Shown: one piece after another, positions 1-64,000 of the stretch
Numbering within the stretch: position 1 is the stretch's first letter
How the letters are laid out: each line of letters starts with the position of its first letter
Source of the DNA: an uncultured Rubripirellula sp.
GTDB taxonomy: Bacteria; Planctomycetota; Planctomycetia; Pirellulales; Pirellulaceae
Assembly (NCBI GenBank): GCA_938075415.1
Contig: CALJHC010000003.1
Location: 372,001-436,000, forward strand
Length of the DNA stretch: 64,000 nt
Reading direction: 5' to 3'
The notes under the pieces: generated by a model
The model's database searches: none
What the model was told of the DNA's origin: nothing
Seen by the model: only the letters and a program-made list of their open reading frames with translations
Translations under genes and position numbers: made by a program

Positions 1-1608
1 CAGATAGCTTTCGCCTTGCTCGACCTTTACCTGATCATCAAGTAAGGGCTGCAAATCACCATCAATGGATCCACCGCGACGCAAACCAAATAGATCGACT
101 CGTAATGTTCCGCGTAGATAATCTCGGTGGCGGTCTACACTGGCCTGATCACCCATCCAGTGAGCAATCGCAGTATTTGCACTCGGAAATGCATGGGAAT
201 GAACACCAAGTTCACCCAGTTTCTCCATGTAACGAGATCCCAGATCACTGCTCGCAACAGACGGCATATGGCATTCATTGCAGTTGTGTTGAGCTTTCTC
301 GGGATAATAAAAACTGCGAGCGCCGTGGCCAGAGACACCACTCAAAAGATAACTGTCATAATGATTCTGCCCACGCAAGAAATCCTTGTATTCAGTCACT
401 TCCTTCGGCAGGGATACCTTGTGACAGGTCGAACAGAACTCAGCAGTTTTGTGAAAAGGCTTCAGCATTTCGTGCTTGTGAAAAGACGGTTTGGCCTTCA
501 CCATCAGGGAGTTGAGCTGTGACAGGAGTGGGTTGTCACTGTAAGCGAACGGGTAATGCTTAGGTTCATCAATTGTGTAATCCGCATTGCCAACATGGCT
601 ATCCACTGATTGGATTGAATGGCAAACCGAGCAACTGATGCCAGCATGGGCCGTGGGATCATTCACGTCATCGTAATTTGGGTCATCAAAGCGACCAGAG
701 AAGAAGGGAACGGGATCGTGGCAACCTGCGCACCATCGCGATGCCTGGACACTACCTGACCTCTCCTTGGCGACGTCACGTGTTTCTCGAACAGACGCTC
801 GGTAAGCAGGATTGTTGAAACTGCTTAACTTGTGGGCACTGTGGATTGCTGAATCATAAATGTCAGCGTGACACTTCAAACAATAATCGTCATTCATCAA
901 CGTTTCTGCCGCGATGAATTTCCCACTCGCGGTCTTCGCCAGTGACGGTTCAAAGTATCGAGCGCCGTCTTTGGGACCCTCCTCGCCGCTGCGAGAAGGA
1001 TCAGATGCCTGAAAACCAACCATCAGGGCTACAAAGCAAGCAATGGCAACACCCACTTTGCGACCGATGTGCCACTTGATCCGCGGTCCCACCAAACGAT
1101 GAAGCCAATACAACCAGACGGCGGCAAGTGGTGCCAGTAAGTGCATCCAGTAAAATAAACGTCGCGTGTTTGGATTCACCACTGCAAAAGAACCCACTCG
1201 CATCAGCAGTATGCCGCTGATCAAAATCAATAAGGCAATGCCCAGCAGAGCGTAACCAATTTTCACCGCTCTTCGGTTGCGGCGGTTTCGACTTCGCCAC
1301 ATATGAAGGAAACCAAATCCAACCACCGGACCGACTAATAACAAGCCCAAACCAAGATGGGCCAAGAACATCAGTTGGTAAAAATGCGTCTCCAAAACCA
1401 TGCCGGAAAAGTGTTGCAACCACGTCACACCTGTCAGGTACAGACCATTGGCTGACAAAACACCAAACAAAGTCAGAACCACGTAGAGCACGATTCGCAA
1501 CCTTGGCGTCACAGGGCGAATCGGAGCTTTCTTCGATTTCTTTCCAACTTGCTCCGCAGCATCACTAGTTTGAGGAGGCACAGATCCCATCGGTGTAAGG
1601 AACCACAT
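1..1608 (-). CDS. Membrane-anchored multiheme cytochrome c (partial, C-terminus beyond window start)
   Basis: The frame is open without a stop for 536 codons and runs off the left edge. The N-terminal ~200 residues hold about five hydrophobic helices, several with histidines, as in membrane cytochrome b or quinol-oxidising anchors. Five CXXCH heme sites follow, starting near residues 243 (CLKCH), 293 (CAGCH), 326 (CSVCH), 392 (CSTCH) and 443 (CNECH). Extra His residues between them could be distal ligands. This fits a cytochrome c554-like periplasmic electron carrier fed from the membrane. The start chosen is ATG at 1608; an in-frame ATG at 1590 is possible, and neither has a clear Shine-Dalgarno. 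It lies downstream of, and on the same strand as, the FG-GAP/ASPIC gene, a pairing that suggests an extracytoplasmic redox unit (inference). Confidence 0.85.
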   Translation of the reverse strand, partial: MWFLTPMGSVPPQTSDAAEQVGKKSKKAPIRPVTPRLRIVLYVVLTLFGVLSANGLYLTGVTWLQHFSGMVLETHFYQLMFLAHLGLGLLLVGPVVGFGFLHMWRSRNRRNRRAVKIGYALLGIALLILISGILLMRVGSFAVVNPNTRRLFYWMHLLAPLAAVWLYWLHRLVGPRIKWHIGRKVGVAIACFVALMVGFQASDPSRSGEEGPKDGARYFEPSLAKTASGKFIAAETLMNDDYCLKCHADIYDSAIHSAHKLSSFNNPAYRASVRETRDVAKERSGSVQASRWCAGCHDPVPFFSGRFDDPNYDDVNDPTAHAGISCSVCHSIQSVDSHVGNADYTIDEPKHYPFAYSDNPLLSQLNSLMVKAKPSFHKHEMLKPFHKTAEFCSTCHKVSLPKEVTEYKDFLRGQNHYDSYLLSGVSGHGARSFYYPEKAQHNCNECHMPSVASSDLGSRYMEKLGELGVHSHAFPSANTAIAHWMGDQASVDRHRDYLRGTLRVDLFGLRRGGSIDGDLQPLLDDQVKVEQGESYL

Positions 1609-1897
1609 TGTTCAGAGGAGAAAAAAACGAACTCCGTCGGCGAGACTCGGTCTAGTTGAAGTTAGACCAATCGGACGATTCAACGACCGTTGCCACAAAA
1701 GTAACCAAGAGTTTGGACGAGACAAAACAACGATGGGTTCGAAAGAATCAGCATCGCCAGGGGGAGAACCGCCGAAATAGGAGATCAACAACAACCAGCG
1801 ACGCAGGAAACGGCATCGACCGAGGTGGCCTGCGACCCCGGCCTGCGACCCCCATGTGTTCTTGCGACATCTGCATGCTCAGGTCAGAAATCGGTTT
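1609..1897. other. Intergenic stretch with a 13-bp direct duplication
   Basis: This is the spacer between the FG-GAP/ASPIC gene and the multiheme cytochrome gene. It contains two adjacent perfect copies of a 13-bp unit (GGCCTGCGACCCC, 1827-1839 and 1840-1852). I see no convincing gene or promoter. Confidence 0.5.
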
Positions 1898-4800
1898 CTA
1901 ACGCTCAGCTCGATACCAAAAGGAGCGAAATGACTGAGATCTGAGTAGATGAGGCTGGTTTAACTGCGTAACGTTCTGCCCCTGAACCCGATCACCCTCT
2001 GCGGGAGGGTAAGCTGACATGCCCCGAAACGGAAGTGGCTCCGTTGATTGCCCAGCAAGCGTGTTCAGGTCAGCATCCTTGTCCCAGCCAACACTGTGAA
2101 TAATAAAATCTCGTTCCCAGCCATCGGGCAGTTCTTTGCTGGGCAATTCAAACCGTACCGTTATTTCATCACCCGCACCAATCACAACCATTTGATCATC
2201 CCAAGCACGAACCAAATCCGTACACGGACCCTCAGCAGTCAATCTCCCTCGAAGTGGTGGCCAACGTGGCGTTTGGCTTACCGCTTGATAATCGTAGGTC
2301 TCTGGCCGTGTCTCATCCTCTCGAAGGCGTTTTGAAAATCCATGAAAACCTACTTCAGCACTGCGAAGCCGAAGTGACTGCTCAACAAACCGAGCTGGCT
2401 TTTCTTGAACGACAAACTCGGCATGATCCCAATAGATTTGTGCCGATGTCCTAATCCGAAAACGAGGATCTTCCCAGTTAACCAAATCGCTGACATCAAC
2501 AACAATCGTTTTAGTTTTGCCTCCGGGAAAGCCCATGTAGGGCATCGCCTCGCGCCAGCCATCAACGGCTTGATTATCGGGTACCCAAATTGATGGAAAT
2601 TCAAGGGGCCCCAACTGAGGATTTTGATCAATCTGAATATTCAGAGAAGTATCTGTTGGCATGATCCAACCGGTCAGAACCAAGTAGAAGCGTTCTTCAG
2701 AATCCATCGCATCAGGTTTCTCGATCGCTCCGAAATCAAGATCAATCCAATGCGGGGGACAGAGACCTTGTCGCAAGCGTTTATCAAAAGCTTTGACAAA
2801 GTTCTTGTCCACCTCGGCAAGCTGTTCGGTGACGTCCTCTCCCTGCGTGTCCAAAGCATTCTTCAAGGGACGTCGATCCTTGGTGGTGAACGCAAATGTC
2901 GTGGGTGTGGCGAGATGACCAGGACCAACTTTTTCGTTAGTCCAAATCTCGATATCTGAGGGATGATCAACAACTGACATCGCGATTTCATCGAAGTAGG
3001 CAACCTCCCACAGCTCTTCAGTAATTCGGAATTCATAGTGATCACCTCGCGGTTTAACGTCGGCACCATCTATCTTCAGGTATTCCCAAGGGCGATCCTT
3101 GGCGACAACACCCCGAGCGACCTGCAATCCAAGTGGCGCGGCCCACAAACAATCCGTCTTGAAAACAAATTTCTCACCATCCCAAGCGTAAAGGTAAGGG
3201 CAGGACCCTTTCAGAGTCTGCTCTTCCTCCAACAATGAATCAACGCGCGGGCTACGACTTGTCTGGGTTAATCCATTCGGCAAAATCGCTCGAACACTGT
3301 TGGCAGCAACAAAACGGCCCAACCCGAAGTGAGTCGTTGGGGAGTCCACCACTTTCGCTCGATAATGTGGACCGAACCTTAGTTCAAGCACACTTCCAAT
3401 CGCGTAATGGTTGACACGCCCACTGGCGTTGTCATCAATTCCCTTAAAACGAACATCAAGGTGATGCCCGGCATTCAAACTTTGATTCAGAGCGATCGCA
3501 ATACGCTCCTCAGGCTGAACAACGAGATCACCCAAACCATCGCGATCAAAATCAGCCCAGCTCCATGGTGACAAACCTTCCAACGGCTCATCCAACATGA
3601 TCTCGGCTGGTTGCCAATCGCTGAATCCCCAAGGCCCGACTCGACACGATTCAACCCCCGACTCAGATTTAACCAGAAGCTCCACCCAAGAATCATTATC
3701 GAAATCGGCGACCAACATTCCCGATCCAGGATGGTTCTCGCGGATCATCTCATCCACTTCCCAGGCCCCCGCATCGGCTGTCTGCGAAAAAACGAGTGCC
3801 ACTTCGTCACTTCCACCAATCAGGAGGTCCCACGAAACATTACCATCGACATCCTCGATCTTAACCGAGGCCGCGCCGGCCACCGCATCGATTTCATCAA
3901 GGAACCGACCGCGAAACTGCAAGTGCAGCAAGTTTTCAATCAACCCCACCTTGCCGCTGCCAGCGTGCACAGTCACTAAATCCAGATCAAGGTCACGATC
4001 CAAGTCTGCGATGGCGAAAGCAGAAGGTGGGTCTTGCATTGCAAATCCATTCAACGCATTGGGCAACTCGAAAAATGTACGATTGCCTCGATTGACGAAC
4101 ATCCGGACACCATCGTCCGTCGTCGAAAAGATGAGGTCCAAGTCACCATCGGCCTCAAGGTCACCGGCAATTGCAGCAATTACACCCGTGACCGATTCCA
4201 AACCCGTTTCAGTCTCAACTAACTTCAGCCGATCCTCCTCAAAGGTGTCTCTGCGGCCATCAACTTGCACCAGGGACACGCCGCCAGAACCAAACACGAC
4301 AAGGTTTAAGAGGGTGTCGTGCCGAGCGGCAGTCGAAAATTCATCCTTGCTAATTTCCACAGATCGCCGCCCCGACTTGAGCCTCGCTGGATTACTGCTA
4401 TCGACAAGAAACAGGTCGGCAACGAGTAAGCCACTGCTGTCTTTCCCTAACTGCAATTGGCACTCTGAACTCAGCCCGCCGATTCCATCTCCTTGCCAAA
4501 GATCAAGACGATTTGATTCATCCAGAGTGACAAGATCAGGCTTGAGGTCTAAATCTGAATCAATGATTGTCATCGCAACGAGGTTTGGTGCCTCACTGAA
4601 ACTACCCTGCGTGAAGGAAAGCTGCGTACCAGGTGATTCAATTGGGGATTTCAATACCACCTCTGCGGACAATTGCCTGAGCGAATCAAAGCTCAAAATA
4701 TCCAGGGGGTGGGGATTAGCACGTCGGCGATCCGTTTTGACAATTTCGGTGCTATTGAGAACGTTGAACCAAAGCAGCATGCGGTTATCTGCCTCTTGCC

Positions 4801-5728
4801 AGTTCTCTGCCTCAATCGCCTCGACAATTTGGGAAACCAACTGATCGGGTGTAACTCCAATTGGCTCGGTTTCGCGACGAATTGATGGCTCAATCGCCCT
4901 CGCAAGTTGACTGGCAAGTTGCACGGCCCGGACCGAATCCTTGTCCTGTACTGCTATCCCTAATCTTGCAGCTCGCAATGCAAAATAAAGGTTGTCTGGG
5001 TGCTGCTGAGATAGAAAGGAAACAGCTCGACTGGCATCTGCGAGAAGATCCTCAGGCAAACCATCAATCGGATCTTCCAATTGTTCGATCACTTGAATCA
5101 AGACACCCCCAAGAATTCGACTCAGCGGCTCCTTTCCGACGGAAGTGGCAAGCGCTTCAGACAGGCGTTGGTAGACTTCACGACGCAAAGATTTGGTCAT
5201 GGTACCCGGCAACAAAGAAGCCTCATGCAGATCGATTCGCGCGGTAAACCAAATTCCCAGTACCTTTCCATCTGAAACTGACTCAAAATTCTGGATTGAC
5301 TGCCTTGCAGCGGAAATTGCATTCGGCAATTTGGCTCTTGCCGCTTTTTTATCTGCATCGCCCAGCGATGCGTTCGTCGCTCTTGAAGCTAGAGAATCAA
5401 CCCAGAGCAGCCGATTAATCGCCCGATTCATCGCCACAGAGGGATCGGAAGAATCCTCTTGGTATAACTCCTCCCACGCAACGTCAGCCTCCAGCTGTTC
5501 CAGATTCTCGGTAGCCGCTAGAGCCGTCCGGGTCAGATTGAGACGGGATTGCAGGTTGGGATCAACCGATATTTCGGTTTGACGAAGAAACAAGAAAGCG
5601 TAAAAGCCACCGAAGACCACGAGGGTCAACAAGGTCACCAAGATCGAGATCTTCTTAAATAGTGGTGACTTCGTCAGATCTTCCGTGTTTTCGTTGGTTT
5701 CTTCCAATGGTGATTCCGATTGACTCAT
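1898..5728 (-). CDS. Membrane-anchored FG-GAP/VCBS repeat protein with ASPIC/UnbV domain
   Basis: The protein has 1276 residues. An N-terminal cytoplasmic tail is followed by one transmembrane helix (about residues 28-49), so most of it is exported. A helical TPR-like region follows to about residue 330. Several FG-GAP/VCBS repeats come next (motifs such as DSDLDLKPDLV, GDLEADGDLDLI, VADFDNDSWVELL, WADFDRDGLGDLVV), then an ASPIC/UnbV segment around 745-820. The last ~450 residues, beginning near CPYLYAWDGEKF, form a region often found in such proteins. The start at 5728 is preferred over an upstream extension to 5782 because GGGGAG lies just upstream of it and the longer form would overlap the divergent gene. 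The role is unknown, probably extracellular binding or adhesion linked to the neighbouring cytochrome (inference). Confidence 0.85.
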   Translation of the reverse strand: MSQSESPLEETNENTEDLTKSPLFKKISILVTLLTLVVFGGFYAFLFLRQTEISVDPNLQSRLNLTRTALAATENLEQLEADVAWEELYQEDSSDPSVAMNRAINRLLWVDSLASRATNASLGDADKKAARAKLPNAISAARQSIQNFESVSDGKVLGIWFTARIDLHEASLLPGTMTKSLRREVYQRLSEALATSVGKEPLSRILGGVLIQVIEQLEDPIDGLPEDLLADASRAVSFLSQQHPDNLYFALRAARLGIAVQDKDSVRAVQLASQLARAIEPSIRRETEPIGVTPDQLVSQIVEAIEAENWQEADNRMLLWFNVLNSTEIVKTDRRRANPHPLDILSFDSLRQLSAEVVLKSPIESPGTQLSFTQGSFSEAPNLVAMTIIDSDLDLKPDLVTLDESNRLDLWQGDGIGGLSSECQLQLGKDSSGLLVADLFLVDSSNPARLKSGRRSVEISKDEFSTAARHDTLLNLVVFGSGGVSLVQVDGRRDTFEEDRLKLVETETGLESVTGVIAAIAGDLEADGDLDLIFSTTDDGVRMFVNRGNRTFFELPNALNGFAMQDPPSAFAIADLDRDLDLDLVTVHAGSGKVGLIENLLHLQFRGRFLDEIDAVAGAASVKIEDVDGNVSWDLLIGGSDEVALVFSQTADAGAWEVDEMIRENHPGSGMLVADFDNDSWVELLVKSESGVESCRVGPWGFSDWQPAEIMLDEPLEGLSPWSWADFDRDGLGDLVVQPEERIAIALNQSLNAGHHLDVRFKGIDDNASGRVNHYAIGSVLELRFGPHYRAKVVDSPTTHFGLGRFVAANSVRAILPNGLTQTSRSPRVDSLLEEEQTLKGSCPYLYAWDGEKFVFKTDCLWAAPLGLQVARGVVAKDRPWEYLKIDGADVKPRGDHYEFRITEELWEVAYFDEIAMSVVDHPSDIEIWTNEKVGPGHLATPTTFAFTTKDRRPLKNALDTQGEDVTEQLAEVDKNFVKAFDKRLRQGLCPPHWIDLDFGAIEKPDAMDSEERFYLVLTGWIMPTDTSLNIQIDQNPQLGPLEFPSIWVPDNQAVDGWREAMPYMGFPGGKTKTIVVDVSDLVNWEDPRFRIRTSAQIYWDHAEFVVQEKPARFVEQSLRLRSAEVGFHGFSKRLREDETRPETYDYQAVSQTPRWPPLRGRLTAEGPCTDLVRAWDDQMVVIGAGDEITVRFELPSKELPDGWERDFIIHSVGWDKDADLNTLAGQSTEPLPFRGMSAYPPAEGDRVQGQNVTQLNQPHLLRSQSFRSFWYRAER

Positions 5729-5769
5729 AACGCTCCCCGACTTGACCAATTTCCGATATCCTTTGCTAC

Positions 5770-6624
5770 ATGAAAGTAACAAAATTCCTAGATGATACCG
5801 ACACGGTTCGCATCGGCCGCGTCGAGTCAGACAAAATTATTCCGCTCCAGCTTGACGGCGGCTTCGAAACGCTGGCTGATCTGCTGGCTGCTGATGCCCC
5901 AATCGAAGCCGTCTCAGGTCTCAAAGAGGAGGATCCGGTAGCGATTTGCCCATCAACCCGTTGGCTCGCCCCAATCGATCAACAGGAAGTCTGGGCTGCC
6001 GGAGTGACCTACAAACGCAGCCAAACGGCTCGAATGGAGGAGTCCGAAGCTGCCGCTTCTTGCTACGATCAGGTGTACGATGCGGACCGTCCCGAAATTT
6101 TCTTCAAGGCGACACCCCATCGAGTGCGTGGCCATCACGAACCACTGCGAATCCGGAAAGACGCCACCTGGAATGTCCCAGAGCCCGAAGTCACGCTAGT
6201 TTTATCGCCGTCACTGCGAATTGTTGGGTTGACTGTCGGAAATGACATGAGTTCTCGAGATATCGAGGGTGAAAATCCACTCTACCTTCCACAAGCAAAA
6301 TGCTATGACCAGTGTGCCGGATTAGGCCCGGTCATCAAGCTGTACACCGAACTTCCACCAGTCCAAGATCTTGAAATCGATTTAAAAATTGAGCGTGCTG
6401 GAAAGGTGGTTTTCGATCAACAAACTTCGGCGGCTCAGATGGCGAGGTCGTTTGATGACCTGGTTCAATGGCTTGGCCGTGATAATCATTTCCCAAATGG
6501 TGCTTTTTTGATGACTGGAACCGGAATTGTTCCTACGAACGATTTTACTTTGCACCCTCAGGATCTCGTTCATATTTCGATCGCAGGAATTGGAACGCTC
6601 ACCAACGAAATCGTACAAGGTTAA
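5770..6624 (+). CDS. Fumarylacetoacetate hydrolase-family protein, probable 2-keto-3-deoxy-pentonate dehydratase
   Basis: This 284-residue protein carries the FAH-family C-terminal fold, with the metal-site patterns PEPEVTLVL, GNDMSSRDIEGENPLYLPQAK and the closing segment GDxVxIxIxGIGTLxN. The family cleaves or dehydrates 2-keto-3-deoxy acids using a divalent metal. The ENPLYLPQAK pattern resembles 2-keto-3-deoxy-D-arabinonate/xylonate dehydratases. The gene directly upstream of an alpha-ketoglutarate semialdehyde dehydrogenase would supply exactly that substrate, so I infer the penultimate step of oxidative pentose degradation. It is divergent from the FG-GAP gene with only 41 bp between starts, so the promoters must overlap. 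Other FAH activities such as acylpyruvase remain possible. Confidence 0.75.
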   Translation: MKVTKFLDDTDTVRIGRVESDKIIPLQLDGGFETLADLLAADAPIEAVSGLKEEDPVAICPSTRWLAPIDQQEVWAAGVTYKRSQTARMEESEAAASCYDQVYDADRPEIFFKATPHRVRGHHEPLRIRKDATWNVPEPEVTLVLSPSLRIVGLTVGNDMSSRDIEGENPLYLPQAKCYDQCAGLGPVIKLYTELPPVQDLEIDLKIERAGKVVFDQQTSAAQMARSFDDLVQWLGRDNHFPNGAFLMTGTGIVPTNDFTLHPQDLVHISIAGIGTLTNEIVQG

Positions 6625-6657
6625 AAAGCGGATCAGGTCAAAAGGTGAATCCTCATG

Positions 6658-6675
6658 AATCGCTGCGTGGCGATT
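6658..6675. other. Small inverted repeat between the FAH and dehydrogenase genes
   Basis: The 6-bp arms AATCGC and GCGATT surround a 6-nt loop. The hairpin lies in the 175-bp spacer of a probable two-gene operon and could be an mRNA-processing or attenuator structure. It is weak and may be chance. Confidence 0.25.
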
Positions 6676-6799
6676 TCCAAGTTGATATCACAAAAGACCT
6701 CATCAATCCGATCAACATGTCACCACCTCGGCGGACCCCTCGCCTCAATGGTTCGTCAGATCCTTTGCAACCACTGCACCCTAACAAAGAACCAAGCTC

Positions 6800-8392
6800 A
6801 TGACACTTGACCCCAGCACAACTCGCTCCGTCTTGATTTCTGGCACTTGGCGAGCTGCCAATCATCAGAAAACATTCAGTCCGACCGACCCGACGCTGAA
6901 CCAGACCATTGACCACGCTTTCCCGGTTAGCGAATGGAGTGACTGTGATGAGGCATTGGATGCTGCGGTCGAAGCAGCAAGAGAGCTCAAGTCAGTCGCC
7001 TCAGAAACCATTGCGGATTTTTTAGACTGCTTTGCCTCAAAGATTGATCAGTCAAAGGATGCACTCGCCGATGCGGCATTCCATGAAACCGGCTTGGCCA
7101 AAAGTCCTCGGTTGGCAGATGTTGAATTACCTCGAACCAGTAACCAATTACGAGCCGCAGCTCAGGCTTGCCGAACGGGATCGTGGACACTCCCAACGAT
7201 CGATCAACCTGCCGGCATCCGTTCCTGCTACGAAGCGTTAGGCCCGGTCTGTATTTTCGGCCCTAACAATTTTCCTTTCGCTTTTGGCAGCGTCTCTGGT
7301 GGTGATTTCGCAGCTGCGATTGCCGCGGGAAACCCGGTGATTGGCAAGGCAAATAGTTCGCATCCGGAAACCACTCGACTTTTCGCACAACTCGCACTTC
7401 AAGCTATTGAAGAAACGGGTTTACCCAAAGCAACCGTTCAACTGATCTATCGAACCAGCCACGATGATGGCGAAAGACTTGTCAGCGACCCCCGAAGTGG
7501 AGCCACCGGTTACACGGGAAGTCGTCATGCAGGTCTGAAACTGAAGGCCGCTGCTGACAAAGCCGGTAAACCGATCTACCTTGAACTCTCCAGTGTGAAC
7601 CCGGTGGTCATCACACCAGGCGCATTAACTGAACGAGGCGAGGAAATCAGTGCTGATTTCCTGACCAGTGTGCTGATGGGAACCGGTCAATTCTGCACGA
7701 ATCCGGGACTCGTTCTTTTGCTCAAGGGAAGCCACAGCGACACATTCATTGAATCGATTCGAGACCGATTCGCAGCGGCACCCGCCGGGACACTGCTGTC
7801 ACCATCGGTCGCAAACAACCTTGCATCCAGCATCAAGACGCTATGCGAGTTCGGGGCTGAACTGCTAGTCGGCGGTGGTGAGCCAGAGGCAAACCGCTGT
7901 GCCTACGCCAACACCCTGTTGAGGGTCTCCGGTGAGGCCTTTCTTTCAAACCCTGAAGGTTTTCAAACAGAAGCTTTCGGAAATGCTTCTTTGGTGGTCG
8001 TGGCGGAAGATTTACCACAATTGTGCAAGGCAATTCGCCACTTGGAGGGTAATCTCACTGGGTGCCTTTACAGCAATACCGATGGCAGCGAGGACGAAGC
8101 TTGTCAGCAGATCTCACAAGAACTCGCCCCCAAAGTTGGCCGATTACTGAACGATAAAATGCCGACCGGCGTTGCCGTCAGCCCAGCAATGAATCATGGC
8201 GGTCCCTATCCGGCGACGGGTCATCCAGGATTCACCGCAGTTGGCATTCCGGCCTCGCTAATCCGATTTGCCAAGCTGACCTGCTATGACAACGTGCGTG
8301 AGAACCGACTTCCACCCTTGTTGAAAGCCGAAAACCCGCTTTCGGCTTGGCGATGTGTCGACGGCTCTTGGACAAGAGATCCCCTGTCCTAA
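6800..8392 (+). CDS. Alpha-ketoglutarate semialdehyde (2,5-dioxovalerate) dehydrogenase
   Basis: An aldehyde dehydrogenase superfamily protein of 530 residues, the length usual for the NADP-type ketoglutarate semialdehyde branch. Visible motifs are the cofactor-binding GPNNFPFAFGSVSGGDFAAAIAAG region, the ELSSVNPVV segment containing the general-base Glu, and the nucleophile in GQFCTNPG (Cys299). It oxidises 2,5-dioxopentanoate to 2-oxoglutarate, the last step of non-phosphorylative pentose, hexarate or hydroxyproline degradation. With the preceding FAH-family dehydratase it forms the end of a Weimberg-like route in the cytoplasm. Dehydrogenases for the earlier sugar-acid steps are not in this window. 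Confidence 0.85.
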   Translation: MTLDPSTTRSVLISGTWRAANHQKTFSPTDPTLNQTIDHAFPVSEWSDCDEALDAAVEAARELKSVASETIADFLDCFASKIDQSKDALADAAFHETGLAKSPRLADVELPRTSNQLRAAAQACRTGSWTLPTIDQPAGIRSCYEALGPVCIFGPNNFPFAFGSVSGGDFAAAIAAGNPVIGKANSSHPETTRLFAQLALQAIEETGLPKATVQLIYRTSHDDGERLVSDPRSGATGYTGSRHAGLKLKAAADKAGKPIYLELSSVNPVVITPGALTERGEEISADFLTSVLMGTGQFCTNPGLVLLLKGSHSDTFIESIRDRFAAAPAGTLLSPSVANNLASSIKTLCEFGAELLVGGGEPEANRCAYANTLLRVSGEAFLSNPEGFQTEAFGNASLVVVAEDLPQLCKAIRHLEGNLTGCLYSNTDGSEDEACQQISQELAPKVGRLLNDKMPTGVAVSPAMNHGGPYPATGHPGFTAVGIPASLIRFAKLTCYDNVRENRLPPLLKAENPLSAWRCVDGSWTRDPLS

Positions 8393-8432
8393 AAAGCTAC
8401 TTCAATCTCGATCGATTTTCGCAGATGATTTA

Positions 8433-8465
8433 ATGCATCGTCAGACTCAGTGACCTGCGATGCAT
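8433..8465. terminator. Terminator-like inverted repeat between convergent genes
   Basis: The perfect 8-bp arms ATGCATCG and CGATGCAT can extend inward by CAG/CTG after one bulged base. The structure lies between the ends of the dehydrogenase gene (plus) and gluQ (minus). There is no strong U-tract, so a bidirectional transcript end is an inference from position. Confidence 0.45.
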
Positions 8466-8522
8466 CAGCCCACAATTCGACTGAACTACAATGCAAGAAA
8501 AGTGGTGACTGCAGCACTTAAA

Positions 8523-9473
8523 TCAGGAATCTCCAAACGTTTCAGGGCACACCACCACTTCCTGCTGATTCAAGTTCGACCATTGGAATCTTGAAATCAA
8601 CTCCTCGGCCGACTGCAAGGTTGTATGTTCAGGGACCAGCCCTGCTGAACGCGCGGCCCAAGTGATCACATGATGCGGCTTCACTCCCTGCTCTCGGAGG
8701 GTCGCCAACCTTGTGTCTCCATGCCGCTTGGCCAATCTCCGACCATCGCCACCCAACACCAAGGGGACATGTGCGTAGGTTGGTCCCTTTGCACTGAGCG
8801 CCTCAAAAATCTGTAACTGCCGAAATGTACTGGCAATCAAGTCATTGCCTCGCACCACTTCGGTAATTCCCATCATCAAATCGTCAACAACAACGGCAAG
8901 CTGATAGGAAGGGGAGCCACTCTTTTGAGTCACAGGAAAATCTCCCAATGCCTCCATGGGTGAACAAATCTGAGGCCCCAAAACCCGATCATTAAACCGA
9001 TCGGGCCCCGCTTTGAGACGAAAACGCCAACTGTATGTTCCGGAATCAGGCACAGGATCACCCACTCGCCATCGAGAGCATGTGCCTGGATAGACAGCCG
9101 GCTCATGATCAAAATGGGGGGCAGATCCAGCAGCTTCGATGTCTTTTCGTGTACAGGTGCATGGATAAATTCGGTTTGCGCTCCTCAATCGTTGCAAAAT
9201 TTGCTCATAAAATGCAACACGCTTTGTTTGCTGGTAAGGCCCACGAGGTCCTCCAATGTCTGGCCCCTCATCCCAATCTAACCCGAGCCAACGCAAATCA
9301 TCGAGCGATTGCTGAACCGCCCAAGATTTCACTCGGGGCGAATCAACGTCCTCAACACGAAAGATCAAACGCCCTTCAGCGTGACGAGCGGCCCAATAAG
9401 CCAACAGATAAGTCCTCGCATTCCCGAGATGTTGTGCACCGGTAGGCGATGGAGCGAAGCGTCCAACAATCAT
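8523..9473 (-). CDS. gluQ: Glutamyl-Q tRNA(Asp) synthetase
   Basis: This 316-residue protein is a shortened class I glutamyl-tRNA synthetase without the anticodon-binding half. It starts with VGRFAPSPTGAQHLGN (HIGH-type motif HLGN at residues 15-18) and has a KMSKS-like LAKRHGDTRL. It also has the Cys pattern CTC...YPGTC of the zinc site. The family activates glutamate and attaches it to queuosine at position 34 of tRNA-Asp. It begins 17 bp after asnS on the same strand, so a two-gene tRNA-related transcript is likely. Confusion with full GltX is ruled out by the length. Confidence 0.9.
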   Translation of the reverse strand: MIVGRFAPSPTGAQHLGNARTYLLAYWAARHAEGRLIFRVEDVDSPRVKSWAVQQSLDDLRWLGLDWDEGPDIGGPRGPYQQTKRVAFYEQILQRLRSANRIYPCTCTRKDIEAAGSAPHFDHEPAVYPGTCSRWRVGDPVPDSGTYSWRFRLKAGPDRFNDRVLGPQICSPMEALGDFPVTQKSGSPSYQLAVVVDDLMMGITEVVRGNDLIASTFRQLQIFEALSAKGPTYAHVPLVLGGDGRRLAKRHGDTRLATLREQGVKPHHVITWAARSAGLVPEHTTLQSAEELISRFQWSNLNQQEVVVCPETFGDS

Positions 9474-9490
9474 GGATCTGAAATTGACTC

Positions 9491-10885
9491 CTAGAACTCG
9501 GCATTGCCTGGTGTTCGAGGGAATGGAATCACGTCACGAATGTTCGCCATGCCAGTGACATATTGCACGGCTCTTTCAAGCCCCAACCCGAACCCCGCAT
9601 GAGGAACCGTCCCATACCGCCTCAAATCGACATACCACCAATACTCTGACTCGTCCAAACCAGCCTGCTGCATACGATTTTGCAACACATCAAGCCGTTC
9701 CTCTCGTTGGCTACCACCGATAATTTCACCCACACCCGGCACAAGGACATCCATTGCAGCGACCGTCCGCCCATCATCGCTAATACGCATGTAGAACGGT
9801 TTTATCGATGAGGGGTAATCCGTCAGGATGACCGGACCATCCACGTACTTTTCTGTCAGGTAACGCTCGTGCTCCGCCTGCAAATCGGTGCCCCATGAAA
9901 TGGAATACTCGAAAGACTCGTTGCAGGACTCCAAAATCTTAATCGCTTCGGTATAGGTCAAATGCGTGAAGGGTTTCTCCACCACCGCCTGTAACTGACT
10001 GACTTTGCCTTTCTCAATTCGCTGATCGAAGAAATCCATATCCTCCGAGCAATGATCAAGACAATCCTTGAACACACGCTTCAAAAAATCTTCGGACAGT
10101 CGCATGTTATCGGCCAAATCAAAGAAGGCGGCCTCCGGTTCGACCATCCAGAATTCGGCAAGGTGCCGACTCGTATTACTATTTTCGGCGCGAAAAGTCG
10201 GACCGAAGGTGTAAACCCTGCCCATCGAGGTTGCATAGATCTCTGCCTCAAGTTGCCCGCTCACGGTAAGGAAAGCAGGTTTTTCGAAGAAGTCAAATTT
10301 GTAATCAACCTTACCCCCCCTGGCAGCCAATCCATCTAAATCAATGGTGGTCACGCGAAACATCTCACCGGCACCTTCACAATCACTTGCGGTGATGACA
10401 GGGGTGTGGCAGTAATAAAAGCCTTGCTCGCTAAAGAATTGATGAATCGATTGACTCACTTGGTGCCTGACCCTCGCCACGGCGCCGAAGGTATTTGTCC
10501 GGGGCCGAAGGTGAGCCCATTCCCGTAACTTTTCAAACGTATGCCGTTTCTTTTGCAATGGGTAGGTTTCCGGATCAGCCCAACCGATCACGCGAACCTC
10601 GCTGGCGTGCAATTCAGTTGCCTGACCTTTTGCCGGGGACTCCAACAACTCACCTGTTACCACGACGCTGCATCCAGCAGACAGCTTTTGAATTTCCTCT
10701 GCGTAATTCTCAAGCTCGGCAGGGGCAACCACCTGCAGATTACCGAAGCAACTACCATCGTTAATCTCCAGAAAACTGAAACCACCCTTGCTATCGCGAC
10801 GAGTACGAATCCATCCTCTTATTTCCTTCTCGGGTCCAACTGACTGAGAAAGTCGGGCCTCAGCAATACGAATCCATTTGCCCAT
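9491..10885 (-). CDS. asnS: Asparaginyl-tRNA synthetase
   Basis: A class IIb aminoacyl-tRNA synthetase of 464 residues, close to the usual bacterial length. It has an N-terminal OB-fold (residues ~15-105, [20 protein letters not shown]-like), motif 2 ([16 protein letters not shown]) and motif 3 ([15 protein letters not shown]). The ending [17 protein letters not shown] is typical of AsnRS rather than AspRS. It charges tRNA-Asn directly. The ATG at 10885 sits 9 nt after AAGGAG. A GTG one codon upstream at 10888 (6 nt after the same AAGGAG) is an equally possible start and would add one residue. Confidence 0.95.
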
Positions 10886-11358
10886 CACCCATCACTCCTT
10901 CACTACGGTTCAAAAAAACTCAAAGCATGACGATCGAATTATGCCATGTGATCAAGTCAGGTTAGCAAAACCCGGCTGAAACAAGATAGTGACTCGCCAT
11001 GAACACACAACACAAAATGGTCTGACCCGAATCGGGCCTATCGGGATCTGGACCAGCTCTTTGAAGCTTCAGCAAATCTTATTTTCTCTTCCATACGCGA
11101 AAGAAAACTTGGATGGATCATGTTCCCAGCTCGCAAACTTGCCAGGAACTCCGAGATGTGAGCTCTTGGGCAGCAACGCCTCTCCAACTCACTACCTCAC
11201 TCACTACCTCACTCACTACCTCAGACGCTAATCCCAGATCGGCCAAGCTTCATCAAGAAGCATCCTCATTCGAAACCTTCAATGACCAGCAACTTGCAAG
11301 GAAAAACTCACCGAGCGTACGCAGACCCATTGATCCATCGAATGATTGATCCAACCAA
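10886..11358. other. Gene-free gap with a 12-bp tandem repeat
   Basis: This gap lies between the asnS start and the end of the Nramp-related gene. It holds the asnS upstream region and a small tandem array (listed separately). Reading frames here are short and repeat-derived (an LTTS run), so I call no gene. Confidence 0.5.
11187..11222. repeat. Three perfect tandem copies of a 12-bp unit
   Basis: ACTCACTACCTC is repeated three times without mismatch (11187-11198, 11199-11210, 11211-11222). It lies in intergenic DNA, about 135 bp past the 3' end of the transporter gene. Slippage-type duplication is the simplest explanation. Confidence 0.9.
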
Positions 11359-13059
11359 TCATTGGTCAGCAGCATCTGAACTCGCCTGCTCCGCCTGCTT
11401 CCTGAAGAATCCGAGGATGCCCAACACGAACAAAACAGCTAAAGCTGCCAAAGCTACATTTCCAATGGGGAAGGGATAACCCCACACACGCAAACTCCTA
11501 CCCATTAATCCCCAGACTGATCCAAAACTCGCAATCACGGTCGCAGTCGTCATCAGAACATTCCAGACCAAGCGACTGAATCCAGTCGGCATCGAATCAC
11601 CGAGAGCACGACGAGAATTCATCAACAGCAGAAAGGAGAAGTAGGCGATGGGCAGCATGGCTCCACCAATCACCGACGTTGGCGTGGCAAGTGCCGGCGC
11701 CGCCTTGCTCCAGAAGAACGGCCCCAAGACACCAACCGCTGGTAAAAAGCTACCAATCCGATGCATGCTTCCCTCTGCCGGAACATTGATCAGTTCGCAA
11801 AACGCGAAACCATTAATCAACATCAAAATAATGATTGTAGAAATTGCCATACCCAATACACCGATACCAAAAAGCTTCTGAGCAATCACGGTTCCAACCA
11901 ATGGTTCCAGTGTCGCAGCCAGTGATAAGTTATCGCGACCAGCAAGCATGGCAGCTAACTGCTTATCCGCCTCCGGCAGAGTATCTCTTGCGGCTTCCAA
12001 CTCAGCTTCCGCAAGATCAGGCATTTCCTGATGAATCCGTTTGTCCAAGTACTCGTTGTAATCCTTCACTTCCTTTGCGTTGATCTTACCCTCGCTAACC
12101 ATTGTCATCACATCAGAAGTTCGGCCATGGAACTGACTCGCAGCCGCAATCACAACGCATCCAGTTGCGAGAACAAAAGGCACGATTAAACCGATGGATA
12201 AATCAAAGATTGCCAATCCGCGATGCCGTGTGCCCCAACCCTTGCGTAGCATTGAATAAGGCAAAAGGAACGTCATATTGATCCCGACAGCGGTCGCGAA
12301 AGCGGTGATGATTCGATTTTTTTGAATGTCAGCAATCGTGGCAGTCCACCATCCAGAAAAATCACCGGTCTGCTGAACTTGCGACACCAACGCCGGAACA
12401 GGCTCAAAGAGGGTTCGGATTTTTGGAACGAATCCACCGAAAATACTTCCCCAGTCCAACTCGCCTTGCACGGTCAATGCGACCACAACGCCGAAGAATG
12501 AGAGGACAACGACACCCACCATCGACTTGAGGATCATTTCAAAAATCTTGATCCCTTTGCTGCCTGAGTTGTAAAACCAGACAACACTGGAAGCGATCAC
12601 GAGAAGAGCAATGGCGATCCCTAACTTACCATCATCATTGTTGAGAGACGGTATCAGATTTTGCTGAACCGCCGCTGTTCCGAGCGAAAACTGAGGCAAG
12701 CTCCAAACAATATTTGCCATCATCGTTGCAATCAGCCAACCCCAAGCGAGTGCGGGACTGATGTGTGATTTAAGCGTCTGGAAAGGTCGCTCTCCCGTTG
12801 AAAGCGTCACGTAACTGATCGCGCTAAGCATGATGACCCCAAGCACCATGGCAATCGGCTGCAACCACATCAACTCGTATCCCATCAGCACGCCAAGGTA
12901 CAGGGCACCCGCAAGGGACCCTCCCCCCAAAGTAACTGCCCCCTGCAACCAACCAGGGCCTGACAGGCGTGTGTAGATCGCAGCTTTGCCAAGCATCCCC
13001 TGCTGCGTGGCTTTCTCCAACATCGCATCCTCGGAAGACGGTAGATTTGGTTCGTTCAT
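11359..13059 (-). CDS. Nramp-related transporter with non-canonical substrate motifs
   Basis: An integral membrane protein of 566 residues with about eleven hydrophobic helices. Its start (GPGWLQGAVTLGGGSLAGALYLGV) aligns with helix 1 of the Nramp/LeuT-fold family. A central segment (AVGINMTFLLPYSMLRKGWG) aligns with helix 6. The metal-binding DPGN of helix 1 is replaced by LGGGS, and the MPH of helix 6 is absent. The protein therefore probably does not carry Mn/Fe in the classical way and may move another cation or solute. A loop of about 70 charged residues (around 330-385) separates two transmembrane blocks. It lies downstream of trxB on the same strand, 225 bp away. Confidence 0.75.
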   Translation of the reverse strand: MNEPNLPSSEDAMLEKATQQGMLGKAAIYTRLSGPGWLQGAVTLGGGSLAGALYLGVLMGYELMWLQPIAMVLGVIMLSAISYVTLSTGERPFQTLKSHISPALAWGWLIATMMANIVWSLPQFSLGTAAVQQNLIPSLNNDDGKLGIAIALLVIASSVVWFYNSGSKGIKIFEMILKSMVGVVVLSFFGVVVALTVQGELDWGSIFGGFVPKIRTLFEPVPALVSQVQQTGDFSGWWTATIADIQKNRIITAFATAVGINMTFLLPYSMLRKGWGTRHRGLAIFDLSIGLIVPFVLATGCVVIAAASQFHGRTSDVMTMVSEGKINAKEVKDYNEYLDKRIHQEMPDLAEAELEAARDTLPEADKQLAAMLAGRDNLSLAATLEPLVGTVIAQKLFGIGVLGMAISTIIILMLINGFAFCELINVPAEGSMHRIGSFLPAVGVLGPFFWSKAAPALATPTSVIGGAMLPIAYFSFLLLMNSRRALGDSMPTGFSRLVWNVLMTTATVIASFGSVWGLMGRSLRVWGYPFPIGNVALAALAVLFVLGILGFFRKQAEQASSDAADQ

Positions 13060-13284
13060 TGGAGTTCTTAAGGGGCGTAGAGAGGGGAAGGGGAGGGGAG
13101 ACGTGAAAAGGAAAATTCGATTGATCGGTCTGTTAAATCGTCATCTGCCTTTCGGCGAAAATCAAATCCGTCGTTTGATAATTGGATGAGTCGGAAGCAG
13201 CGACATCATACCAACCCAATATTTTTCCGAAGGTACACAGGACGCCCGAGATGACGCGGGACGCCCTCGACGCATCGTCAAACA

Positions 13285-14361
13285 CTATTCATCCAACTCA
13301 GCCAGGTAACGCTCCGCATCAAGTGCGGCCATGCATCCAGTTCCAGCTGATGTGATCGCTTGTCGATAGTAGTCGTCAGCAACATCACCGGCTGCAAAAA
13401 CACCTTTTGCACTGGTCAGCGTACGAAAAGCATTTGACCATTGAATGTAACCAGCATCATTCATTGCCACGGCACCATTGAGGAAATCGGTATTTGGCGT
13501 GTGCCCGATGGCTACAAACATTCCACCCACTTGAATTTCGCTTGTGGAATCATCCGCGGTGCTTTTGAGCCGCAGACCGGTAACCACCTTACCGTCACCG
13601 AGTACTTCATCGACGACACTATTCCAAACCACTTCAATCTTCGGGTGCTTCAGAGCACGATCCTGCATCACTTTAGATGCTCGCATTTGATCTCGTCGAA
13701 CGATCAAATAGACCTTGTCAGCGCGATCAAGATTAGCAAGGTAGGTAGCCTCCTCCACCGCCGAGTCACCGCCGCCCACCACCGCCAGAGGCTTGGCTCG
13801 ATAAAGCGGCAAAGCGCCATCACAAACCGCACAGGCGCTGACACCCTTATTCTTGTATTCCTCCTCTGAGGGCAATCCGAGATAGTTCGCTCGAGCACCA
13901 GTGGCAATGATGACCGTCCTCGCACTGACAGCATCACCGGACGCAGGCTTCAAAGATGGCACGTTGCCAGTGAAATCAACACTCTCGATATCATCCGAGA
14001 TGATCCGAGTTCCAAAGTTGATCGCTTGCTGCTTCATCAACTCCATTAATTCGATGCCTTGAACCGCATAATGGGGAAGCGAATCCTTCTCATGCTCATA
14101 TCCAGTCGGCGCCGGCGGCAGGTTGTAGTGGCGATCGCGGCTAACAGCGCTGGCGATGAAAGCTCGAACATTGCCAGCTGGAAAACCCGGGTAATTCTCT
14201 ACTTCTGTGGTGAAGGCCAGTTGCCCCAGTGGAATCATCTCAGGCTTCGGAGTTCCTTCGTAGACAACAGGCTGCAGATTCGCGCGAGCAGCGTAAATCG
14301 CCGCAGACCAACCCGCCGGGCCACTTCCAATGATGATTGTCTTTTCAATCTTCTCCGACAC
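13285..14361 (-). CDS. trxB: Thioredoxin reductase
   Basis: The protein begins [25 protein letters not shown] (FAD dinucleotide site). It contains the redox pair CAVCDG, the NADPH-binding [15 protein letters not shown] and the C-terminal FAD motif [34 protein letters not shown]. It reduces thioredoxin with NADPH in the cytoplasm. At about 358 residues it exceeds the ~320 usual length. The extra residues follow FPAGN and form a charged insertion (about [15 protein letters not shown] to [10 protein letters not shown]) not seen in standard enzymes. I chose the GTG at 14361 because GGAG lies 6 nt upstream; an upstream TTG at 14394 is less likely. Confidence 0.93.
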
Positions 14362-15192
14362 GGATTTCTCCAATAAGCAAAATTTTTGGGTCAAAATAAT
14401 ACAACAAACAAAATTGGATGATTTTCGTGAACCTCGAGATGGTTCCCACCAACGAGCATCCTGCCATCCGAATCCGTGGATGCTCCAGTTCCGCCTGCAC
14501 TAGCATACAGTCGCACGCTGTGGTGCAGAACACACTCGGCTTACCTAATCCGCTTTAATTGTGTGCCCCAACCGCAAATTCAACCCTTCGCGTCATGCCA
14601 ACCGAGAGACTTCAGCGGACAGACCTTGCATCATCATTCTTTTCGATTTTCACCAGGCGCTCTGCTGTCAGGGGCGTTCGGTTCACTGGAAACGAGTGGG
14701 CGATGGGGATAAGAAAACGCGTACTCCGTGATTTCCCTTGGCCAAGGATGCAGAATTTCCTATGGCGAAGGATGCAGAAAAAAAAGGTTTTTCAAAAAAA
14801 TGGCGGCGACTTAATTCCCGCAAACCTCAAACCCCACCCAAGCTTCCGCCTGATAATCTCGAATAATCACTACGCTAGGGCGATTGACTCTGTGCTTGAT
14901 TTCCCAATCCAAAAGACCAGATTCAACATCACTCTTGAATCACGGCGAAATGAGTTATCCCGGCCGGTCCCGACCAAGTTGAGCCAGCAAAAAATCTGCA
15001 AAGTTTCCATCCAATGATGAATCTTACAAGAATCCCGCCCGCCATCTCACTTCGGACAGCTAATCCTCCTAAACTGTTACGGCTGTCCAGCCACGGACCA
15101 AACATGCGTTGGCAGCACCACGAAGGACTCTGACCACTACGATCCAACGGTTACAAGAACGACCACTGGCTAAAGAAAAGAACCCTTAAATT
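14362..15192. other. Gap between divergent trxB and cstA
   Basis: I see no credible gene. The stretch holds both promoters, a direct repeat of AAGGATGCAGAA (near 14745 and 14769, units about 24 bp apart), a poly-A run, and a hairpin in the presumed cstA leader (listed separately). Confidence 0.5.
15054..15088 (+). promoter_or_regulatory. Hairpin in the presumed cstA leader with an anti-Shine-Dalgarno-like loop
   Basis: The perfect 7-bp arms GGACAGC and GCTGTCC can extend by TAA/TTA past a two-base bulge. The loop contains TCCTCCT, complementary to a consensus ribosome-binding site. It ends about 105 nt before the cstA start, which itself has no clear Shine-Dalgarno. A regulatory role is inference. 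Confidence 0.3.
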
Positions 15193-17181
15193 ATGACAAC
15201 TTTGTTGATTGCGGTCGGAGCCATGCTCGGCTACGTCGTGGCTTATCGGACCTACGGTCGTTGGCTGAGCAAGAAGATTTTCCAACTTGATCCCACCGCC
15301 AGCGTGCCGAGTGTGGAACTGTGTGATGACCGCGATTTTGTGCCCACCGATAAATCAGTCCTTTTCGGTCATCACTTCACCTCCATTGCGGGAACCGGGC
15401 CGATTGTGGGACCGGCGATCGCTGTCATGTGGGGCTGGCTTCCGGCATTGATCTGGGTCTTACTTGGCTCAGTACTCGTCGGAGCAGTCCACGACTTTGG
15501 GGCCTTGGTGGTCTCGATGCGGAGTCGCGGTCAAACAGTGGGTGACGTAGCAGGACGTGTGATGAATCGCCGTGTTCGTCTGCTATTTCTCCTGATTCTT
15601 TTCATGGCGTTGACAATCGTCCTTGCCATCTTTGGCCTTGTGATTGCTGCGGTGTTTAAGCAGTACCCGGCCGCTATCTTCCCCTGCCTTATCCAGATCC
15701 CGATTGCAATTGCCATTGGAACTTGGTTGCACACGAAAAAAGGAAATCTATTACTTCCCTCATTGATTGCTTTGTCAATCATGTATTTAACGCTGATCTT
15801 TGGTAACGCGGGTTCATTAGGTGCGTTGAACACAGCGATGGCGAATTGGTCCGTAATTACCTGGGTGCTGATTCTGCTGATTTACTCCTACATTGCATCG
15901 GTGCTTCCTGTTTGGACACTGCTGCAGCCACGAGACTACATCAACTCACTGCAATTGATCACTGCTTTGGGACTTGTGATACTCGGCTTGCTGACGGCCG
16001 GATTGATCGGTGGCGCTCCGATAGAACCGACTGGACAGCGGATCCCTTTGGAGATTTCTGCGCCAATGATTCGCGCGAATCCGGAAGGAGCTCCGGCTGT
16101 GATTCCTTTTCTATTCATCACCATTGCTTGTGGTGCATGCAGCGGATTCCATTGCCTCGTCTCTTCGGGAACTTCCAGTAAACAGATTCGCTGTGAAACA
16201 GATGCACAATTCATCGGATACGGTTCAATGTTGACGGAGGGCTTCCTCGCAACCATTGTGATCCTCGCATGTGTTTCGGGGCTTGGGCTCGGTACGGAAA
16301 CCGGATCTGGTGAAACATTTCTTGGCGAAGCTGCCTACCAGGCAAGGTATGCGGACTGGGAATCAGCACAAGGACTCGGTGCAAAAATTGCCGCTTTTGT
16401 CGATGGCTCCGCGAACTTCCTGAAAGCCATGGGGGTGAGTGCCTCCATTGCAATTGCAATGATGGGTGTGTTGGTTGCTTCCTTCGCCGGAACGACACTC
16501 GACACTGCCTGTCGTTTGCAACGTTACGTCGTTCAAGAACTTGCCGGAACTTTCGTTGGAAAACCCGATTCGGGTGAGAACACAAACCTTTCATTCCATC
16601 CAATCTCGTGGCTCACCAACAAACACGGTGCCACGATCTTTGCAGTGACACTCGCCTTCATCATCGCTGCTTTACCAGCGCCCAACACACCCGTAAGTCT
16701 TGCCCAAGCAATCTCTGGCGATTTACCCTCCAGCTATCTAGAAAACTCCCCTGATGCGGCTTCACAGGTTGAAACCGGTGGCATCAAAGGACTCACTTGG
16801 TGGCTAACCTCATTCGGCGGCAAGGGCGGTCTGATTCTTTGGCCATTGTTCGGAGCGACCAACCAATTACTTGCGGGACTGGCGTTTCTCGTGATTGCTT
16901 TTTTTCTTTGGCGTCGCAGCACACCGGTCTGGTTCATGATCGTCCCCATGATTTTCATGCTTGTTGTGCCGGCGTGGGCCATGCTCTCAGATCTTCCGCG
17001 TTGGATTCGTGCGGAGGAACCGAATTGGATCGCTATCTTCGTTGGCGGCTCAACCCTGCTCCTCGAAATCTGGATGGTGATCGAAGCTGTGATCCTGTGG
17101 CCAAAAGTCCGCGGCGTACTCGAATTAGTGGAAGAACAAAAGTCAGATGTCATCAAGTCACCCAATGATTCATCATCATGA
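15193..17181 (+). CDS. cstA: CstA-family carbon starvation / peptide-pyruvate transporter
   Basis: A polytopic membrane protein of 662 residues. The N-terminus (GYVVAYRTYGRWLSKKIFQLD), the motif FGHHFTSIAGTGPIVGPAIAVMWGW and the following GAVHDFGALVVSMRSRGQTVGDVAG are hallmark CstA segments. A later helix block contains CGACSGFHCLVSSGTSSKQI, also characteristic. CstA/BtsT proteins take up pyruvate or small peptides under nutrient limitation. About 16 hydrophobic segments are visible. The long upstream gap suggests independent control. No LytTR or sensor kinase gene is adjacent. Confidence 0.92.
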   Translation: MTTLLIAVGAMLGYVVAYRTYGRWLSKKIFQLDPTASVPSVELCDDRDFVPTDKSVLFGHHFTSIAGTGPIVGPAIAVMWGWLPALIWVLLGSVLVGAVHDFGALVVSMRSRGQTVGDVAGRVMNRRVRLLFLLILFMALTIVLAIFGLVIAAVFKQYPAAIFPCLIQIPIAIAIGTWLHTKKGNLLLPSLIALSIMYLTLIFGNAGSLGALNTAMANWSVITWVLILLIYSYIASVLPVWTLLQPRDYINSLQLITALGLVILGLLTAGLIGGAPIEPTGQRIPLEISAPMIRANPEGAPAVIPFLFITIACGACSGFHCLVSSGTSSKQIRCETDAQFIGYGSMLTEGFLATIVILACVSGLGLGTETGSGETFLGEAAYQARYADWESAQGLGAKIAAFVDGSANFLKAMGVSASIAIAMMGVLVASFAGTTLDTACRLQRYVVQELAGTFVGKPDSGENTNLSFHPISWLTNKHGATIFAVTLAFIIAALPAPNTPVSLAQAISGDLPSSYLENSPDAASQVETGGIKGLTWWLTSFGGKGGLILWPLFGATNQLLAGLAFLVIAFFLWRRSTPVWFMIVPMIFMLVVPAWAMLSDLPRWIRAEEPNWIAIFVGGSTLLLEIWMVIEAVILWPKVRGVLELVEEQKSDVIKSPNDSSS

Positions 17182-17216
17182 CCCTGCCGCACATCATCAT
17201 GGCCCTGCCGCACATC
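17174..17216. repeat. Two-copy ~21-bp direct repeat at the 3' end of cstA
   Basis: Two near-identical units built on CATCATGRCCCTGCCGCACA follow one another, overlapping the last codons and stop of cstA. A small minisatellite duplication at a gene end. Confidence 0.6.
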
Positions 17217-17648
17217 GGGCCCAAGCGGATTAGCTCGCCCGCAAGTCGTCGATGAAGCCTGACCTCTCCGGACTGTCTTGAATTAACCATCAACGATTTG
17301 ACAGGCAGTCCGTTGATGCTTGACTTTCACCATCGGACTGACAGCCTGATGCGATGGATCCATGAGACGACCGCTCAATTCATGGGCCAACCCTCTCCGC
17401 CAACCCTCTCCGCCAACCCGTTCAACAAAAAACCTGAGGAAACATCTTTCACTCGACGTAAATCGAATTGAATCCCGGACTCCTCGAAGCCTCCTCGTTT
17501 TGAAAAGCAAGTATTTTCACGTTAAGGGTTTGGGGGGCTTCGCTGATCCATCTTGATGCTTCACAATATTTCGACAAAGAGTCTGCGGTCTTTCCTGTTT
17601 CCAGCGTCGCTATCAGCTCAACCTGCTCGCCAAGAAAAAACGAATCTC
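17182..17648. other. Gap between cstA and trpS
   Basis: I see no supported gene. It contains the trpS upstream region, the tail of the cstA direct repeat, and two 13-bp tandem copies of AACCCTCTCCGCC (about 17390-17415). Confidence 0.5.
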
Positions 17649-18611
17649 ATGCGTGTACTTTCTGGAATCCAACCCACCGGACGTCCTCATTGGGGTAACT
17701 ATTTTGGTGCAATTCAACAATACATCGATCTTCAAGAGGAGAATGATGGCTTTTATTTCATCGCAGATCTGCATGCACTGACCACGGTTAGAGATGCAAA
17801 GCAACTGCGACAGAACACGATCGATGCTGCATTGGACTTACTTTCCCTCGGCCTCGACCCATCCAAAGCAACTCTCTTTGTGCAGTCAGATGTTCCTGAG
17901 GTGAGCGAACTGACGTGGCTGCTAATGACTGGCACCCCGATGGGTCTCCTTGAGCGGTGCCACGCCTACAAAGAAAAAAAGGCCAAAGGTGTCTCGGCTG
18001 ATGCAGGACTCTTCACCTACCCGGTCCTGATGGCTGCTGACATCTTGGCTTACGATTCTGAAATCGTGCCCGTAGGAGAAGACCAGATTCAACACATTGA
18101 GGTTTGTCGAGACCTCGCCGGAAGCTTCAATCACACCTTTGGTGAAACCTTAGTGCTTCCCAAAGCTAAAACACTCGATCACGGCGCAAAAGTCCCTGGG
18201 ACCGATGGCCAGAAGATGAGTAAGAGCTACGACAACACTCTCCCTTTGTTTGGACAGACCAAACCGATTCGTAAACAAGTCATGCGAATCACCACTGACA
18301 GTCGACCGATGGAGGATCCCAAGGATCCAGAGAGCGACCATCTCTTTCAGCTTTTTCGACTATTTGGGTCGGAGTCAGAAATCGAAGAGATGGCTGCAAT
18401 GTATCGCGAAGGCGGCTTTGGGTACGGGCAGGTAAAAAAAGCGATCGCAGATGCGAGTGAATCCTATTTTGCCGACGCTCGAGAACGACGCGGTGAATTA
18501 GAGGCAAACCTTGACTACGTGCAGGACACACTGAAGCAGGGCGCAGAGAGAGCGCGGAATGTGGCGGGGGAAGTTCTATCTCGATGTCAGAATGCATGCG
18601 GTCTCAAATGA
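17649..18611 (+). CDS. trpS: Tryptophanyl-tRNA synthetase
   Basis: A class I synthetase of 320 residues. It starts [21 protein letters not shown], where PHWGN is the HIGH-type signature, and contains the KMSKS motif as [12 protein letters not shown]. The segments [10 protein letters not shown] and [17 protein letters not shown] are typical TrpRS. It charges tRNA-Trp in the cytoplasm. The frame is open further upstream to 17553, but conservation starts at the Met chosen here. The following small membrane-protein gene is 180 bp downstream and may be independent. Confidence 0.95.
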
Positions 18612-18790
18612 GCCAGTGAAAATGATTAGCCGAATAACATCTGTACTCCATCACATCAAAAACCCGGCTAGGATGGACTCCTCAGCCACCAACTCACCTG
18701 AGCGAGATTTCCATCCAATTCAGCAGCTTGCGCTGATTAGCGAAAAATCAATCCGCAAAAAGCAGCGTCACCAGAAACCAGAACCATAAA

Positions 18791-19048
18791 ATGATGAAGT
18801 CCGACGAAGCCAAGACGATTGAACAATTATCCAAGCGGTCCGATCACTCAGTCAAATTAATCACCATAGCATTCGCCATGGGTGGTGCGATCATGGACAT
18901 CGTTTGTTCAAACCTCACTGACGGTGCGACGTCCGGGCTGTGGGGATTTTGGATCCCTTTCTGCTTCATCACCATTCCTCCGATTCACTTTCTTTGTCGA
19001 CGTATTGAAAGATTAGAGACTCGAATCGAGGAACTCAGTCAGGTGTGA
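18791..19048 (+). CDS. Small membrane protein with two hydrophobic segments and a C-terminal coiled coil
   Basis: An 85-residue frame. A charged N-terminus (KSDEAKTIEQLSKRSDHS) is followed by two hydrophobic stretches (LITIAFAMGGAIMDIV and GLWGFWIPFCFITIPPIHFL), then a short heptad-like tail (RIERLETRIEELSQ). Charge distribution and topology look like a real small membrane protein, though I do not recognise the family. No strong ribosome-binding site is visible before the ATGATG start. Its stop overlaps the next possible start as TGATG. Confidence 0.55.
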   Translation: MMKSDEAKTIEQLSKRSDHSVKLITIAFAMGGAIMDIVCSNLTDGATSGLWGFWIPFCFITIPPIHFLCRRIERLETRIEELSQV

Positions 19049-19236
19049 TGGCACCGCAAGAAGGCACCGTAAGAATACGTGCAGATCATCAACACAATAA
19101 AATCAGCAGCCTCAACTTTATTGCATTGCTTCGGATCGCCCCAAATCAAGGCGAATCACATCAGGCTCTGGAGACAACGCCTGATTGGATGCAGTCAGCT
19201 CTTGAATCACTCAAACTGCCTGACGAAAAGAGGTGA
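19048..19236 (+). CDS. Possible small protein translationally coupled to the preceding gene
   Basis: A 62-residue hydrophilic frame (MAPQEGTVRIRADHQHNK...) whose ATG shares a base with the upstream stop codon (TGATG), a classic coupling geometry. It has no recognised domain. It may be a chance frame, and the coupling is the only positive evidence. Confidence 0.3.
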   Translation: MAPQEGTVRIRADHQHNKISSLNFIALLRIAPNQGESHQALETTPDWMQSALESLKLPDEKR

Positions 19237-19407
19237 CTCACTCACCCAGCCTGCAGGTTTGAGACACACAATGCAGCAACAAAGCGGAAGCGACTTCCAA
19301 GGCCTTTCCTGGAATCTTAACCGACTCCCGAATTCATTCCTGTTTCACAATGATTAGAACGCATTGGCGTGTCATTGCCGAACCTTGATCATGACCAACT
19401 GGATAAA

Positions 19408-20799
19408 TCAGAATAGACGATTCAATCCATTGAGAGCGGCTACCCGATAAGCTTCAGCCATCGTCGGATAATTAAAGGTTGTTTCAATAAAATACTTGAT
19501 CGAGTTCTGCTCGCTCTCTTGATGCATCACGGCTTGGCCGATGTGAATAATTTCAGACGCATTTGCACCGAAACAATGAACACCCAAGACTTCAAGTGTC
19601 TCACGGTGGAATAAGATTTTCAGCATCCCAACGGTCTGCCCCGTAATTTGAGCTCTCGCCAAGCTCTTAAATTGTGCCTGCCCAACCTCGTACGGCACAC
19701 AGGCCATCGTCAGCTCTCGCTCCGTCTTGCCGACGGAGCTGATCTCGGGACTGGTGTAAATCCCTGTGGGGATATCATGAATCCTGAGATTGCCATGAGC
19801 TTTACCCATCAGATGCATCGCAGCCGCTCGACCTTGCGTGTAGGCCGCGCTGGCGAGCGAGGGAAAACCAATCACATCACCCACGGCGTGAATGTGCCCA
19901 ACCGGCGTTTGAAATTGATCATCAACCTCCAACTGCCCACGTTCATTAGGCACCAAACCTATCTGATCCAAACCAAGATCATCCGTATTCCCGGTTCTTC
20001 CGTTGGCCCACAGGAGGACATCCGTTTTTACTCGCTTCCCGCTTTTTAAATGAAGAATGACCCCGTCATCATTACCTTCAATACGGTCTAATTCCTCATC
20101 GTGTCGAATCACGACGCCTTGGTCACGAAGATGGTAGGAAAGCGCATCAATGATCTCGTCATCCAAAAACTCAAGCAGTTTTGAACGAGTGTTGATAAGG
20201 TTAATTTTGATACCAAGATTGCGAAACATCGAAGCGTACTCCACGCCGATGACTCCCGCCCCATAAACGCACATGGATGCTGGTTTTTCATCCAACCCCA
20301 AAATCGTATCACTGTCGTAAATCCGGGGATGGTTGAAGTCGACACCATCTGGATGAAAGGGTCGGGACCCCGTGGCAATCACGAAGAATCGGGACCGAAT
20401 GGGCTCACCGCCATCAATCGAGAGGGTGTGCTGGTCAAGGAATCGTGCCTTACCGCTGAAAAGATTGACTTGATTACGGTCGTAGAATGACTGCCTCATA
20501 CTGACCTGGCGGCCAATAATCGCTTGGGTACCACGTTTCAGCTGGCCCATGGTGGGGGTGGTGTTGATTCCCATTTCTCGGAAGGTGGGATTCTTTAACA
20601 CGTTCATGGTGCTGGTGATCGCGTATCGTAGCGCCTTGCTGGGAATCGTTCCCCAATGGGTGCAACCACCGCCGATTTGCCGATACCTTTCAGCAATACC
20701 GACGCGAAATCCGCCCTTTGCGGCCTGCATGGCGGCCCCTTCACCACCCGGGCCTGTTCCAATCACAAAGAGGTCGTAGTCAAACCTTGAATCGCTCAT
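19408..20799 (-). CDS. sthA: Soluble pyridine nucleotide transhydrogenase
   Basis: A flavoprotein disulfide reductase-family protein of about 463 residues, matching SthA length. It begins [21 protein letters not shown]. The FAD-proximal motif reads [16 protein letters not shown], in which the second redox cysteine of dihydrolipoamide dehydrogenase is replaced by Thr. That replacement is diagnostic of the transhydrogenase. A central NAD-binding [17 protein letters not shown] and a C-terminal dimerisation domain follow. It exchanges reducing equivalents between NADPH and NAD in the cytosol. The start at 20799 is favoured over an upstream extension. It is divergent from the nitrilase-family gene with 52 bp between starts. 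Confidence 0.9.
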
Positions 20800-20851
20800 A
20801 ATACCGTCACTCGCTTTGTCTTGATTCCGCCTCAAAACTCAGTTTCTTACC

Positions 20852-21685
20852 ATGTTAGTAGCCTGCGTCCAGACCGATGTCTCTTTTGCAAATATCGACG
20901 AGAACATCAGCCGCGTTGACCATTGGCTTGGTCGTGCAGCGAAAGCTTCAGCAGATCTGGCTGTTTTTCCAGAATGCATGCTCAGTGGGTACGCCTTCGA
21001 AAGTCGCGAACAAGCATCTCCGCACGCTTTATCGCTGAACGACCCGCGATTTGAATCCCTCTCCAGATTAGCTAAACAACACGATCTGCATTTCACCCTC
21101 GGTTTTTTGGAAAAAACCGAAAAACAACTCTTCAACGCATCAGCGCTTATTGGACCATCCGGCGTCGTCGGCCACTACCGCAAAGTTCACCTACCACATT
21201 TGGGTATCGACCGTTTCGTTGACCGAGGTGACATCGGTTACCCAATTTACAAAGCTCGTGATGTGCGAATCGGCTTGGCGATCTGCTACGACAGCTCTTT
21301 TCCAGAGCCGATGCGAGTACTCGCATTGGGCGGAGCCGACATTATTGCACTCGGCACGAATTGGCCAAACGGCGCTTCAAGAACCGCTGAAGTGGTGCCA
21401 CCAGCTCGCAGCATGGAAAACCATCTGTTCTTCGTGGCAGCAAATCGAGTCGGATACGAAAACGGATTTGGATTTTGTGGATGCAGTTCCATCTGCGGAC
21501 CTGACGGAGTCGTCCTCGCCTCAACCGATTCAGATGATGAACTCATCCTGACAGCGGAAATCGATCCAGAGCAGGCGAGGAACAAGCGAATCGAGCGGGT
21601 GCCGGGTCAGCACGTCATTCATCGGTTCAATGATCGTCGACCGGAGGTGTACGGGCCCATTGTGTCCCCCAACCAACAAGAGTGA
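20852..21685 (+). CDS. Carbon-nitrogen hydrolase (nitrilase superfamily amidase)
   Basis: The 277-residue protein has the complete Glu-Lys-Cys triad: Glu41 in LAVFPECMLSGY, Lys111 in HYRKVHLP and Cys145 in GLAICYDSSFPE. The family hydrolyses C-N bonds in amides, ureides or nitriles, or transfers amides. The ICYDSSFPE form is seen in omega-amidase and carbamoylase-like branches, so the exact substrate cannot be set from sequence alone. It is soluble, with no signal peptide. It converges on the DUF1080 gene downstream. Confidence 0.85.
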   Translation: MLVACVQTDVSFANIDENISRVDHWLGRAAKASADLAVFPECMLSGYAFESREQASPHALSLNDPRFESLSRLAKQHDLHFTLGFLEKTEKQLFNASALIGPSGVVGHYRKVHLPHLGIDRFVDRGDIGYPIYKARDVRIGLAICYDSSFPEPMRVLALGGADIIALGTNWPNGASRTAEVVPPARSMENHLFFVAANRVGYENGFGFCGCSSICGPDGVVLASTDSDDELILTAEIDPEQARNKRIERVPGQHVIHRFNDRRPEVYGPIVSPNQQE

Positions 21686-21755
21686 CCCCAACACAATGGG
21701 ATCCTTAGAAATCATAAGGTGAAAACCGCAAAAGCGTGGCTGGGACGGCAAACCA

Positions 21756-21776
21756 TTGCACCTGCTTGAGGTGCAA
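21756..21776. terminator. Terminator-like hairpin between convergent genes
   Basis: The perfect 8-bp arms TTGCACCT and AGGTGCAA enclose a 5-nt loop. It is placed between the nitrilase-family gene (plus) and the DUF1080 gene (minus). A short A/T stretch borders it, but no long U-tract. Confidence 0.5.
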
Positions 21777-21837
21777 ATCAGTTGGCATCAAGTCAAGACG
21801 ACACAGCCCTCGCTAACCACGCAACTCGCCTCAATGA

Positions 21838-22650
21838 TCACTTTTGATCAGTCACCAAAGGAAGTAATTCCACTTTACGAAAGTGAACTGGATGACTTTC
21901 TGATTGCAAAGAAATCGTTCCCCCATCTAACAAAAGGGATCCATCATCACCCACCAGTGATTTTGCGTGCGCGTCTCGAATATCAATTTGTGGCTGCTTG
22001 TATTCAAGCACGACTTTTCCATCAATCCAATGTCGGATCACCTCACTGCCTCTCACTTCGACTTCAACGGTTACCCACTGTGGCCCATGATATGTTTCGG
22101 AGGATGATTTCTTGCAGTGTGCTGTGATAAGTTTACCCTCCATCGTCACGTTGGTACCGGGAGTGCAAAGATTGGCATTAGTGCGATTCGCTTTTCCGTC
22201 ACCGCCCAGTAACTGCACCTCAATCGATGCTGGAAAATCCTGATCCTTCGCCATCAATTTTGGGTCCTCGCCATGAAGCATCAAACCACTGTTTCTAATT
22301 GCCCATCCCGGCCCACCTTTGCATTGCTCACCAACGAACCGATATTCAACGCGAAGCCGGTAATGGGAAAACTCCTGGTTGTAGAACAGGTGCCCGAAGG
22401 TTTCATCAAATTCATCGTAAGCCTCATACCCCACCTTCAAGATCCCTTCCTCCACCCGAAAGGTATTACCGTGATTCTCCCCTAATTCGTGGTACCGAAT
22501 TTTCGGGGTCCAGCCATTGAGGTTCTCACCATTGAACAGCTGAATCCAACCCTCATTTTTGGATTCTTCCGCAAAGCAATGTGAACTCATCACCGTCGGA
22601 AAAACAACAATTACAAATAGGAAACGGCAACAGATTAAAAATCGAATCAT
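21838..22650 (-). CDS. Secreted DUF1080 (3-keto-disaccharide hydrolase-type) protein
   Basis: 270 residues with an N-terminal signal peptide (hydrophobic core LICCRFLFVIVVFPTVMSSHCFA, then EES). The mature part starts WIQLFNGENLNGWTP, the conserved opening of DUF1080, a concanavalin-like beta-sandwich. Known members hydrolyse 3-keto-glycosides. The family is greatly expanded in planctomycetes. The following segments (YRLRVEYRF, GPGWAIRNSGLMLHG, PASIEVQLLGGDG) match the family core. It is divergent from the giant propeller protein, which carries a second DUF1080 domain, so a joint role in glycoside processing is plausible. Confidence 0.85.
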   Translation of the reverse strand: MIRFLICCRFLFVIVVFPTVMSSHCFAEESKNEGWIQLFNGENLNGWTPKIRYHELGENHGNTFRVEEGILKVGYEAYDEFDETFGHLFYNQEFSHYRLRVEYRFVGEQCKGGPGWAIRNSGLMLHGEDPKLMAKDQDFPASIEVQLLGGDGKANRTNANLCTPGTNVTMEGKLITAHCKKSSSETYHGPQWVTVEVEVRGSEVIRHWIDGKVVLEYKQPQIDIRDAHAKSLVGDDGSLLLDGGTISLQSESHPVHFRKVELLPLVTDQK

Positions 22651-23088
22651 TTGGCTTCAACGAAAAAGAGTTGTTTTGAACGTCAACACAAATAAATTCA
22701 TCCTCTTGATCGGAAATCCTTCGGATCAGCAAAAGATGAAGACGACCTGATTCTACACCGAGCGGGGAAGAAAAAAATGCACCTGCTGCCAGCGAACCTT
22801 CCCCCAAACAACATTGGCACCGTCGTCAATCCGATCAGTTTCCAATCCTGAGACAATCTAGCGATGAAACCAATCACCAATCACGCTGATAAAATCAGGG
22901 CAGCCATGGTGGAAAAAATAGTTTTTGGACCAACCGATGGATAACCGGACCAGGGAAATCGGATAACCTTCTAGCCAGGTTGTCACCGGAGTTGGTACCA
23001 AACGCGGTCGCAGCTGAAAAATGTTGCAAACGCCACATTTCCGATTAACCCGCCAAGATCTCTGCACATCAAATTTGAAGGTAAGCAA
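22651..23088. other. Divergent promoter region between two DUF1080-containing genes
   Basis: 438 bp without a credible gene. It must hold promoters for both the secreted DUF1080 gene and the propeller-cytochrome gene. I see no clear operator. Confidence 0.5.
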
Positions 23089-26000
23089 ATGCGGCAACCA
23101 TTGCAGCCTAGTCACTACGTCACTGAATTGATCGTCACGCTGTTGGTTGCAACATGCGTGGCAGGAGATTGCCCAGCCCAAGACGCAACCCAACAAAAGT
23201 CCTCGAACACCTCAGATGCTCCCAAGGTCAAGGGTATTGTGCCGGTTCTCGCTGAAGGAGTTGAGCTGGAAATTATCGCGGAGCATCCGGATCTCGCCAC
23301 ACCCACAGGCATCGACATCGATCAAAACGGGGCAGTTTGGATCACTGCGAATCATACTCACTTTCGACCCGAGCAGTACCAAGGCCCACCGAAGGATGAG
23401 GTCCTGATTTTTAAACCCAACGGTGAAAGGATTGTCTTTTTTTCGAATACAGAAAACACAATGGACCTTGAATTGGATTCGTCAGGAATGGTCTACCTAG
23501 CGCAACGCGATAAAATACTGAGACTTTTGGACCGCGATCACGACCAAGTGTGCGATGGGACTGATACGATTATTCAGCTTCAGACCGATGCCACCTACCC
23601 TCACAATGGCATGAGTGGGCTCACTTGGAGTCCCGATGGAAATCTTGTCTTTTCTATGGGCGAGAATTTTGCGGAACCATGGACACTGACCGGTTCAGAT
23701 GGACGCACGCTAAAAGGATCGGGTGAGGGTGGTATCTTCACCTGCTCACCCAATGGAGAATCGCTGCGTCGGATCGCAAAAGGCTTTTGGAATCCCTTTG
23801 CTCTTTGCTATCGAAACGGTGAACTCTTTGCGGCAGAGAACGACCCGGGATCGCGACCTCCCTGCCGCTTGCTTCACATCATTGAAGGTGGCGACTATGG
23901 CTACCAGAGAAAGTACGGCAACGCCGCCTATCACCCCTTTGTCTGTTGGAATGGAGAATTGCAAGACACGCTGCCAATGCTTCACCCGCTTGGGGAAGCA
24001 CCATGCGGTATTGTTCCGTTTGCTGACGGCTTGGTTGTCACCTCTTGGACCGAACATCGGATCGATTACTACCCATTAAAGAAGAACGGCGGCAGTTTTG
24101 CAACGAACCGCGTAACCTTGGTGGAAGGAGGGCGAGACTTTCGGCCTACATGCCTCACAAGCGATGACCGAAACAAATTGTATTTCACCGATTGGGTGAC
24201 CGGTTCCTATGCACTTCATGGAAAGGGTCGTGTTTGGTCAATGGAAATTGATCAGCAATTACTCCAATCCAATAATCACGCTGCCACAACCTCGAAAGAA
24301 TCTTTCTCAAAACCGATACCCGAGGAAGCCTCGATTTTCACTGACAAAAACCTTGCACAACTTCTGATGCTGGCGAAAAGAACAACCGATCCATTTGCGA
24401 GAGTTCCGATCATGAAGCAGATTGCGTCCCTCGCAACAAAACGCGACGTACAAGACCTTGAAAAAATTGACGTCATCGATCAGGTGAATCTTCTGCTCGC
24501 TCTAAAAAGATCTTCACCGAAAGACGGACAAATGGCTCTGCACTTCCTGCAAAGTGAATCCGAGATGGTCCAATTTGAAGCTCTTCGATGGATTGCGGAC
24601 GAAGAGATCAAAGATGGACTACCTCAGGTGGTGGAATTTCTTGCGCGTCCCGACATTGACTTTCGACGGTTTGAGGCAACCCTAGCCGCGATCAACACAT
24701 TGCAAGGCAATGCAAGCTTGGGGGTCGCTGACCAGTCAATGTTGACTAAGTTGCTAAATGACAACGAAACCAGCAATGTTGTCAAATCACATCTTCTTCG
24801 CTTAATCCAACCCAAGCCAAGTCATTTACCCACCGAATTATGGGAGACACTGAAGAAAGAAGATGACTTGAGACTTCTCACGGAACTTGTTCGCACGCTG
24901 ACATTACTGGCAACGCAAGAATCTTCTGATTTCCTACATTCCATCGCAGTGGATGAAAGTATTCCCGCAACGATAAGAGCCGATGCGATTGCCGGATTGG
25001 AGAGTTCATCTAACTCAAATCACGCAACCCTCATGGACTTGGCGGCTCACCAAGAACGATCCATTCGAGAAGAATCATTGCGTTCTCTGCGTTTTTCCGA
25101 CCTCGACAGCGAGAAGCGGGAACGACTGAAGGTCATCTCGGAACAGCACCCCGAATCCCGAGATCTCGTCACTGCAATCCTCGCACCAGAGACGCTCACG
25201 AGCCGTCCATCCTCCACTACCATTCAAGAACAGGCTCGACCATCACCCCAAAATATCAATCTTTGGTCGAAGCGGCTTGCGAGCATCACATCGCCGGTTG
25301 ACCTCGCTGCAGGGCGACGAATTTTCCATCATCGAACTGTCGGTACCTGCGGTAAATGTCATCGGCACCTTGGTCGCGGGAAGACATTAGGTCCAGATCT
25401 ATCCGCCGCATCAAAAAACGTTCATCCCAATCGTCTGTTGACCGCCTTACTTCAACCCAGCCGTGACGTTGACCCTCAATACCATGCAAGAATGATCCTC
25501 ATGGATGACGGGCGCACCTTTACGGGAATCTTGTTGCGTGATGGAGGTGGAGGAAGTGAGGTGTACCGCAATCTACTGGGCGAAGAAGAAGTACTAAAAA
25601 CAGAACAAATTGTTAACCGAAAAGAACTCCAATCATCACTGATGCCAGAGGGTCTTTACGAACAGATGACAGATCGGGAAATCCGTGACTTGCTCGCTTT
25701 CATCAGTGATTCCCCGCTCCAAGATGCAAGTGCTTTCTCCAAGCCGCAGGGATTACCCATCGCAACATCACCGACAGATTTATCCCAGTTGGTGATCAAG
25801 TCGAATCCCCCTAACGTCTCCAAAGAAGTCAGCTCTGGCGAAAACGTCAACCCCAACGGCTTGATAGCTCAAACATCGCTCAAAGACTCATCCCAATCCA
25901 AAGAAGCAGAAAGCTACCTCTCAACAGCTTTAGTCTCCCTGAAAGATAAAAACATCCAGGATTGGGTTGGTGACTGGTGGCTGGATTTCGACGATGGATA

Positions 26001-26826
26001 CGGTGGCTGGCTAACCATTGCCGCCGAAAATCAATCCTATACCGGGGAACTGCTATGGCGAGTTGGATCACCAAGACCTGTTAACGTAGAGAGAATCGAT
26101 GAACATCACCTTCAGCTAACCAGAAAAAACAAACGGGCAATGTCGATATTTCTTGCCTCATTGTCTGACGGGAAACTTACTATCCGACTCAAGGAAACCG
26201 AGCAGTTTGCCTCCGGTGAAAAATGCCCGCCGATGCCTGCTGCTCCCGATTTCAATAATGTTCGCTTCGGCAAACGGATTTCCATTTTCAACGGCAAGGA
26301 TCTCTCGGGATGGGCACTGCAACCAAAGGCTGCAAAAAATGGGTGGCGTGTCGAGGATGGCGTACTTGTAAATGAGACTCCCAAAACTGACTTCAGCGCC
26401 TACGGCGAATATGGCAACTTGAGAACCGTTAGTGAATTCGGAGACTGCAAATTGCATCTGGAGTTCAAGATCGACGAAAACTGTAATAGCGGTGTCTATC
26501 TTCGTGGTCTCTACGAAGCCCAAGTGGTCGATCGAAATAGCAAGATGCAGGGAATCAACGGACCGGGATCCATCTTCGGAAGGATCAGTCCCTCCATGAA
26601 CGCCGGACGCGAAGGCGGCAGCTGGCAAAGTTACGAGATCACTTTGATTGACCGACACTTAACAGTACAACTGAATGATCGATTGGTCATTGATAACCAA
26701 CCTATCCGAGGCTGCACCGGAGGTGCCCTCTTCGGGAATATCAACAACGACGGCCCCGTTTACCTGCAAGGGGATCACACCAGCGTTTCTTACCGCAACC
26801 TTTGGATTCGTCGTCGGATTGATTAG
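23089..26826 (+). CDS. Secreted PVC-type propeller-HEAT-cytochrome c-DUF1080 multidomain protein
   Basis: 1245 residues with a signal peptide (ELIVTLLVATCVAGDCPAQ). Residues ~45-390 form a six-bladed PQQ/sorbosone dehydrogenase-like beta-propeller (PTGIDIDQNGAVWIT, GMSGLTWSPDGNLVFSMGE). Residues ~430-690 are HEAT-like helices. A cytochrome c heme-binding site CGKCH sits at 754-758, followed by the planctomycete heme-domain tail (MILMDDGRTFTGILLRDGG...LMPEGLYEQMTDREIRDLLAFI). After a low-complexity linker, residues ~1064-1245 are a DUF1080 domain (ISIFNGKDLSGWAL). The likely role is periplasmic or outer oxidation of a sugar coupled to electron transfer, with keto-glycoside cleavage in the same chain (inference). 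Confidence 0.85.
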   Translation: MRQPLQPSHYVTELIVTLLVATCVAGDCPAQDATQQKSSNTSDAPKVKGIVPVLAEGVELEIIAEHPDLATPTGIDIDQNGAVWITANHTHFRPEQYQGPPKDEVLIFKPNGERIVFFSNTENTMDLELDSSGMVYLAQRDKILRLLDRDHDQVCDGTDTIIQLQTDATYPHNGMSGLTWSPDGNLVFSMGENFAEPWTLTGSDGRTLKGSGEGGIFTCSPNGESLRRIAKGFWNPFALCYRNGELFAAENDPGSRPPCRLLHIIEGGDYGYQRKYGNAAYHPFVCWNGELQDTLPMLHPLGEAPCGIVPFADGLVVTSWTEHRIDYYPLKKNGGSFATNRVTLVEGGRDFRPTCLTSDDRNKLYFTDWVTGSYALHGKGRVWSMEIDQQLLQSNNHAATTSKESFSKPIPEEASIFTDKNLAQLLMLAKRTTDPFARVPIMKQIASLATKRDVQDLEKIDVIDQVNLLLALKRSSPKDGQMALHFLQSESEMVQFEALRWIADEEIKDGLPQVVEFLARPDIDFRRFEATLAAINTLQGNASLGVADQSMLTKLLNDNETSNVVKSHLLRLIQPKPSHLPTELWETLKKEDDLRLLTELVRTLTLLATQESSDFLHSIAVDESIPATIRADAIAGLESSSNSNHATLMDLAAHQERSIREESLRSLRFSDLDSEKRERLKVISEQHPESRDLVTAILAPETLTSRPSSTTIQEQARPSPQNINLWSKRLASITSPVDLAAGRRIFHHRTVGTCGKCHRHLGRGKTLGPDLSAASKNVHPNRLLTALLQPSRDVDPQYHARMILMDDGRTFTGILLRDGGGGSEVYRNLLGEEEVLKTEQIVNRKELQSSLMPEGLYEQMTDREIRDLLAFISDSPLQDASAFSKPQGLPIATSPTDLSQLVIKSNPPNVSKEVSSGENVNPNGLIAQTSLKDSSQSKEAESYLSTALVSLKDKNIQDWVGDWWLDFDDGYGGWLTIAAENQSYTGELLWRVGSPRPVNVERIDEHHLQLTRKNKRAMSIFLASLSDGKLTIRLKETEQFASGEKCPPMPAAPDFNNVRFGKRISIFNGKDLSGWALQPKAAKNGWRVEDGVLVNETPKTDFSAYGEYGNLRTVSEFGDCKLHLEFKIDENCNSGVYLRGLYEAQVVDRNSKMQGINGPGSIFGRISPSMNAGREGGSWQSYEITLIDRHLTVQLNDRLVIDNQPIRGCTGGALFGNINNDGPVYLQGDHTSVSYRNLWIRRRID

Positions 26827-26908
26827 CAGGAAATGAATCCTTCATCAGTGCGTCTGCCCCTGAAAATCCTTTTGGCATAACCGTCAGCGGCTGGCGATTG
26901 ATTCATTG

Positions 26909-27469
26909 CTAAAAACGATCGTTTCCCATCGACTCGATCACCAATTTTAGTTGAGCGCGTGCGCGACTGATTCGACTTCTCACCGTACCGATTGACACCT
27001 GCAGTATCTGGGCAATCTCTTCGTAGGAAAACTCTTCCATTTCCCGAAGTACCAAAATCGATCGATGGTCCTCCGACAACATTTGAAGAGCCGATCGAAT
27101 CATTTCAGTCCTCTCCCGTTTCAGCAAAGGTTCGTCCACCGGTTCAGACTCATCCACGACCTCCATGCCCCCAGCATCTCGCCACTGATCCAACGAAACT
27201 TTAGCACGGTTCCGTCGCCGTCGACTCAATGCCACGTTGAAACCAATTCGATAAACCCAAGTGAAGAATTGACTATTGCCCTGGAAGGTATCAAGCTTCA
27301 AAAATGCTCGGATAAAAGCCTCTTGCACAACCTCTTCTGCTTCTTCGGGAACTCCTGTGACCTGAATCATGGACGCGAATAACCGATCCTGATTCAGTTC
27401 CACCAGCCTTGTGAACGCAGCATGATCGCCTTGGGAGGCTCGATCGATCAGCTGTTTTTCTTCATTCAC
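26909..27469 (-). CDS. ECF-type RNA polymerase sigma factor
   Basis: 186 residues. Region 2 lies near residues 20-95 (DRLFASMIQVTG...AEEVVQEAFIRAFLKLDTFQGNSQFFTWVYRIGFNVALSRRRR). Region 4 lies near 125-180 (LSEDHRSILVLREMEEFSYEEIAQILQVSIGTVRSRISRARAQL). This is the RpoE-like group IV layout without sigma 1 or 3 regions. No anti-sigma gene adjoins it on either side, so its control is not visible here. Its own upstream gap of 830 bp is free of clear genes. It converges with the propeller-cytochrome gene. Confidence 0.92.
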   Translation of the reverse strand: MNEEKQLIDRASQGDHAAFTRLVELNQDRLFASMIQVTGVPEEAEEVVQEAFIRAFLKLDTFQGNSQFFTWVYRIGFNVALSRRRRNRAKVSLDQWRDAGGMEVVDESEPVDEPLLKRERTEMIRSALQMLSEDHRSILVLREMEEFSYEEIAQILQVSIGTVRSRISRARAQLKLVIESMGNDRF

Positions 27470-28302
27470 GGCAGAAATCTATTAACGACTTGGAATAATC
27501 AAGGCATGACTCTGGAGTCGAGGCATGACTTCCACGACAACAAAGCTCGGAGGTGACCCATTCACTTCCTGATGTGAGATGAGTCGCCACACAACGTCTC
27601 CAGTTTACCCAATGGCACCAAAGACACGAGCAATAACTTTTGCAACCGCCTAACCAAACAATGAAACGAGTTAGAAAGAATGGATTTTACAGAACATAAC
27701 CGCTTTCATTCAGTTTTCGTGGCCTCCTGATTTAACGGATCGGGTTGGCGAGCAAGAAACTTCCGAAGCAACTGGTAAGACAAAGGCTCGCCCCCACTCT
27801 CCATCAAATCTGATTTGTCAAATCCGCAAAACTCGCTGCGGCAATAATGAAATCTTCCTCCAAATCCTCCATTGCCCCAAACCACTCACGGCTCCAAGCG
27901 AACGACTGAATAGAAACGTCGCTGAGCCGGCCGACATTTTGACCAAATCTATCAGCATCAATTAATGTGCTATCAGGCGATCATTGAACCTAGATTTTTT
28001 GTCTTGGCGCTACATCTCATACGCGGGTCAGCATCACAATACGTACCCGAGAGTACGAGATACTCAATGACATCCAAAAACTTCGATAAAGTCCAATCAA
28101 CCCGCCAAACGCATCGATAAAACATGGTGATTTTGGAATCAAAGTGACTATCAAATGCAGCCATCCCGTCAATCCAGCTAACCGTTGCTATTCGCACGAA
28201 TCTTCCGTTTGACAAGCATCGCCTGATAAGCATTCTCGGAACCAAAGTAGGTGCATCGATTCTCATCGGCTCACAACTTGACAACATCGCAACGGCGGTC
28301 AA
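27470..28302. other. Gap between the sigma factor start and the mcsB end
   Basis: No convincing gene. A TTG-start frame of 109 codons directly after mcsB is considered and rejected. Overlapping small inverted repeats occur near 28045-28070 (CGTAC/GTACG and GAGTA/TACTC), possibly part of an mcsB transcript end. Confidence 0.45.
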
Positions 28303-29379
28303 TCAATCACCAAAAGCATCACTGAGATGACGCTGCAAATACGTGGCTCTCTCGACATTTCGTTCTGACGATCTCAACAAACGCCCCTGCAATTTCTGCA
28401 AGTGTGCGGGCTGTGTTTGCATGAACAGCTTGTTGATGGTTCCAACAGCAAGATCATCAATCAGTCCCAAATTGAGGCCTAACCGCACTTTTGAAAGATA
28501 GTGCATCGTTTCTTCACTGCTAATTTTCTTGGCAGTGCTAAGGATCCCCAAAGAACGACTTACATCGTCGTGCAAATCTTGCTTACCTTCGTCGAGCAAG
28601 TATTGCCGAGCTTTTCGTTCGTATTCAATAATTCGAGGAACAACATTATCCCCGACCAATTCCACCAATTCCGTCTCTGAGCGACCAAGAGTGGTCTGAT
28701 TGCTCACCTGATAGAAGTCGCCACTGTATTGAGATCCCTCACCATAAAGACCTCGCACGGTCACGTTGATTCTCTGCATGCTCCGAAATACTTTTTCAAT
28801 TTGACGCGTTATCACCAATGCCGGCAGGTGCAGCATTACACTGACACGCAATCCAGTTCCAACATTGGTGGGGCAAGAGGTCAAATAGCCAAAGGTTGAA
28901 TGAAAGGCATAGAGAATTGAAGATTCAAGTTGATCATCAAGTGAATTGATTTGCGTCCAAACCGACTTCAAATCCAAGCCACTATGCATCACCTGAATCC
29001 GGAGATGATCTTCCTCATTAACCATCACGCTGAACTGTTCAGTGGGACTGACTGCCACACCTCTGGCCCCGTCAGCATCCGCGATCTCGCGACTAACAAG
29101 CTGACGCTCAACGAGAAATTGTCGATCGATCTCGGTTAATTGCTCCAGATCGAAGTAATGAACCTCCTTCCAACCTTCGAGCTTTTCCATCTTGGCTCGG
29201 ACCGTGCGTTCAATGCTGATTCGATCCTCATCACTGCAGCGACGAATGAATGGAAAGTCGGCTAAATTTCGGGCCAAACGAATCCGACTACTCACCACGA
29301 TGTCAGACTCGGGACCGGTCCCTCGCATCCACTCACCACTGCGTGTAGCCAATTCTCCGAAATCGGTAGTCTGTTTCAC
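28303..29379 (-). CDS. mcsB: Protein arginine kinase
   Basis: 358 residues of the ATP:guanido phosphotransferase fold. Visible are the nucleotide-binding start DIVVSSRIRLARNLADFPF and the core TSCPTNVGTGLRVSVMLHLPAL. Near residues 340-345, RNVERA matches the position of the RDxxRA phosphoarginine-sensing motif of Bacillus McsB. The enzyme phosphorylates arginines on proteins, in Firmicutes marking them for ClpCP. The GTG start overlaps the mcsA stop by 4 bp (GTGA), so translation is coupled. No ctsR or clpC is present next to it, unlike the Bacillus operon. Confidence 0.93.
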   Translation of the reverse strand: MKQTTDFGELATRSGEWMRGTGPESDIVVSSRIRLARNLADFPFIRRCSDEDRISIERTVRAKMEKLEGWKEVHYFDLEQLTEIDRQFLVERQLVSREIADADGARGVAVSPTEQFSVMVNEEDHLRIQVMHSGLDLKSVWTQINSLDDQLESSILYAFHSTFGYLTSCPTNVGTGLRVSVMLHLPALVITRQIEKVFRSMQRINVTVRGLYGEGSQYSGDFYQVSNQTTLGRSETELVELVGDNVVPRIIEYERKARQYLLDEGKQDLHDDVSRSLGILSTAKKISSEETMHYLSKVRLGLNLGLIDDLAVGTINKLFMQTQPAHLQKLQGRLLRSSERNVERATYLQRHLSDAFGD

Positions 29380-29891
29380 GATGCATCCGCTCCTTCATCC
29401 ATCTGCTCCATTCGACGCAACTCGTCACGAAGCTCGGACGCCTTCTCATAATCCTCTCTCTCCACCGCCTCTTCCATCTCGCGTCGCAACTGGATCATCT
29501 GGGCCTGCTTATCTGCTGCGGCCGAACGTCGAGGACGCTTACCACAATGCTCAACTGCATCATGAATATTGGTCATCAGAGGCGTCAAATCTGACGCAAA
29601 ATGGCTATAGTCAAAAGGGCATCCCAGACGCCCAGTGTTTCTAAATTCGAAGAAGCTGATGCCACAAACAGGGCAAGCCTTACGGTCAAGCTCTTCCAAT
29701 TCCTTCTTGGTCTGCCCAAGATCCAGTTGCTTTGCCAAGGCGCTGGCAATGGAGGCGACCGGATTTGCCTCCTCCTTCTGAAGAAAGCCACGAGCGTGCT
29801 CCTCACACAGATGCATGACTTGAGAACCACTGGGTTCCGTAATCTCGGTGATGTGAAAGGTCGCCGGCTTTTCGCAGTATTGGCATTTCAT
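29376..29891 (-). CDS. mcsA: McsA-type zinc-finger / UVR-domain activator of McsB
   Basis: About 171 residues. It has two paired-Cys zinc sites in the N-terminal half (CQYCEKPATFH...HLCEEH, then CPVCGISFFEFRNTGRLGC). A C-terminal UVR (UvrB/UvrC) coiled motif follows (QLRREMEEAVEREDYEKASELRDELRRMEQ). McsA binds and activates the McsB kinase. The start at 29891 has AGGA about 8 nt upstream; the frame continues to a TTG at 29912 without supporting signal. It is the first gene of the mcsA-mcsB pair. Confidence 0.92.
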   Translation of the reverse strand: MKCQYCEKPATFHITEITEPSGSQVMHLCEEHARGFLQKEEANPVASIASALAKQLDLGQTKKELEELDRKACPVCGISFFEFRNTGRLGCPFDYSHFASDLTPLMTNIHDAVEHCGKRPRRSAAADKQAQMIQLRREMEEAVEREDYEKASELRDELRRMEQMDEGADAS

Positions 29892-30819
29892 GGTGAATTT
29901 CCTCAGCCCCAAGGAGAGCCCGATTTGGGTCAGCTGGGCTCGACTTCCCTAAATCCATTAGGCTTCAAGGGTTACAAGGGTGCAAATCGATTCTATCGCT
30001 GCCCCTTTCAGTGTCAACGCAAGGCAACAGTTGCTCGCTTTTTCATCGGCTGTCAAGCAATGACATCTGTGCCTCGGTCGCACGAAAGATTCAAAATACA
30101 ACCGAGACGCCAATTTTGTCGTCTCAGATCAAAATTGCGAGAGAAACACGAACTCAGATGCTCTCATTACCTGATTCCACAACCTTGCCCGCTTTAGCAA
30201 CCTGATTTTTAGTCATTTACGACAATCTCAGGGACTCCATGCCCCTCCCGCCATGAGATGGAACTTTCTGAAGAAAATTCTGCTGACGACCACTCCAACC
30301 AGTCGCAGGAACTGCAGATTCGGTGGGGGGGAATCCTTGTTGTTAAACAAATCATGCCAAAAATCATCCGATGACGCTCAGTCTCCAACACAACCCAACA
30401 AACAAGTTGCCCAACCACAGCCATCGAAAATCCGACATCGCATCAGCCATTTCCGTGCCCGTCTTGGACCGAGTCAAATGGGTACAAGCAGTCGCTAAAC
30501 AGAATGCAGCCTTAATGATTCACCAGGAAAGCGTCTTGAAACCCAAATTGGCCCCTACACCTGAACGCTCAATCCACTGACATTATCGGGAAGCGGTGAT
30601 CCTCTTTTCATTTAGTCGTTACAATTCTCGCCATCCACCGAAAGGTTGCGTCCTCACCATAGGTCCTCAACTGATTAGGTGGCGAGACTCCTGAAACGCT
30701 CAGTTTGAATCGACATTAGCCGACACCGTGACGGCGATTTGCCGGCCCCTTGTAGCGATCGAATCCTTGATCTGAATTTGCCGACGATCAAACGTCCCAC
30801 TGAACTCCCATCATGCGTC
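29892..30819. other. Gap between divergent mcsA and trpE
   Basis: Over 900 bp holding the two promoters and one doubtful small frame (listed separately). I recognise no leader peptide with tandem Trp codons that would indicate classical trp attenuation. Confidence 0.45.
30371..30580 (+). CDS. Doubtful small hypothetical protein upstream of trpE
   Basis: A 69-residue ATG frame. Its second half (DIASAISVPVLDRVKWVQAV, then AKQNAALMIHQESVLKP) has balanced composition and an amphipathic helix pattern, unlike the surrounding noise frames. There is no ribosome-binding site and no recognised family. It could be a lineage-specific small protein or chance. Confidence 0.25.
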   Translation: MTLSLQHNPTNKLPNHSHRKSDIASAISVPVLDRVKWVQAVAKQNAALMIHQESVLKPKLAPTPERSIH

Positions 30820-32346
30820 ATGCACCTTCCAGAAAAGAAGCAATTCGTTTCTCTCGCACTCGACCACGACTTTGTGCCGGTCCACCGAAAACTTCTCAGT
30901 GATGCACTCACACCAGTGACAGCTTTCCGGCTGCTCGACGACGGTGGCCCGGCATGCCTTTTCGAAAGCGTTGTCGGGGGCGAAAAAGTTGGGCGTTACA
31001 GTTTTCTAGCCTCCTCGCCAGTGCGTCGATTCAGCGCAACGCGGCAGCAAATTGAAATCACTGACCTGCAGACTGACGAAACCATCAAGACAGAGGCAAC
31101 TGACCCGCTTGATGCCTTTCGATCCAATTTCCACTACCGGGTTGCTGAACTGGAGGACCTGCCACCCTTCGTCGGAGGAGCAATTGGGTACGCTGGCTAC
31201 GATGTTGTCCGATTTGTTGAAGACCTACCCAACGCTCCGAAGGATGATCGCCAGCTTCCGGATCTCGACTTTGCCTTCTATCACACGCTGGTCGTTTTTG
31301 ACCACGTCGCGAAAACAATCACGATCGTCAGTTTGGCTGATTGCCGAAACGTCGACACAGAAATCCAGGCTGAGACAGCTTACAACGCCGCTGTCGCTGA
31401 AATCGAAGCGACGCAAAAGCGACTCTCGGCAAAACCAACAGCGCATCCCTGCGAGTGGAACCCAGAGACTTGGGCGCAACAAACGAATGAAAATCCGCTG
31501 GCTGTCACCGCAAATTTCACACAAGAGACCTTTGAGGAGGCGGTAAAGCAGTGCGTGGAGTATATACGGGCGGGTGACATCTTCCAGGTTGTCCCAAGTC
31601 AGCGACTTACGGTCGAAACCAAGGTCGACCCCTTTGAGATCTATCGATCACTGAGGGTGGTCAACCCAAGCCCCTTTATGTTTTATGTCCGGACCAACGA
31701 CTGCGAACTCGTCGGCTGCTCGCCGGAAATCATGTGTCGTGTCTCTGATCGCACGGTCACCGTACGACCACTCGCGGGAACTCGGTCACGTGGACAAACC
31801 GAGAAACAAGACAAACAGTTGGAAATGGAATTGCTGGCGGACCCAAAGGAGAGAGCCGAACACGTGATGCTCGTGGACCTGGGACGCAACGATGTGGGTC
31901 GCGTCGCCGAATTCGGCAGCATTGATCTAACAGAAATGATGGTCGTGGAACGTTACAGTCACGTCATGCATATCAGCAGCGAAGTGCAGGGTAAGCTGCG
32001 AGAAGGACTTGACGCGTTTGATGCGTTGAAAGCCTGCCTGCCTGCCGGCACGGTATCGGGGGCCCCCAAGGTGCGTGCAATGGAAATCATTGATTCAATT
32101 GAACCGCATCGTCGAGGGCCGTACGCCGGTGCAGTTGGCTACATCGACTATCGTGGAAATATGGATACTTGTATTGCGCTGAGAACCATGGTGGTCAGCG
32201 ATGGAAAAGTTCATGTACAGGCCGGATGTGGCGTGGTTGCTGACAGTGACCCCACGGCGGAATACCAAGAAACACTCAACAAGTCTCGGGCGCTTCTCGC
32301 TGCAATCGAGCTAACCATTTGTCGGGTTGGGTCGACCGGTGGCTAA
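30820..32346 (+). CDS. trpE: Anthranilate synthase component I
   Basis: 508 residues. The N-terminal regulatory part includes the tryptophan-binding LFESVVGGEKVGRYSFLA (LLES-type). The chorismate-binding domain has VGCSPEIMCRV, PLAGTRSRGQTEKQDKQLEMELLADPKERAEH, LPAGTVSGAPKVRAMEIID and GYIDYRGNMDTCIALRT. With TrpG it converts chorismate and glutamine to anthranilate. No trpG or other trp gene is adjacent, so the pathway is dispersed in this genome. The ATG at 30820 gives normal length; the frame extends to a TTG at 30739, which I judge unlikely. Confidence 0.93.
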   Translation: MHLPEKKQFVSLALDHDFVPVHRKLLSDALTPVTAFRLLDDGGPACLFESVVGGEKVGRYSFLASSPVRRFSATRQQIEITDLQTDETIKTEATDPLDAFRSNFHYRVAELEDLPPFVGGAIGYAGYDVVRFVEDLPNAPKDDRQLPDLDFAFYHTLVVFDHVAKTITIVSLADCRNVDTEIQAETAYNAAVAEIEATQKRLSAKPTAHPCEWNPETWAQQTNENPLAVTANFTQETFEEAVKQCVEYIRAGDIFQVVPSQRLTVETKVDPFEIYRSLRVVNPSPFMFYVRTNDCELVGCSPEIMCRVSDRTVTVRPLAGTRSRGQTEKQDKQLEMELLADPKERAEHVMLVDLGRNDVGRVAEFGSIDLTEMMVVERYSHVMHISSEVQGKLREGLDAFDALKACLPAGTVSGAPKVRAMEIIDSIEPHRRGPYAGAVGYIDYRGNMDTCIALRTMVVSDGKVHVQAGCGVVADSDPTAEYQETLNKSRALLAAIELTICRVGSTGG

Positions 32347-32822
32347 CCCCAAGATGCTTGGTGTCTCAACATGCGTGAGATTTGGAAGGCCCGTTCAGAA
32401 AACAACGAACCCGGCTTTCGTCCCTGATTTGCTCACTTGCCTGCTGCCTGAAAACCTAACCTTGCCGAGAAATCTCGACCAAGCTGGCCCTACAAACTCG
32501 CGAGCTGGAAACGCGGCTTCGAATTCCCTACGCACGGAGTCTCGATCCCGATGCTTGAACATTCAGGGATACTCTGGTTGCCCATGAACCTTTCTCTACG
32601 ATGAACCTTTCTCAACATTGACTCAAGCTCAACGTGCTACCTCTTCACACCAACTCGTAAAAACAAGTCGTCCTTGCAATCTTCCAACCCGTCAGATCGG
32701 AACAAAAGTTGCAAATCCTGACGCTTAATCACGTAAAACAATTGGCTCCGTACTCAGCAAACTGAGTGCCGTTGGATCACTTGAAAAGAGAGAGCAGGTC
32801 GCAGTCATTGACTTAACCGGAA
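32347..32822. other. Gap between convergent trpE and the SDR gene
   Basis: No supported gene. It contains a direct repeat built on ATGAACCTTTCTC (about 32584-32620, two copies) and a terminator-like hairpin near its right end. Confidence 0.45.
32750..32769. terminator. Terminator-like hairpin between convergent genes
   Basis: Arms GTACTCAG and CTGAGTGC pair over 8 positions (one G-U) around a CAAA tetraloop. It sits 54 bp beyond the end of the SDR gene and downstream of trpE. No pronounced U-tract. Confidence 0.45.
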
Positions 32823-33596
32823 CTAAGTTGGATCATCGAATCGCCGATTCCAACCACCGTTGATTTGAAGCGTTTGCCCCGTGATAAAATCATTGCCAGG
32901 TGACGCGAGAAACACAATCGCCTTGGCAATGTCCTCGGGTGTACCCCAGCGTCCCATCAAAGCCTGCCCTTGGGCTCGTTTACACCAGTACTCGCTCGCC
33001 TCGGAGCCCCATGCTGTTTTCACCCAACCTGGCGCGACTGAATTAACGCGAATGTGCGGAGCGACGCTTTGCGCGAGATTGCGTGAGTAGGCCATGACTG
33101 CTGCCTTAACTGGACCGAACATCTGACCCGCATCCCCCTCCATCCCTTCATTAGCTTGGTCCCAACCGATAAAAATAATCGATGGTGGACTTTCAAGCGG
33201 TTGCTCCTGCATTTTGCAAACAACAAGCCTCGACAGGGCAATCGTTCCAAGAACGTCCACTTCAAACAGGTGACGGAACTTCTGCGAAAAGTCTTTGTCA
33301 GCGTTTTCTCCAGTCAGGACATCAGCACCGGCGTTGTTAACCCAAGCGTTAACCGTGCCGAGTGCGTCGAAAGCCGTTTCAACTAGCTTGCACCGATCAA
33401 CCTCAGACGCGAGATCAGCTTGGCAGAGCGTTGCCGCAGTCCCAAATTCCGAAACCGCAGCCTTCGTTATCTCAGCTCCCGCTCGGTTGTTCCGATAGTG
33501 AATCAACAAACGAGAAGCTCCGCCGCGAGCGAATTCAATCGCCGCAGCGCGACCAATCCCACTGGAGGCCCCAGTCACCACGATATGGGCCTGCAT
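32823..33596 (-). CDS. SDR-family protein lacking the canonical catalytic Ser-Tyr
   Basis: 257 residues with a classical short-chain dehydrogenase Rossmann fold: TGASSGIGRAAAIEFA (cofactor loop) and WVNNAGA. The usual YxxxK is FGPVK, so Tyr becomes Phe160 while Lys164 is kept. The region that normally supplies the catalytic Ser reads IIFIGWDQANEG, without a Ser. The fold, NNAG and PGW segments are otherwise intact. It may bind NAD(P) without normal reductase chemistry, or act by another mechanism. I chose Met at 33596 over an upstream GTG. A ferritin-like gene lies 26 bp upstream on the same strand, suggesting co-transcription. Confidence 0.85.
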   Translation of the reverse strand: MQAHIVVTGASSGIGRAAAIEFARGGASRLLIHYRNNRAGAEITKAAVSEFGTAATLCQADLASEVDRCKLVETAFDALGTVNAWVNNAGADVLTGENADKDFSQKFRHLFEVDVLGTIALSRLVVCKMQEQPLESPPSIIFIGWDQANEGMEGDAGQMFGPVKAAVMAYSRNLAQSVAPHIRVNSVAPGWVKTAWGSEASEYWCKRAQGQALMGRWGTPEDIAKAIVFLASPGNDFITGQTLQINGGWNRRFDDPT

Positions 33597-33622
33597 TAAG
33601 CTCGATGACACTGACGGATTGC

Positions 33623-34096
33623 CTAGTTAGAGTGCTGGCTTTCGTATTCCTTCAAGAAACCGACAAATTCACGGCGATGCTGCTGCTCGTCCGCGAGCAG
33701 CGTGATGCACAAATCCTGAGTCACGTAGTCATAACCATCACATAGATGAATGATCTTTCCATACTGCTCAATGGCAGCTTCCTCTGCATCGATCACCCCT
33801 TTGATGACATGCACGACGTCCGTTGACGCTTCGGGTGGCTGGAGTGAGGCCTGGCAAGCCTTGAACTCGAAGCTGCCTGGGACACTACCGTCGATCGTTT
33901 TGATACGACTGGCTAATTGCGTTGCATGCAGAAGTTCCTCCTGGACATCCGCCGCCAGTGATTTCTTGATCTCCTCGGCACGAACACCATCAAGATTGGT
34001 GCTGTTGGAGAGGTAATTGAGAACAGTTTCCAGCTCCATCCAGTAAGCCTTTGTCAATTCTCCGATGATCGCTGCGTTTTTATCCAAATCGTTCAT
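33623..34096 (-). CDS. Ferritin-like four-helix protein
   Basis: 157 residues, almost all helical. Carboxylate/His metal-ligand patterns are spaced as in ferritin-like diiron proteins: E in ELTKAYWMELETVLNYL, EELLHATQLA (ExxH), IDAEEAAIEQYGKI and LLADEQQHRREF (ExxH). It resembles the bacterioferritin/DUF2383-type group rather than true ferritin. Probable roles are iron handling or oxidative-stress protection in the cytoplasm. It is followed closely by the SDR gene and is divergent from the pyruvate dehydrogenase genes. Confidence 0.75.
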   Translation of the reverse strand: MNDLDKNAAIIGELTKAYWMELETVLNYLSNSTNLDGVRAEEIKKSLAADVQEELLHATQLASRIKTIDGSVPGSFEFKACQASLQPPEASTDVVHVIKGVIDAEEAAIEQYGKIIHLCDGYDYVTQDLCITLLADEQQHRREFVGFLKEYESQHSN

Positions 34097-34631
34097 GATG
34101 TCAATTTCTGCTGAGGAACGGGAAGAAGTCCGTGATGGGCATAGTGGAATCCACGGTTTTGATTACAGTAGCAAGCAGAGTTTGTGGGGAACAAGGCCGC
34201 AAAACCCCTCCGCAGAGGAGTGTGAACCAACTGGTGATCGGGTTTCATCGTAATTCGACCCCCCTGCCAAATGACGGACCTCGCACAATTTGGCTCAGTC
34301 GGTTTGCGCCCTTGCCGGTTTTACCCCAATCCCGCTAATCTTCAGGTCAGAAACGCGAAGCTTCCTACCCTCACGTGGATGATTGGGTCGTTGCGCCGCC
34401 TCTGCCGCGTGGCTCTCCCGAGTTAAACTGGGCTATTAGCAGGACAAGCAAAGCCAGCTAAAGTATGCGGGTTAGTCAACGAGACAACTTTCGGCGACGG
34501 TTTTAAAAACGTTAGTTTCCAGACATAACTTTGTGAAATTTATCGTGCAGGCCTGCCGGTTACGCTTGCCATCAAAATAACTGCTCTCCGTGAGCAGCAT
34601 TGAAAAAGAAGATCTGTTCAACGAGAGAAAC
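34097..34631. other. Divergent regulatory gap upstream of aceE
   Basis: 535 bp with no credible gene. It holds the promoters for the ferritin-like/SDR unit and for pyruvate dehydrogenase. I could not recognise a PdhR-type operator. Confidence 0.45.
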
Positions 34632-37364
34632 ATGTCAGAATCAAAAACCGCAACTCAGCCCGACGTGGAACAATATCTGGGCGAACTGGAACAGCGGGCA
34701 ACGGATGTGGACGTTGATACGGCAGAGACTCAGGAGTGGCTTGCGTCGCTCGACTACGTCTTAAAAAGTAAAGGTGAGGATCGCGTTCGCTTCTTGATTG
34801 AGCAACTTCGTGATCGTGCTGCCGGTGAGGGCATTCAGTCAGCAGAGGACACCAGCACTCCTTACATCAACTCGATCCCGGTTCAGGATCAACCGCCTTT
34901 TCCCGGCAATCGTGAATTAGAGCGGAGGATCAAGTCAATTGTTCGTTGGAACGCCATGGCAATGGTGGTTCGAGCGAACAAGCGAGGCGGTGGTGTAGGT
35001 GGTCACATCAGCACCTTCGCTTCAAGTGCGACACTTTACGAAATCGCCTGCAATCACTTTTTCCGCGGAAGAGGTGAAGATGGTTACTCCGGAGACACCA
35101 TCTTTTTCCAAGGACATGCCTCGCCGGGCATGTACAGCCGAGCCTTCCTCGAAGGTCGTTTGACAGAGCAGGACCTCGAGAACTTCCGACGCGAGCTTTC
35201 CCCGGGAGGTGGTCTGTCCAGCTACCCACATCCGTGGCTGATGCCGAATTTCTGGGAATACCCAACCGTTTCCATGGGGCTGGGCCCAATCATGGCAATC
35301 TACCAAGCCCGGTTCAACGAGTACCTGCGAGACCGGGGCTTGAAAGATACCTCAGGACAACGTGTGTGGGCTTTCCTCGGTGATGGTGAATGTGATGAAC
35401 CTGAGACACTTGGTGCCATTGGCCTCGCGGCGAGAGAAAAGCTGGACAACCTGACCTTCGTGATCAACTGCAATCTTCAGCGGCTTGATGGCCCAGTTCG
35501 GGGTAACGCCAAGATCATTCAGGAGTTGGAATCCATTTTCCGCGGTTCTGGATGGAACGTGATCAAGGTGGTCTGGGGGGATGACTGGGATCATTTGCTC
35601 GCGAAAGACACCAGCGGCTTGCTGGTCAAACGAATGGGCGAGGTGGTTGATGGTCAATATCAGAAATACACGGGAATGCCCGGAAGTTACATCCGCCAAC
35701 ACTTCTTCGGCAAGTATCCGGAGTTGTTAAAACTTGTCGAGAACTATAGTGACGAGCGTTTGGAAAAAATGCGTCGCGGCGGTCATGACCCAGAAAAAGT
35801 TTACGCCGCTTACAAAATGGCGACGGATCTCAAGAACGGAAAACCTACGGTTATTTTGGCGAAAACAGTCAAGGGTTACGGACTTGGTGAAGCAGGGGAG
35901 GGGCGTAACGTTGCTCATAACCAGAAGAAAATGAACGAAGAGGAATTACTGGAATTCCGAACTCGTTTTGGCATCCCAATTAGCGACGAGGAAGTTGGAA
36001 AAGCGCCTTTCTACAAGCCACCAGAGAACAGCCAAGAAATCAAGTATCTCAAAGAGCGGCGGGCTGCTCTCGGGGGCCCCATCCCAAGTCGCCCAACAGA
36101 GCACCCAGCACTTGAGGTGCCCTCGCTTGATGAATATCGAAAACTCATTAGCAAGCTCGAGAACAAAAATGTCAGCACTACCTTTGCCGTTGTGCAGACG
36201 CTGATCGCGTTGTGCCGCGATAAGAAAATCGGAAAACACATGGTTCCGATTGTCCCCGATGAATCAAGAACTTTTGGAATGGAAGGCATGTTCCGTCAAT
36301 TCGGAATTTACGCTCATGCCGGACAGTTGTATGAACCAGTTGATTCAGAGCAAATCACCTACTACAAGGAAGCACAGGACGGCCAAATCCTCGAAGAAGG
36401 AATCACCGAAGCTGGCTCAATGAGCAGTTTCAATGCTGCGGGAACCGCCTACAGTCTGCACGGGATTAACATGATCCCCTTCTTCATCTACTACAGCATG
36501 TTTGGATTCCAACGAATTGGTGATCTGATTTGGGCAGCCGCGGACATGCGTGCCAAAGGGTTCCTGATTGGAGCGACTGCCGGAAGAACCACCTTGAACG
36601 GCGAAGGCCTGCAGCATCAGGACGGACACAGCTTGATGAATGCTATCGCGTTCCCCACAGTTCGTTCCTACGATCCTGCGTTTGCCTACGAGACTGTCGT
36701 GATCATCATGGAGGGTCTCAAACGCATGTATCAGGAGGGTGAAGAATGCATCTATTACCTGATGTGCGAAAACGATCCATACGATCACCCCGCGATGCCC
36801 GACGACTGTGAAGAGGGGATCATCAAGGGAATGTACCAATACCGAAGTCAGGAAGTTGATAACGCCAAATCGCGAGTTCAGCTCTTTGGCTCTGGTGCGA
36901 TCATGAATAGCGTCCTGAAAGCCCAGGAAATCCTCGCTGAGAAATTCAACATCGCGAGTGACGCATGGAGCGTCACCAGCTACACACAACTTCGGCGGGA
37001 AGCAGGAGATTGTGATCGTTGGAATATGCTGCATCCGACAGAAAAACCAAAGAAGAGCTACGTCGAGACTGTGCTTGAGGGAGCTGAAGGTCCTTTCATC
37101 GCTGCCAGCGATTACGTTCGAGCGCTTGCTGAACAACTCACACCATGGATTCCGGGTGACTATTATGTCCTCGGTACTGACGGTATGGGACGCAGCGATA
37201 CTCGAGAGGCTTTGCGACGACACTTTGAAGTTGATGCAGAATCCATCACCATTGCAACGCTCAGCCGACTGGCCAAAGCGGGCGTGGTCGAACCAAAAGA
37301 TGTCCAAGAGGCGATCAGCGTGCTTGGTTATGACGCTGAAAAGCCCAACCCATATTTTGCGTAG
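34632..37364 (+). CDS. aceE: Pyruvate dehydrogenase E1 component, homodimeric type
   Basis: 910 residues, the length of single-chain (AceE-type) E1. The thiamine diphosphate motif is visible as GDGECDEPETLGAIGLAAREKLDNLTFVINCNLQRLDGPVRGN. The segment HISTFASSATLYEIACNHFF and the middle domain (GMEGMFRQFGIYAHAGQLYEPVD, GRTTLNGEGLQHQDGHS) are strongly AceE-like. It decarboxylates pyruvate and acetylates the E2 lipoyl group. ATG at 34632 is preferred; a GTG at 34590 would add 14 unconserved residues. aceF follows after 107 bp. An E3 (lpd) gene is not in the window. Confidence 0.95.
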   Translation: MSESKTATQPDVEQYLGELEQRATDVDVDTAETQEWLASLDYVLKSKGEDRVRFLIEQLRDRAAGEGIQSAEDTSTPYINSIPVQDQPPFPGNRELERRIKSIVRWNAMAMVVRANKRGGGVGGHISTFASSATLYEIACNHFFRGRGEDGYSGDTIFFQGHASPGMYSRAFLEGRLTEQDLENFRRELSPGGGLSSYPHPWLMPNFWEYPTVSMGLGPIMAIYQARFNEYLRDRGLKDTSGQRVWAFLGDGECDEPETLGAIGLAAREKLDNLTFVINCNLQRLDGPVRGNAKIIQELESIFRGSGWNVIKVVWGDDWDHLLAKDTSGLLVKRMGEVVDGQYQKYTGMPGSYIRQHFFGKYPELLKLVENYSDERLEKMRRGGHDPEKVYAAYKMATDLKNGKPTVILAKTVKGYGLGEAGEGRNVAHNQKKMNEEELLEFRTRFGIPISDEEVGKAPFYKPPENSQEIKYLKERRAALGGPIPSRPTEHPALEVPSLDEYRKLISKLENKNVSTTFAVVQTLIALCRDKKIGKHMVPIVPDESRTFGMEGMFRQFGIYAHAGQLYEPVDSEQITYYKEAQDGQILEEGITEAGSMSSFNAAGTAYSLHGINMIPFFIYYSMFGFQRIGDLIWAAADMRAKGFLIGATAGRTTLNGEGLQHQDGHSLMNAIAFPTVRSYDPAFAYETVVIIMEGLKRMYQEGEECIYYLMCENDPYDHPAMPDDCEEGIIKGMYQYRSQEVDNAKSRVQLFGSGAIMNSVLKAQEILAEKFNIASDAWSVTSYTQLRREAGDCDRWNMLHPTEKPKKSYVETVLEGAEGPFIAASDYVRALAEQLTPWIPGDYYVLGTDGMGRSDTREALRRHFEVDAESITIATLSRLAKAGVVEPKDVQEAISVLGYDAEKPNPYFA

Positions 37365-37471
37365 CGAAAACGAGATCACGCTCGCTGAGGCTTAGTGACG
37401 TGAACTCACACACCCCATAGTCAAAAAGTCCGACACACCTGCAATCAGTCCTCTGACGAGGAAACCTTTGA

Positions 37472-38920
37472 ATGACTACCGAAGTTAAACTCCCCGATCT
37501 TGGTGATGGTATCGAATCCGGTGACGTGCTGGAAATCTTTGTTTCCGTGGGCGATGTCATTGATAAAGGTCAGGACATTGTTGAAATGGAGACGGACAAG
37601 GCCACCGTGACGGTGCCAGCGTCAGCCAGCGGCAAAGTCGTGAAGATCCTCATCAATGAAGGGGACACTGTCGCAATTAATGGACCTATCCTCGAAATCG
37701 AGTCGGACGCCGCTGCGAGTGATACGCAAGACACGCCCGATGCGTCGGCGCCGACTCCTGCACCAGAACCAACGCAGCCCTCAGCGGAAAAGGCTGCTAA
37801 ACCGGAGGCCAAGACGCCTCCTAGCGTCGTGGAGGCACCTCCAACTCCTGCTCAGCCAACTGCTGTACCAAACCCAGCACCAGCACCGGCTCAATCTGCA
37901 CCTGCACCGGCTCAATCTGCACCAGCACCGCCCGCTCCGACCCCCGCGCAGGACACCCCCTCGGAATCTTGGAGTGATGTCATCGCTGCAGGCCCAGCAA
38001 TTCGTCGTTTTGCGAGAGAAGTGGGCGTGGACCTGAACCGCGTACCCGGCTCAGGGGACGGTGGCCGTATCACCCGTGATGATGTCCTTTCGGTCGTTCG
38101 ATCGGCTAGCCAAACATCCGCTGCGGCCTCATCGGTCGCAAATCCATCTCCCGCGAGTGCACCAGACGTTTCTTCAGGTTCAGCAAGGCCCGATTCTAAC
38201 GGATCGGATGAATATGGTCCGATTCGGACTGAACGTATTGACCGGATGCGGAAGACCATTGCGAATCAGATGCACACAAGCTGGTCTACGGTCCCTCGAG
38301 TCACCAACTTTGATGACGCCGACATCACTGACCTCGAGCATCTCCGTCAGAGCAGTAAAGAGGACTACTCCGCTCAAGGCCTCAAGCTAACGACGATGCC
38401 TTTTTTGATCAAAGCGATCGCAACTGCATTGCGTCATCATCCTGCCATCAACGCAGTGTTTGATCAAGAAAATGATCAGATTATTTACAAGGACTACGTC
38501 AACGTCGGCATCGCAGTTGACACCGATCGTGGACTTGTTGTTCCGGTGATGAAGAACGCCGACATGATGGGCATCCCTGAAATCACTCGAGCGTTAGCCG
38601 AGATGGCAGGGAAGGTCCGAGGTGGAAACTTCGCGGTCAGCGACCTCAAAGGAGGGAGTTTCACCATCAGTAACTTGGGGGCAATTGGTGGACAGTACTC
38701 AACGCCAATCGTTAACGTTCCCGAAGTCGCGATTCTTTTGGTTGGCCGCAGCCGAAAGCTCCCGGTCGTGATGCCAGACGACTCCATCAAACCAAGATTG
38801 ATGATGCCACTAAGCCTCTCCTACGACCATCGACTGGTTGATGGGGGAACTGCTGCACGATTCCTCAATGACATCATTGGATTTCTGGAAGCACCGAGTC
38901 GACTACTTCTAGCGTTGTAA
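37472..38920 (+). CDS. aceF: Pyruvate dehydrogenase E2, dihydrolipoamide acetyltransferase
   Basis: 482 residues. One lipoyl domain (residues 1-~78) has the lipoylated Lys43 in ETDKATV. A long Ala/Pro linker (~85-165) contains direct APAPAQS-type repeats, then comes a peripheral subunit-binding domain (AIRRFAREVGVDLNRVPGSGDGGRITRDDV, ~172-208). A catalytic domain follows with SYDHRLVDGG (His453, Asp457). It transfers acetyl from lipoate to CoA. A single lipoyl domain is fewer than the three of E. coli AceF. It forms an operon with aceE. Confidence 0.95.
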   Translation: MTTEVKLPDLGDGIESGDVLEIFVSVGDVIDKGQDIVEMETDKATVTVPASASGKVVKILINEGDTVAINGPILEIESDAAASDTQDTPDASAPTPAPEPTQPSAEKAAKPEAKTPPSVVEAPPTPAQPTAVPNPAPAPAQSAPAPAQSAPAPPAPTPAQDTPSESWSDVIAAGPAIRRFAREVGVDLNRVPGSGDGGRITRDDVLSVVRSASQTSAAASSVANPSPASAPDVSSGSARPDSNGSDEYGPIRTERIDRMRKTIANQMHTSWSTVPRVTNFDDADITDLEHLRQSSKEDYSAQGLKLTTMPFLIKAIATALRHHPAINAVFDQENDQIIYKDYVNVGIAVDTDRGLVVPVMKNADMMGIPEITRALAEMAGKVRGGNFAVSDLKGGSFTISNLGAIGGQYSTPIVNVPEVAILLVGRSRKLPVVMPDDSIKPRLMMPLSLSYDHRLVDGGTAARFLNDIIGFLEAPSRLLLAL

Positions 38921-39362
38921 GCGACAAGGGTCGAAGGAATCCCCCCCGAAACCAAAATTCGCAGATCAGACACGCTGGGTCGGTGGGATTGAATGTTGAA
39001 AATCAAGACTACAGATTCCATCTGTTGCAAGGCAACTCACTGGCCCGCCAATTTCGTGCCATTGACGGTATTTGGCTGCACCCTTGTTCACGCTTGAATG
39101 CTGAATTGAGCCTCCATTGTTTCACTCTCTCATCAATGAAGATCGAGAGCAGACTCGCCGACGGCGATGAATCGGTTCACTCCGTTTGCAATGAATGACT
39201 TGATCATTCGATTTACCTTCAAGAAAAAACATCGATCAAAAACGTCCGTTGTGTATTTTGCGACGGAACGCAGCCCACTTTTTGTCTGCGGGCTGGCTAA
39301 GCCTCTGCTATCCTCCTTGGACGTTTACGGGGTAAAGCAGTCGCAGGGGGCAGGGGCTAATC
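38921..39362. other. Gap between aceF and the cardiolipin synthase gene
   Basis: No supported gene. A 6-bp inverted repeat (CAGCCC/GGGCTG, 39271-39295, with a T-run in the loop) lies about 67 nt before the next start. It could end an upstream transcript or sit in the leader. Confidence 0.4.
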
Positions 39363-40850
39363 ATGCTAGAGCAAACAGGCGAGTTCGCTTGGATACTGAC
39401 GCTTCTCTCCACCTTGGTGCTAACGCTGGAACTGGCAGCGTTTTTCTCTGCAATTCATGCCTTGCGTCATGTCCGTACGGCTCAGGCAACCGTGGGCTGG
39501 ACCGTCGGCCTTCTCACTTTACCCCTGCTGACGCTACCACTCTATTGGATCTTTGCTCGAAACCGTTTCGAGGGTTATCGTGAAGCAATTCGCGAAATCG
39601 GCAAAGAGCATCGGGACTCAATCCTCGCAGTTCAGAATGAATTGCAAACCAAACCATACTCAAAGTCGACTCGCCAACACTCGGCACTCGAAGTCCTCGC
39701 GGACACTCTTGACACACCAATTAGCGAGGCCGATCGTTGCGAGCTACTGATTGATGGATTCGCTTTTTTCGAAAAAGCCTTTCATGAAATCAGCCAAGCA
39801 CAACACTACGTCTACGCCTCTTTCTACATACTTCGTGATGACGAACTTGGTCAACGATTTGCTGATTCGCTTATTGAGCGAGCAAAAAATGGTGTCACAG
39901 TTCGTGTCGTCTACGATGAAGTAGGCTCCCTCCGGTTGTCGCCACATTTCTTGACAAAACTCATTGATGCGGGCATTGACATTCGCCCCTTCCATACGAG
40001 ACAGGGTTGGATCAATCGTTTTCAAATCAACTTCAGAAACCATCGAAAACTCATCCTTGTCGATGGTAAATCTGCGTTAGTGGGTGGTCTAAATGTTGGT
40101 AATGAATACCTGGGGGAGCATGCGAATCTTCCAGCTTGGCGAGACACAGGCATCTTGGTTCAAGGCCACGTTACTCGGAAACTTCAGGCCGTTTTCGCGG
40201 GAGATTACTACTGGGCTGCCAGAGCCGATCTCCCAGAGGCCGACTGGACTGCCACAACGACTGACCAAAGTCATCTCGGCACCAAAACTGAAGCGGATCA
40301 GCACCCCTCTAACCAAGGTAACGTTGCAGTATGTGCCACCGGACCATCAGATCAACGCCCACGGGCCGGCATGATGTTCTCCGCCGCTGCCGGCAGCGCC
40401 AAAAATCGCCTTTGGATCTGCACGCCCTATCTGATACCTGACGAAGCAACGTTGCTCGCTCTGCATATGGCTCGAGCCAGAGGAGTTGACGTGCGAATCT
40501 TGATTCCTAATCAAGCTGATCAGTGGGCAGTTTACCTTGCCGGTTTTCACTACGCCAAGCTACTGACCGATGCGGGCATTCAAGTGCTGCGATACACCCG
40601 AGGTTTCATGCATCAGAAATGTGTTCTGATTGATGAAGATCTTGCCCTCATAGGATCCACCAATCTTGATCAAAGATCGCTACATTTGAACTTCGAACTA
40701 ATGCTCGCGGTAGAAGAAAGCAACACGGTAAAAGCGGTTGCTGAAATGATGAAAGAAGACCTGAATCATGCTGTCGAGGATACCACCCCGAAGTGGTGGC
40801 TTACTAATCTTGGAACTGCCTTGGCGAGACTGTTCAGTCCCATTCTTTAA
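39363..40850 (+). CDS. cls: Cardiolipin synthase (phospholipase D superfamily)
   Basis: 495 residues. Two N-terminal transmembrane helices (ILTLLSTLVLTLELAAFFSAIHAL and VGLLTLPLLTLPLYWIFA) precede two HKD active-site motifs, NHRKLILVDGKSALVGGLNVG and MHQKCVLIDEDLALIGSTNLDQRS. This is the full layout of bacterial Cls, which joins two phosphatidylglycerol molecules into cardiolipin at the inner membrane. The distal end FELMLAVEES...W is also typical. It converges with the GNAT gene. Confidence 0.92.
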   Translation: MLEQTGEFAWILTLLSTLVLTLELAAFFSAIHALRHVRTAQATVGWTVGLLTLPLLTLPLYWIFARNRFEGYREAIREIGKEHRDSILAVQNELQTKPYSKSTRQHSALEVLADTLDTPISEADRCELLIDGFAFFEKAFHEISQAQHYVYASFYILRDDELGQRFADSLIERAKNGVTVRVVYDEVGSLRLSPHFLTKLIDAGIDIRPFHTRQGWINRFQINFRNHRKLILVDGKSALVGGLNVGNEYLGEHANLPAWRDTGILVQGHVTRKLQAVFAGDYYWAARADLPEADWTATTTDQSHLGTKTEADQHPSNQGNVAVCATGPSDQRPRAGMMFSAAAGSAKNRLWICTPYLIPDEATLLALHMARARGVDVRILIPNQADQWAVYLAGFHYAKLLTDAGIQVLRYTRGFMHQKCVLIDEDLALIGSTNLDQRSLHLNFELMLAVEESNTVKAVAEMMKEDLNHAVEDTTPKWWLTNLGTALARLFSPIL

Positions 40851-40919
40851 AAGCAACGCTCACCGCCGAGCCAAAATCAAAGCCCACGCAAAAGAATGAC
40901 CTACTCCCAATCCCAGCCT

Positions 40920-40935
40920 CTCAAACCGATTTGAG
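40920..40935. terminator. Short hairpin between convergent genes
   Basis: The perfect 6-bp arms CTCAAA and TTTGAG enclose a CCGA tetraloop. It sits between cls (plus) and the GNAT gene (minus). Low stability. Confidence 0.35.
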
Positions 40936-40969
40936 GAAAGCGATTTCGATAAGACAAAAGCTCGGATTG

Positions 40970-41452
40970 CTAATCTGATTTCAGGTTTTTCCTGAGGTAG
41001 TACAGATCCGTCCCTGGATGAGCCGGATCGCCTCCAAAACCATACTTCTCATAGGCGCGAATCGCGGAAGCATTGTCTCCCAAGACCTCAAGGGTGATCC
41101 GACACGCATCGCGTTCTTTGGCGACACGATCCACTTGCCGCAGCATTTCACCAGCCACCCCTTGGCCGCGGCTAGTTTTCGTCACAATCACATCATGAAT
41201 ATTAACAAGTGGTCGAAATTCAAACGTTGAAAAACCCATGAAGCAAGTGATCAAACCGATGGGCGATCGCTGATTTCCGCCCAGGAATGCCAAGATGCTA
41301 AAAGCACCATTCTGCTCAGCAAGCAGGGATGGAAGTCGCTCCAGATCCTCTCTTTCGCAACTCTCAATCCGCATGTATTCACGCATAAGAGAAATGATGG
41401 ACTCCGCATCAACGGGATCTCTGTAGTCGGCAATTCTAACAGTAATCGACAT
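40970..41452 (-). CDS. GNAT-family N-acetyltransferase
   Basis: About 160 residues in the acetyl-CoA-dependent GNAT fold. It has a beta-strand start (SITVRIADYRDPVDAESIISLMREYM), the motif-A pyrophosphate loop (IHDVIVTKTSRGQGVAGEMLRQVDRVAKERDACRITLEVLGDN) and a terminal AIRAYEKYGF. The acceptor cannot be told from sequence. I chose Met at 41452; the frame extends 26 codons upstream to 41530, which would overlap the promoter zone of the divergent gene. Confidence 0.85.
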   Translation of the reverse strand: MSITVRIADYRDPVDAESIISLMREYMRIESCEREDLERLPSLLAEQNGAFSILAFLGGNQRSPIGLITCFMGFSTFEFRPLVNIHDVIVTKTSRGQGVAGEMLRQVDRVAKERDACRITLEVLGDNASAIRAYEKYGFGGDPAHPGTDLYYLRKNLKSD

Positions 41453-41572
41453 TTGAAAATAAAGTCCAATCACAACGAGACAAGGCGGTGAGCTGCGAGA
41501 AAGCGTTGCAGTCAAACGATCCGCGTCCATGCTACACTATTGCGCCACTTTGTACTTCAGCCCGAGAGCAAT

Positions 41573-42832
41573 ATGAATCGTTGGTTATTTTTCTACTTGA
41601 GTTTAGTTTCCTTATCGGTCTCCGCCCAAGACTGGAATCAATTTCGTGGCCCCGGCCATTCAGGGGTTTCAACCAATGAAGTACCATCGACTTGGAGTAA
41701 CCAGAACAACCTCGCTTGGCGAACGAAGTTGCCCGGTAAAGGATCAAGTAGTCCTGTCGTTGCCGGAAACGATCTTTTTCTCACCGCCTATTCCGGTTAC
41801 GGCATCGAGCCGGAGAACCCCGGAAGCCGAGAAGATCTTCGACTGCATGTCATTAGCCTCTCCATCGATGATGGAACAATCAATTGGAATCAAATCATCA
41901 AGGCATCTGACCAAGAGCAGCAATTGACCACACGGATATCGGATCACGGCTATTCGTCCCCAACCGCCTGTGTTGACGAAGATAATGTTTATGCATTCTT
42001 CGGCCCATCAGGAATTATCGCACACACCAGATCCGGTGAATACCTTTGGCGGTCCAGTGTTGGCACCGGCACTGCCGGTTTCGGAGCAGCTGCAAGCCCG
42101 ATAGTTTACCAAGACTTGATTATCATGAATGGATCCATTGAGAGCGGTGCCGTTTACGGTCTGGATAAGCACACTGGCGAGATACGCTGGAAAACGGATG
42201 GGATCCAACGCGCATGGACAACACCAACAATCGTATCTCTGCCCAGCGGTCAAGACGAACTCGTCCTGAATCAAAAGGGAGCGATACTGGGTCTTGAACC
42301 GACCACTGGAAAAGAGAAATGGCGATGCGAGGCAATTCAGGACTATGTGGTCCCCTGTGTCATTGCAGATGGTGACACAATCTACTGCAGTGGTGGTCGA
42401 TCCAACATGACCTTTGCCGTGCGAGCGGGTGGCAAAGGAGACGTCACAGACACCCACTTGCTATGGGATGTTCAACGGGGAGCCAATGTGACCAGCCCAG
42501 TCCTGGTCAACGACTATCTGTACTGGTCGCATGACAAAGCGATCGCTTTGTGCCTTCGCGCAAGTGATGGCGAAGAGATGTTTCGAGAAAGATTACCCAC
42601 CCGAAGTCGTGTCTACGCATCGATTGTGAGTGACGGAAAGAAGTTATTCCTGACGACGCGAGACGCGGGAGTACTTGTGCTTGCCGCGAATCCGACGTAC
42701 CAAGAGCTTGCGATCAATCAAGTCGGCAACGACGACGAAAAATTCAACGCGACTCCCGCGATCGCAGGCGACCGACTCATACTTCGATCTGACCAAGCGG
42801 TTTATTGCATCAAGGAACCATCCCGTAATTGA
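41573..42832 (+). CDS. Secreted PQQ-like beta-propeller protein
   Basis: 419 residues with a signal peptide (MNRWLFFYLSLVSLSVSAQ). The mature protein opens DWNQFRGPGHSGVS, the typical start of planctomycete outer-membrane PQQ-like propellers. Repeated blade motifs follow (SSPVVAGNDLFLTAYS, YGLDKHTGEIRWKTDG, GLEPTTGKEKWRCE, TSPVLVNDYLYWSHD). The structure resembles BamB. Whether it binds PQQ or is purely structural cannot be decided. The start at 41573 gives a clean signal peptide. It is divergent from the GNAT gene. Confidence 0.82.
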   Translation: MNRWLFFYLSLVSLSVSAQDWNQFRGPGHSGVSTNEVPSTWSNQNNLAWRTKLPGKGSSSPVVAGNDLFLTAYSGYGIEPENPGSREDLRLHVISLSIDDGTINWNQIIKASDQEQQLTTRISDHGYSSPTACVDEDNVYAFFGPSGIIAHTRSGEYLWRSSVGTGTAGFGAAASPIVYQDLIIMNGSIESGAVYGLDKHTGEIRWKTDGIQRAWTTPTIVSLPSGQDELVLNQKGAILGLEPTTGKEKWRCEAIQDYVVPCVIADGDTIYCSGGRSNMTFAVRAGGKGDVTDTHLLWDVQRGANVTSPVLVNDYLYWSHDKAIALCLRASDGEEMFRERLPTRSRVYASIVSDGKKLFLTTRDAGVLVLAANPTYQELAINQVGNDDEKFNATPAIAGDRLILRSDQAVYCIKEPSRN

Positions 42833-43054
42833 ATGACTCAACTCGTTGTTGCAGGACAAACCCCAACCGCCTCAAACCACGAGATCACTCGCAACATGGG
42901 ATGAACAATCTAACTTTCACTGTTAGAATGGGATGAATCTGGTTCCCTTCCGCCGTTGGCACAGCGGTCTCGCTAAAGAGCCAACAAACAGATCCAATGA
43001 AATCCCATCAAGCTCTGTTAAAAATTGTACGTCTTAAATAAGTCGCATGAGACT

Positions 43055-43075
43055 GCCATCTTTCATGTAGATGGC
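43055..43075 (+). promoter_or_regulatory. Hairpin upstream of the SGNH-propeller gene
   Basis: The perfect 7-bp arms GCCATCT and AGATGGC enclose a 7-nt loop, 55 nt before the next start codon. It may lie in the 5' leader. Function is not known. Confidence 0.35.
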
Positions 43076-43129
43076 GAAATCGTCACACCGGTGAGAACCC
43101 CAAATCCCCCTGCCTCTTGATAAAAACCA

Positions 43130-45808
43130 ATGAAGCCTAAAACGCATTTCACTTCTGCTTGCCTGATCCTTTGCTTACTGTCCTCGAGCATTCATTCTGC
43201 AGAGTTATCATTAGAGAAAGGTGACCGTCTCTGCCTCGTGGGGAATGCGTTATGCGAAAGAATGCAACACCACAACCAATGGGAATCCTTGTTGCATCAA
43301 CGCTTCCCAGATCTTGATCTCGTGGTTCGCAACCTGGGCTTCCCCGGCGATGAACCCCTTGACCGAATTCGTTCTGAAAACTTTGGGGCCCCAGATCAGC
43401 ACCTGAGCCACAGCCAAGCATCAGTGATACTTTTCTTCTTTGGCTACAACGAATCCTTCGCCGATCAAGCAGGTCTAAAGAAGTTCAAGGACGACCTGAT
43501 GCTGCTTGTGAAGGAGACGCAAAAAAAAGACTATGGCAGTGGTTCACCGACCATCGCCCTGATCTCACCCATCGCATTTGAAAACACCGGTGATCCAAAT
43601 CTACCGAATGGCTCGGAGCACAATCGCCGCCTGGAACTGTACACCCAAAGCATCAACCAGATCGCCAACGAATGTGGCGTTGCTTTCGCCGACGTCTACA
43701 CCCCCACCAAGAAACTATTCGAACAAAGTGATCAGCAACTCACCCTAAATGGCTGCCATCTAAATGCAAAAGGCTACGCAGCATTCGCAAACATCTTAAA
43801 TAGCAGCCTTTTTGGTGAAGGTGGCCCAAGTGATGCTGACCCCGCGATCGTCCGCGAAATTGATGACAAGAACTTTCATTGGTGGCACCGGTACCGAGCG
43901 GTCAACGGCTATTCAATTTATGGATCCCGTGGTCGCGCCGGAAACGATGGAACGTACAACAACACCGATGTAATGGAACGAGAACGAGTCATTCTGGACC
44001 AGATGACCGCCAATCGTGACCAGAGAATCTGGAGTCTTGCTAAGGGTGATGAAGTCAGTGCTGTCGTTGATGATACAAATACACTCCCATTCATTCAGCC
44101 TAAAACAAACGTTGGTGGAGCCGATGACCCTAATGCAAAGCGTGGAAAGCTAGGATCGCTGGACTATCTCAATGCACAGGAACAGGCAAAACTGTTCAAA
44201 ATCCACCCTGACTTCGAAATTCAGCTTGTTGCTTCCGAAGAGCAATTTCCCGAACTTGCAAATCCAGTGGCTTTGAACTTTGACAACCAAGGTCGGCTCT
44301 GGGTTGCCACCATGCAGTCCTATCCACAATGGAAGCCAAAATCAAAACTAAATGACAAGATCCTTATTTTTGAAGACAACAACGGTGACGGCGCGGCGGA
44401 TCAATGCAAGGTTTTCATTGATGGACTCCATCAGCCAACCGGTTTTGAAATTGGAAATGGCGGTGTCTACATTGCCGAGCAACCTGACATTCTTTTCGCG
44501 CAAGACAGTGATGGCGATGATGTCGCCGACATTCGAACTCGACAACTGTTCGGCTTTGACTCCGCTGATTCACACCACGGCATCGCCGCGTTCGAATGGG
44601 GACCGGGCGGGAATCTTTATTTCCAAGAAGGCACCTTTAAGTTCTCTCAGGTGGAAAGCCCGTATGGCCTAACGAGAATGTCGGAAGCAGGCATATGGAA
44701 TTATCACCCCAAGACACACCAACTCAATGCGTTTTGCAACTTCGCTTTTGCCAATCCATGGGGACATGTTTTTGATCGATGGGGCCAGAATTTTATCGGT
44801 GATGCCTCACCCGGAAACAGCTACTGGGCGGCACCACTGACTGGCAGAATTGACTTTCCGCTAAAACATCCCGGCGGTAGTCAGCATCGACGCATCGCTC
44901 AAACAACTGGCGGCGACCCAGCATATAAGTTCCCAACTTTCTATCCAAAACGCACGCGTCCACTTGGTGGATGTGCAATGGTTTCAAGTCGGCATTTTCC
45001 ACCTGAAATGCAAGGTAACTTTCTTGTCTCCAATTGCATCGGAAACCGAGGCGTCCTCAACCACAAGGTTAACGAAGAAGGGTCGGGGTTTGCCGGAACT
45101 GAGGTCGAACCATTACTGATGTGTGATGATGGCAATTTCCGCCCAGTTGATATACAGATTGCTCCAGATGGAACGCTCTACATTGTTGACTGGCACAATG
45201 CATTAATAGGTCACCTGCAACACAATCTCAGAGAACCGAATCGCGATCGCAGCCATGGTCGAATCTGGCGATTGAAGCACAAAACCCGCCCGCTCGTTGA
45301 TCCTGCTGCAATTGCGGGTGAATCGATCTCTGATCTTCTTGAGCTACTTAAGCTTCCGGAAGACCGCACACGTTATCGAGCAAGACGTGAACTCGCTGCA
45401 AGACCGACTGATGCAGTCAAATCCGAGGTAACAAAATGGATGCAGAATCTCGACCAAAAAGACCCGAATCATGAGCATCACTTACTGGAAGCCCTTTGGA
45501 TTCACCAGACACATCATGTGATTAATGGGGAACTCCTTCAGCGTCTACTTCAATCGACTGATCACCGGGCTCGCGCAGCCGCCACTCGCGTTCTTTCTTT
45601 TTGGTTGACAGAGATCCCCAACCATGTGGATCTGTTGCAGCAGTGCATCGAAGACGAGCATCCCCGAGTAAGGCTCGAGGGAGTTCGAGCGGTTAGTTTC
45701 CTCAGTGGCGATGATGCGATTGAACTTGCATTGAGCGTTTTGGATAACGATGTTGATGATTACCTGCAGTACACGCTTGACGAAACGATGCGACGACTTG
45801 AACAGTGA
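43130..45808 (+). CDS. Secreted SGNH-like / PVC beta-propeller / HEAT protein without a heme domain
   Basis: 892 residues with a signal peptide (HFTSACLILCLLSSSIHSA). Residues ~25-230 form an SGNH-hydrolase-like domain, but the GDS nucleophile block reads GNAL (Ala40) and the DxxH block reads NGCH (Asn207, His210), so esterase activity is doubtful. A sorbosone dehydrogenase-type propeller follows (~350-690: PVALNFDNQGRLWVATMQSYPQW, DGTLYIVDWHNALIGHLQHN), then HEAT-like helices to the end. The terminal cytochrome c domain usual in this architecture is missing. It is found instead in the next gene, so the two products probably work together (inference). Confidence 0.82.
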   Translation: MKPKTHFTSACLILCLLSSSIHSAELSLEKGDRLCLVGNALCERMQHHNQWESLLHQRFPDLDLVVRNLGFPGDEPLDRIRSENFGAPDQHLSHSQASVILFFFGYNESFADQAGLKKFKDDLMLLVKETQKKDYGSGSPTIALISPIAFENTGDPNLPNGSEHNRRLELYTQSINQIANECGVAFADVYTPTKKLFEQSDQQLTLNGCHLNAKGYAAFANILNSSLFGEGGPSDADPAIVREIDDKNFHWWHRYRAVNGYSIYGSRGRAGNDGTYNNTDVMERERVILDQMTANRDQRIWSLAKGDEVSAVVDDTNTLPFIQPKTNVGGADDPNAKRGKLGSLDYLNAQEQAKLFKIHPDFEIQLVASEEQFPELANPVALNFDNQGRLWVATMQSYPQWKPKSKLNDKILIFEDNNGDGAADQCKVFIDGLHQPTGFEIGNGGVYIAEQPDILFAQDSDGDDVADIRTRQLFGFDSADSHHGIAAFEWGPGGNLYFQEGTFKFSQVESPYGLTRMSEAGIWNYHPKTHQLNAFCNFAFANPWGHVFDRWGQNFIGDASPGNSYWAAPLTGRIDFPLKHPGGSQHRRIAQTTGGDPAYKFPTFYPKRTRPLGGCAMVSSRHFPPEMQGNFLVSNCIGNRGVLNHKVNEEGSGFAGTEVEPLLMCDDGNFRPVDIQIAPDGTLYIVDWHNALIGHLQHNLREPNRDRSHGRIWRLKHKTRPLVDPAAIAGESISDLLELLKLPEDRTRYRARRELAARPTDAVKSEVTKWMQNLDQKDPNHEHHLLEALWIHQTHHVINGELLQRLLQSTDHRARAAATRVLSFWLTEIPNHVDLLQQCIEDEHPRVRLEGVRAVSFLSGDDAIELALSVLDNDVDDYLQYTLDETMRRLEQ

Positions 45809-45816
45809 CAACGTCA

Positions 45817-45840
45817 TCCCGCAGCCGTTCGCGGGAACGG
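45817..45840 (+). terminator. GC-rich overlapping hairpins directly after the SGNH-propeller gene
   Basis: Arms CCGTTC/GAACGG surround a GCGG tetraloop, and the alternative pairing is TCCCGC/GCGGGA. They begin within 10-20 nt of the stop codon. There is no U-tract, so rho-independent action is unproven. Confidence 0.4.
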
Positions 45841-46074
45841 GTCATTCACCCAACCCGCGAGAAGCCTAGCACTGCGGCATCACGTCGAACGCAATCTCAA
45901 AACTTCACTTCAAAGTTCTCCAGGACGGTTTCTGCCAATGCGGCAAAACCTCACTCGAGCGTTTGTTATTTTGAGCAGCGCATTGGGCTGCCGGTGAAAA
46001 ACCGGCTATTTCCCGCGATTCCGAGTGCCCCCGCGCAAATGCAAGACATCAATCCACGGTAAACAGCGGAGCTG

Positions 46075-46097
46075 GATATGGGCCTTTTACCCATATC
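46075..46097 (+). terminator. Strong hairpin upstream of the cupredoxin-cytochrome gene
   Basis: The perfect 8-bp arms GATATGGG and CCCATATC enclose a 7-nt T-rich loop, about 120 nt before the next start. It could be a terminator or a leader element. Confidence 0.4.
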
Positions 46098-46219
46098 AAA
46101 TCTTTCCAGGTCTGAAGCTAGTACTTAACTTCAACATTATTCAGCAAAAACCAATCACCGTCGCAAACCTTGATCACAACACTCAGTGACCTGCGTTTCT
46201 CAACCGCTTCCTACGGCAA

Positions 46220-48214
46220 ATGAAAACAATCATCCCAAGCCTCGACTCAAAAAGATTCCCCCCAATATCTCCGGCATCTCGGCAACTTCGTCTGCTTTAC
46301 GCTACCGTCATCGGAATCCTCCTAAGTGCAACGTCACTTACATTGGTCAATGCGCAGGACCAACACGACCATCATTCGCATGGAGAAATGAAGAAGCCGG
46401 AAGCTCCAAAGATCTTTCTCGACAAGAGTCCACGGGTCGTGGAATACCAATTGAAACGACTCGACAACCAGCGATTATTGATGGTTGAACGCGAAACCAG
46501 TGATGCGAAATATATACCCGTCTACTCTGCAATCCTGATTCGCGTTGGGATGACAGCACAGTACCGTGAGGAGGCGTTGCTCGCGTTGGCCGAACTCAAG
46601 GAGGCAGATCCTTTCACGATTTTAATTGATGGAATCAGTAAACTTGATCCAAAAAAACTCGACGATCGTAAGACATCCGCTCAACTGATTCAGATGTCAC
46701 TCAACCGGATGCCAAGCGAATTACTTGCTGCGGCAGATACTTTGAAAGACGCCTCAATCTCCAGCAAAGAAATGGTCCGGATTTTTGCTTTTGCGGCCCT
46801 ACTGACCGCCGAGCAGGGGGATCTCTGCTTCTCACTCGCGACAAAATCCGACGATGCCTTGGCCTCGCTGCTAAATGCTTTTGAATTTGCAACTGATTCT
46901 GGCGAAAAGAACAAACAGATGCCGGCCGTCATTAACGCTCTCCGGTCGAATGATAATTTGCTCATTAAAAATGCCGCGATCCGATCTCTACGCTTCATGA
47001 CAAAAGATTCGGAACAAAGATTCTTAATTCTCGCTGAACTTTTTGGCAACGACGCTTTACGAAACGAAGCAACCAAAGCCTTGCTCACAATTCCTTTGGA
47101 AAAGCGACCTGATCGACCCGTTGAACAGCTGGCGAGTAAGCTCGTTCGCTTTGCGGAGGAAACACCGGCAGCCGATCGCACCAGTGACAACTTTGTCGAC
47201 GCCATGCAACTAGCCGATCAACTTCTGAGCGCCTTGCCCACCGATATTGCCAGGGCACTTCGCGGACGACTAGATGCAGTGACGGTTCGCATGATTCGAA
47301 TCCGAACCGTCGAAGAAGAGATGCGGTACGACGTCCCCTACTTCGTCGTCCAAGCGGGAAAGCCCGTCCAAATCGTTCTGGAAAATCATGACCTGATGCC
47401 ACACAACCTAGTGATTTCGGAACCGGGGACCCTAAAGGAAGTGGCACAGGCAGGTCTTCAAGCTGGGCCAAGCGGAGGCACCGGTGGCCTCGCTTATGTG
47501 CCCGACTCAAGAAAAGTGTTATTCGCAACGGGCCCTGTTCCCTCCGACAGCCAAGAGAGACTGACCTTTGAAGCGCCTGATGAACCCGGCGAGTACCCGT
47601 ACGTTTGCACTTTCCCGCAACACTGGTATCGAATGTACGGCGTCATGGTCGTTGTGAACGATCTCGAGGCGTGGCTTAAGGCACCTGTCGAACCGGCTAA
47701 CCCCGTTGGCAACAACCGTTCATTTGTGCAATCGTGGACTGTCAGGGATCTCGAGAATGAACTCGACGCTGGATTGAAGGGACGAAGCCTAGAGATTGGA
47801 AAACGATTATTTAACGAAGCATCCTGCCTCGGCTGCCACCGCCTCAACAACGAAGGGGGCGAGATCGGACCGGACTTGTCACGAGTCGTAGCAAAATGGA
47901 AAGGGAACCGTCGTGAACTATTAAGAGAAGTATTGGAACCATCACATCGCGTGGACGATGCATACCAAATGCAAAAAGTGCTAACCGTGGATGGTCAAAC
48001 ATTCACTGGTATCAAAATTGCCGAGGATGATGAGAAGGTCCTGCTGATGGCTAGCCCCGAGGCCAAGGAACCAACATCCATCCCTCAAGATGACATTGAG
48101 GCAATGGTGCCATCTGCGATCTCCATGATGCCAAAGGCTCTTTTGGATCAGTACACCAAAGATGAAATTTTTGAGCTACTGTCCTACATCGAAAAATCAC
48201 AGCAAACTGAATAG
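46220..48214 (+). CDS. Secreted HEAT / cupredoxin / cytochrome c electron-transfer protein
   Basis: 664 residues. A long signal peptide (core LLYATVIGILLSATSLTLVNA) is followed by a His-rich mature start (QDQHDHHSHGE). Residues ~60-350 are HEAT-like helices. Residues ~360-480 are a type I copper (plastocyanin/azurin-like) domain whose likely ligands are His395 (MPHN), Cys463, His468 and Met472 (CTFPQHWYRM). A cytochrome c site CLGCH is at 536-540, followed by the PVC heme-domain tail (VLTVDGQTFTGIKIAEDD...SMMPKALLDQYTKDEIFELLSYI). The protein should pass electrons between copper and heme. It probably serves the propeller protein encoded just upstream. Confidence 0.85.
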   Translation: MKTIIPSLDSKRFPPISPASRQLRLLYATVIGILLSATSLTLVNAQDQHDHHSHGEMKKPEAPKIFLDKSPRVVEYQLKRLDNQRLLMVERETSDAKYIPVYSAILIRVGMTAQYREEALLALAELKEADPFTILIDGISKLDPKKLDDRKTSAQLIQMSLNRMPSELLAAADTLKDASISSKEMVRIFAFAALLTAEQGDLCFSLATKSDDALASLLNAFEFATDSGEKNKQMPAVINALRSNDNLLIKNAAIRSLRFMTKDSEQRFLILAELFGNDALRNEATKALLTIPLEKRPDRPVEQLASKLVRFAEETPAADRTSDNFVDAMQLADQLLSALPTDIARALRGRLDAVTVRMIRIRTVEEEMRYDVPYFVVQAGKPVQIVLENHDLMPHNLVISEPGTLKEVAQAGLQAGPSGGTGGLAYVPDSRKVLFATGPVPSDSQERLTFEAPDEPGEYPYVCTFPQHWYRMYGVMVVVNDLEAWLKAPVEPANPVGNNRSFVQSWTVRDLENELDAGLKGRSLEIGKRLFNEASCLGCHRLNNEGGEIGPDLSRVVAKWKGNRRELLREVLEPSHRVDDAYQMQKVLTVDGQTFTGIKIAEDDEKVLLMASPEAKEPTSIPQDDIEAMVPSAISMMPKALLDQYTKDEIFELLSYIEKSQQTE

Positions 48215-48287
48215 CGATGAATACCGGTAGAAGGCATGATTTGCAGCAAATTGCCCCGACCAGCAAAGGATACCGGCAACCATACGG

Positions 48288-48364
48288 CTCTTGAAAACCA
48301 ACCGTTGACGATGACCTCAAACTTCTAACCGAAAATGCAATCCTTGAGGTGGTTGATTCAAGAG
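48288..48364. terminator. Long imperfect hairpin between convergent genes
   Basis: Three nested complementary segments pair in order: CTCTTGA with TCAAGAG (7 bp), CAACC with GGTTG (5 bp), and ACCTCAA with TTGAGGT (7 bp). The apical loop is 23 nt. The hairpin lies between the cupredoxin-cytochrome gene (plus) and the GH13 gene (minus), so it may end both transcripts. Confidence 0.5.
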
Positions 48365-48377
48365 CAGGAAATGAGAA

Positions 48378-50075
48378 TCACTGATCCGTCAGCCAACGAA
48401 CCTGGAATGGATGCAATTGAACTTCCTCTCCACCGTAGATCCTCTCCTCAGCTAATTCATCGAAGCAAACGCCGTGCCCCACCTGTTGATGCGAAATTGA
48501 TTTTGGCTCATTGCTCAGGTTAGCAATAACTGTCAAGGGTTCTCCGGTGTCCGCGGTCCTCCTGAATCCGATGATTCCATCGGTTGGCAAGTCCAGTACT
48601 TCCTGAGAAGCGTTGGGATGGAAAGCCTTCTGGTTGCGTCGAACCGCAAGCAGACGTCGGTATCCATCAAAGACGCGACGCTGAATCCCCTCTGGTCTCG
48701 CCAAAGCAGACTCCAATTCAGAACGCTGGTACTTATGGCGATTAATTCTGCGATTCTGGCCGGAAACTTCGACACCGACCTGGTCGTTGGGACTTCCCAC
48801 CAAACTATGAAAGTAAACTGCGGGAACACCCTGCATGGACATCATCAATGCTTGCGTCGCCAGAAATCGCCTAGCATGCTCAGCTGCTGATTGTGATCCA
48901 GCACCCGACACGGCGCTAAGATAGGTCAAGTTCAATTCATAAGGCTTGTCAGTACCCTCGGCCGTGCGACGCGTGCTCACACGGCCCCCCCGATCCTCCA
49001 CGGCACGAACCAGTTGTGCGAGTCGCTCATCTGGCACAATCCCTTCCAAGGGACGCACTCCAACGCCATCGTGTGACGCAGTGAAATTAAAAAAGGTTGC
49101 TTCCGAGGAGGGAGGTGACAAACCAGCAAGCCAATCTTGCAGCACCGAGGTATCACCACTGTGAATCGCATCAAGCATCAGTGGCGGTAAGCTGAACTGG
49201 TAAACCATATGTGCTTCATCCGATCCATTCCCGAAATAGCTGAGGTTCTCTTGATGCGGCACATTTGTTTCTGTCAGAACGATGGTTCCCGGAACAACCA
49301 AGTCAAGCAGTCGTCGCATTAACTTGACCGCTGCGTGGGTCTCTGGAAGATGCAGGCAATTAGTCCCCACTTCTTTCCATAAAAAAGCAATGGCATCAAG
49401 CCGTATGATTCTCGCACCGCGCCGAGCATACTCAACAAGCACCTCCAACATCCGAAGCATTACTCGAGGATTGGAATAGTTGAGGTCCACTTGATCGTCG
49501 CTAAAGGTTGTCCAAATATGCCGATCACCTGAGGACGATGGAAACTTTGTGAGAAGTGGCAAGCTTCGTGGTCGCACAACCTTTGAAAGATCAGCACTTG
49601 GATCCTGATCGATAAAAAAGTTCTCATATGCTTCCTCACCTGCAAGATACTTCTGAAACCATTCGTGCTTCTGTGAGGCGTGATTGAGCACCAAATCAAA
49701 CATTAAATCAAAAGATTCACCCAGCGATGCGATATCCCCCCATGATCCCGATGCAGCATCGACCTTGAGATAATCAACAACAGAAAAGCCATCATCACTT
49801 GTGTAAGGACAAAAAGGCAGCAAGTGCACGCAAGACAAGTAATCTTGCATTCGATGGTCCAGAAGAAACCGCCGCTGTGCCTCTAAAGCGGTACCCACAT
49901 TGTCTTGAACCTGATCCGCATACGTAATCAGCACAACATCTTTTTCATCCCAGAGATCTCTCTTTCTCTGAGAATCTGTCGAGGGTGATTCAAGCAAACA
50001 TTGAATCCCCCTAATAAGCTCCTCCGGCAATCCTCCATAGAGTTGCCTGATCAAAACCTCAATTTGTGAATCCAT
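48378..50075 (-). CDS. GH13_18 sugar phosphorylase (glucosylglycerate/sucrose phosphorylase type)
   Basis: 565 residues of the alpha-amylase superfamily. The nucleophile is Asp227 in IIRLDAIAFLWKE, the acid/base is Glu269 in VLTETNVPH, and a transition-state Asp lies in NFTASHDGVGVRP. HLLPFCPYTSDDGFSVVDY is the GH13_18 opening. Enzymes of this subfamily reversibly phosphorolyse sucrose, glucosylglycerate or related alpha-glucosides to glucose 1-phosphate. The FLWKE form looks closer to glucosylglycerate phosphorylases than to classical sucrose phosphorylase (from memory). ATG at 50075 has GGAG 7 nt upstream; the ATG two codons earlier sits too close to it. It is the last gene of the minus-strand sugar cluster. 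Confidence 0.8.
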   Translation of the reverse strand: MDSQIEVLIRQLYGGLPEELIRGIQCLLESPSTDSQRKRDLWDEKDVVLITYADQVQDNVGTALEAQRRFLLDHRMQDYLSCVHLLPFCPYTSDDGFSVVDYLKVDAASGSWGDIASLGESFDLMFDLVLNHASQKHEWFQKYLAGEEAYENFFIDQDPSADLSKVVRPRSLPLLTKFPSSSGDRHIWTTFSDDQVDLNYSNPRVMLRMLEVLVEYARRGARIIRLDAIAFLWKEVGTNCLHLPETHAAVKLMRRLLDLVVPGTIVLTETNVPHQENLSYFGNGSDEAHMVYQFSLPPLMLDAIHSGDTSVLQDWLAGLSPPSSEATFFNFTASHDGVGVRPLEGIVPDERLAQLVRAVEDRGGRVSTRRTAEGTDKPYELNLTYLSAVSGAGSQSAAEHARRFLATQALMMSMQGVPAVYFHSLVGSPNDQVGVEVSGQNRRINRHKYQRSELESALARPEGIQRRVFDGYRRLLAVRRNQKAFHPNASQEVLDLPTDGIIGFRRTADTGEPLTVIANLSNEPKSISHQQVGHGVCFDELAEERIYGGEEVQLHPFQVRWLTDQ

Positions 50076-50220
50076 TGCCATGCTCCGAGCATCTCCATGT
50101 AACAGAAAACCGACCCGCTTGATTACCTACAACTATTCAATCTTGTTGGAGCGGTCCTCAATGCCCAGCAGCAAAGCATCAGCAGATCAAGAGACCCAAT
50201 AACGTCCACCCATTCCTGAA

Positions 50221-51486
50221 TCAAAGTTGATCTTGGCCTGTAAAGTTGGTCACTAACGCCCGCAGTTTACGCCTAAGCACGCTGTAACTGAAAAATGATT
50301 TTCCAAGCTCATAATTGAAGTCGACCATTTCTTGACGGTACTTACGATCATCAATGATTCGCTGCACCTTGGCGACGACATCTTTTGTTAGATAGCCATC
50401 CATTGCGATCACCTTCGCACCCTTAGGCTCGATATCAGCAACAAAGATTGAATATCGATTGACCAAGACCGGTTTGCGATAATAAAAGGCCTCGAGCAAC
50501 GCGTTGCCAAATCCCTCGTAGATACTGGGATAAGTAATAAAGTCAGCTTGAGAATACGCATCCGCGAGGGTGTAAACTCTCTTGCCTTCCTTGGTCAAAC
50601 GTCGCTTGTCATCCACATGAGAATCACACAGGATCAAATCAACGCCCTGCGATTCCGCCAGCTCTCTTAAGGCGACCAGGTACTCATCACCCTCATCACC
50701 ACTGGCGTGCGAGATCACCAACTTACAACGATCGTCTCTCAACGCAGCAACCAAAGAAATTGCATGTTCGATCCCTTTCCGGGGCACAACACGCGTGGGT
50801 TGCAAAAACAGGATATCGTCGTCACTAAGTCCAATATCTGCCCGGAATTTCTGAGCGTAGCTGTCAGGTGGATCCGGCTCTGTCTCGAAGTCTAAAACAT
50901 TTGGGACCAAAATCGATGAAACACCTCGCCGATGGGCTAGGTCTTCTTGTGCGAAAGAATTAATCGTAACGTTCTGAATCTGCGGTAAAGCCGGGGGAAA
51001 CGACATCCAAAGCAAGTCCGTCACGGCCGATACGCTAAAACGATCGCGTTCCCAATAGAAATCATGATGATGGGCAATCGTGGGAAACCCCGTTTCTGCA
51101 ATGAAATGTGTCAACGCGACGCCAAGCGGCAGATTCATGGGAATGCATAACGCATTCTGCACCACGAGCAGGTCCAAATCAAAACGTCTCGTGAATTCAT
51201 AAAGTGTTCCCTTCAGGTAATCAGCTAACGCGTAGATGCGTTGGGTCACATCCGGCGTCCGCGTTCGAGTCCCAAAAGCATGGCGATTAATCCACGCAAT
51301 ATCTGGGTGCCCAAAGTACGCGTGGGGGACAACCATCGAGGTTGATTCATCCCGGTCACTCAATCCGGAATACCAATGACTCACATGTCGATGATCCCAA
51401 AGAACCTGCGCCCATTTGGCGCTCTCTAGCGATACACCATCCGTACCCGAAAATCGAGTCCCAACAAATCCAATCTGGACGCCCAT
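50221..51486 (-). CDS. GT4-family glycosyltransferase, possibly mannosylglucosylglycerate-type
   Basis: 421 residues of the GT-B fold. The N-terminal domain starts [22 protein letters not shown]. The sugar-nucleotide domain has [19 protein letters not shown] and the E-x7-E motif in [20 protein letters not shown]. The [12 protein letters not shown] region is characteristic of retaining transferases in compatible-solute clusters. Planctomycetes such as Rhodopirellula baltica are known to make mannosylglucosylglycerate. The phosphorylase downstream makes a glucosylglycerate-linked role plausible, but the donor and acceptor are unproven. The HAD gene lies 206 bp upstream. Confidence 0.75.
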
Positions 51487-51566
51487 ACGATGCCAAAATC
51501 CTCAATGCAATGAATCACTTGATGGCTTGATTACCGTCGCACTTTGATACGAGCCAGAGACACAAC

Positions 51567-51641
51567 CCCGAACCGTGGAGTCAATTCCATGCCCGAACCG
51601 TGGAGGCTATTCAATGCCCGAACCGTGGAGGCTATTCAATG
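51567..51641. repeat. Three tandem copies of a 25-bp unit inside the sugar cluster
   Basis: Units start at 51567, 51592 and 51617, each beginning CCCGAACCGTGGAG. The second and third are identical; the first differs near its 3' half. They lie in the spacer between the HAD and GT4 genes. Confidence 0.9.
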
Positions 51642-51692
51642 GAAGACGAACTAACGTTTCGACTCATTCATAGAACGCCGACCAAGTCACGA

Positions 51693-52604
51693 CTACTGGA
51701 GTTTAAGACAATCTAGCAACTGAGTGAGAGATGTCAGCACAAGATCTGGCTGAAGCCCCCTACATCGCAGGTCGTCACCACGGGGTCGAAGGCTGCGTTC
51801 ATCACCAGCAAACCATGCTGTCTTCATCCCGACCTGCGATGCGGACCATACATCGTTGAGCATGTCATTTCCGACATAAAGAGCCTCTTGGGGAAGAATG
51901 CCCCTTCTTTGCAGATTTTGTAGCAAAGCTTGGAAAAGTCGATCACCGGGTTTTGAATGCCGATAACGATTAGAAAAGAAGCACAGATCGTGGCGAAATC
52001 CTGACCCCTCAAATTTTTTTAAAATCAGTAAATCCTGCACCAAAAGAGGCGTGAAAACTTGCGCGTTGCTGACAACTCCCAAGTCAAAGCCCCTTGATCC
52101 AAGTCGCTCCAGCACCTCTTCCGCACCTGGCATTGGCCAAGTGGGATTCGCCATCGACTCATAAGTGGCGGCCAGGCAAACCACCTGTTCGATGCACTGT
52201 TCTGCACGAGGCAAGCCATGATTCGCCAGAACGTTCTGCCAAACTGAGACAATATCAACTTCCGGGCTGGGGCAATCGTCTCCAATCCGTGACGCGTTCA
52301 TCTTTGAAATCGTGCTTTTCAGTGTTTGGTCGGTCGGTAGGGATTCGAGCTGGTCAGCAAGGCCAGCTTCTGAAACGACACGACCCATCAACGATGAATG
52401 GTCATTGGAATCCGCAGATCCAATATCTCCACTTCCGCTGACAACTAATGTTCCATAGACGTCAAAGACCACTGCTCGCACATCCGTAAGCTGACAATGC
52501 TTGGGTTGCACAAATGTCTTGATGGGCGCGAGAGCAGAGCGATGATGCAGGATAGAATTCATCCAAGCGTTCGATTTCAACTGATTTCCTCTTCGGTCCG
52601 ACAT
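51693..52604 (-). CDS. HAD-superfamily hydrolase
   Basis: 303 residues. Motif I is VVFDVYGTLV (nucleophile Asp with the second Asp replaced by Tyr, as in several HAD phosphatases). Motif II is GVVSNAQ. A motif III Lys lies in RHSKPGDRLF, and motif IV is YVGNDMLNDVWSASQVGMKTAWF. It probably removes phosphate from a small metabolite, perhaps a phosphorylated glycoside made by the flanking glycosyltransferases (inference). The first 35 residues are poorly conserved-looking. The ATG at 52604 gives a 28-bp overlap with the upstream glycosyltransferase gene; Met at 52562 is an alternative. Confidence 0.75.
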   Translation of the reverse strand: MSDRRGNQLKSNAWMNSILHHRSALAPIKTFVQPKHCQLTDVRAVVFDVYGTLVVSGSGDIGSADSNDHSSLMGRVVSEAGLADQLESLPTDQTLKSTISKMNASRIGDDCPSPEVDIVSVWQNVLANHGLPRAEQCIEQVVCLAATYESMANPTWPMPGAEEVLERLGSRGFDLGVVSNAQVFTPLLVQDLLILKKFEGSGFRHDLCFFSNRYRHSKPGDRLFQALLQNLQRRGILPQEALYVGNDMLNDVWSASQVGMKTAWFAGDERSLRPRGDDLRCRGLQPDLVLTSLTQLLDCLKLQ

Positions 52605-54136
52605 GGAAAAAATGATTGCCGTTTGAGCACAAGTTTAAATGCTTCACCGGACGCCGATGGATGGGTGACCGAATCATCAAGACTCGACGCCAACAATAAT
52701 TTGTATCGCTTGACCAAACGTTGCCGCATGGCATCAATTCCATAGCATTCACTTATCAGATCCGAATTCTTCTCAACCACCGATGGATCAATTGGCTCAT
52801 GCAGGTATCCAATCAAGTCAGCGGATGCGTTCCGAAGGTTCTTTCGAAATCCATTATCCGAGTGATACTTCTCCAGAACTTGAACCTGCCTTTGCGGGCA
52901 CAGCAGAGCAAAATCAATTGCATCGGTACCCTCGTCACCAAATGCTTCAATCTTGGGTCGAAACACATCTGGCAACTTGGCCCAGGCTTGGTGTGCCGAC
53001 GCACTCCATTCTCTTCTGCATTCAGATAACCAACCACTGTTACCTGGAATCATGATTGCGTCATAAAAGCGCCTCAAGTCAATCCCCGATTGTTCAAAGT
53101 CCGGAACAACGTTTTGCAATCGGCGGGCGATTACCTCCCGCCCCAATAACCAGGGTTCCAGGAAAGCCATCCCAAAACCCTCTGCGACACTCGTCGAAAG
53201 GATGAGATCAGAAGCGCACATATTTTGACGGAATGATACATCAGGATGTTTTCCAGTATCAAAAATCAGACGTGGTGCGAGGTCTCTGGCAATCTTTTTC
53301 CAACGGCTATACGATTGGGCTTCGACTGATGTCGTCGGGGAAAGCGTGAGTCCGCTATATCGACTCTCTGGATTTAACTCGCTTAATAAAAGGTATTCAC
53401 CCAAGTTTTTTCGTCGTATACCGCGAACAGGATACAAACACCATCTGGCATGGTCTGGCAGATGGAAACAACGTCGGAGATGACTCAAATCACTCGATGG
53501 ATTACTTTCGGAATGAAACGAAGCAGGTGGCTTGAAAACATTATTAGGCAACACACCCACCCGATCCCCAGGTATACCCAAATTACATAAAACACTTGCA
53601 TCAGTATGAGTCAGCGTTGCATAGTGAATCGTTTCTGCAACAGGGTAGAGGTACTGATCCAGCGTCGCTCTATCTCGAGCACCTGAGCCGTCAATCAATC
53701 TCGCATAGTTATCCGGTCGGTAATCCTCAGCAAAATCATGGATTTGCAACAGGCTTCGCCAACCGGCCAATGCAAGTTGACGAACAACAACCGGCAATGC
53801 AGTATTCTTACCCAAAGAATGGTTGTGCCAATGCAAAACGGTGTCGTTCTGAGCAAAACCATGTCTCTGCAGAACCAGCTTCAAACGCTGAAGGATTTCT
53901 TTCGCACGTCGCTGATTTTTAGAAAAATCGTATCGCTCGCTGTCATAGTCGAACCCTTCGATGCGGGCATGTTGCACGCAATCAGGCAATTCCGGAGGCA
54001 GTCCAGAAGCTCGATTACCTGAAATCAATAAGATACGATGACTCGCCTCACCATCAAGCAAACTACTGAGGTGGTTACAGACAACCTGCGTCACCCCACC
54101 TCGCTCAAAATGGCAATGCAGATAGACAACATCCAA
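52577..54136 (-). CDS. Glycosyltransferase, GT4-like, of a divergent group
   Basis: About 519 residues. The N-terminal domain opens DVVYLHCHFERGGVTQVV (glycine-rich acceptor loop). The C-terminal domain holds SVAEGFGMAFLEPWLLGREVIARRL, equivalent to the E-x7-E donor site of GT-B enzymes. The final ~100 residues (YHSDNGFRKNLRNASADLIGYLHEPIDP) are not standard. No ATG exists at the front. A TTG at 54136 with AAAGGAAAAGA upstream gives the most natural N-terminus; an in-frame TTG at 54202 is the other option. It is first gene of the cluster, overlapping the HAD gene by 28 bp. Confidence 0.7.
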   Translation of the reverse strand: MDVVYLHCHFERGGVTQVVCNHLSSLLDGEASHRILLISGNRASGLPPELPDCVQHARIEGFDYDSERYDFSKNQRRAKEILQRLKLVLQRHGFAQNDTVLHWHNHSLGKNTALPVVVRQLALAGWRSLLQIHDFAEDYRPDNYARLIDGSGARDRATLDQYLYPVAETIHYATLTHTDASVLCNLGIPGDRVGVLPNNVFKPPASFHSESNPSSDLSHLRRCFHLPDHARWCLYPVRGIRRKNLGEYLLLSELNPESRYSGLTLSPTTSVEAQSYSRWKKIARDLAPRLIFDTGKHPDVSFRQNMCASDLILSTSVAEGFGMAFLEPWLLGREVIARRLQNVVPDFEQSGIDLRRFYDAIMIPGNSGWLSECRREWSASAHQAWAKLPDVFRPKIEAFGDEGTDAIDFALLCPQRQVQVLEKYHSDNGFRKNLRNASADLIGYLHEPIDPSVVEKNSDLISECYGIDAMRQRLVKRYKLLLASSLDDSVTHPSASGEAFKLVLKRQSFFPCRTEEEIS

Positions 54137-54949
54137 AACGAATCTTTTCCTTTCCCCAAGGCAACCGTTTTCCGAAAAACAATTACATTGCGGTATTAGC
54201 AACCTTTTTTAAAATAGAGCTGAAACCTCGAGAAACAAAGCACGATCATCGCTGCACACCATTTCTAACCCGCGACATCCTAGCGGCGCGACCGAGTCAC
54301 CAAAAAGGCCAAAGCAAGGCCAGTCATCAATTCACCCCAAAATCGTTTCACGATCCCGACAAACCAATACAAACTCTCAATTTGTGACAGAGGGAAATTA
54401 AAAATCCCGGCCCAGGTTAATCTCGCACCTCAGATCCAAACAGTTCTTGAACGACTCACCCTAGAATCCATCAGTCATTGATCCCTTTCTTGAAGGGATC
54501 ATGAATCACTTGACAGTGGCGAGGCACTCAACAAGGGGTTGCAATGCAGGATAATGCTTTAGTCGAGGCGGATTCAGTCCAACACTGGAACCCGAACCGA
54601 AAACAAAAAAAACCTCTTCGCGTTTGCGATTTTTCGACAGATGACCCATTTTGCAAACGATACCAACAGTTCAAAGCATGAAATACAAATCGCCAAAATA
54701 AGATCGTCGAAGTCATCGTCTTCGAAATCGACGTTTTCGATGGCTCGGCGATTATGTTTAGGTGGTTGTGGACCGCAGCAACCGGAGCACAGAAAACATG
54801 CCTTGAAGAGCGAGAATGATTGAAAGAAAGTCAAGTTTCACCCCTCTGAACAATCCAGATTCTCGAATGCACCCTTCCATGCTGAACTCGATGCTCACTC
54901 AGATTGCATCGATATCCCCTACAGTACCCAAGCCCCAGCACGACCAACG
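54137..54949. other. Large gap between divergent genes
   Basis: Over 800 bp without a credible gene. It contains one strong isolated hairpin (listed separately). Small frames near 54530-54830 include a Cys-rich one (CFLCSGCC) that I do not accept as a gene. Confidence 0.45.
54479..54501. terminator. Strong perfect hairpin in a gene-poor gap
   Basis: The 9-bp arms TGATCCCTT and AAGGGATCA enclose a 5-nt loop and can extend by TCA/TGA past one bulge. It is not at the end of any recognised gene. It could terminate a small RNA or an unrecognised transcript. Confidence 0.45.
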
Positions 54950-55645
54950 ATGAACTCGGACGATTTAATTTCTCGATGCCTTCAGTTAACCAACAACGAT
55001 GAGACTCAGCCCGTTACTCCTGAATCACTGATAGGTTTCTTCCAATGCTTCCGGCCCGATGGCAAAGCCATCGAGGAGATTTTTACTGAACTTGATCAGG
55101 GGAATGATTTGCTGGAGCGATTGGAAGAGCTTTACTACTCGGCAGGTGATGACCGACGCCCCAGCGGTGGAAGGGACGCATATTTTGTCGTTCGCCGACC
55201 CAAACCCATTGAACCGGCACAGACTGAACAACTGGGGCTAAGCTGGCTTAATGGTATTAGGCAGCTTGCTGTTAAGCTGGACCAAACGGAGATAGCCAAC
55301 TCCCTGAGGGAGTTTCCGGAAATCAGAATACTTGAGGGCCTACCACCCAAACACCCAAAGGCTGAATCCGAACAACCCAACCTTCTGCGGTCCATCCTTG
55401 CCGCGGGGGAGATGACCGCCACCATTTCTGCTGGGCCGGTCGCGGAGTCACTACGTCAAGCTTACTACTTCATCGCATGCGATCCGATGTTGCGAGATTA
55501 TCTGATGTGGCCTTTCTACCGTTCATCGACTCAACTGAATGATCCATTTGCGTCCTATTTTCAATTATGGCAACACGGGGTGAAATATCGAATCTTCGGA
55601 GAAACCCAGGTGGATTTTTACCTTCCGCGGCAACGCGCTGCCTGA
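54950..55645 (+). CDS. Conserved-looking protein of unknown function
   Basis: 231 residues, acidic and soluble, with no signal peptide. Features are a short helical N-terminus (DDLISRCLQLTNNDE), a proline-rich middle (RRPKPIEPAQ; LPPKHPKAESEQPN) and a hydrophobic, aromatic C-terminal part (YYFIACDPMLRDYLMWPFY, ASYFQLWQHGVKYRIFGETQVDFYLPR). Codon use and length suggest a real gene, but I do not recognise the family. It precedes the sulfatase gene by 27 bp to the first possible start, so they may be co-transcribed. Confidence 0.6.
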   Translation: MNSDDLISRCLQLTNNDETQPVTPESLIGFFQCFRPDGKAIEEIFTELDQGNDLLERLEELYYSAGDDRRPSGGRDAYFVVRRPKPIEPAQTEQLGLSWLNGIRQLAVKLDQTEIANSLREFPEIRILEGLPPKHPKAESEQPNLLRSILAAGEMTATISAGPVAESLRQAYYFIACDPMLRDYLMWPFYRSSTQLNDPFASYFQLWQHGVKYRIFGETQVDFYLPRQRAA

Positions 55646-55672
55646 TCTCGGCTAAAATCTGGCGATTCAAAG

Positions 55673-57136
55673 ATGTTCCTCTCCGAGAAAATGATAGTGA
55701 TGAAAATTAACGGGATTCAACTGCTAGCGATTACCTTGACATTCGGTTTGTTTTTGGATGGATCACTCGAAGCAAAGGAATCAAAACCAGAGCAACCGAA
55801 CATTGTCTTCATCTTCGCTGATGACCAATGCTTTAACACCATCAATGCTCTTGGCGGCCACGAGATCGCAACACCTAATCTTGATGCTCTTGCAAAACGG
55901 GGAACAACGTTTACGCATGCATTCAACATGGGTTCATGGAGCGGTGCAGTTTGTGTTGCAAGCCGAACCATGCTGAATTCAGGGCGGTTTGTCTGGAACG
56001 CCAATGCAATTCACGGTCAAAGCGAAAAAGAACGAAGTGAGGGACGCTGGTGGAGCGAACACCTGAAATCTGCCGGATACCGAACCTACATGACGGGCAA
56101 ATGGCATTGCCGAGCAAACGCAGAGAAAGCGTTTGACGTGGCTCGTGACATACGCCCCGGAATGCCCAAAGCGGTGGAACTCGGATATAACCGACCGAAC
56201 GCTGATGGGAGTGATCCATGGTCGCCCTTCGATCCAAAGTTCGGTGGCTTTTGGGAAGGCGGCACGCACTGGAGCGAAGTTGTTGCCAACCATGCAGAGG
56301 ATTTCCTTGGGCAAGCAGCAACGGAGGAATCACCTTTCTTCATGTATCTAGCCTTCAACGCACCGCATGACCCGCGTCAGGCTCCAAAGTCATACGTCGA
56401 CCAATATCCAGCTAACAAAATTGCTGTTCCCAAAAACTTCCAACCTCTCTACCCATTTGCCGAAGCAATCGGGTGCGGACAGGGTCTCCGTGATGAACGA
56501 CTCGCTCCGTTTCCCCGGACAACTCATGCAGTCCAAGTTCATCGAGGCGAGTATTACGCATTGATCACTCACATGGATGCCCAAATTGGGCGAATCCTTC
56601 GCGCTGTGGAACAATCAGGCAAAGCTGACAACACTTGGATTTTCTTCACAGCCGACCATGGCTTAGCCGTTGGACAGCATGGCCTATTTGGTAAACAGAA
56701 CATGTATGAACACAGTGTTCGCGTGCCCTTCATCGTTAATGGCCCCGGGGTCGCTGCTGGAAAATCGATTTCAGAACCGATCTATTTACAAGACATCATG
56801 CCGACCTCTTTGGAACTGGCAAATTGTGAGAAACCGGAGCATGTTGAATTCAATAGCTTGCTGCCACTTCTCGCTGGACAAAAGAGCCCGTACGAATCGA
56901 TCTATGGCTGTTACCTTGATAAACAGCGGAGCATACGAACGCGGACTCACAAATTGATCGTTTACCCCGGGGCACCTCAAGTTCGCCTGTACAACCTTGA
57001 GAAAGACCCGTTGGAAATGAAAGATCTTGCCCAAGACGCTTCCAATCGACCACTGGTACGAAAACTCTTCGATCAGCTTGTCGCTATCCAATCTGAAATG
57101 CACGATGACCTCGACCTCAGCATGCTTCGGCCATAA
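55673..57136 (+). CDS. Secreted sulfatase
   Basis: 487 residues. A signal peptide (INGIQLLAITLTFGLFLDGSLEA) precedes the type I sulfatase fold. The metal site opens NIVFIFADDQCF. The formylglycine motif is CVASR (Cys94 from the first Met), a CxAxR variant of CxPxR. TGKWHC, HMDAQIGRIL and FTADHGLAVGQHGLFGKQ are further active-site segments. It hydrolyses sulfate esters, presumably of marine polysaccharides, after activation by a formylglycine-generating enzyme not seen here. The true start may be Met7 or Met10, which give a cleaner signal peptide. Confidence 0.9.
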   Translation: MFLSEKMIVMKINGIQLLAITLTFGLFLDGSLEAKESKPEQPNIVFIFADDQCFNTINALGGHEIATPNLDALAKRGTTFTHAFNMGSWSGAVCVASRTMLNSGRFVWNANAIHGQSEKERSEGRWWSEHLKSAGYRTYMTGKWHCRANAEKAFDVARDIRPGMPKAVELGYNRPNADGSDPWSPFDPKFGGFWEGGTHWSEVVANHAEDFLGQAATEESPFFMYLAFNAPHDPRQAPKSYVDQYPANKIAVPKNFQPLYPFAEAIGCGQGLRDERLAPFPRTTHAVQVHRGEYYALITHMDAQIGRILRAVEQSGKADNTWIFFTADHGLAVGQHGLFGKQNMYEHSVRVPFIVNGPGVAAGKSISEPIYLQDIMPTSLELANCEKPEHVEFNSLLPLLAGQKSPYESIYGCYLDKQRSIRTRTHKLIVYPGAPQVRLYNLEKDPLEMKDLAQDASNRPLVRKLFDQLVAIQSEMHDDLDLSMLRP

Positions 57137-57141
57137 CGGAC

Positions 57142-57345
57142 TCATGCCGGCAACCACGAAATCATCAGATTGCTCGGTGGTGGCATGATCGATGGAATCG
57201 GCAATTGATTTTCATGTTCACCTGGAAAATCATCGATCGACTCGAATTCGATGACTTCATCGACATTCAACACGATTGAGATGTGTGAACAACGCCGGTC
57301 CCCTGCTGTTTCATTCACAAACAAAATTCTCGCCCGCCATCCCAT
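57142..57345 (-). CDS. Possible small hypothetical protein between sulfatase and alcohol dehydrogenase
   Basis: A 67-residue frame on the opposite strand (MGWRARILFVNETAGDRR..., then EVIEFESIDDFPGEHENQ) with acidic, protein-like composition. It fills the only spacer between the two flanking genes without overlapping their chosen boundaries. There is no clear ribosome-binding site and no recognised family. Confidence 0.3.
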   Translation of the reverse strand: MGWRARILFVNETAGDRRCSHISIVLNVDEVIEFESIDDFPGEHENQLPIPSIMPPPSNLMISWLPA

Positions 57346-57351
57346 ATCCAC

Positions 57352-58539
57352 ATGCAACCTTTCGACACGCACAACCGAACACGAATTATCTTTGGCGAGG
57401 GAAAAGTTGATTGCTTGGGAAAGGTGGCCAGTGACTTCCGACCAGTCTCTGTTTTGGTCGTGAGCGACCGAGGTATTCGAGAAGCTGGTCATCATGACCG
57501 GGCCGTCAGGGCACTGGAGAAGGAAGGCATCAAGGTCAGGTGCTTTCACGAGTTTAGCGAAAACCCCACCTCGGCCATGGTGGACGCAGGTGTTCAGGTC
57601 GCGGCCGAAGTCAAGCCGGACCTACTCGTCGGAATTGGTGGTGGAAGCAGCATGGATTGCTGCAAGGCTATTAACTTTGTCTATTGCTGTGGTGGATCGA
57701 TCCATGATTATCATGGAACAGGAAAAGCAACCTCCGACCTGCTTCCTATGATCGCTATCCCGACGACAGCCGGAACAGGCAGCGAAGCACAATCCTACGC
57801 CTTAATTAGCGACGCAGAGACACACATCAAGATGGCTTGCGGCGATGCGCGAGCTGCTGCAAAAGTGGCAATCCTTGATCCTCAACTTACGATCACTCAG
57901 CCTGAACTGGTGACTGCACTGACGGGCATTGACGCAATTTCTCATTCAATCGAAACCCACGTCAGCACTCGACGCAATGCGGTTTCCACCACCTACAGTC
58001 GCCGGGCCTTTGGAATGCTCGCTAACTCTTTTGAAAGAGTTCTGAACGAGCCGGAAGACATCGAAGCTCGCAGCATGATGCAGCTCGGTGCCTATTACGC
58101 TGGTTTGGCTATTGAAAACTCAATGCTCGGAGCCGCACACGCCACCGCAAACCCGATGACCGCGCGGCACAACATTACTCACGGACAGGCAGTGGGAGTC
58201 ATGTTACCGGCCGTCGTCAACATGAATGGACAACAATGCTCTCGGGAATATGCGGAGCTAATTCGAGAGATTGACCCCTCAACAGCAGAAGAAGAAGCAA
58301 CAGAAAGACTCAGAACACAAATACTTTGTTGGCTCGAGAAAGCAGATCTTGCGACATCGATTCATGCCTTGAAGATTACACCCGACTCCTTACAGCCGCT
58401 TGTCGCTGAAGCCCTTCAACAATGGACTGGGAATTTTAACCCTCTGCCGCTTGACGAAGAAAACGTACAGGCTCTCTATTGTGCGGCAATCTCGAACACA
58501 TTTCCCGATCTCACCAAAACCAATGTTCGCAGCATATAA
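57352..58539 (+). CDS. Iron-containing (group III) alcohol dehydrogenase
   Basis: 395 residues. The N-terminal Rossmann-like domain has NRTRIIFGEGKVDCLGKV and the cofactor loop VGIGGGSSMDCCKAINF. PTTAGTGSEAQSYA is the family hallmark. Metal ligands appear as Asp and His in TGIDAISHSIE, His in AAHATANPMTA and His in NITHGQAVG. It reduces aldehydes or oxidises alcohols with NAD(P); the substrate cannot be deduced. It lies 215 bp after the sulfatase on the same strand. Oxidation of sugar-derived alcohols is only a guess. Confidence 0.88.
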   Translation: MQPFDTHNRTRIIFGEGKVDCLGKVASDFRPVSVLVVSDRGIREAGHHDRAVRALEKEGIKVRCFHEFSENPTSAMVDAGVQVAAEVKPDLLVGIGGGSSMDCCKAINFVYCCGGSIHDYHGTGKATSDLLPMIAIPTTAGTGSEAQSYALISDAETHIKMACGDARAAAKVAILDPQLTITQPELVTALTGIDAISHSIETHVSTRRNAVSTTYSRRAFGMLANSFERVLNEPEDIEARSMMQLGAYYAGLAIENSMLGAAHATANPMTARHNITHGQAVGVMLPAVVNMNGQQCSREYAELIREIDPSTAEEEATERLRTQILCWLEKADLATSIHALKITPDSLQPLVAEALQQWTGNFNPLPLDEENVQALYCAAISNTFPDLTKTNVRSI

Positions 58540-58753
58540 TTTGGCTACACTTCGTTAGCTGCCGACAACTCGAACTGGGTTCGACGGGTGCCTGATTGCG
58601 ACGTTACAAGAGCGAAATCATTGATAGGACAATTCAATCTTCCAACAATGCCTTGATCTCAACCGGATTGAGAATCTACCTTGAACACGTCTGTTAATGC
58701 CAATAAGTAAAGACTCGTGGGTAAGTCGATTGCCTTGATGAGGAAAGCCAAGC

Positions 58754-59647
58754 ATGAGTCCCGATCCAACGCATTCAAGTGCCCGAAACCCCGACTCCGA
58801 AAGGAGCCTGCTCGGCAAAACGGACTGGAAACAGACACCATCCTCGGAGCTGAACAAGGACTCTTCCAGCACCGATCACCTTAATCGTGGCGACAAAGAG
58901 GAAGCGGGAAAGCAAGCAAGAGTTCAAGAAAAATCGGAGGCACCTCAAGCGGTAAAGATCGAGCGACGTCAAACGCTTGAGCATCACCTTAGGGCTAGCC
59001 CCACGGATCTTGATGCGTACTTGGAACTGGCCCACATCTATCGGAATGAGAACCGCCCGGCAGATGCCAGGCGAATTCTTAAGCAAGCACGAGAAGTTTT
59101 CCCAGAAGACGAATCGGTCTTATGGGAATATGAAGAGGCAGTTCTAGCTCGATCGCTACAGCAATTACGAGAAGTCGCTGAAATATCGCAGCGTCTCAAC
59201 ACCAATGAGATAGATCGCGAATTGCAACGCAGCGAAAACGATTGGGCCTGTCGTCGTATTGAGGTCTGCCAATCTAGACTTGCGAGAAACCCAATGCTTG
59301 ATGACCTTCGCCTCTCCCTGGGTGAGGCGATGCACGATGCTGGACGATATGAAGATGCAATCCATGAACTCAGCTGTGTCCTTGAAAAAGATCAACATTC
59401 GCCCCATGCCTATCTGCTACAAGGTCGCTGTTATCTACAATTGGGTAAAACAATCGAAGCAATGTCAGCATTGAGGGCAGTGGCGTTAAGAAGAGCCGTT
59501 GTTGCACCCGCCAAAATCCGAGTCTTGGCACTTCAACTTCTCATTAGCCATGCTCATCGCACAGGGGTTACACAGACACTTGCTCTTTACCAGGAACAGC
59601 TTGCTAGAGCAGAAAAGGAAAGCCTTGAAAATGAAAACCCAGCTTGA
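58754..59647 (+). CDS. TPR-repeat protein with disordered N-terminus
   Basis: 297 residues. The first ~70 are hydrophilic, Ser/Asp/Lys-rich and probably disordered. From ~78 on there are TPR helices (SPTDLDAYLELAHIYRNENRPADARRILKQAREVFPEDE; DLRLSLGEAMHDAGRYEDAIHELSCVLEKDQHSPHAYLLQGRCYLQLGKTIEAMSALRAV). No signal peptide, so it is cytoplasmic. AGGA lies 10 nt before the start. It precedes the WXG100-like gene by 136 bp on the same strand. A chaperone or scaffold role for the following small proteins is inference. Confidence 0.72.
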   Translation: MSPDPTHSSARNPDSERSLLGKTDWKQTPSSELNKDSSSTDHLNRGDKEEAGKQARVQEKSEAPQAVKIERRQTLEHHLRASPTDLDAYLELAHIYRNENRPADARRILKQAREVFPEDESVLWEYEEAVLARSLQQLREVAEISQRLNTNEIDRELQRSENDWACRRIEVCQSRLARNPMLDDLRLSLGEAMHDAGRYEDAIHELSCVLEKDQHSPHAYLLQGRCYLQLGKTIEAMSALRAVALRRAVVAPAKIRVLALQLLISHAHRTGVTQTLALYQEQLARAEKESLENENPA

Positions 59648-59783
59648 ATTTAAACCCGGTTACGTAGTGAAATGATAATTCGCTTTACGACCCAAACGCT
59701 GCGGCATAGATCGAGATTTTCAACAGTTCAATCACGAACGACCCTGAGTCATTGCGTCTCCTCATAACAACTCGGATTTTCAG

Positions 59784-60053
59784 ATGAACCAAGCAGTTGT
59801 CAATCCAGAGCACCTTAGACAATTCGCCAGCCAACTTCATCGATTTTCAGAAGAGATGCGGCAACAGTCCACCTCTTTGGGTGCTCAGATGAATCATCTC
59901 GAACAGACATGGCGAGATGAACAGCAAAGAAAATTTTCTGGCGAGTTTTCGGCGCAACTTCAACAGATTGCAAAATTAATTCAATCCACCGAAGAACATA
60001 TTCCTTACCTGCTAAGAAAAGCTGAGCAAATCGATGCCTACTTGGGACGATAA
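59784..60053 (+). CDS. WXG100-like (ESAT-6-type) small helical protein
   Basis: 89 residues predicted as a helix-turn-helix hairpin. The first helix is VNPEHLRQFASQLHRFSEEMRQQS. A central Trp43 lies in LEQTWRDEQQRKFSGEF, where WRD stands in place of WXG with the usual downstream Phe. The second helix is LQQIAKLIQSTEEHIPYLLRKAEQIDAYL. Size, Trp position and the missing signal peptide match WXG100 proteins, which form dimers and are exported by type VII secretion. No clear C-terminal YxxxD/E signal is present. The stop overlaps the next start (TAATG), so the two proteins are probably made in fixed ratio. Confidence 0.7.
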   Translation: MNQAVVNPEHLRQFASQLHRFSEEMRQQSTSLGAQMNHLEQTWRDEQQRKFSGEFSAQLQQIAKLIQSTEEHIPYLLRKAEQIDAYLGR

Positions 60054-60544
60054 TGGAATCCAGTAACGTTACGAACATTGATTCACTCGAGTCATTCCAC
60101 CGAGGAATCCTGCAACTTTCGCATGAGATCCGAACCATTACCGAGGAGATTCGCGCCTCGGTCGTTCGCGCTGAAGAATTTTTCACGCAAGAGCAACCCA
60201 GCTACTGGCGTCAGCAAACCAAGATTGCTGAACAGTCTCTCAATGAAGCCAAGGAACAGCTTGCAGCAAAAACAGCGACCGCTCGCCCAAATGATCGCCC
60301 TGCTGCAAGCGAAGCGCGCAAGCGAGTTTATCAAGCTGAGCGACGGCTTGCTCAATGCAACGAAAAGCAGCTAATGTGCAAGAAATGGTCGTTCAAGATT
60401 TCCAAACAATGCGATGAACTTCTCGGACCGATGGCGGATATTCTCGACCACTGCGATGCAGTCCTTCCGCAAGCTGCCGCTGAACTGAGAGGACTTGTTG
60501 GACAACTTCGAAGTTATGCCGAGCAGGCGGAAAAACCACTCTAG
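60053..60544 (+). CDS. Coiled-coil protein coupled to the WXG100-like protein
   Basis: 163 residues, nearly all helical. An N-terminal amphipathic helix (DSLESFHRGILQLSHEIRTITEEIRASVVRAEEFF) is followed by YWRQQTKIAEQSLNEAKEQLAAK, a charged bend (RPNDRPAASEARKRV) and a second long helix to the end. It has no signal peptide. Its ATG overlaps the preceding stop as TAATG. I have an impression of related proteins beside WXG100-like genes in other bacteria, but cannot name a family. It may be a secreted partner or chaperone. A Trp52 sits where a WXG-like turn would be. Confidence 0.7.
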   Translation: MESSNVTNIDSLESFHRGILQLSHEIRTITEEIRASVVRAEEFFTQEQPSYWRQQTKIAEQSLNEAKEQLAAKTATARPNDRPAASEARKRVYQAERRLAQCNEKQLMCKKWSFKISKQCDELLGPMADILDHCDAVLPQAAAELRGLVGQLRSYAEQAEKPL

Positions 60545-61056
60545 AGAGCAATTAACGGCTAAAAGAATACTTGCCTCAATCTACATGAATCATTTCATTT
60601 ACGTTTAACCCCTGCCTCAATACTTACCGATCGTGCTCCTCAACTCCCCGAATCCGCGTTGTCGTAACACCGAATCCGCGTTGTCGTGACACCGAATCCG
60701 CGTTGTCATGACACCGAATCCGCGTTGTGGTGACACCGAATCCGCCTTGTGGTGACACCGAGATCTTTATCCGGGCCGTCTGGAAATGAACCGAAGAACT
60801 CGCCTGAGACAGGCTGAGATTGTTGTGCAAACCGCTTCCCCTGCGAGGATGGACCGCGGTATGGCATAATCCGTGGCAGAAACAGTTCCAGAGTGATTCA
60901 TCGGATCACCGCCTTTCCGGAGGAATTCAAGGTGTTATCATCAAATCCGACACCGTTTCCAGGACGACAATCACTTGAGGCAACTCGTGCAAACTAATTG
61001 AATCAACTCACGATGCGATACGATGGATAGCTTCCCTTCCTCCAAAATCAACCAAC
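60545..61056. other. Gap after the WXG100-like pair with a 22-bp tandem array
   Basis: No gene seen. It contains the five-copy tandem array (listed separately) and the upstream region of the next gene. Confidence 0.5.
60648..60757. repeat. Five tandem copies of a 22-bp unit
   Basis: Contiguous 22-bp units start at 60648, 60670, 60692, 60714 and 60736, each built on CCGAATCCGCGTTGTSRTGA with one or two substitutions. A partial sixth copy follows. There are no spacers, so this is a minisatellite and not a CRISPR array. It lies between the coiled-coil gene and the next unknown gene. Confidence 0.93.
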
Positions 61057-62235
61057 ATGAACATGACTGATTCGAGCAACGAAATCTTTGAGCGACTCTC
61101 ACAATTAACCGGTCAGTCTTCGGAAATACTGGAAACAATCATTGAGCATTTCCGAAAAACCGCCCAACCAATGGAATTGTTTGAAGCGTTAAAGATGCGA
61201 GTTCGGGATCAACTGGGCCTACCCTTGATGAGCCATGAAAATGAGACTCGTCGGGCTGAGGATGTTGAGCGTCAACTCGAGCAGGGATTACTTGATGCGT
61301 GCCGAGAAGCCGGTGCGATGCTGATTGAGATGGGGCGTATTGGTGAGGGGTGGATGTACTTACGTCCCACCGGCGACGTCGCTGGGGTCAGGGAACTCTT
61401 GGCCAAAGTAAAGATTAACGATGACAATTACGAAGAGATGATTCAAGTACTTCTTCATGAGGGAATTGACATCGCTCGAGGATTCCAGGCTGTTCTAGAT
61501 CATCAAGGAACTTGCAACAGCATCACACTTTACGATCAAGCCATCGCCAATCGAAGCAAGCAAGATCGCGCCGCGGCCGCGGCATGCCTACTCAACCACT
61601 TCTACAACGAACTCAGTGAAATGGTTCGTGCTGACATCTCTAATCGTGAGGCTCCCGCCGATCCTGATGAATCACTGCATGACATGATTGAAAAACGTCG
61701 CTGGATTTTATCCGAAGGAGGCTATCATTTGGACACCACGCATTTGGCTTCAACTGTCAAAATTGCCTCGGTACTTGATGATCCCGAACAGCTTCAGAAA
61801 GCGTGGGAATTAACTCAATATGGAAGACGACTTCATCATCAATTCCAGTATCCCGGAGACGAGCCGTTTGTGGACTTCTACCCAGCCTATTCCACCTTCT
61901 ACTCCGTCCTGCTTGGCGAAAACGTCGAGGCTGGGCTAACCGTCTTCCAACGCAAGGCAAAAACCGTAAACGCTTCAGAACATGGAACCGGTGCGATGGA
62001 AACCTATGTCGACCTGCTTGATCGTGTTGGTCGCCATCAGGAGGCGATTGAGACGGCGGTTGAAATGATCCCCAACGAAGTGCCAGCTCAACGAGTGATA
62101 CCGATGCTGCTGGAAATTGCTGAGAAAGCAAAACAGGTAGATGGTCAGAATGGATATGACGTGTTACTCGAGTATTGCAAGAAAAAACAAGATGTACTCG
62201 GATACGCGGCGATGCTCGACGCCTCGAAACAGTGA
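61057..62235 (+). CDS. Unknown helical (TPR-like) protein
   Basis: 392 residues, soluble, acidic and largely alpha-helical. Possible repeat-like helices occur near residues 80-130 (LLDACREAGAMLIEMGRIGEGWMYLRPTGD) and 290-390 (LLGENVEAGLTVFQRKAKTV; YVDLLDRVGRHQEAIETAVEMIP; DVLLEYCKKKQDVLGYAAMLDASK), in the manner of TPR or HEAT folds. The middle contains HFYNELSEMVRADISNREAP and YPAYSTFYSVLLG. I do not recognise a named family; it looks like a planctomycete-type conserved protein. It converges with the next gene, with a hairpin between them. Confidence 0.7.
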   Translation: MNMTDSSNEIFERLSQLTGQSSEILETIIEHFRKTAQPMELFEALKMRVRDQLGLPLMSHENETRRAEDVERQLEQGLLDACREAGAMLIEMGRIGEGWMYLRPTGDVAGVRELLAKVKINDDNYEEMIQVLLHEGIDIARGFQAVLDHQGTCNSITLYDQAIANRSKQDRAAAAACLLNHFYNELSEMVRADISNREAPADPDESLHDMIEKRRWILSEGGYHLDTTHLASTVKIASVLDDPEQLQKAWELTQYGRRLHHQFQYPGDEPFVDFYPAYSTFYSVLLGENVEAGLTVFQRKAKTVNASEHGTGAMETYVDLLDRVGRHQEAIETAVEMIPNEVPAQRVIPMLLEIAEKAKQVDGQNGYDVLLEYCKKKQDVLGYAAMLDASKQ

Positions 62236-62319
62236 TCCCCCTCGACTTTCACAAGTTACCGCACAATGGATGAGGTCCAAGTATCTCTACCAAGGTTTAA
62301 ATCTTTGTTGCTCGAAGAA

Positions 62320-62345
62320 ATCGGCTGCTTGAAAATACAGCCGAT
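62320..62345. terminator. Terminator-like hairpin between convergent genes
   Basis: The perfect 8-bp arms ATCGGCTG and CAGCCGAT enclose a 10-nt A-rich loop. It lies midway between two convergent stop codons, so it may serve both strands. Confidence 0.5.
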
Positions 62346-62360
62346 GCCTGAGGACGTTGC

Positions 62361-62840
62361 CTAGAGATACATCCCCACAAAACCGTCGCTTTCGTCACTC
62401 TTGGCTTGAACCGCTCGGATGCGTTGCTCGGTTCGTTCCAGATCGCCGGCAGCAATATATCGGTCAAACTCAACAAGGACCGCGTGTCGCACGCTTTCCG
62501 CCAGAAAATCAACAACTGGTTCGGTCAGCCATGGACAGGTTTCTTGTTTCAAATCAACCACTACATCGACAGCTTTTGCCTTTCGGTCATCTTGATCCGT
62601 CAGGACGGTCCCTTCAAAACTCAATATGACCGAACCAATCTCTCGGGAATTGGTCAAATGATAGGTGCACTCACCACGATGCACATAATAGGTATTGTGG
62701 CTGCCATGCTTCGAAATCGCTTGTTTGACTCGCAGAAGAAATTGCTCATAGACAGGTGATGCATCCATCGGAACATCAAAGCGAGTCACTGCTCGCAGGG
62801 GCAAACATTCAAATTCGAGATCGACCCATTGTCCGTTCAT
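62361..62840 (-). CDS. Unknown protein, about 160 residues
   Basis: 159 residues, soluble, mixed alpha/beta. A beta-rich first half (WVDLEFECLPLRAVTRFDVP, NTYYVHRGECTYHLTNSREIGSVILSFEGTVLTD) is followed by a helical, charged second half (LAESVRHAVLVEFDRYIAAGDLERTEQRIRAVQAKSDES). The start at 62840 has AGGA 6 nt upstream; an upstream extension to 62882 is less likely. I recognise no named domain. The Cys/His residues are few and not arranged as a clear metal site. Confidence 0.68.
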   Translation of the reverse strand: MNGQWVDLEFECLPLRAVTRFDVPMDASPVYEQFLLRVKQAISKHGSHNTYYVHRGECTYHLTNSREIGSVILSFEGTVLTDQDDRKAKAVDVVVDLKQETCPWLTEPVVDFLAESVRHAVLVEFDRYIAAGDLERTEQRIRAVQAKSDESDGFVGMYL

Positions 62841-63192
62841 TTCGTTTCCTGTAATCATTTGCCCCGCGGTGAGAAACATCAACGTTGTTTACTCACCACC
62901 ACTTGGATTCACCTAGAATCTGCATTTGCAAGTTTCCAACGAAAATGGATCGGGAAACCTTTGACCAAGAAAAGCAATGCAACACCCCGCGTGTTTGCCA
63001 TCGTGTTTTTCGAATCGGCACGGTCATTCAAATGCCGTGCGTCCAACATTTGATCAACTGCATCGCCTGATCGATGCATCCATTAAACGTTTAGAAGTAT
63101 CGTTGAACACATGGCTTGATCCAATTTCCACCCCGCCAAATGTGAACAAGGGGCGGAAAAGGAAGTATCATCGACACGAATGGAAGCATTCG
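62841..63192. other. Gap between two minus-strand genes
   Basis: About 350 bp without a credible gene or repeat. It holds the upstream region of the 159-residue protein gene and the 3' flank of the coiled-coil gene. I see nothing specific. Confidence 0.45.
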
Positions 63193-64000
63193 TTACTCGG
63201 CAAGGGACAACCCGTCAACGCGTCGTTCAATCGCAAGATGCTTCTCTGCGATTTCTTTCTCGAGAAGCAGATTATGCTGGTGCAATTGCGCCATTTCCGT
63301 TCTCATCAGATCAAGTTGGTCACGCATTTCAGCGGTGTAATCTTCAATCGCATTTTTCTCAACGCGAAACTGATCCCTATCCTGCTCAAGCTTCAACTTA
63401 ATATCCTGATTCTCAACCAACATTGCTTCTGTTTTTGCAACCGCCTTCTTCAGAACTTGCTCCTCATATTCTAGTTCTGTCTTGCGGCCGGCTAGCTCAT
63501 CAAGACGCAATCGCAATCGACGCAGGATGTACCGATAGTCATTAAGAGGTCGCAGATAATATCGATCTCGCTTTTCAATAATGCCGTCATTAACTAGCTC
63601 ATTAACCGCCTCTTCTTTCATGAGAAGTTCATCCCCCTTACTGAATCGCACCGCTTCTCCATTCTGCAAACGCCCATCGACGGCACGACCGTTGCCGTCA
63701 AAGAAACCACCGTCTAGAGCTCCGCGTTGCTCGGGACTGTCAACGGCTATGTCGTAACTTTTGATAAACTCGACCTTCCACCAGCGACTGACAGGGGAAT
63801 CATCATCCGTTGCCCGGCGACCATCCTCGAGATAGGTCTTTTGAGAATCAATCGCGGTTTGCAACGCCGGATTTTGCGGTGACTGAGGATTCTTGATCAA
63901 GTCACTTGCTTTGGTGAATAAATCCTTCACGAGATCAGAATCGACACGTCCCAAATATTCATCGTCACTTTCAGTGCTTCCAGCCGCAATGAATGGATCA
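63193..64000 (-). CDS. Coiled-coil protein of unknown function (partial, N-terminus beyond window end)
   Basis: The frame is open through the right edge. The codons before a TTG at 63954 read DPFIAAGSTESDDEYLGRVD, so the real start lies outside. The visible part has ~268 residues. A soluble segment (KASDLIKNPQSPQNPALQTAIDS; DSPVSRWWKVEFIKSYDIAVD; DGNGRAVDGRLQNGEAVRFSKGDELLMKEEAVNELVNDGIIEKRDRYYLRPLNDY) precedes a long coiled coil (RRLRLRLDELAGRKTELEYEEQVLKKAVAKTEAMLVENQD to the C-terminus). No transmembrane helix is visible in this part. It may be a structural or cell-envelope scaffold protein; the family is not recognised. Confidence 0.75.
   Translation of the reverse strand, partial: DPFIAAGSTESDDEYLGRVDSDLVKDLFTKASDLIKNPQSPQNPALQTAIDSQKTYLEDGRRATDDDSPVSRWWKVEFIKSYDIAVDSPEQRGALDGGFFDGNGRAVDGRLQNGEAVRFSKGDELLMKEEAVNELVNDGIIEKRDRYYLRPLNDYRYILRRLRLRLDELAGRKTELEYEEQVLKKAVAKTEAMLVENQDIKLKLEQDRDQFRVEKNAIEDYTAEMRDQLDLMRTEMAQLHQHNLLLEKEIAEKHLAIERRVDGLSLAE

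What the first reader, a model, noticed from the sequence alone, without database searches (positions are those of the whole stretch)
58754..60544. TPR / WXG100-like / coiled-coil cassette, a possible type VII-like substrate module
Seen: an 89-residue two-helix protein with a central Trp (WRD turn), fused by a TAATG stop/start overlap to a 163-residue all-helical protein, and preceded by a TPR protein. Known: WXG100 proteins are usually exported by FtsK/SpoIIIE-type (EssC) ATPases and encoded beside partners. Inference: this is a planctomycete version of a paired small secreted-protein system, with the TPR protein as a candidate chaperone. No secretion ATPase is in the window.
Basis: partly seen in the sequence, partly recalled or inferred. 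Interest (0 to 1): 0.75.

Follow-up and report, generated by a model that had tools for sequence, protein, structure and literature searches.

The report
Split type VII-like export gene set
A planctomycete carries what looks like a slimmed-down relative of the type VII protein-export machine, with its small hairpin proteins in this window and its motor gene elsewhere in the genome, in a group of bacteria where such machines are little described.

Summary
The 89-residue protein is a WXG100-type hairpin: PF06013 35.3 bits against a cut-off of 27.3; model pLDDT 91; nearest folds EsxB/EsxA. Its turn motif is WRD, not WxG. The TAATG overlap with the 163-residue protein (a long two-helix hairpin) and the TPR gene upstream are real.

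An ATPase of the right class is on another contig: a membrane, three-domain FtsK-type protein with one Walker A, nearer in sequence to T7SS ATPases than to FtsK. Directly before it lies a second hairpin gene, WXG-B. In relatives the order is [TPR]-WXG-A-CC163-WXG-B-ATPase; here it is split in two. WXG-A and ATPase co-occur: 69 both, one each alone, of 99 genomes; 53 both, one ATPase alone, of 294 in the phylum.

EssB was not found and YukD is under cut-off, so it is not T7SSb. A 2012 footnote already notes planctomycete solo-WXG proteins with a three-domain ATPase, and H. pylori HP0062 shares WRD. Verdict: a new variant of a known kind. Secretion, substrates and a TPR chaperone role are inferred, not shown.

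The parts
58754..59647 (+). TPR protein (297 aa), accessory gene; kept beside WXG-A in this genus and some relatives
   Evidence: TPR models; homologues over 100 bits in 29 of 99 genomes, next to the 89-aa gene in 27 of these 29 (my reading); present in 23 of 80 named loci
59784..60053 (+). WXG-A: WXG100-type helical hairpin with WRD turn (89 aa)
   Evidence: PF06013 35.3 bits; AlphaFold2 pLDDT 91, helices 8-42 and 46-87; Foldseek first hits EsxB (TM 0.75-0.83), then EsxA-type proteins, none with an E-value under 0.001
60053..60544 (+). CC163: long two-helix hairpin protein (163 aa), start codon overlaps the WXG-A stop (TAATG)
   Evidence: AlphaFold2 pLDDT 94.1, helices 3-76 and 82-160; homologues in 70 of 99 genomes; no Pfam or NCBIfam family over cut-off
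61057..62235 (+). 392-aa protein of unknown function, possible accessory gene; downstream of CC163 in this genus
   Evidence: Next to CC163 in 10 of 80 named loci and in G057, where CC163 has moved away from WXG-A; only a sub-threshold DUF4032 match (18.4 bits, cut-off 23.8)

Best explanation
The cassette is one half of a reduced type VII-like export system of a diderm planctomycete of the Rubripirellula/Rhodopirellula group. [quoted passage not shown] Likely mechanism, inferred: the hairpin proteins WXG-A and WXG-B, alone or as a pair, with CC163 as partner or adaptor, dock on the degenerate ATPase domains, switch on the middle motor domain and are moved through or with the ATPase across the inner membrane, as EsxA/EsxB are with EccC/EssC (background knowledge). 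The TPR protein is a lineage-specific helper that works with WXG-A. Shown here: gene content, predicted folds of WXG-A and CC163, ATPase relationship, operon structure in relatives, near-perfect co-occurrence. Inferred: export, direction, substrate identity, dimer partners, TPR role.
For: WXG100 family match and hairpin fold. ATPase in own genome whose PDB matches are 4nh0 3.5e-31 (labelled there 'Cell division FtsK/SpoIIIE'; that it is Thermomonospora EccC is recalled), EccC5 2.4e-25 and YukB 2.8e-18, against DNA translocase FtsK 3.4e-8; the genome's own FtsK behaves the other way, FtsK 1.1e-129, 4nh0 1.2e-24, YukB 2.6e-17, EccC5 3.8e-10. NCBIfam ranks the ATPase EccCa 114.8, EssC 104, EccCb 75.3, FtsK 27.1 bits. 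Single canonical Walker A, GKTGSGKS at 793, near-invariant in 48 aligned ATPases; at least two N-terminal TM segments in 39 of these 48, one in 8, none in 1, by a simple hydropathy scan. C-terminal domain related to the active one (hhalign 97.6%, E 3.3e-12), N-terminal to C-terminal (91.5%, E 8.5e-7). WXG-B upstream of the ATPase in 49 of 52 ATPase loci; 21 loci supplied the model, so part of this is by construction. Order WXGA-CC-WXGB-ATP in 34 of 80 named loci plus 2 with TPR in front. Co-occurrence in 99 genomes: 69 both, 1 WXG-A only, 1 ATPase only, 28 neither. In 294 genomes of the phylum: 53 both, 0 WXG-A only, 1 ATPase only, 240 neither; 17 of the 53 pairs are not within 8 kb, and in six of these (G116, G176, G205, G246, G271, G304) both genes are on one contig, far apart.
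Against: No secretion data. EssB not found and YukD not over cut-off, so channel partners known from T7SSb are missing, in a genome that is 87% complete. ATPase scores far below the NCBIfam cut-offs for EccCa/EssC/EccCb (114.8/104/75.3 against 509.15/778.4/346.55). N-terminal to middle ATPase domain comparison not significant (1.3%). WXG-B is below the Pfam cut-off (16.1 against 27.3). No YxxxD/E motif near the end of 33 (A1) and 41 (A5) WXG-A rows and 19 WXG-B rows. In 31 of the 43 named loci without an ATPase match there were still 4 kb or more of sequence after the last core gene, so the split is common and not only a contig effect. The ATPase also resembles FtsK-like domains of defence proteins (PADLOC SspH 89.4 bits, mad8 75.1 bits). 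No toxin-like substrate was found.
Confidence: 0.68

Rival explanations
1. The four proteins form an intracellular or membrane-bound machine that uses the WXG hairpins as ATPase regulators without exporting anything, for example a stress, envelope-maintenance or anti-phage conflict system.
For: ATPase middle domain matches FtsK-like domains of defence proteins SspH and mad8 in PADLOC (89.4 and 75.1 bits); a paralogous cassette in G042 is surrounded by vWA, PP2C and transposase genes; EssB not found and YukD under cut-off; no toxin-like substrate seen; WXG-A is very conserved (62% mean column identity in 33 rows; 66% in 41 rows), unlike a diversifying effector.
Against: In the PDB and in NCBIfam, T7SS ATPases outrank DNA-translocase FtsK for this protein; TM segments place it in the membrane; WXG100 proteins of characterised systems are exported (background knowledge); one WXG-A copy in 69 of 70 positive relatives and in 53 of 53 of the phylum draw, not the scattered multi-copy pattern expected of defence islands (background expectation, not tested).
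Confidence: 0.22
2. The system is an ordinary T7SSb or T7SSa orthologue whose other parts were simply missed.
For: WXG100 plus EccC/EssC-type ATPase is the shared core of T7SSa and T7SSb (Garrett et al. 2024, PMC11217815, abstract and passages); genome only 87% complete.
Against: EssB (PF10140) none, YukD (PF08817) below cut-off in own genome; ATPase far below EccC/EssC equivalog cut-offs; CC163 and a second WxD hairpin are conserved instead. EccB/EccD/EccE/MycP were not searched.
Confidence: 0.04
3. The gene neighbours are a chance cluster: an isolated WXG100-like coiled coil beside unrelated coiled-coil and TPR genes.
For: In G057 and G058 WXG-A and CC163 lie far apart.
Against: 67 of 70 genomes keep the pair within 2 kb and the two genes have identical presence sets over 99 genomes; operons with the ATPase and both hairpins in 36 of 80 named loci.
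Confidence: 0.02

Closest known systems
Solo-WXG proteins with a distinct YueA-like ATPase of three HerA/FtsK domains (Zhang et al. 2012, PMC3482391, table footnote 6; passages read)
   Same: Planctomycetes named explicitly; three FtsK/HerA-type domains with only the middle active; stand-alone WXG protein.
   Different: The footnote as read gives no gene list and calls them mobile. Here: two WxD hairpins, a conserved 163-aa hairpin, TM segments, a gene order, and one WXG-A copy per genome (69 of 70; 53 of 53) with identity falling with kinship, which looks inherited rather than mobile (not formally tested).
Helicobacter pylori HP0062 (PDB 3FX7, 2GTS; described in PMC3397514, passages read)
   Same: Best PDB sequence match to the WXG-A profile (1.4e-10 and 1.9e-10, nearly full length); same WRD turn; hairpin; Gram-negative; reported in a gene cluster with an FtsK/SpoIIIE protein.
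   Different: Different phylum; its neighbours were not compared here; function unknown there too.
T7SSb (Ess/Yuk: EsxA, EssB, EssC, EsaB) and T7SSa (ESX: EsxA/B, EccB-E)
   Same: WXG100 hairpin plus membrane FtsK-type ATPase; a pair of small hairpins as in T7SSa.
   Different: EssB not found, YukD under cut-off; no FHA match in the ATPase (E up to 0.1); WRD not WxG; equivalog cut-offs not reached.
T7SSc-T7SSj (Garrett et al. 2024, PMC11217815, passages read)
   Same: Alternative T7SS component sets around an EssC-type ATPase and WXG100 protein; T7SSc has vWA and kinase-domain parts, as seen beside two planctomycete loci here (L074, L081).
   Different: Described there only in Bacillota and Actinomycetota; four C-terminal NTPase domains reported there, three detected here; CC163 and TPR were not mentioned in the passages read.

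Membership tests
WXG100 family (PF06013), for WXG-A | Score over the curated Pfam cut-off | tested here: met
   35.3 bits against 27.3; NCBIfam TIGR03930 not reached, 31.1 against 44.85
WXG100 family (PF06013), for WXG-A | Helix-turn-helix hairpin of about 100 residues without signal peptide | tested here: met
   Helices 8-42 and 46-87, pLDDT 91; EsxB and EsxA-type proteins are the top folds. No hydrophobic N-terminus in the sequence; no signal-peptide program was run
WXG100 family (PF06013), for WXG-A | Central W-x-G motif | tested here: not met
   W-x-D in 33 of 33 (A1) and 41 of 41 (A5) rows, W-x-G in none; W-R-D invariant; position is the same turn, and HP0062 has WRD too
WXG100 family (PF06013), for WXG-B | Score over the curated Pfam cut-off | tested here: not met
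   16.1 bits against 27.3; no NCBIfam family; related to WXG-A by profile (hhalign 83%, E 8.9e-6) and to S. aureus EsxA (E 1.9e-4)
WXG100 family, for CC163 | Detectable homology to WXG100 | tested here: not met
   hhalign 10.9%, E 0.0028 over 35 columns; no Pfam WXG match. A hint only: the CC163 profile touches the WXG-A gene at 13.6 bits, E 0.2
Type VII secretion system (general) | EccC/EssC-type membrane ATPase with WXG100 protein | tested here: met
   ATPase nearest to T7SS ATPases, with TM segments, co-occurring and in relatives co-encoded with WXG-A
Type VII secretion system (general) | WXG100 protein is exported in an ATPase-dependent way | not testable with these tools
   Needs an experiment
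T7SSb | EssB/YukC (PF10140) and EsaB/YukD (PF08817) | tested here: not met
   No PF10140 match; PF08817 best 14.1 bits, cut-off 27; genome 87% complete, own genome only
T7SSa/T7SSb ATPase equivalogs | NCBIfam cut-offs of TIGR03924, TIGR03925, TIGR03928 | tested here: not met
   114.8/75.3/104 against 509.15/346.55/778.4
T7SSa | EccB, EccD, EccE, MycP | not tested
   No search of these families was run
Solo-WXG plus three-domain YueA-like ATPase class (Zhang 2012) | Three HerA/FtsK domains, only the middle active | tested here: met
   One Walker A at 793; C domain related to middle, N domain related to C; direct N-to-middle comparison was not significant (1.3%)
Solo-WXG plus three-domain YueA-like ATPase class (Zhang 2012) | Mobile | tested here: inconclusive
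   One WXG-A match in 69 of 70 and 53 of 53 positive genomes and conserved order speak against mobility, but no gene tree was compared with a species tree
LXG / polymorphic toxin, for CC163 | Variable C-terminal toxin domain | tested here: not met
   C-terminal extensions of 3 to 95 aa, median 45, in 66 of the 67 CC163 loci (one weak match left out); the 14 longest that were printed look low-complexity

The most novel reading that the evidence does not exclude
Planctomycetota possess a widely and vertically kept, minimal type VII export machine with its own four-part core (two WxD hairpins, a long hairpin, one membrane ATPase) and none of the channel proteins known from other T7SS, so that ATPase plus hairpins may be all that is needed for export across the inner membrane of a diderm cell, possibly reflecting the ancestral T7SS.
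Probability: 0.3. Interest if true: 0.82.

Novelty: new variant of a known kind. Interest (0 to 1): 0.6.

Why it matters
The papers seen here describe type VII secretion almost entirely from Gram-positive bacteria and mycobacteria. A conserved, compact set of genes with the same motor class and hairpin class in diderm planctomycetes would give a testable minimal version of the machine and a defined gene list for cultured species such as Rhodopirellula. The set is also co-retained where the operon has broken up, which points to a functional link between the parts.

Tried and rejected
Considered and dropped: the 163-aa protein as the WXG partner or as an LXG-type toxin (no significant WXG homology; short tails, low-complexity in those printed). 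The profile search of CC163 against the PDB returned 420 sequences at E up to 1; the 60 shown are nearly all MHC class I chains, best E 4.6e-4, over about 40 residues; I take this as chance similarity of a charged helix, since the model is a plain two-helix hairpin. Foldseek for CC163 gave generic coiled coils, none under E 0.001. Larger fused WXG or CC163 proteins in the own genome: only sub-threshold matches (17.2 bits in a 1312-aa frame; 16.8 and 16.3 bits in 500- and 796-aa frames). Canonical T7SSb parts: EssB not found, YukD under cut-off. The NCBIfam SycD/LcrH match of the TPR protein (38.3 bits, cut-off 104.8) looks like generic TPR similarity. Rfam: nothing in the window at gathering scores. 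Promoter-like and terminator-like sites were not more numerous than in shuffles. Other conserved neighbours of the core were sought by clustering; the larger remaining clusters that I looked at were genus-level neighbours, generic gene families or antisense frames.

Literature: ten searches; several lists were capped (25 of 34, 8 of 818, 15 of 28). In these listings, and in the passages read of PMC4631099, PMC3482391 (only the first 300,000 characters held), PMC3935865, PMC11217815 and PMC3397514, I saw no description of this planctomycete gene set beyond the footnote in PMC3482391. The library holds only open-licence papers. A 2011 paper by Sutcliffe on the distribution of WXG100 systems is recalled, not seen.

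Self-made errors: one search failed on a wrong file name and was repeated. The recount changed one statement: I had written that many named loci end before an ATPase could follow, but only 12 of the 43 loci without an ATPase match have less than 4 kb left. Confidence values were not changed.
Full report
Check of the observation. The first protein carries tetratricopeptide repeats, the second is a WXG100 protein by Pfam (35.3 bits, cut-off 27.3), the third has no family over cut-off. NCBIfam's stricter WXG100 model is not reached (31.1 against 44.85). AlphaFold2 with an alignment of 41 rows gives two helices, 8-42 and 46-87, with the turn at W43-R44-D45 and mean pLDDT 91. Foldseek puts EsxB of B. 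anthracis first (TM 0.75-0.83, query-normalised), then EsxA-type proteins (S. aureus EsxA 0.82-0.86), although no E-value is under 0.001. The 163-residue protein is a single long hairpin, helices 3-76 and 82-160, pLDDT 94.1.

Where the ATPase is. The window lies in a 5.96-Mb, 87% complete assembly, G000. That genome has a normal FtsK on contig C23 and a second FtsK/SpoIIIE protein on contig C16; no FtsK_SpoIIIE match at E up to 0.01 is in the window. The C16 protein, 1306 residues (L068 6373-10293), starts with what looks by eye like a coiled coil (no predictor was run), has two predicted TM segments at 220-238 and 261-279 and one canonical Walker A (GKTGSGKS at 793) that is near-invariant in 48 aligned relatives. 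By the same simple hydropathy scan 39 of the 48 have at least two N-terminal TM segments, 8 have one and 1 has none. Its flanking stretches look like degenerate copies of the ATPase domain: the C-terminal one matches the active one (hhalign 97.6%, E 3.3e-12) and the N-terminal one matches the C-terminal one (91.5%, E 8.5e-7); the direct N-to-middle comparison was not significant (1.3%). Its best PDB matches are 4nh0 (3.5e-31; labelled 'Cell division FtsK/SpoIIIE' in the PDB, recalled to be the EccC of Thermomonospora curvata), EccC5 (2.4e-25) and YukB (2.8e-18), far ahead of DNA translocase FtsK (3.4e-8). The control, the genome's own FtsK, gives the opposite order (FtsK 1.1e-129, 4nh0 1.2e-24, YukB 2.6e-17, EccC5 3.8e-10). 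In NCBIfam the C16 protein matches EccCa, EssC and EccCb best (114.8, 104, 75.3 bits) and FtsK less (27.1), but the first three lie far below their cut-offs.

A second hairpin gene. Clustering of ORFs around relatives' loci showed a conserved gene of about 80 codons before the ATPase (21 members). In 19 aligned members W-x-D is invariant. A profile of the 21 also finds WXG-A genes (E from 3.4e-6 to the cut-off of 0.01; window WXG-A 9.9e-5), hhalign joins the two families (83%, E 8.9e-6), and S. aureus EsxA is its best solved match (E 1.9e-4). In the window's genome it lies at L068 6004-6237, just before the ATPase, with a WKD turn. It is under the Pfam cut-off (16.1 against 27.3), and one search did not list it. 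It was found upstream of the ATPase in 49 of 52 ATPase loci among the loci (missing in L118, L120, L151); 21 loci had supplied the model, so part of this count is by construction.

One operon in relatives, two pieces here. In G049, of the same family, the order is TPR, WXG-A, CC163, WXG-B, ATPase, then a Ser/Thr kinase, all on one strand. Of the 80, 34 show WXGA-CC-WXGB-ATP, 2 the same with TPR in front, 1 WXGA-CC-ATP, 3 WXGA-CC-WXGB, 17 WXGA-CC, 10 TPR-WXGA-CC-392aa, 11 TPR-WXGA and 2 WXGA alone. Of the 43 without an ATPase match only 12 have less than 4 kb left after the last core gene, so in the other 31 the ATPase is really not next door. The TPR-WXGA-CC-392aa order of the window is shared by 10 records: 5 titled Rubripirellula, 3 Rhodopirellula sp., 2 with no genus name. 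Equal contig lengths show that several of these are genomes of the window's genus (for example G014, G016 and G017 are the Rubripirellula records L179, L172 and L178, and G006 is the Rhodopirellula record L185), so I place the window in the Rubripirellula/Rhodopirellula group.

Co-occurrence. Among 99 genomes (own included) WXG-A and CC163 are present in the same 70; the ATPase is in 70, shares 69 with them, is missing only in G013 and extra only in G095; 28 have neither. WXG-A and CC163 lie within 2 kb in 67 of 70 (not in G057, G058 and, at contig ends, G068); WXG-A and ATPase within 8 kb in 40 of 70; of the 30 others 22 are the window's own genus. In an even draw of 294 genomes of the phylum, 53 have WXG-A and all 53 have the ATPase; one more has the ATPase only (G323); 36 of the 53 are linked, 17 are not, and in six of the 17 both genes sit on one contig far apart. 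Related genomes are not independent, so the Fisher values are only a guide, but the presence pattern is patchy down to genera within one family, and unlinked genes are kept together. Strong TPR homologues (over 100 bits) are in 29 of 99 genomes and lie beside WXG-A in 27 of these (my reading); G058 has it elsewhere and G032 has it without any of the other genes. Where CC163 has moved away (G057), TPR stays with WXG-A and the 392-aa gene stays with CC163.

What it is and how it probably works. The simplest account is a reduced type VII-like system: small hairpins that dock on and are moved by a membrane ATPase with one live motor domain, a long hairpin as partner or adaptor, and in this lineage a TPR helper. 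Export itself is inference from the family. WXG-A is more conserved than I would expect of an effector (62% mean column identity in 33 rows; 66% in 41 rows that lean to close relatives) and ends within 1 to 5 residues of the profile in 80 of 80 loci, so I see it as a working part of the machine rather than a toxin. CC163 carries tails of 3 to 95 residues (66 of 67 loci), low-complexity in the 14 longest that were printed, and no toxin domain was recognised. No large WXG- or CC163-fused protein passed a threshold in the own genome.

Comparison with the known. EssB was not found and YukD is under its cut-off in this 87% complete genome, the ATPase is below all EccC/EssC equivalog cut-offs, and the central motif is WRD, so I do not file it under T7SSb, nor under T7SSa, whose EccB, EccD, EccE and MycP were not searched. 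The closest precedent is a table footnote in Zhang et al. 2012 (PMC3482391; [quoted passage not shown] The second is HP0062 of H. pylori, the best solved match to the WXG-A profile (1.4e-10), also with WRD in the bend and reported in a cluster with an FtsK/SpoIIIE protein (PMC3397514, passages). Garrett et al. 2024 (PMC11217815, passages) name T7SSc-T7SSj but only in Gram-positive phyla. Ten literature searches (open-licence papers, several lists capped) showed no description of this gene set. What appears new here is the second hairpin, the conserved 163-residue hairpin, the ordered four-gene core, the TPR accessory and the operon split; the existence of such a class in planctomycetes was already noted.

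Limits and results against. The ATPase's motor domain also matches FtsK-like parts of defence proteins SspH and mad8 (89.4 and 75.1 bits), so a non-secretory conflict role is a live rival. No YxxxD/E motif is near the end of WXG-A or WXG-B rows (that such a motif marks actinobacterial substrates is recalled; the CC163 rows were trimmed, so the test is not valid for them). A weak hint links CC163 to WXG-A (13.6 bits, E 0.2; hhalign 10.9%), which I do not count as homology. Structures were predicted for single chains only. No experiment shows secretion.

Noticed in passing
window 60648-60761: Tandem array of a 22-bp unit, 5.2 copies, 94% matches, between CC163 and the 392-aa gene; a two-unit pattern with up to 3 mismatches was found only in this array in the 87% complete genome.
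   Followed up: partly
L074 3362-11375 (G042:C3): Second, different WXG100 cassette beside transposase-like genes (IS110 type over cut-off; integrase core just below cut-off): two vWA genes, a WXG100 gene (31.9 bits), a 436-aa coiled-coil-like protein with an extra C-terminal part, an FtsK-type ATPase of 1059 aa, a 155-aa gene and a PP2C gene; resembles T7SSc or Ter-like modules.
   Followed up: partly
L081 14273-15880 (G049): A Ser/Thr kinase gene follows the ATPase in the intact operon, reminiscent of the kinase-domain part of T7SSc.
   Followed up: no
L068 4279-5820 (G000:C16): 513-aa gene with HEAT-repeat matches just below cut-off lies before WXG-B and the ATPase; 11 homologues in the loci examined, from the window's genus and two close genera.
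   Followed up: no
G032:C1:937571-938248: TPR orthologue (44% identity) in a genome without WXG-A, CC163 or ATPase matches.
   Followed up: no
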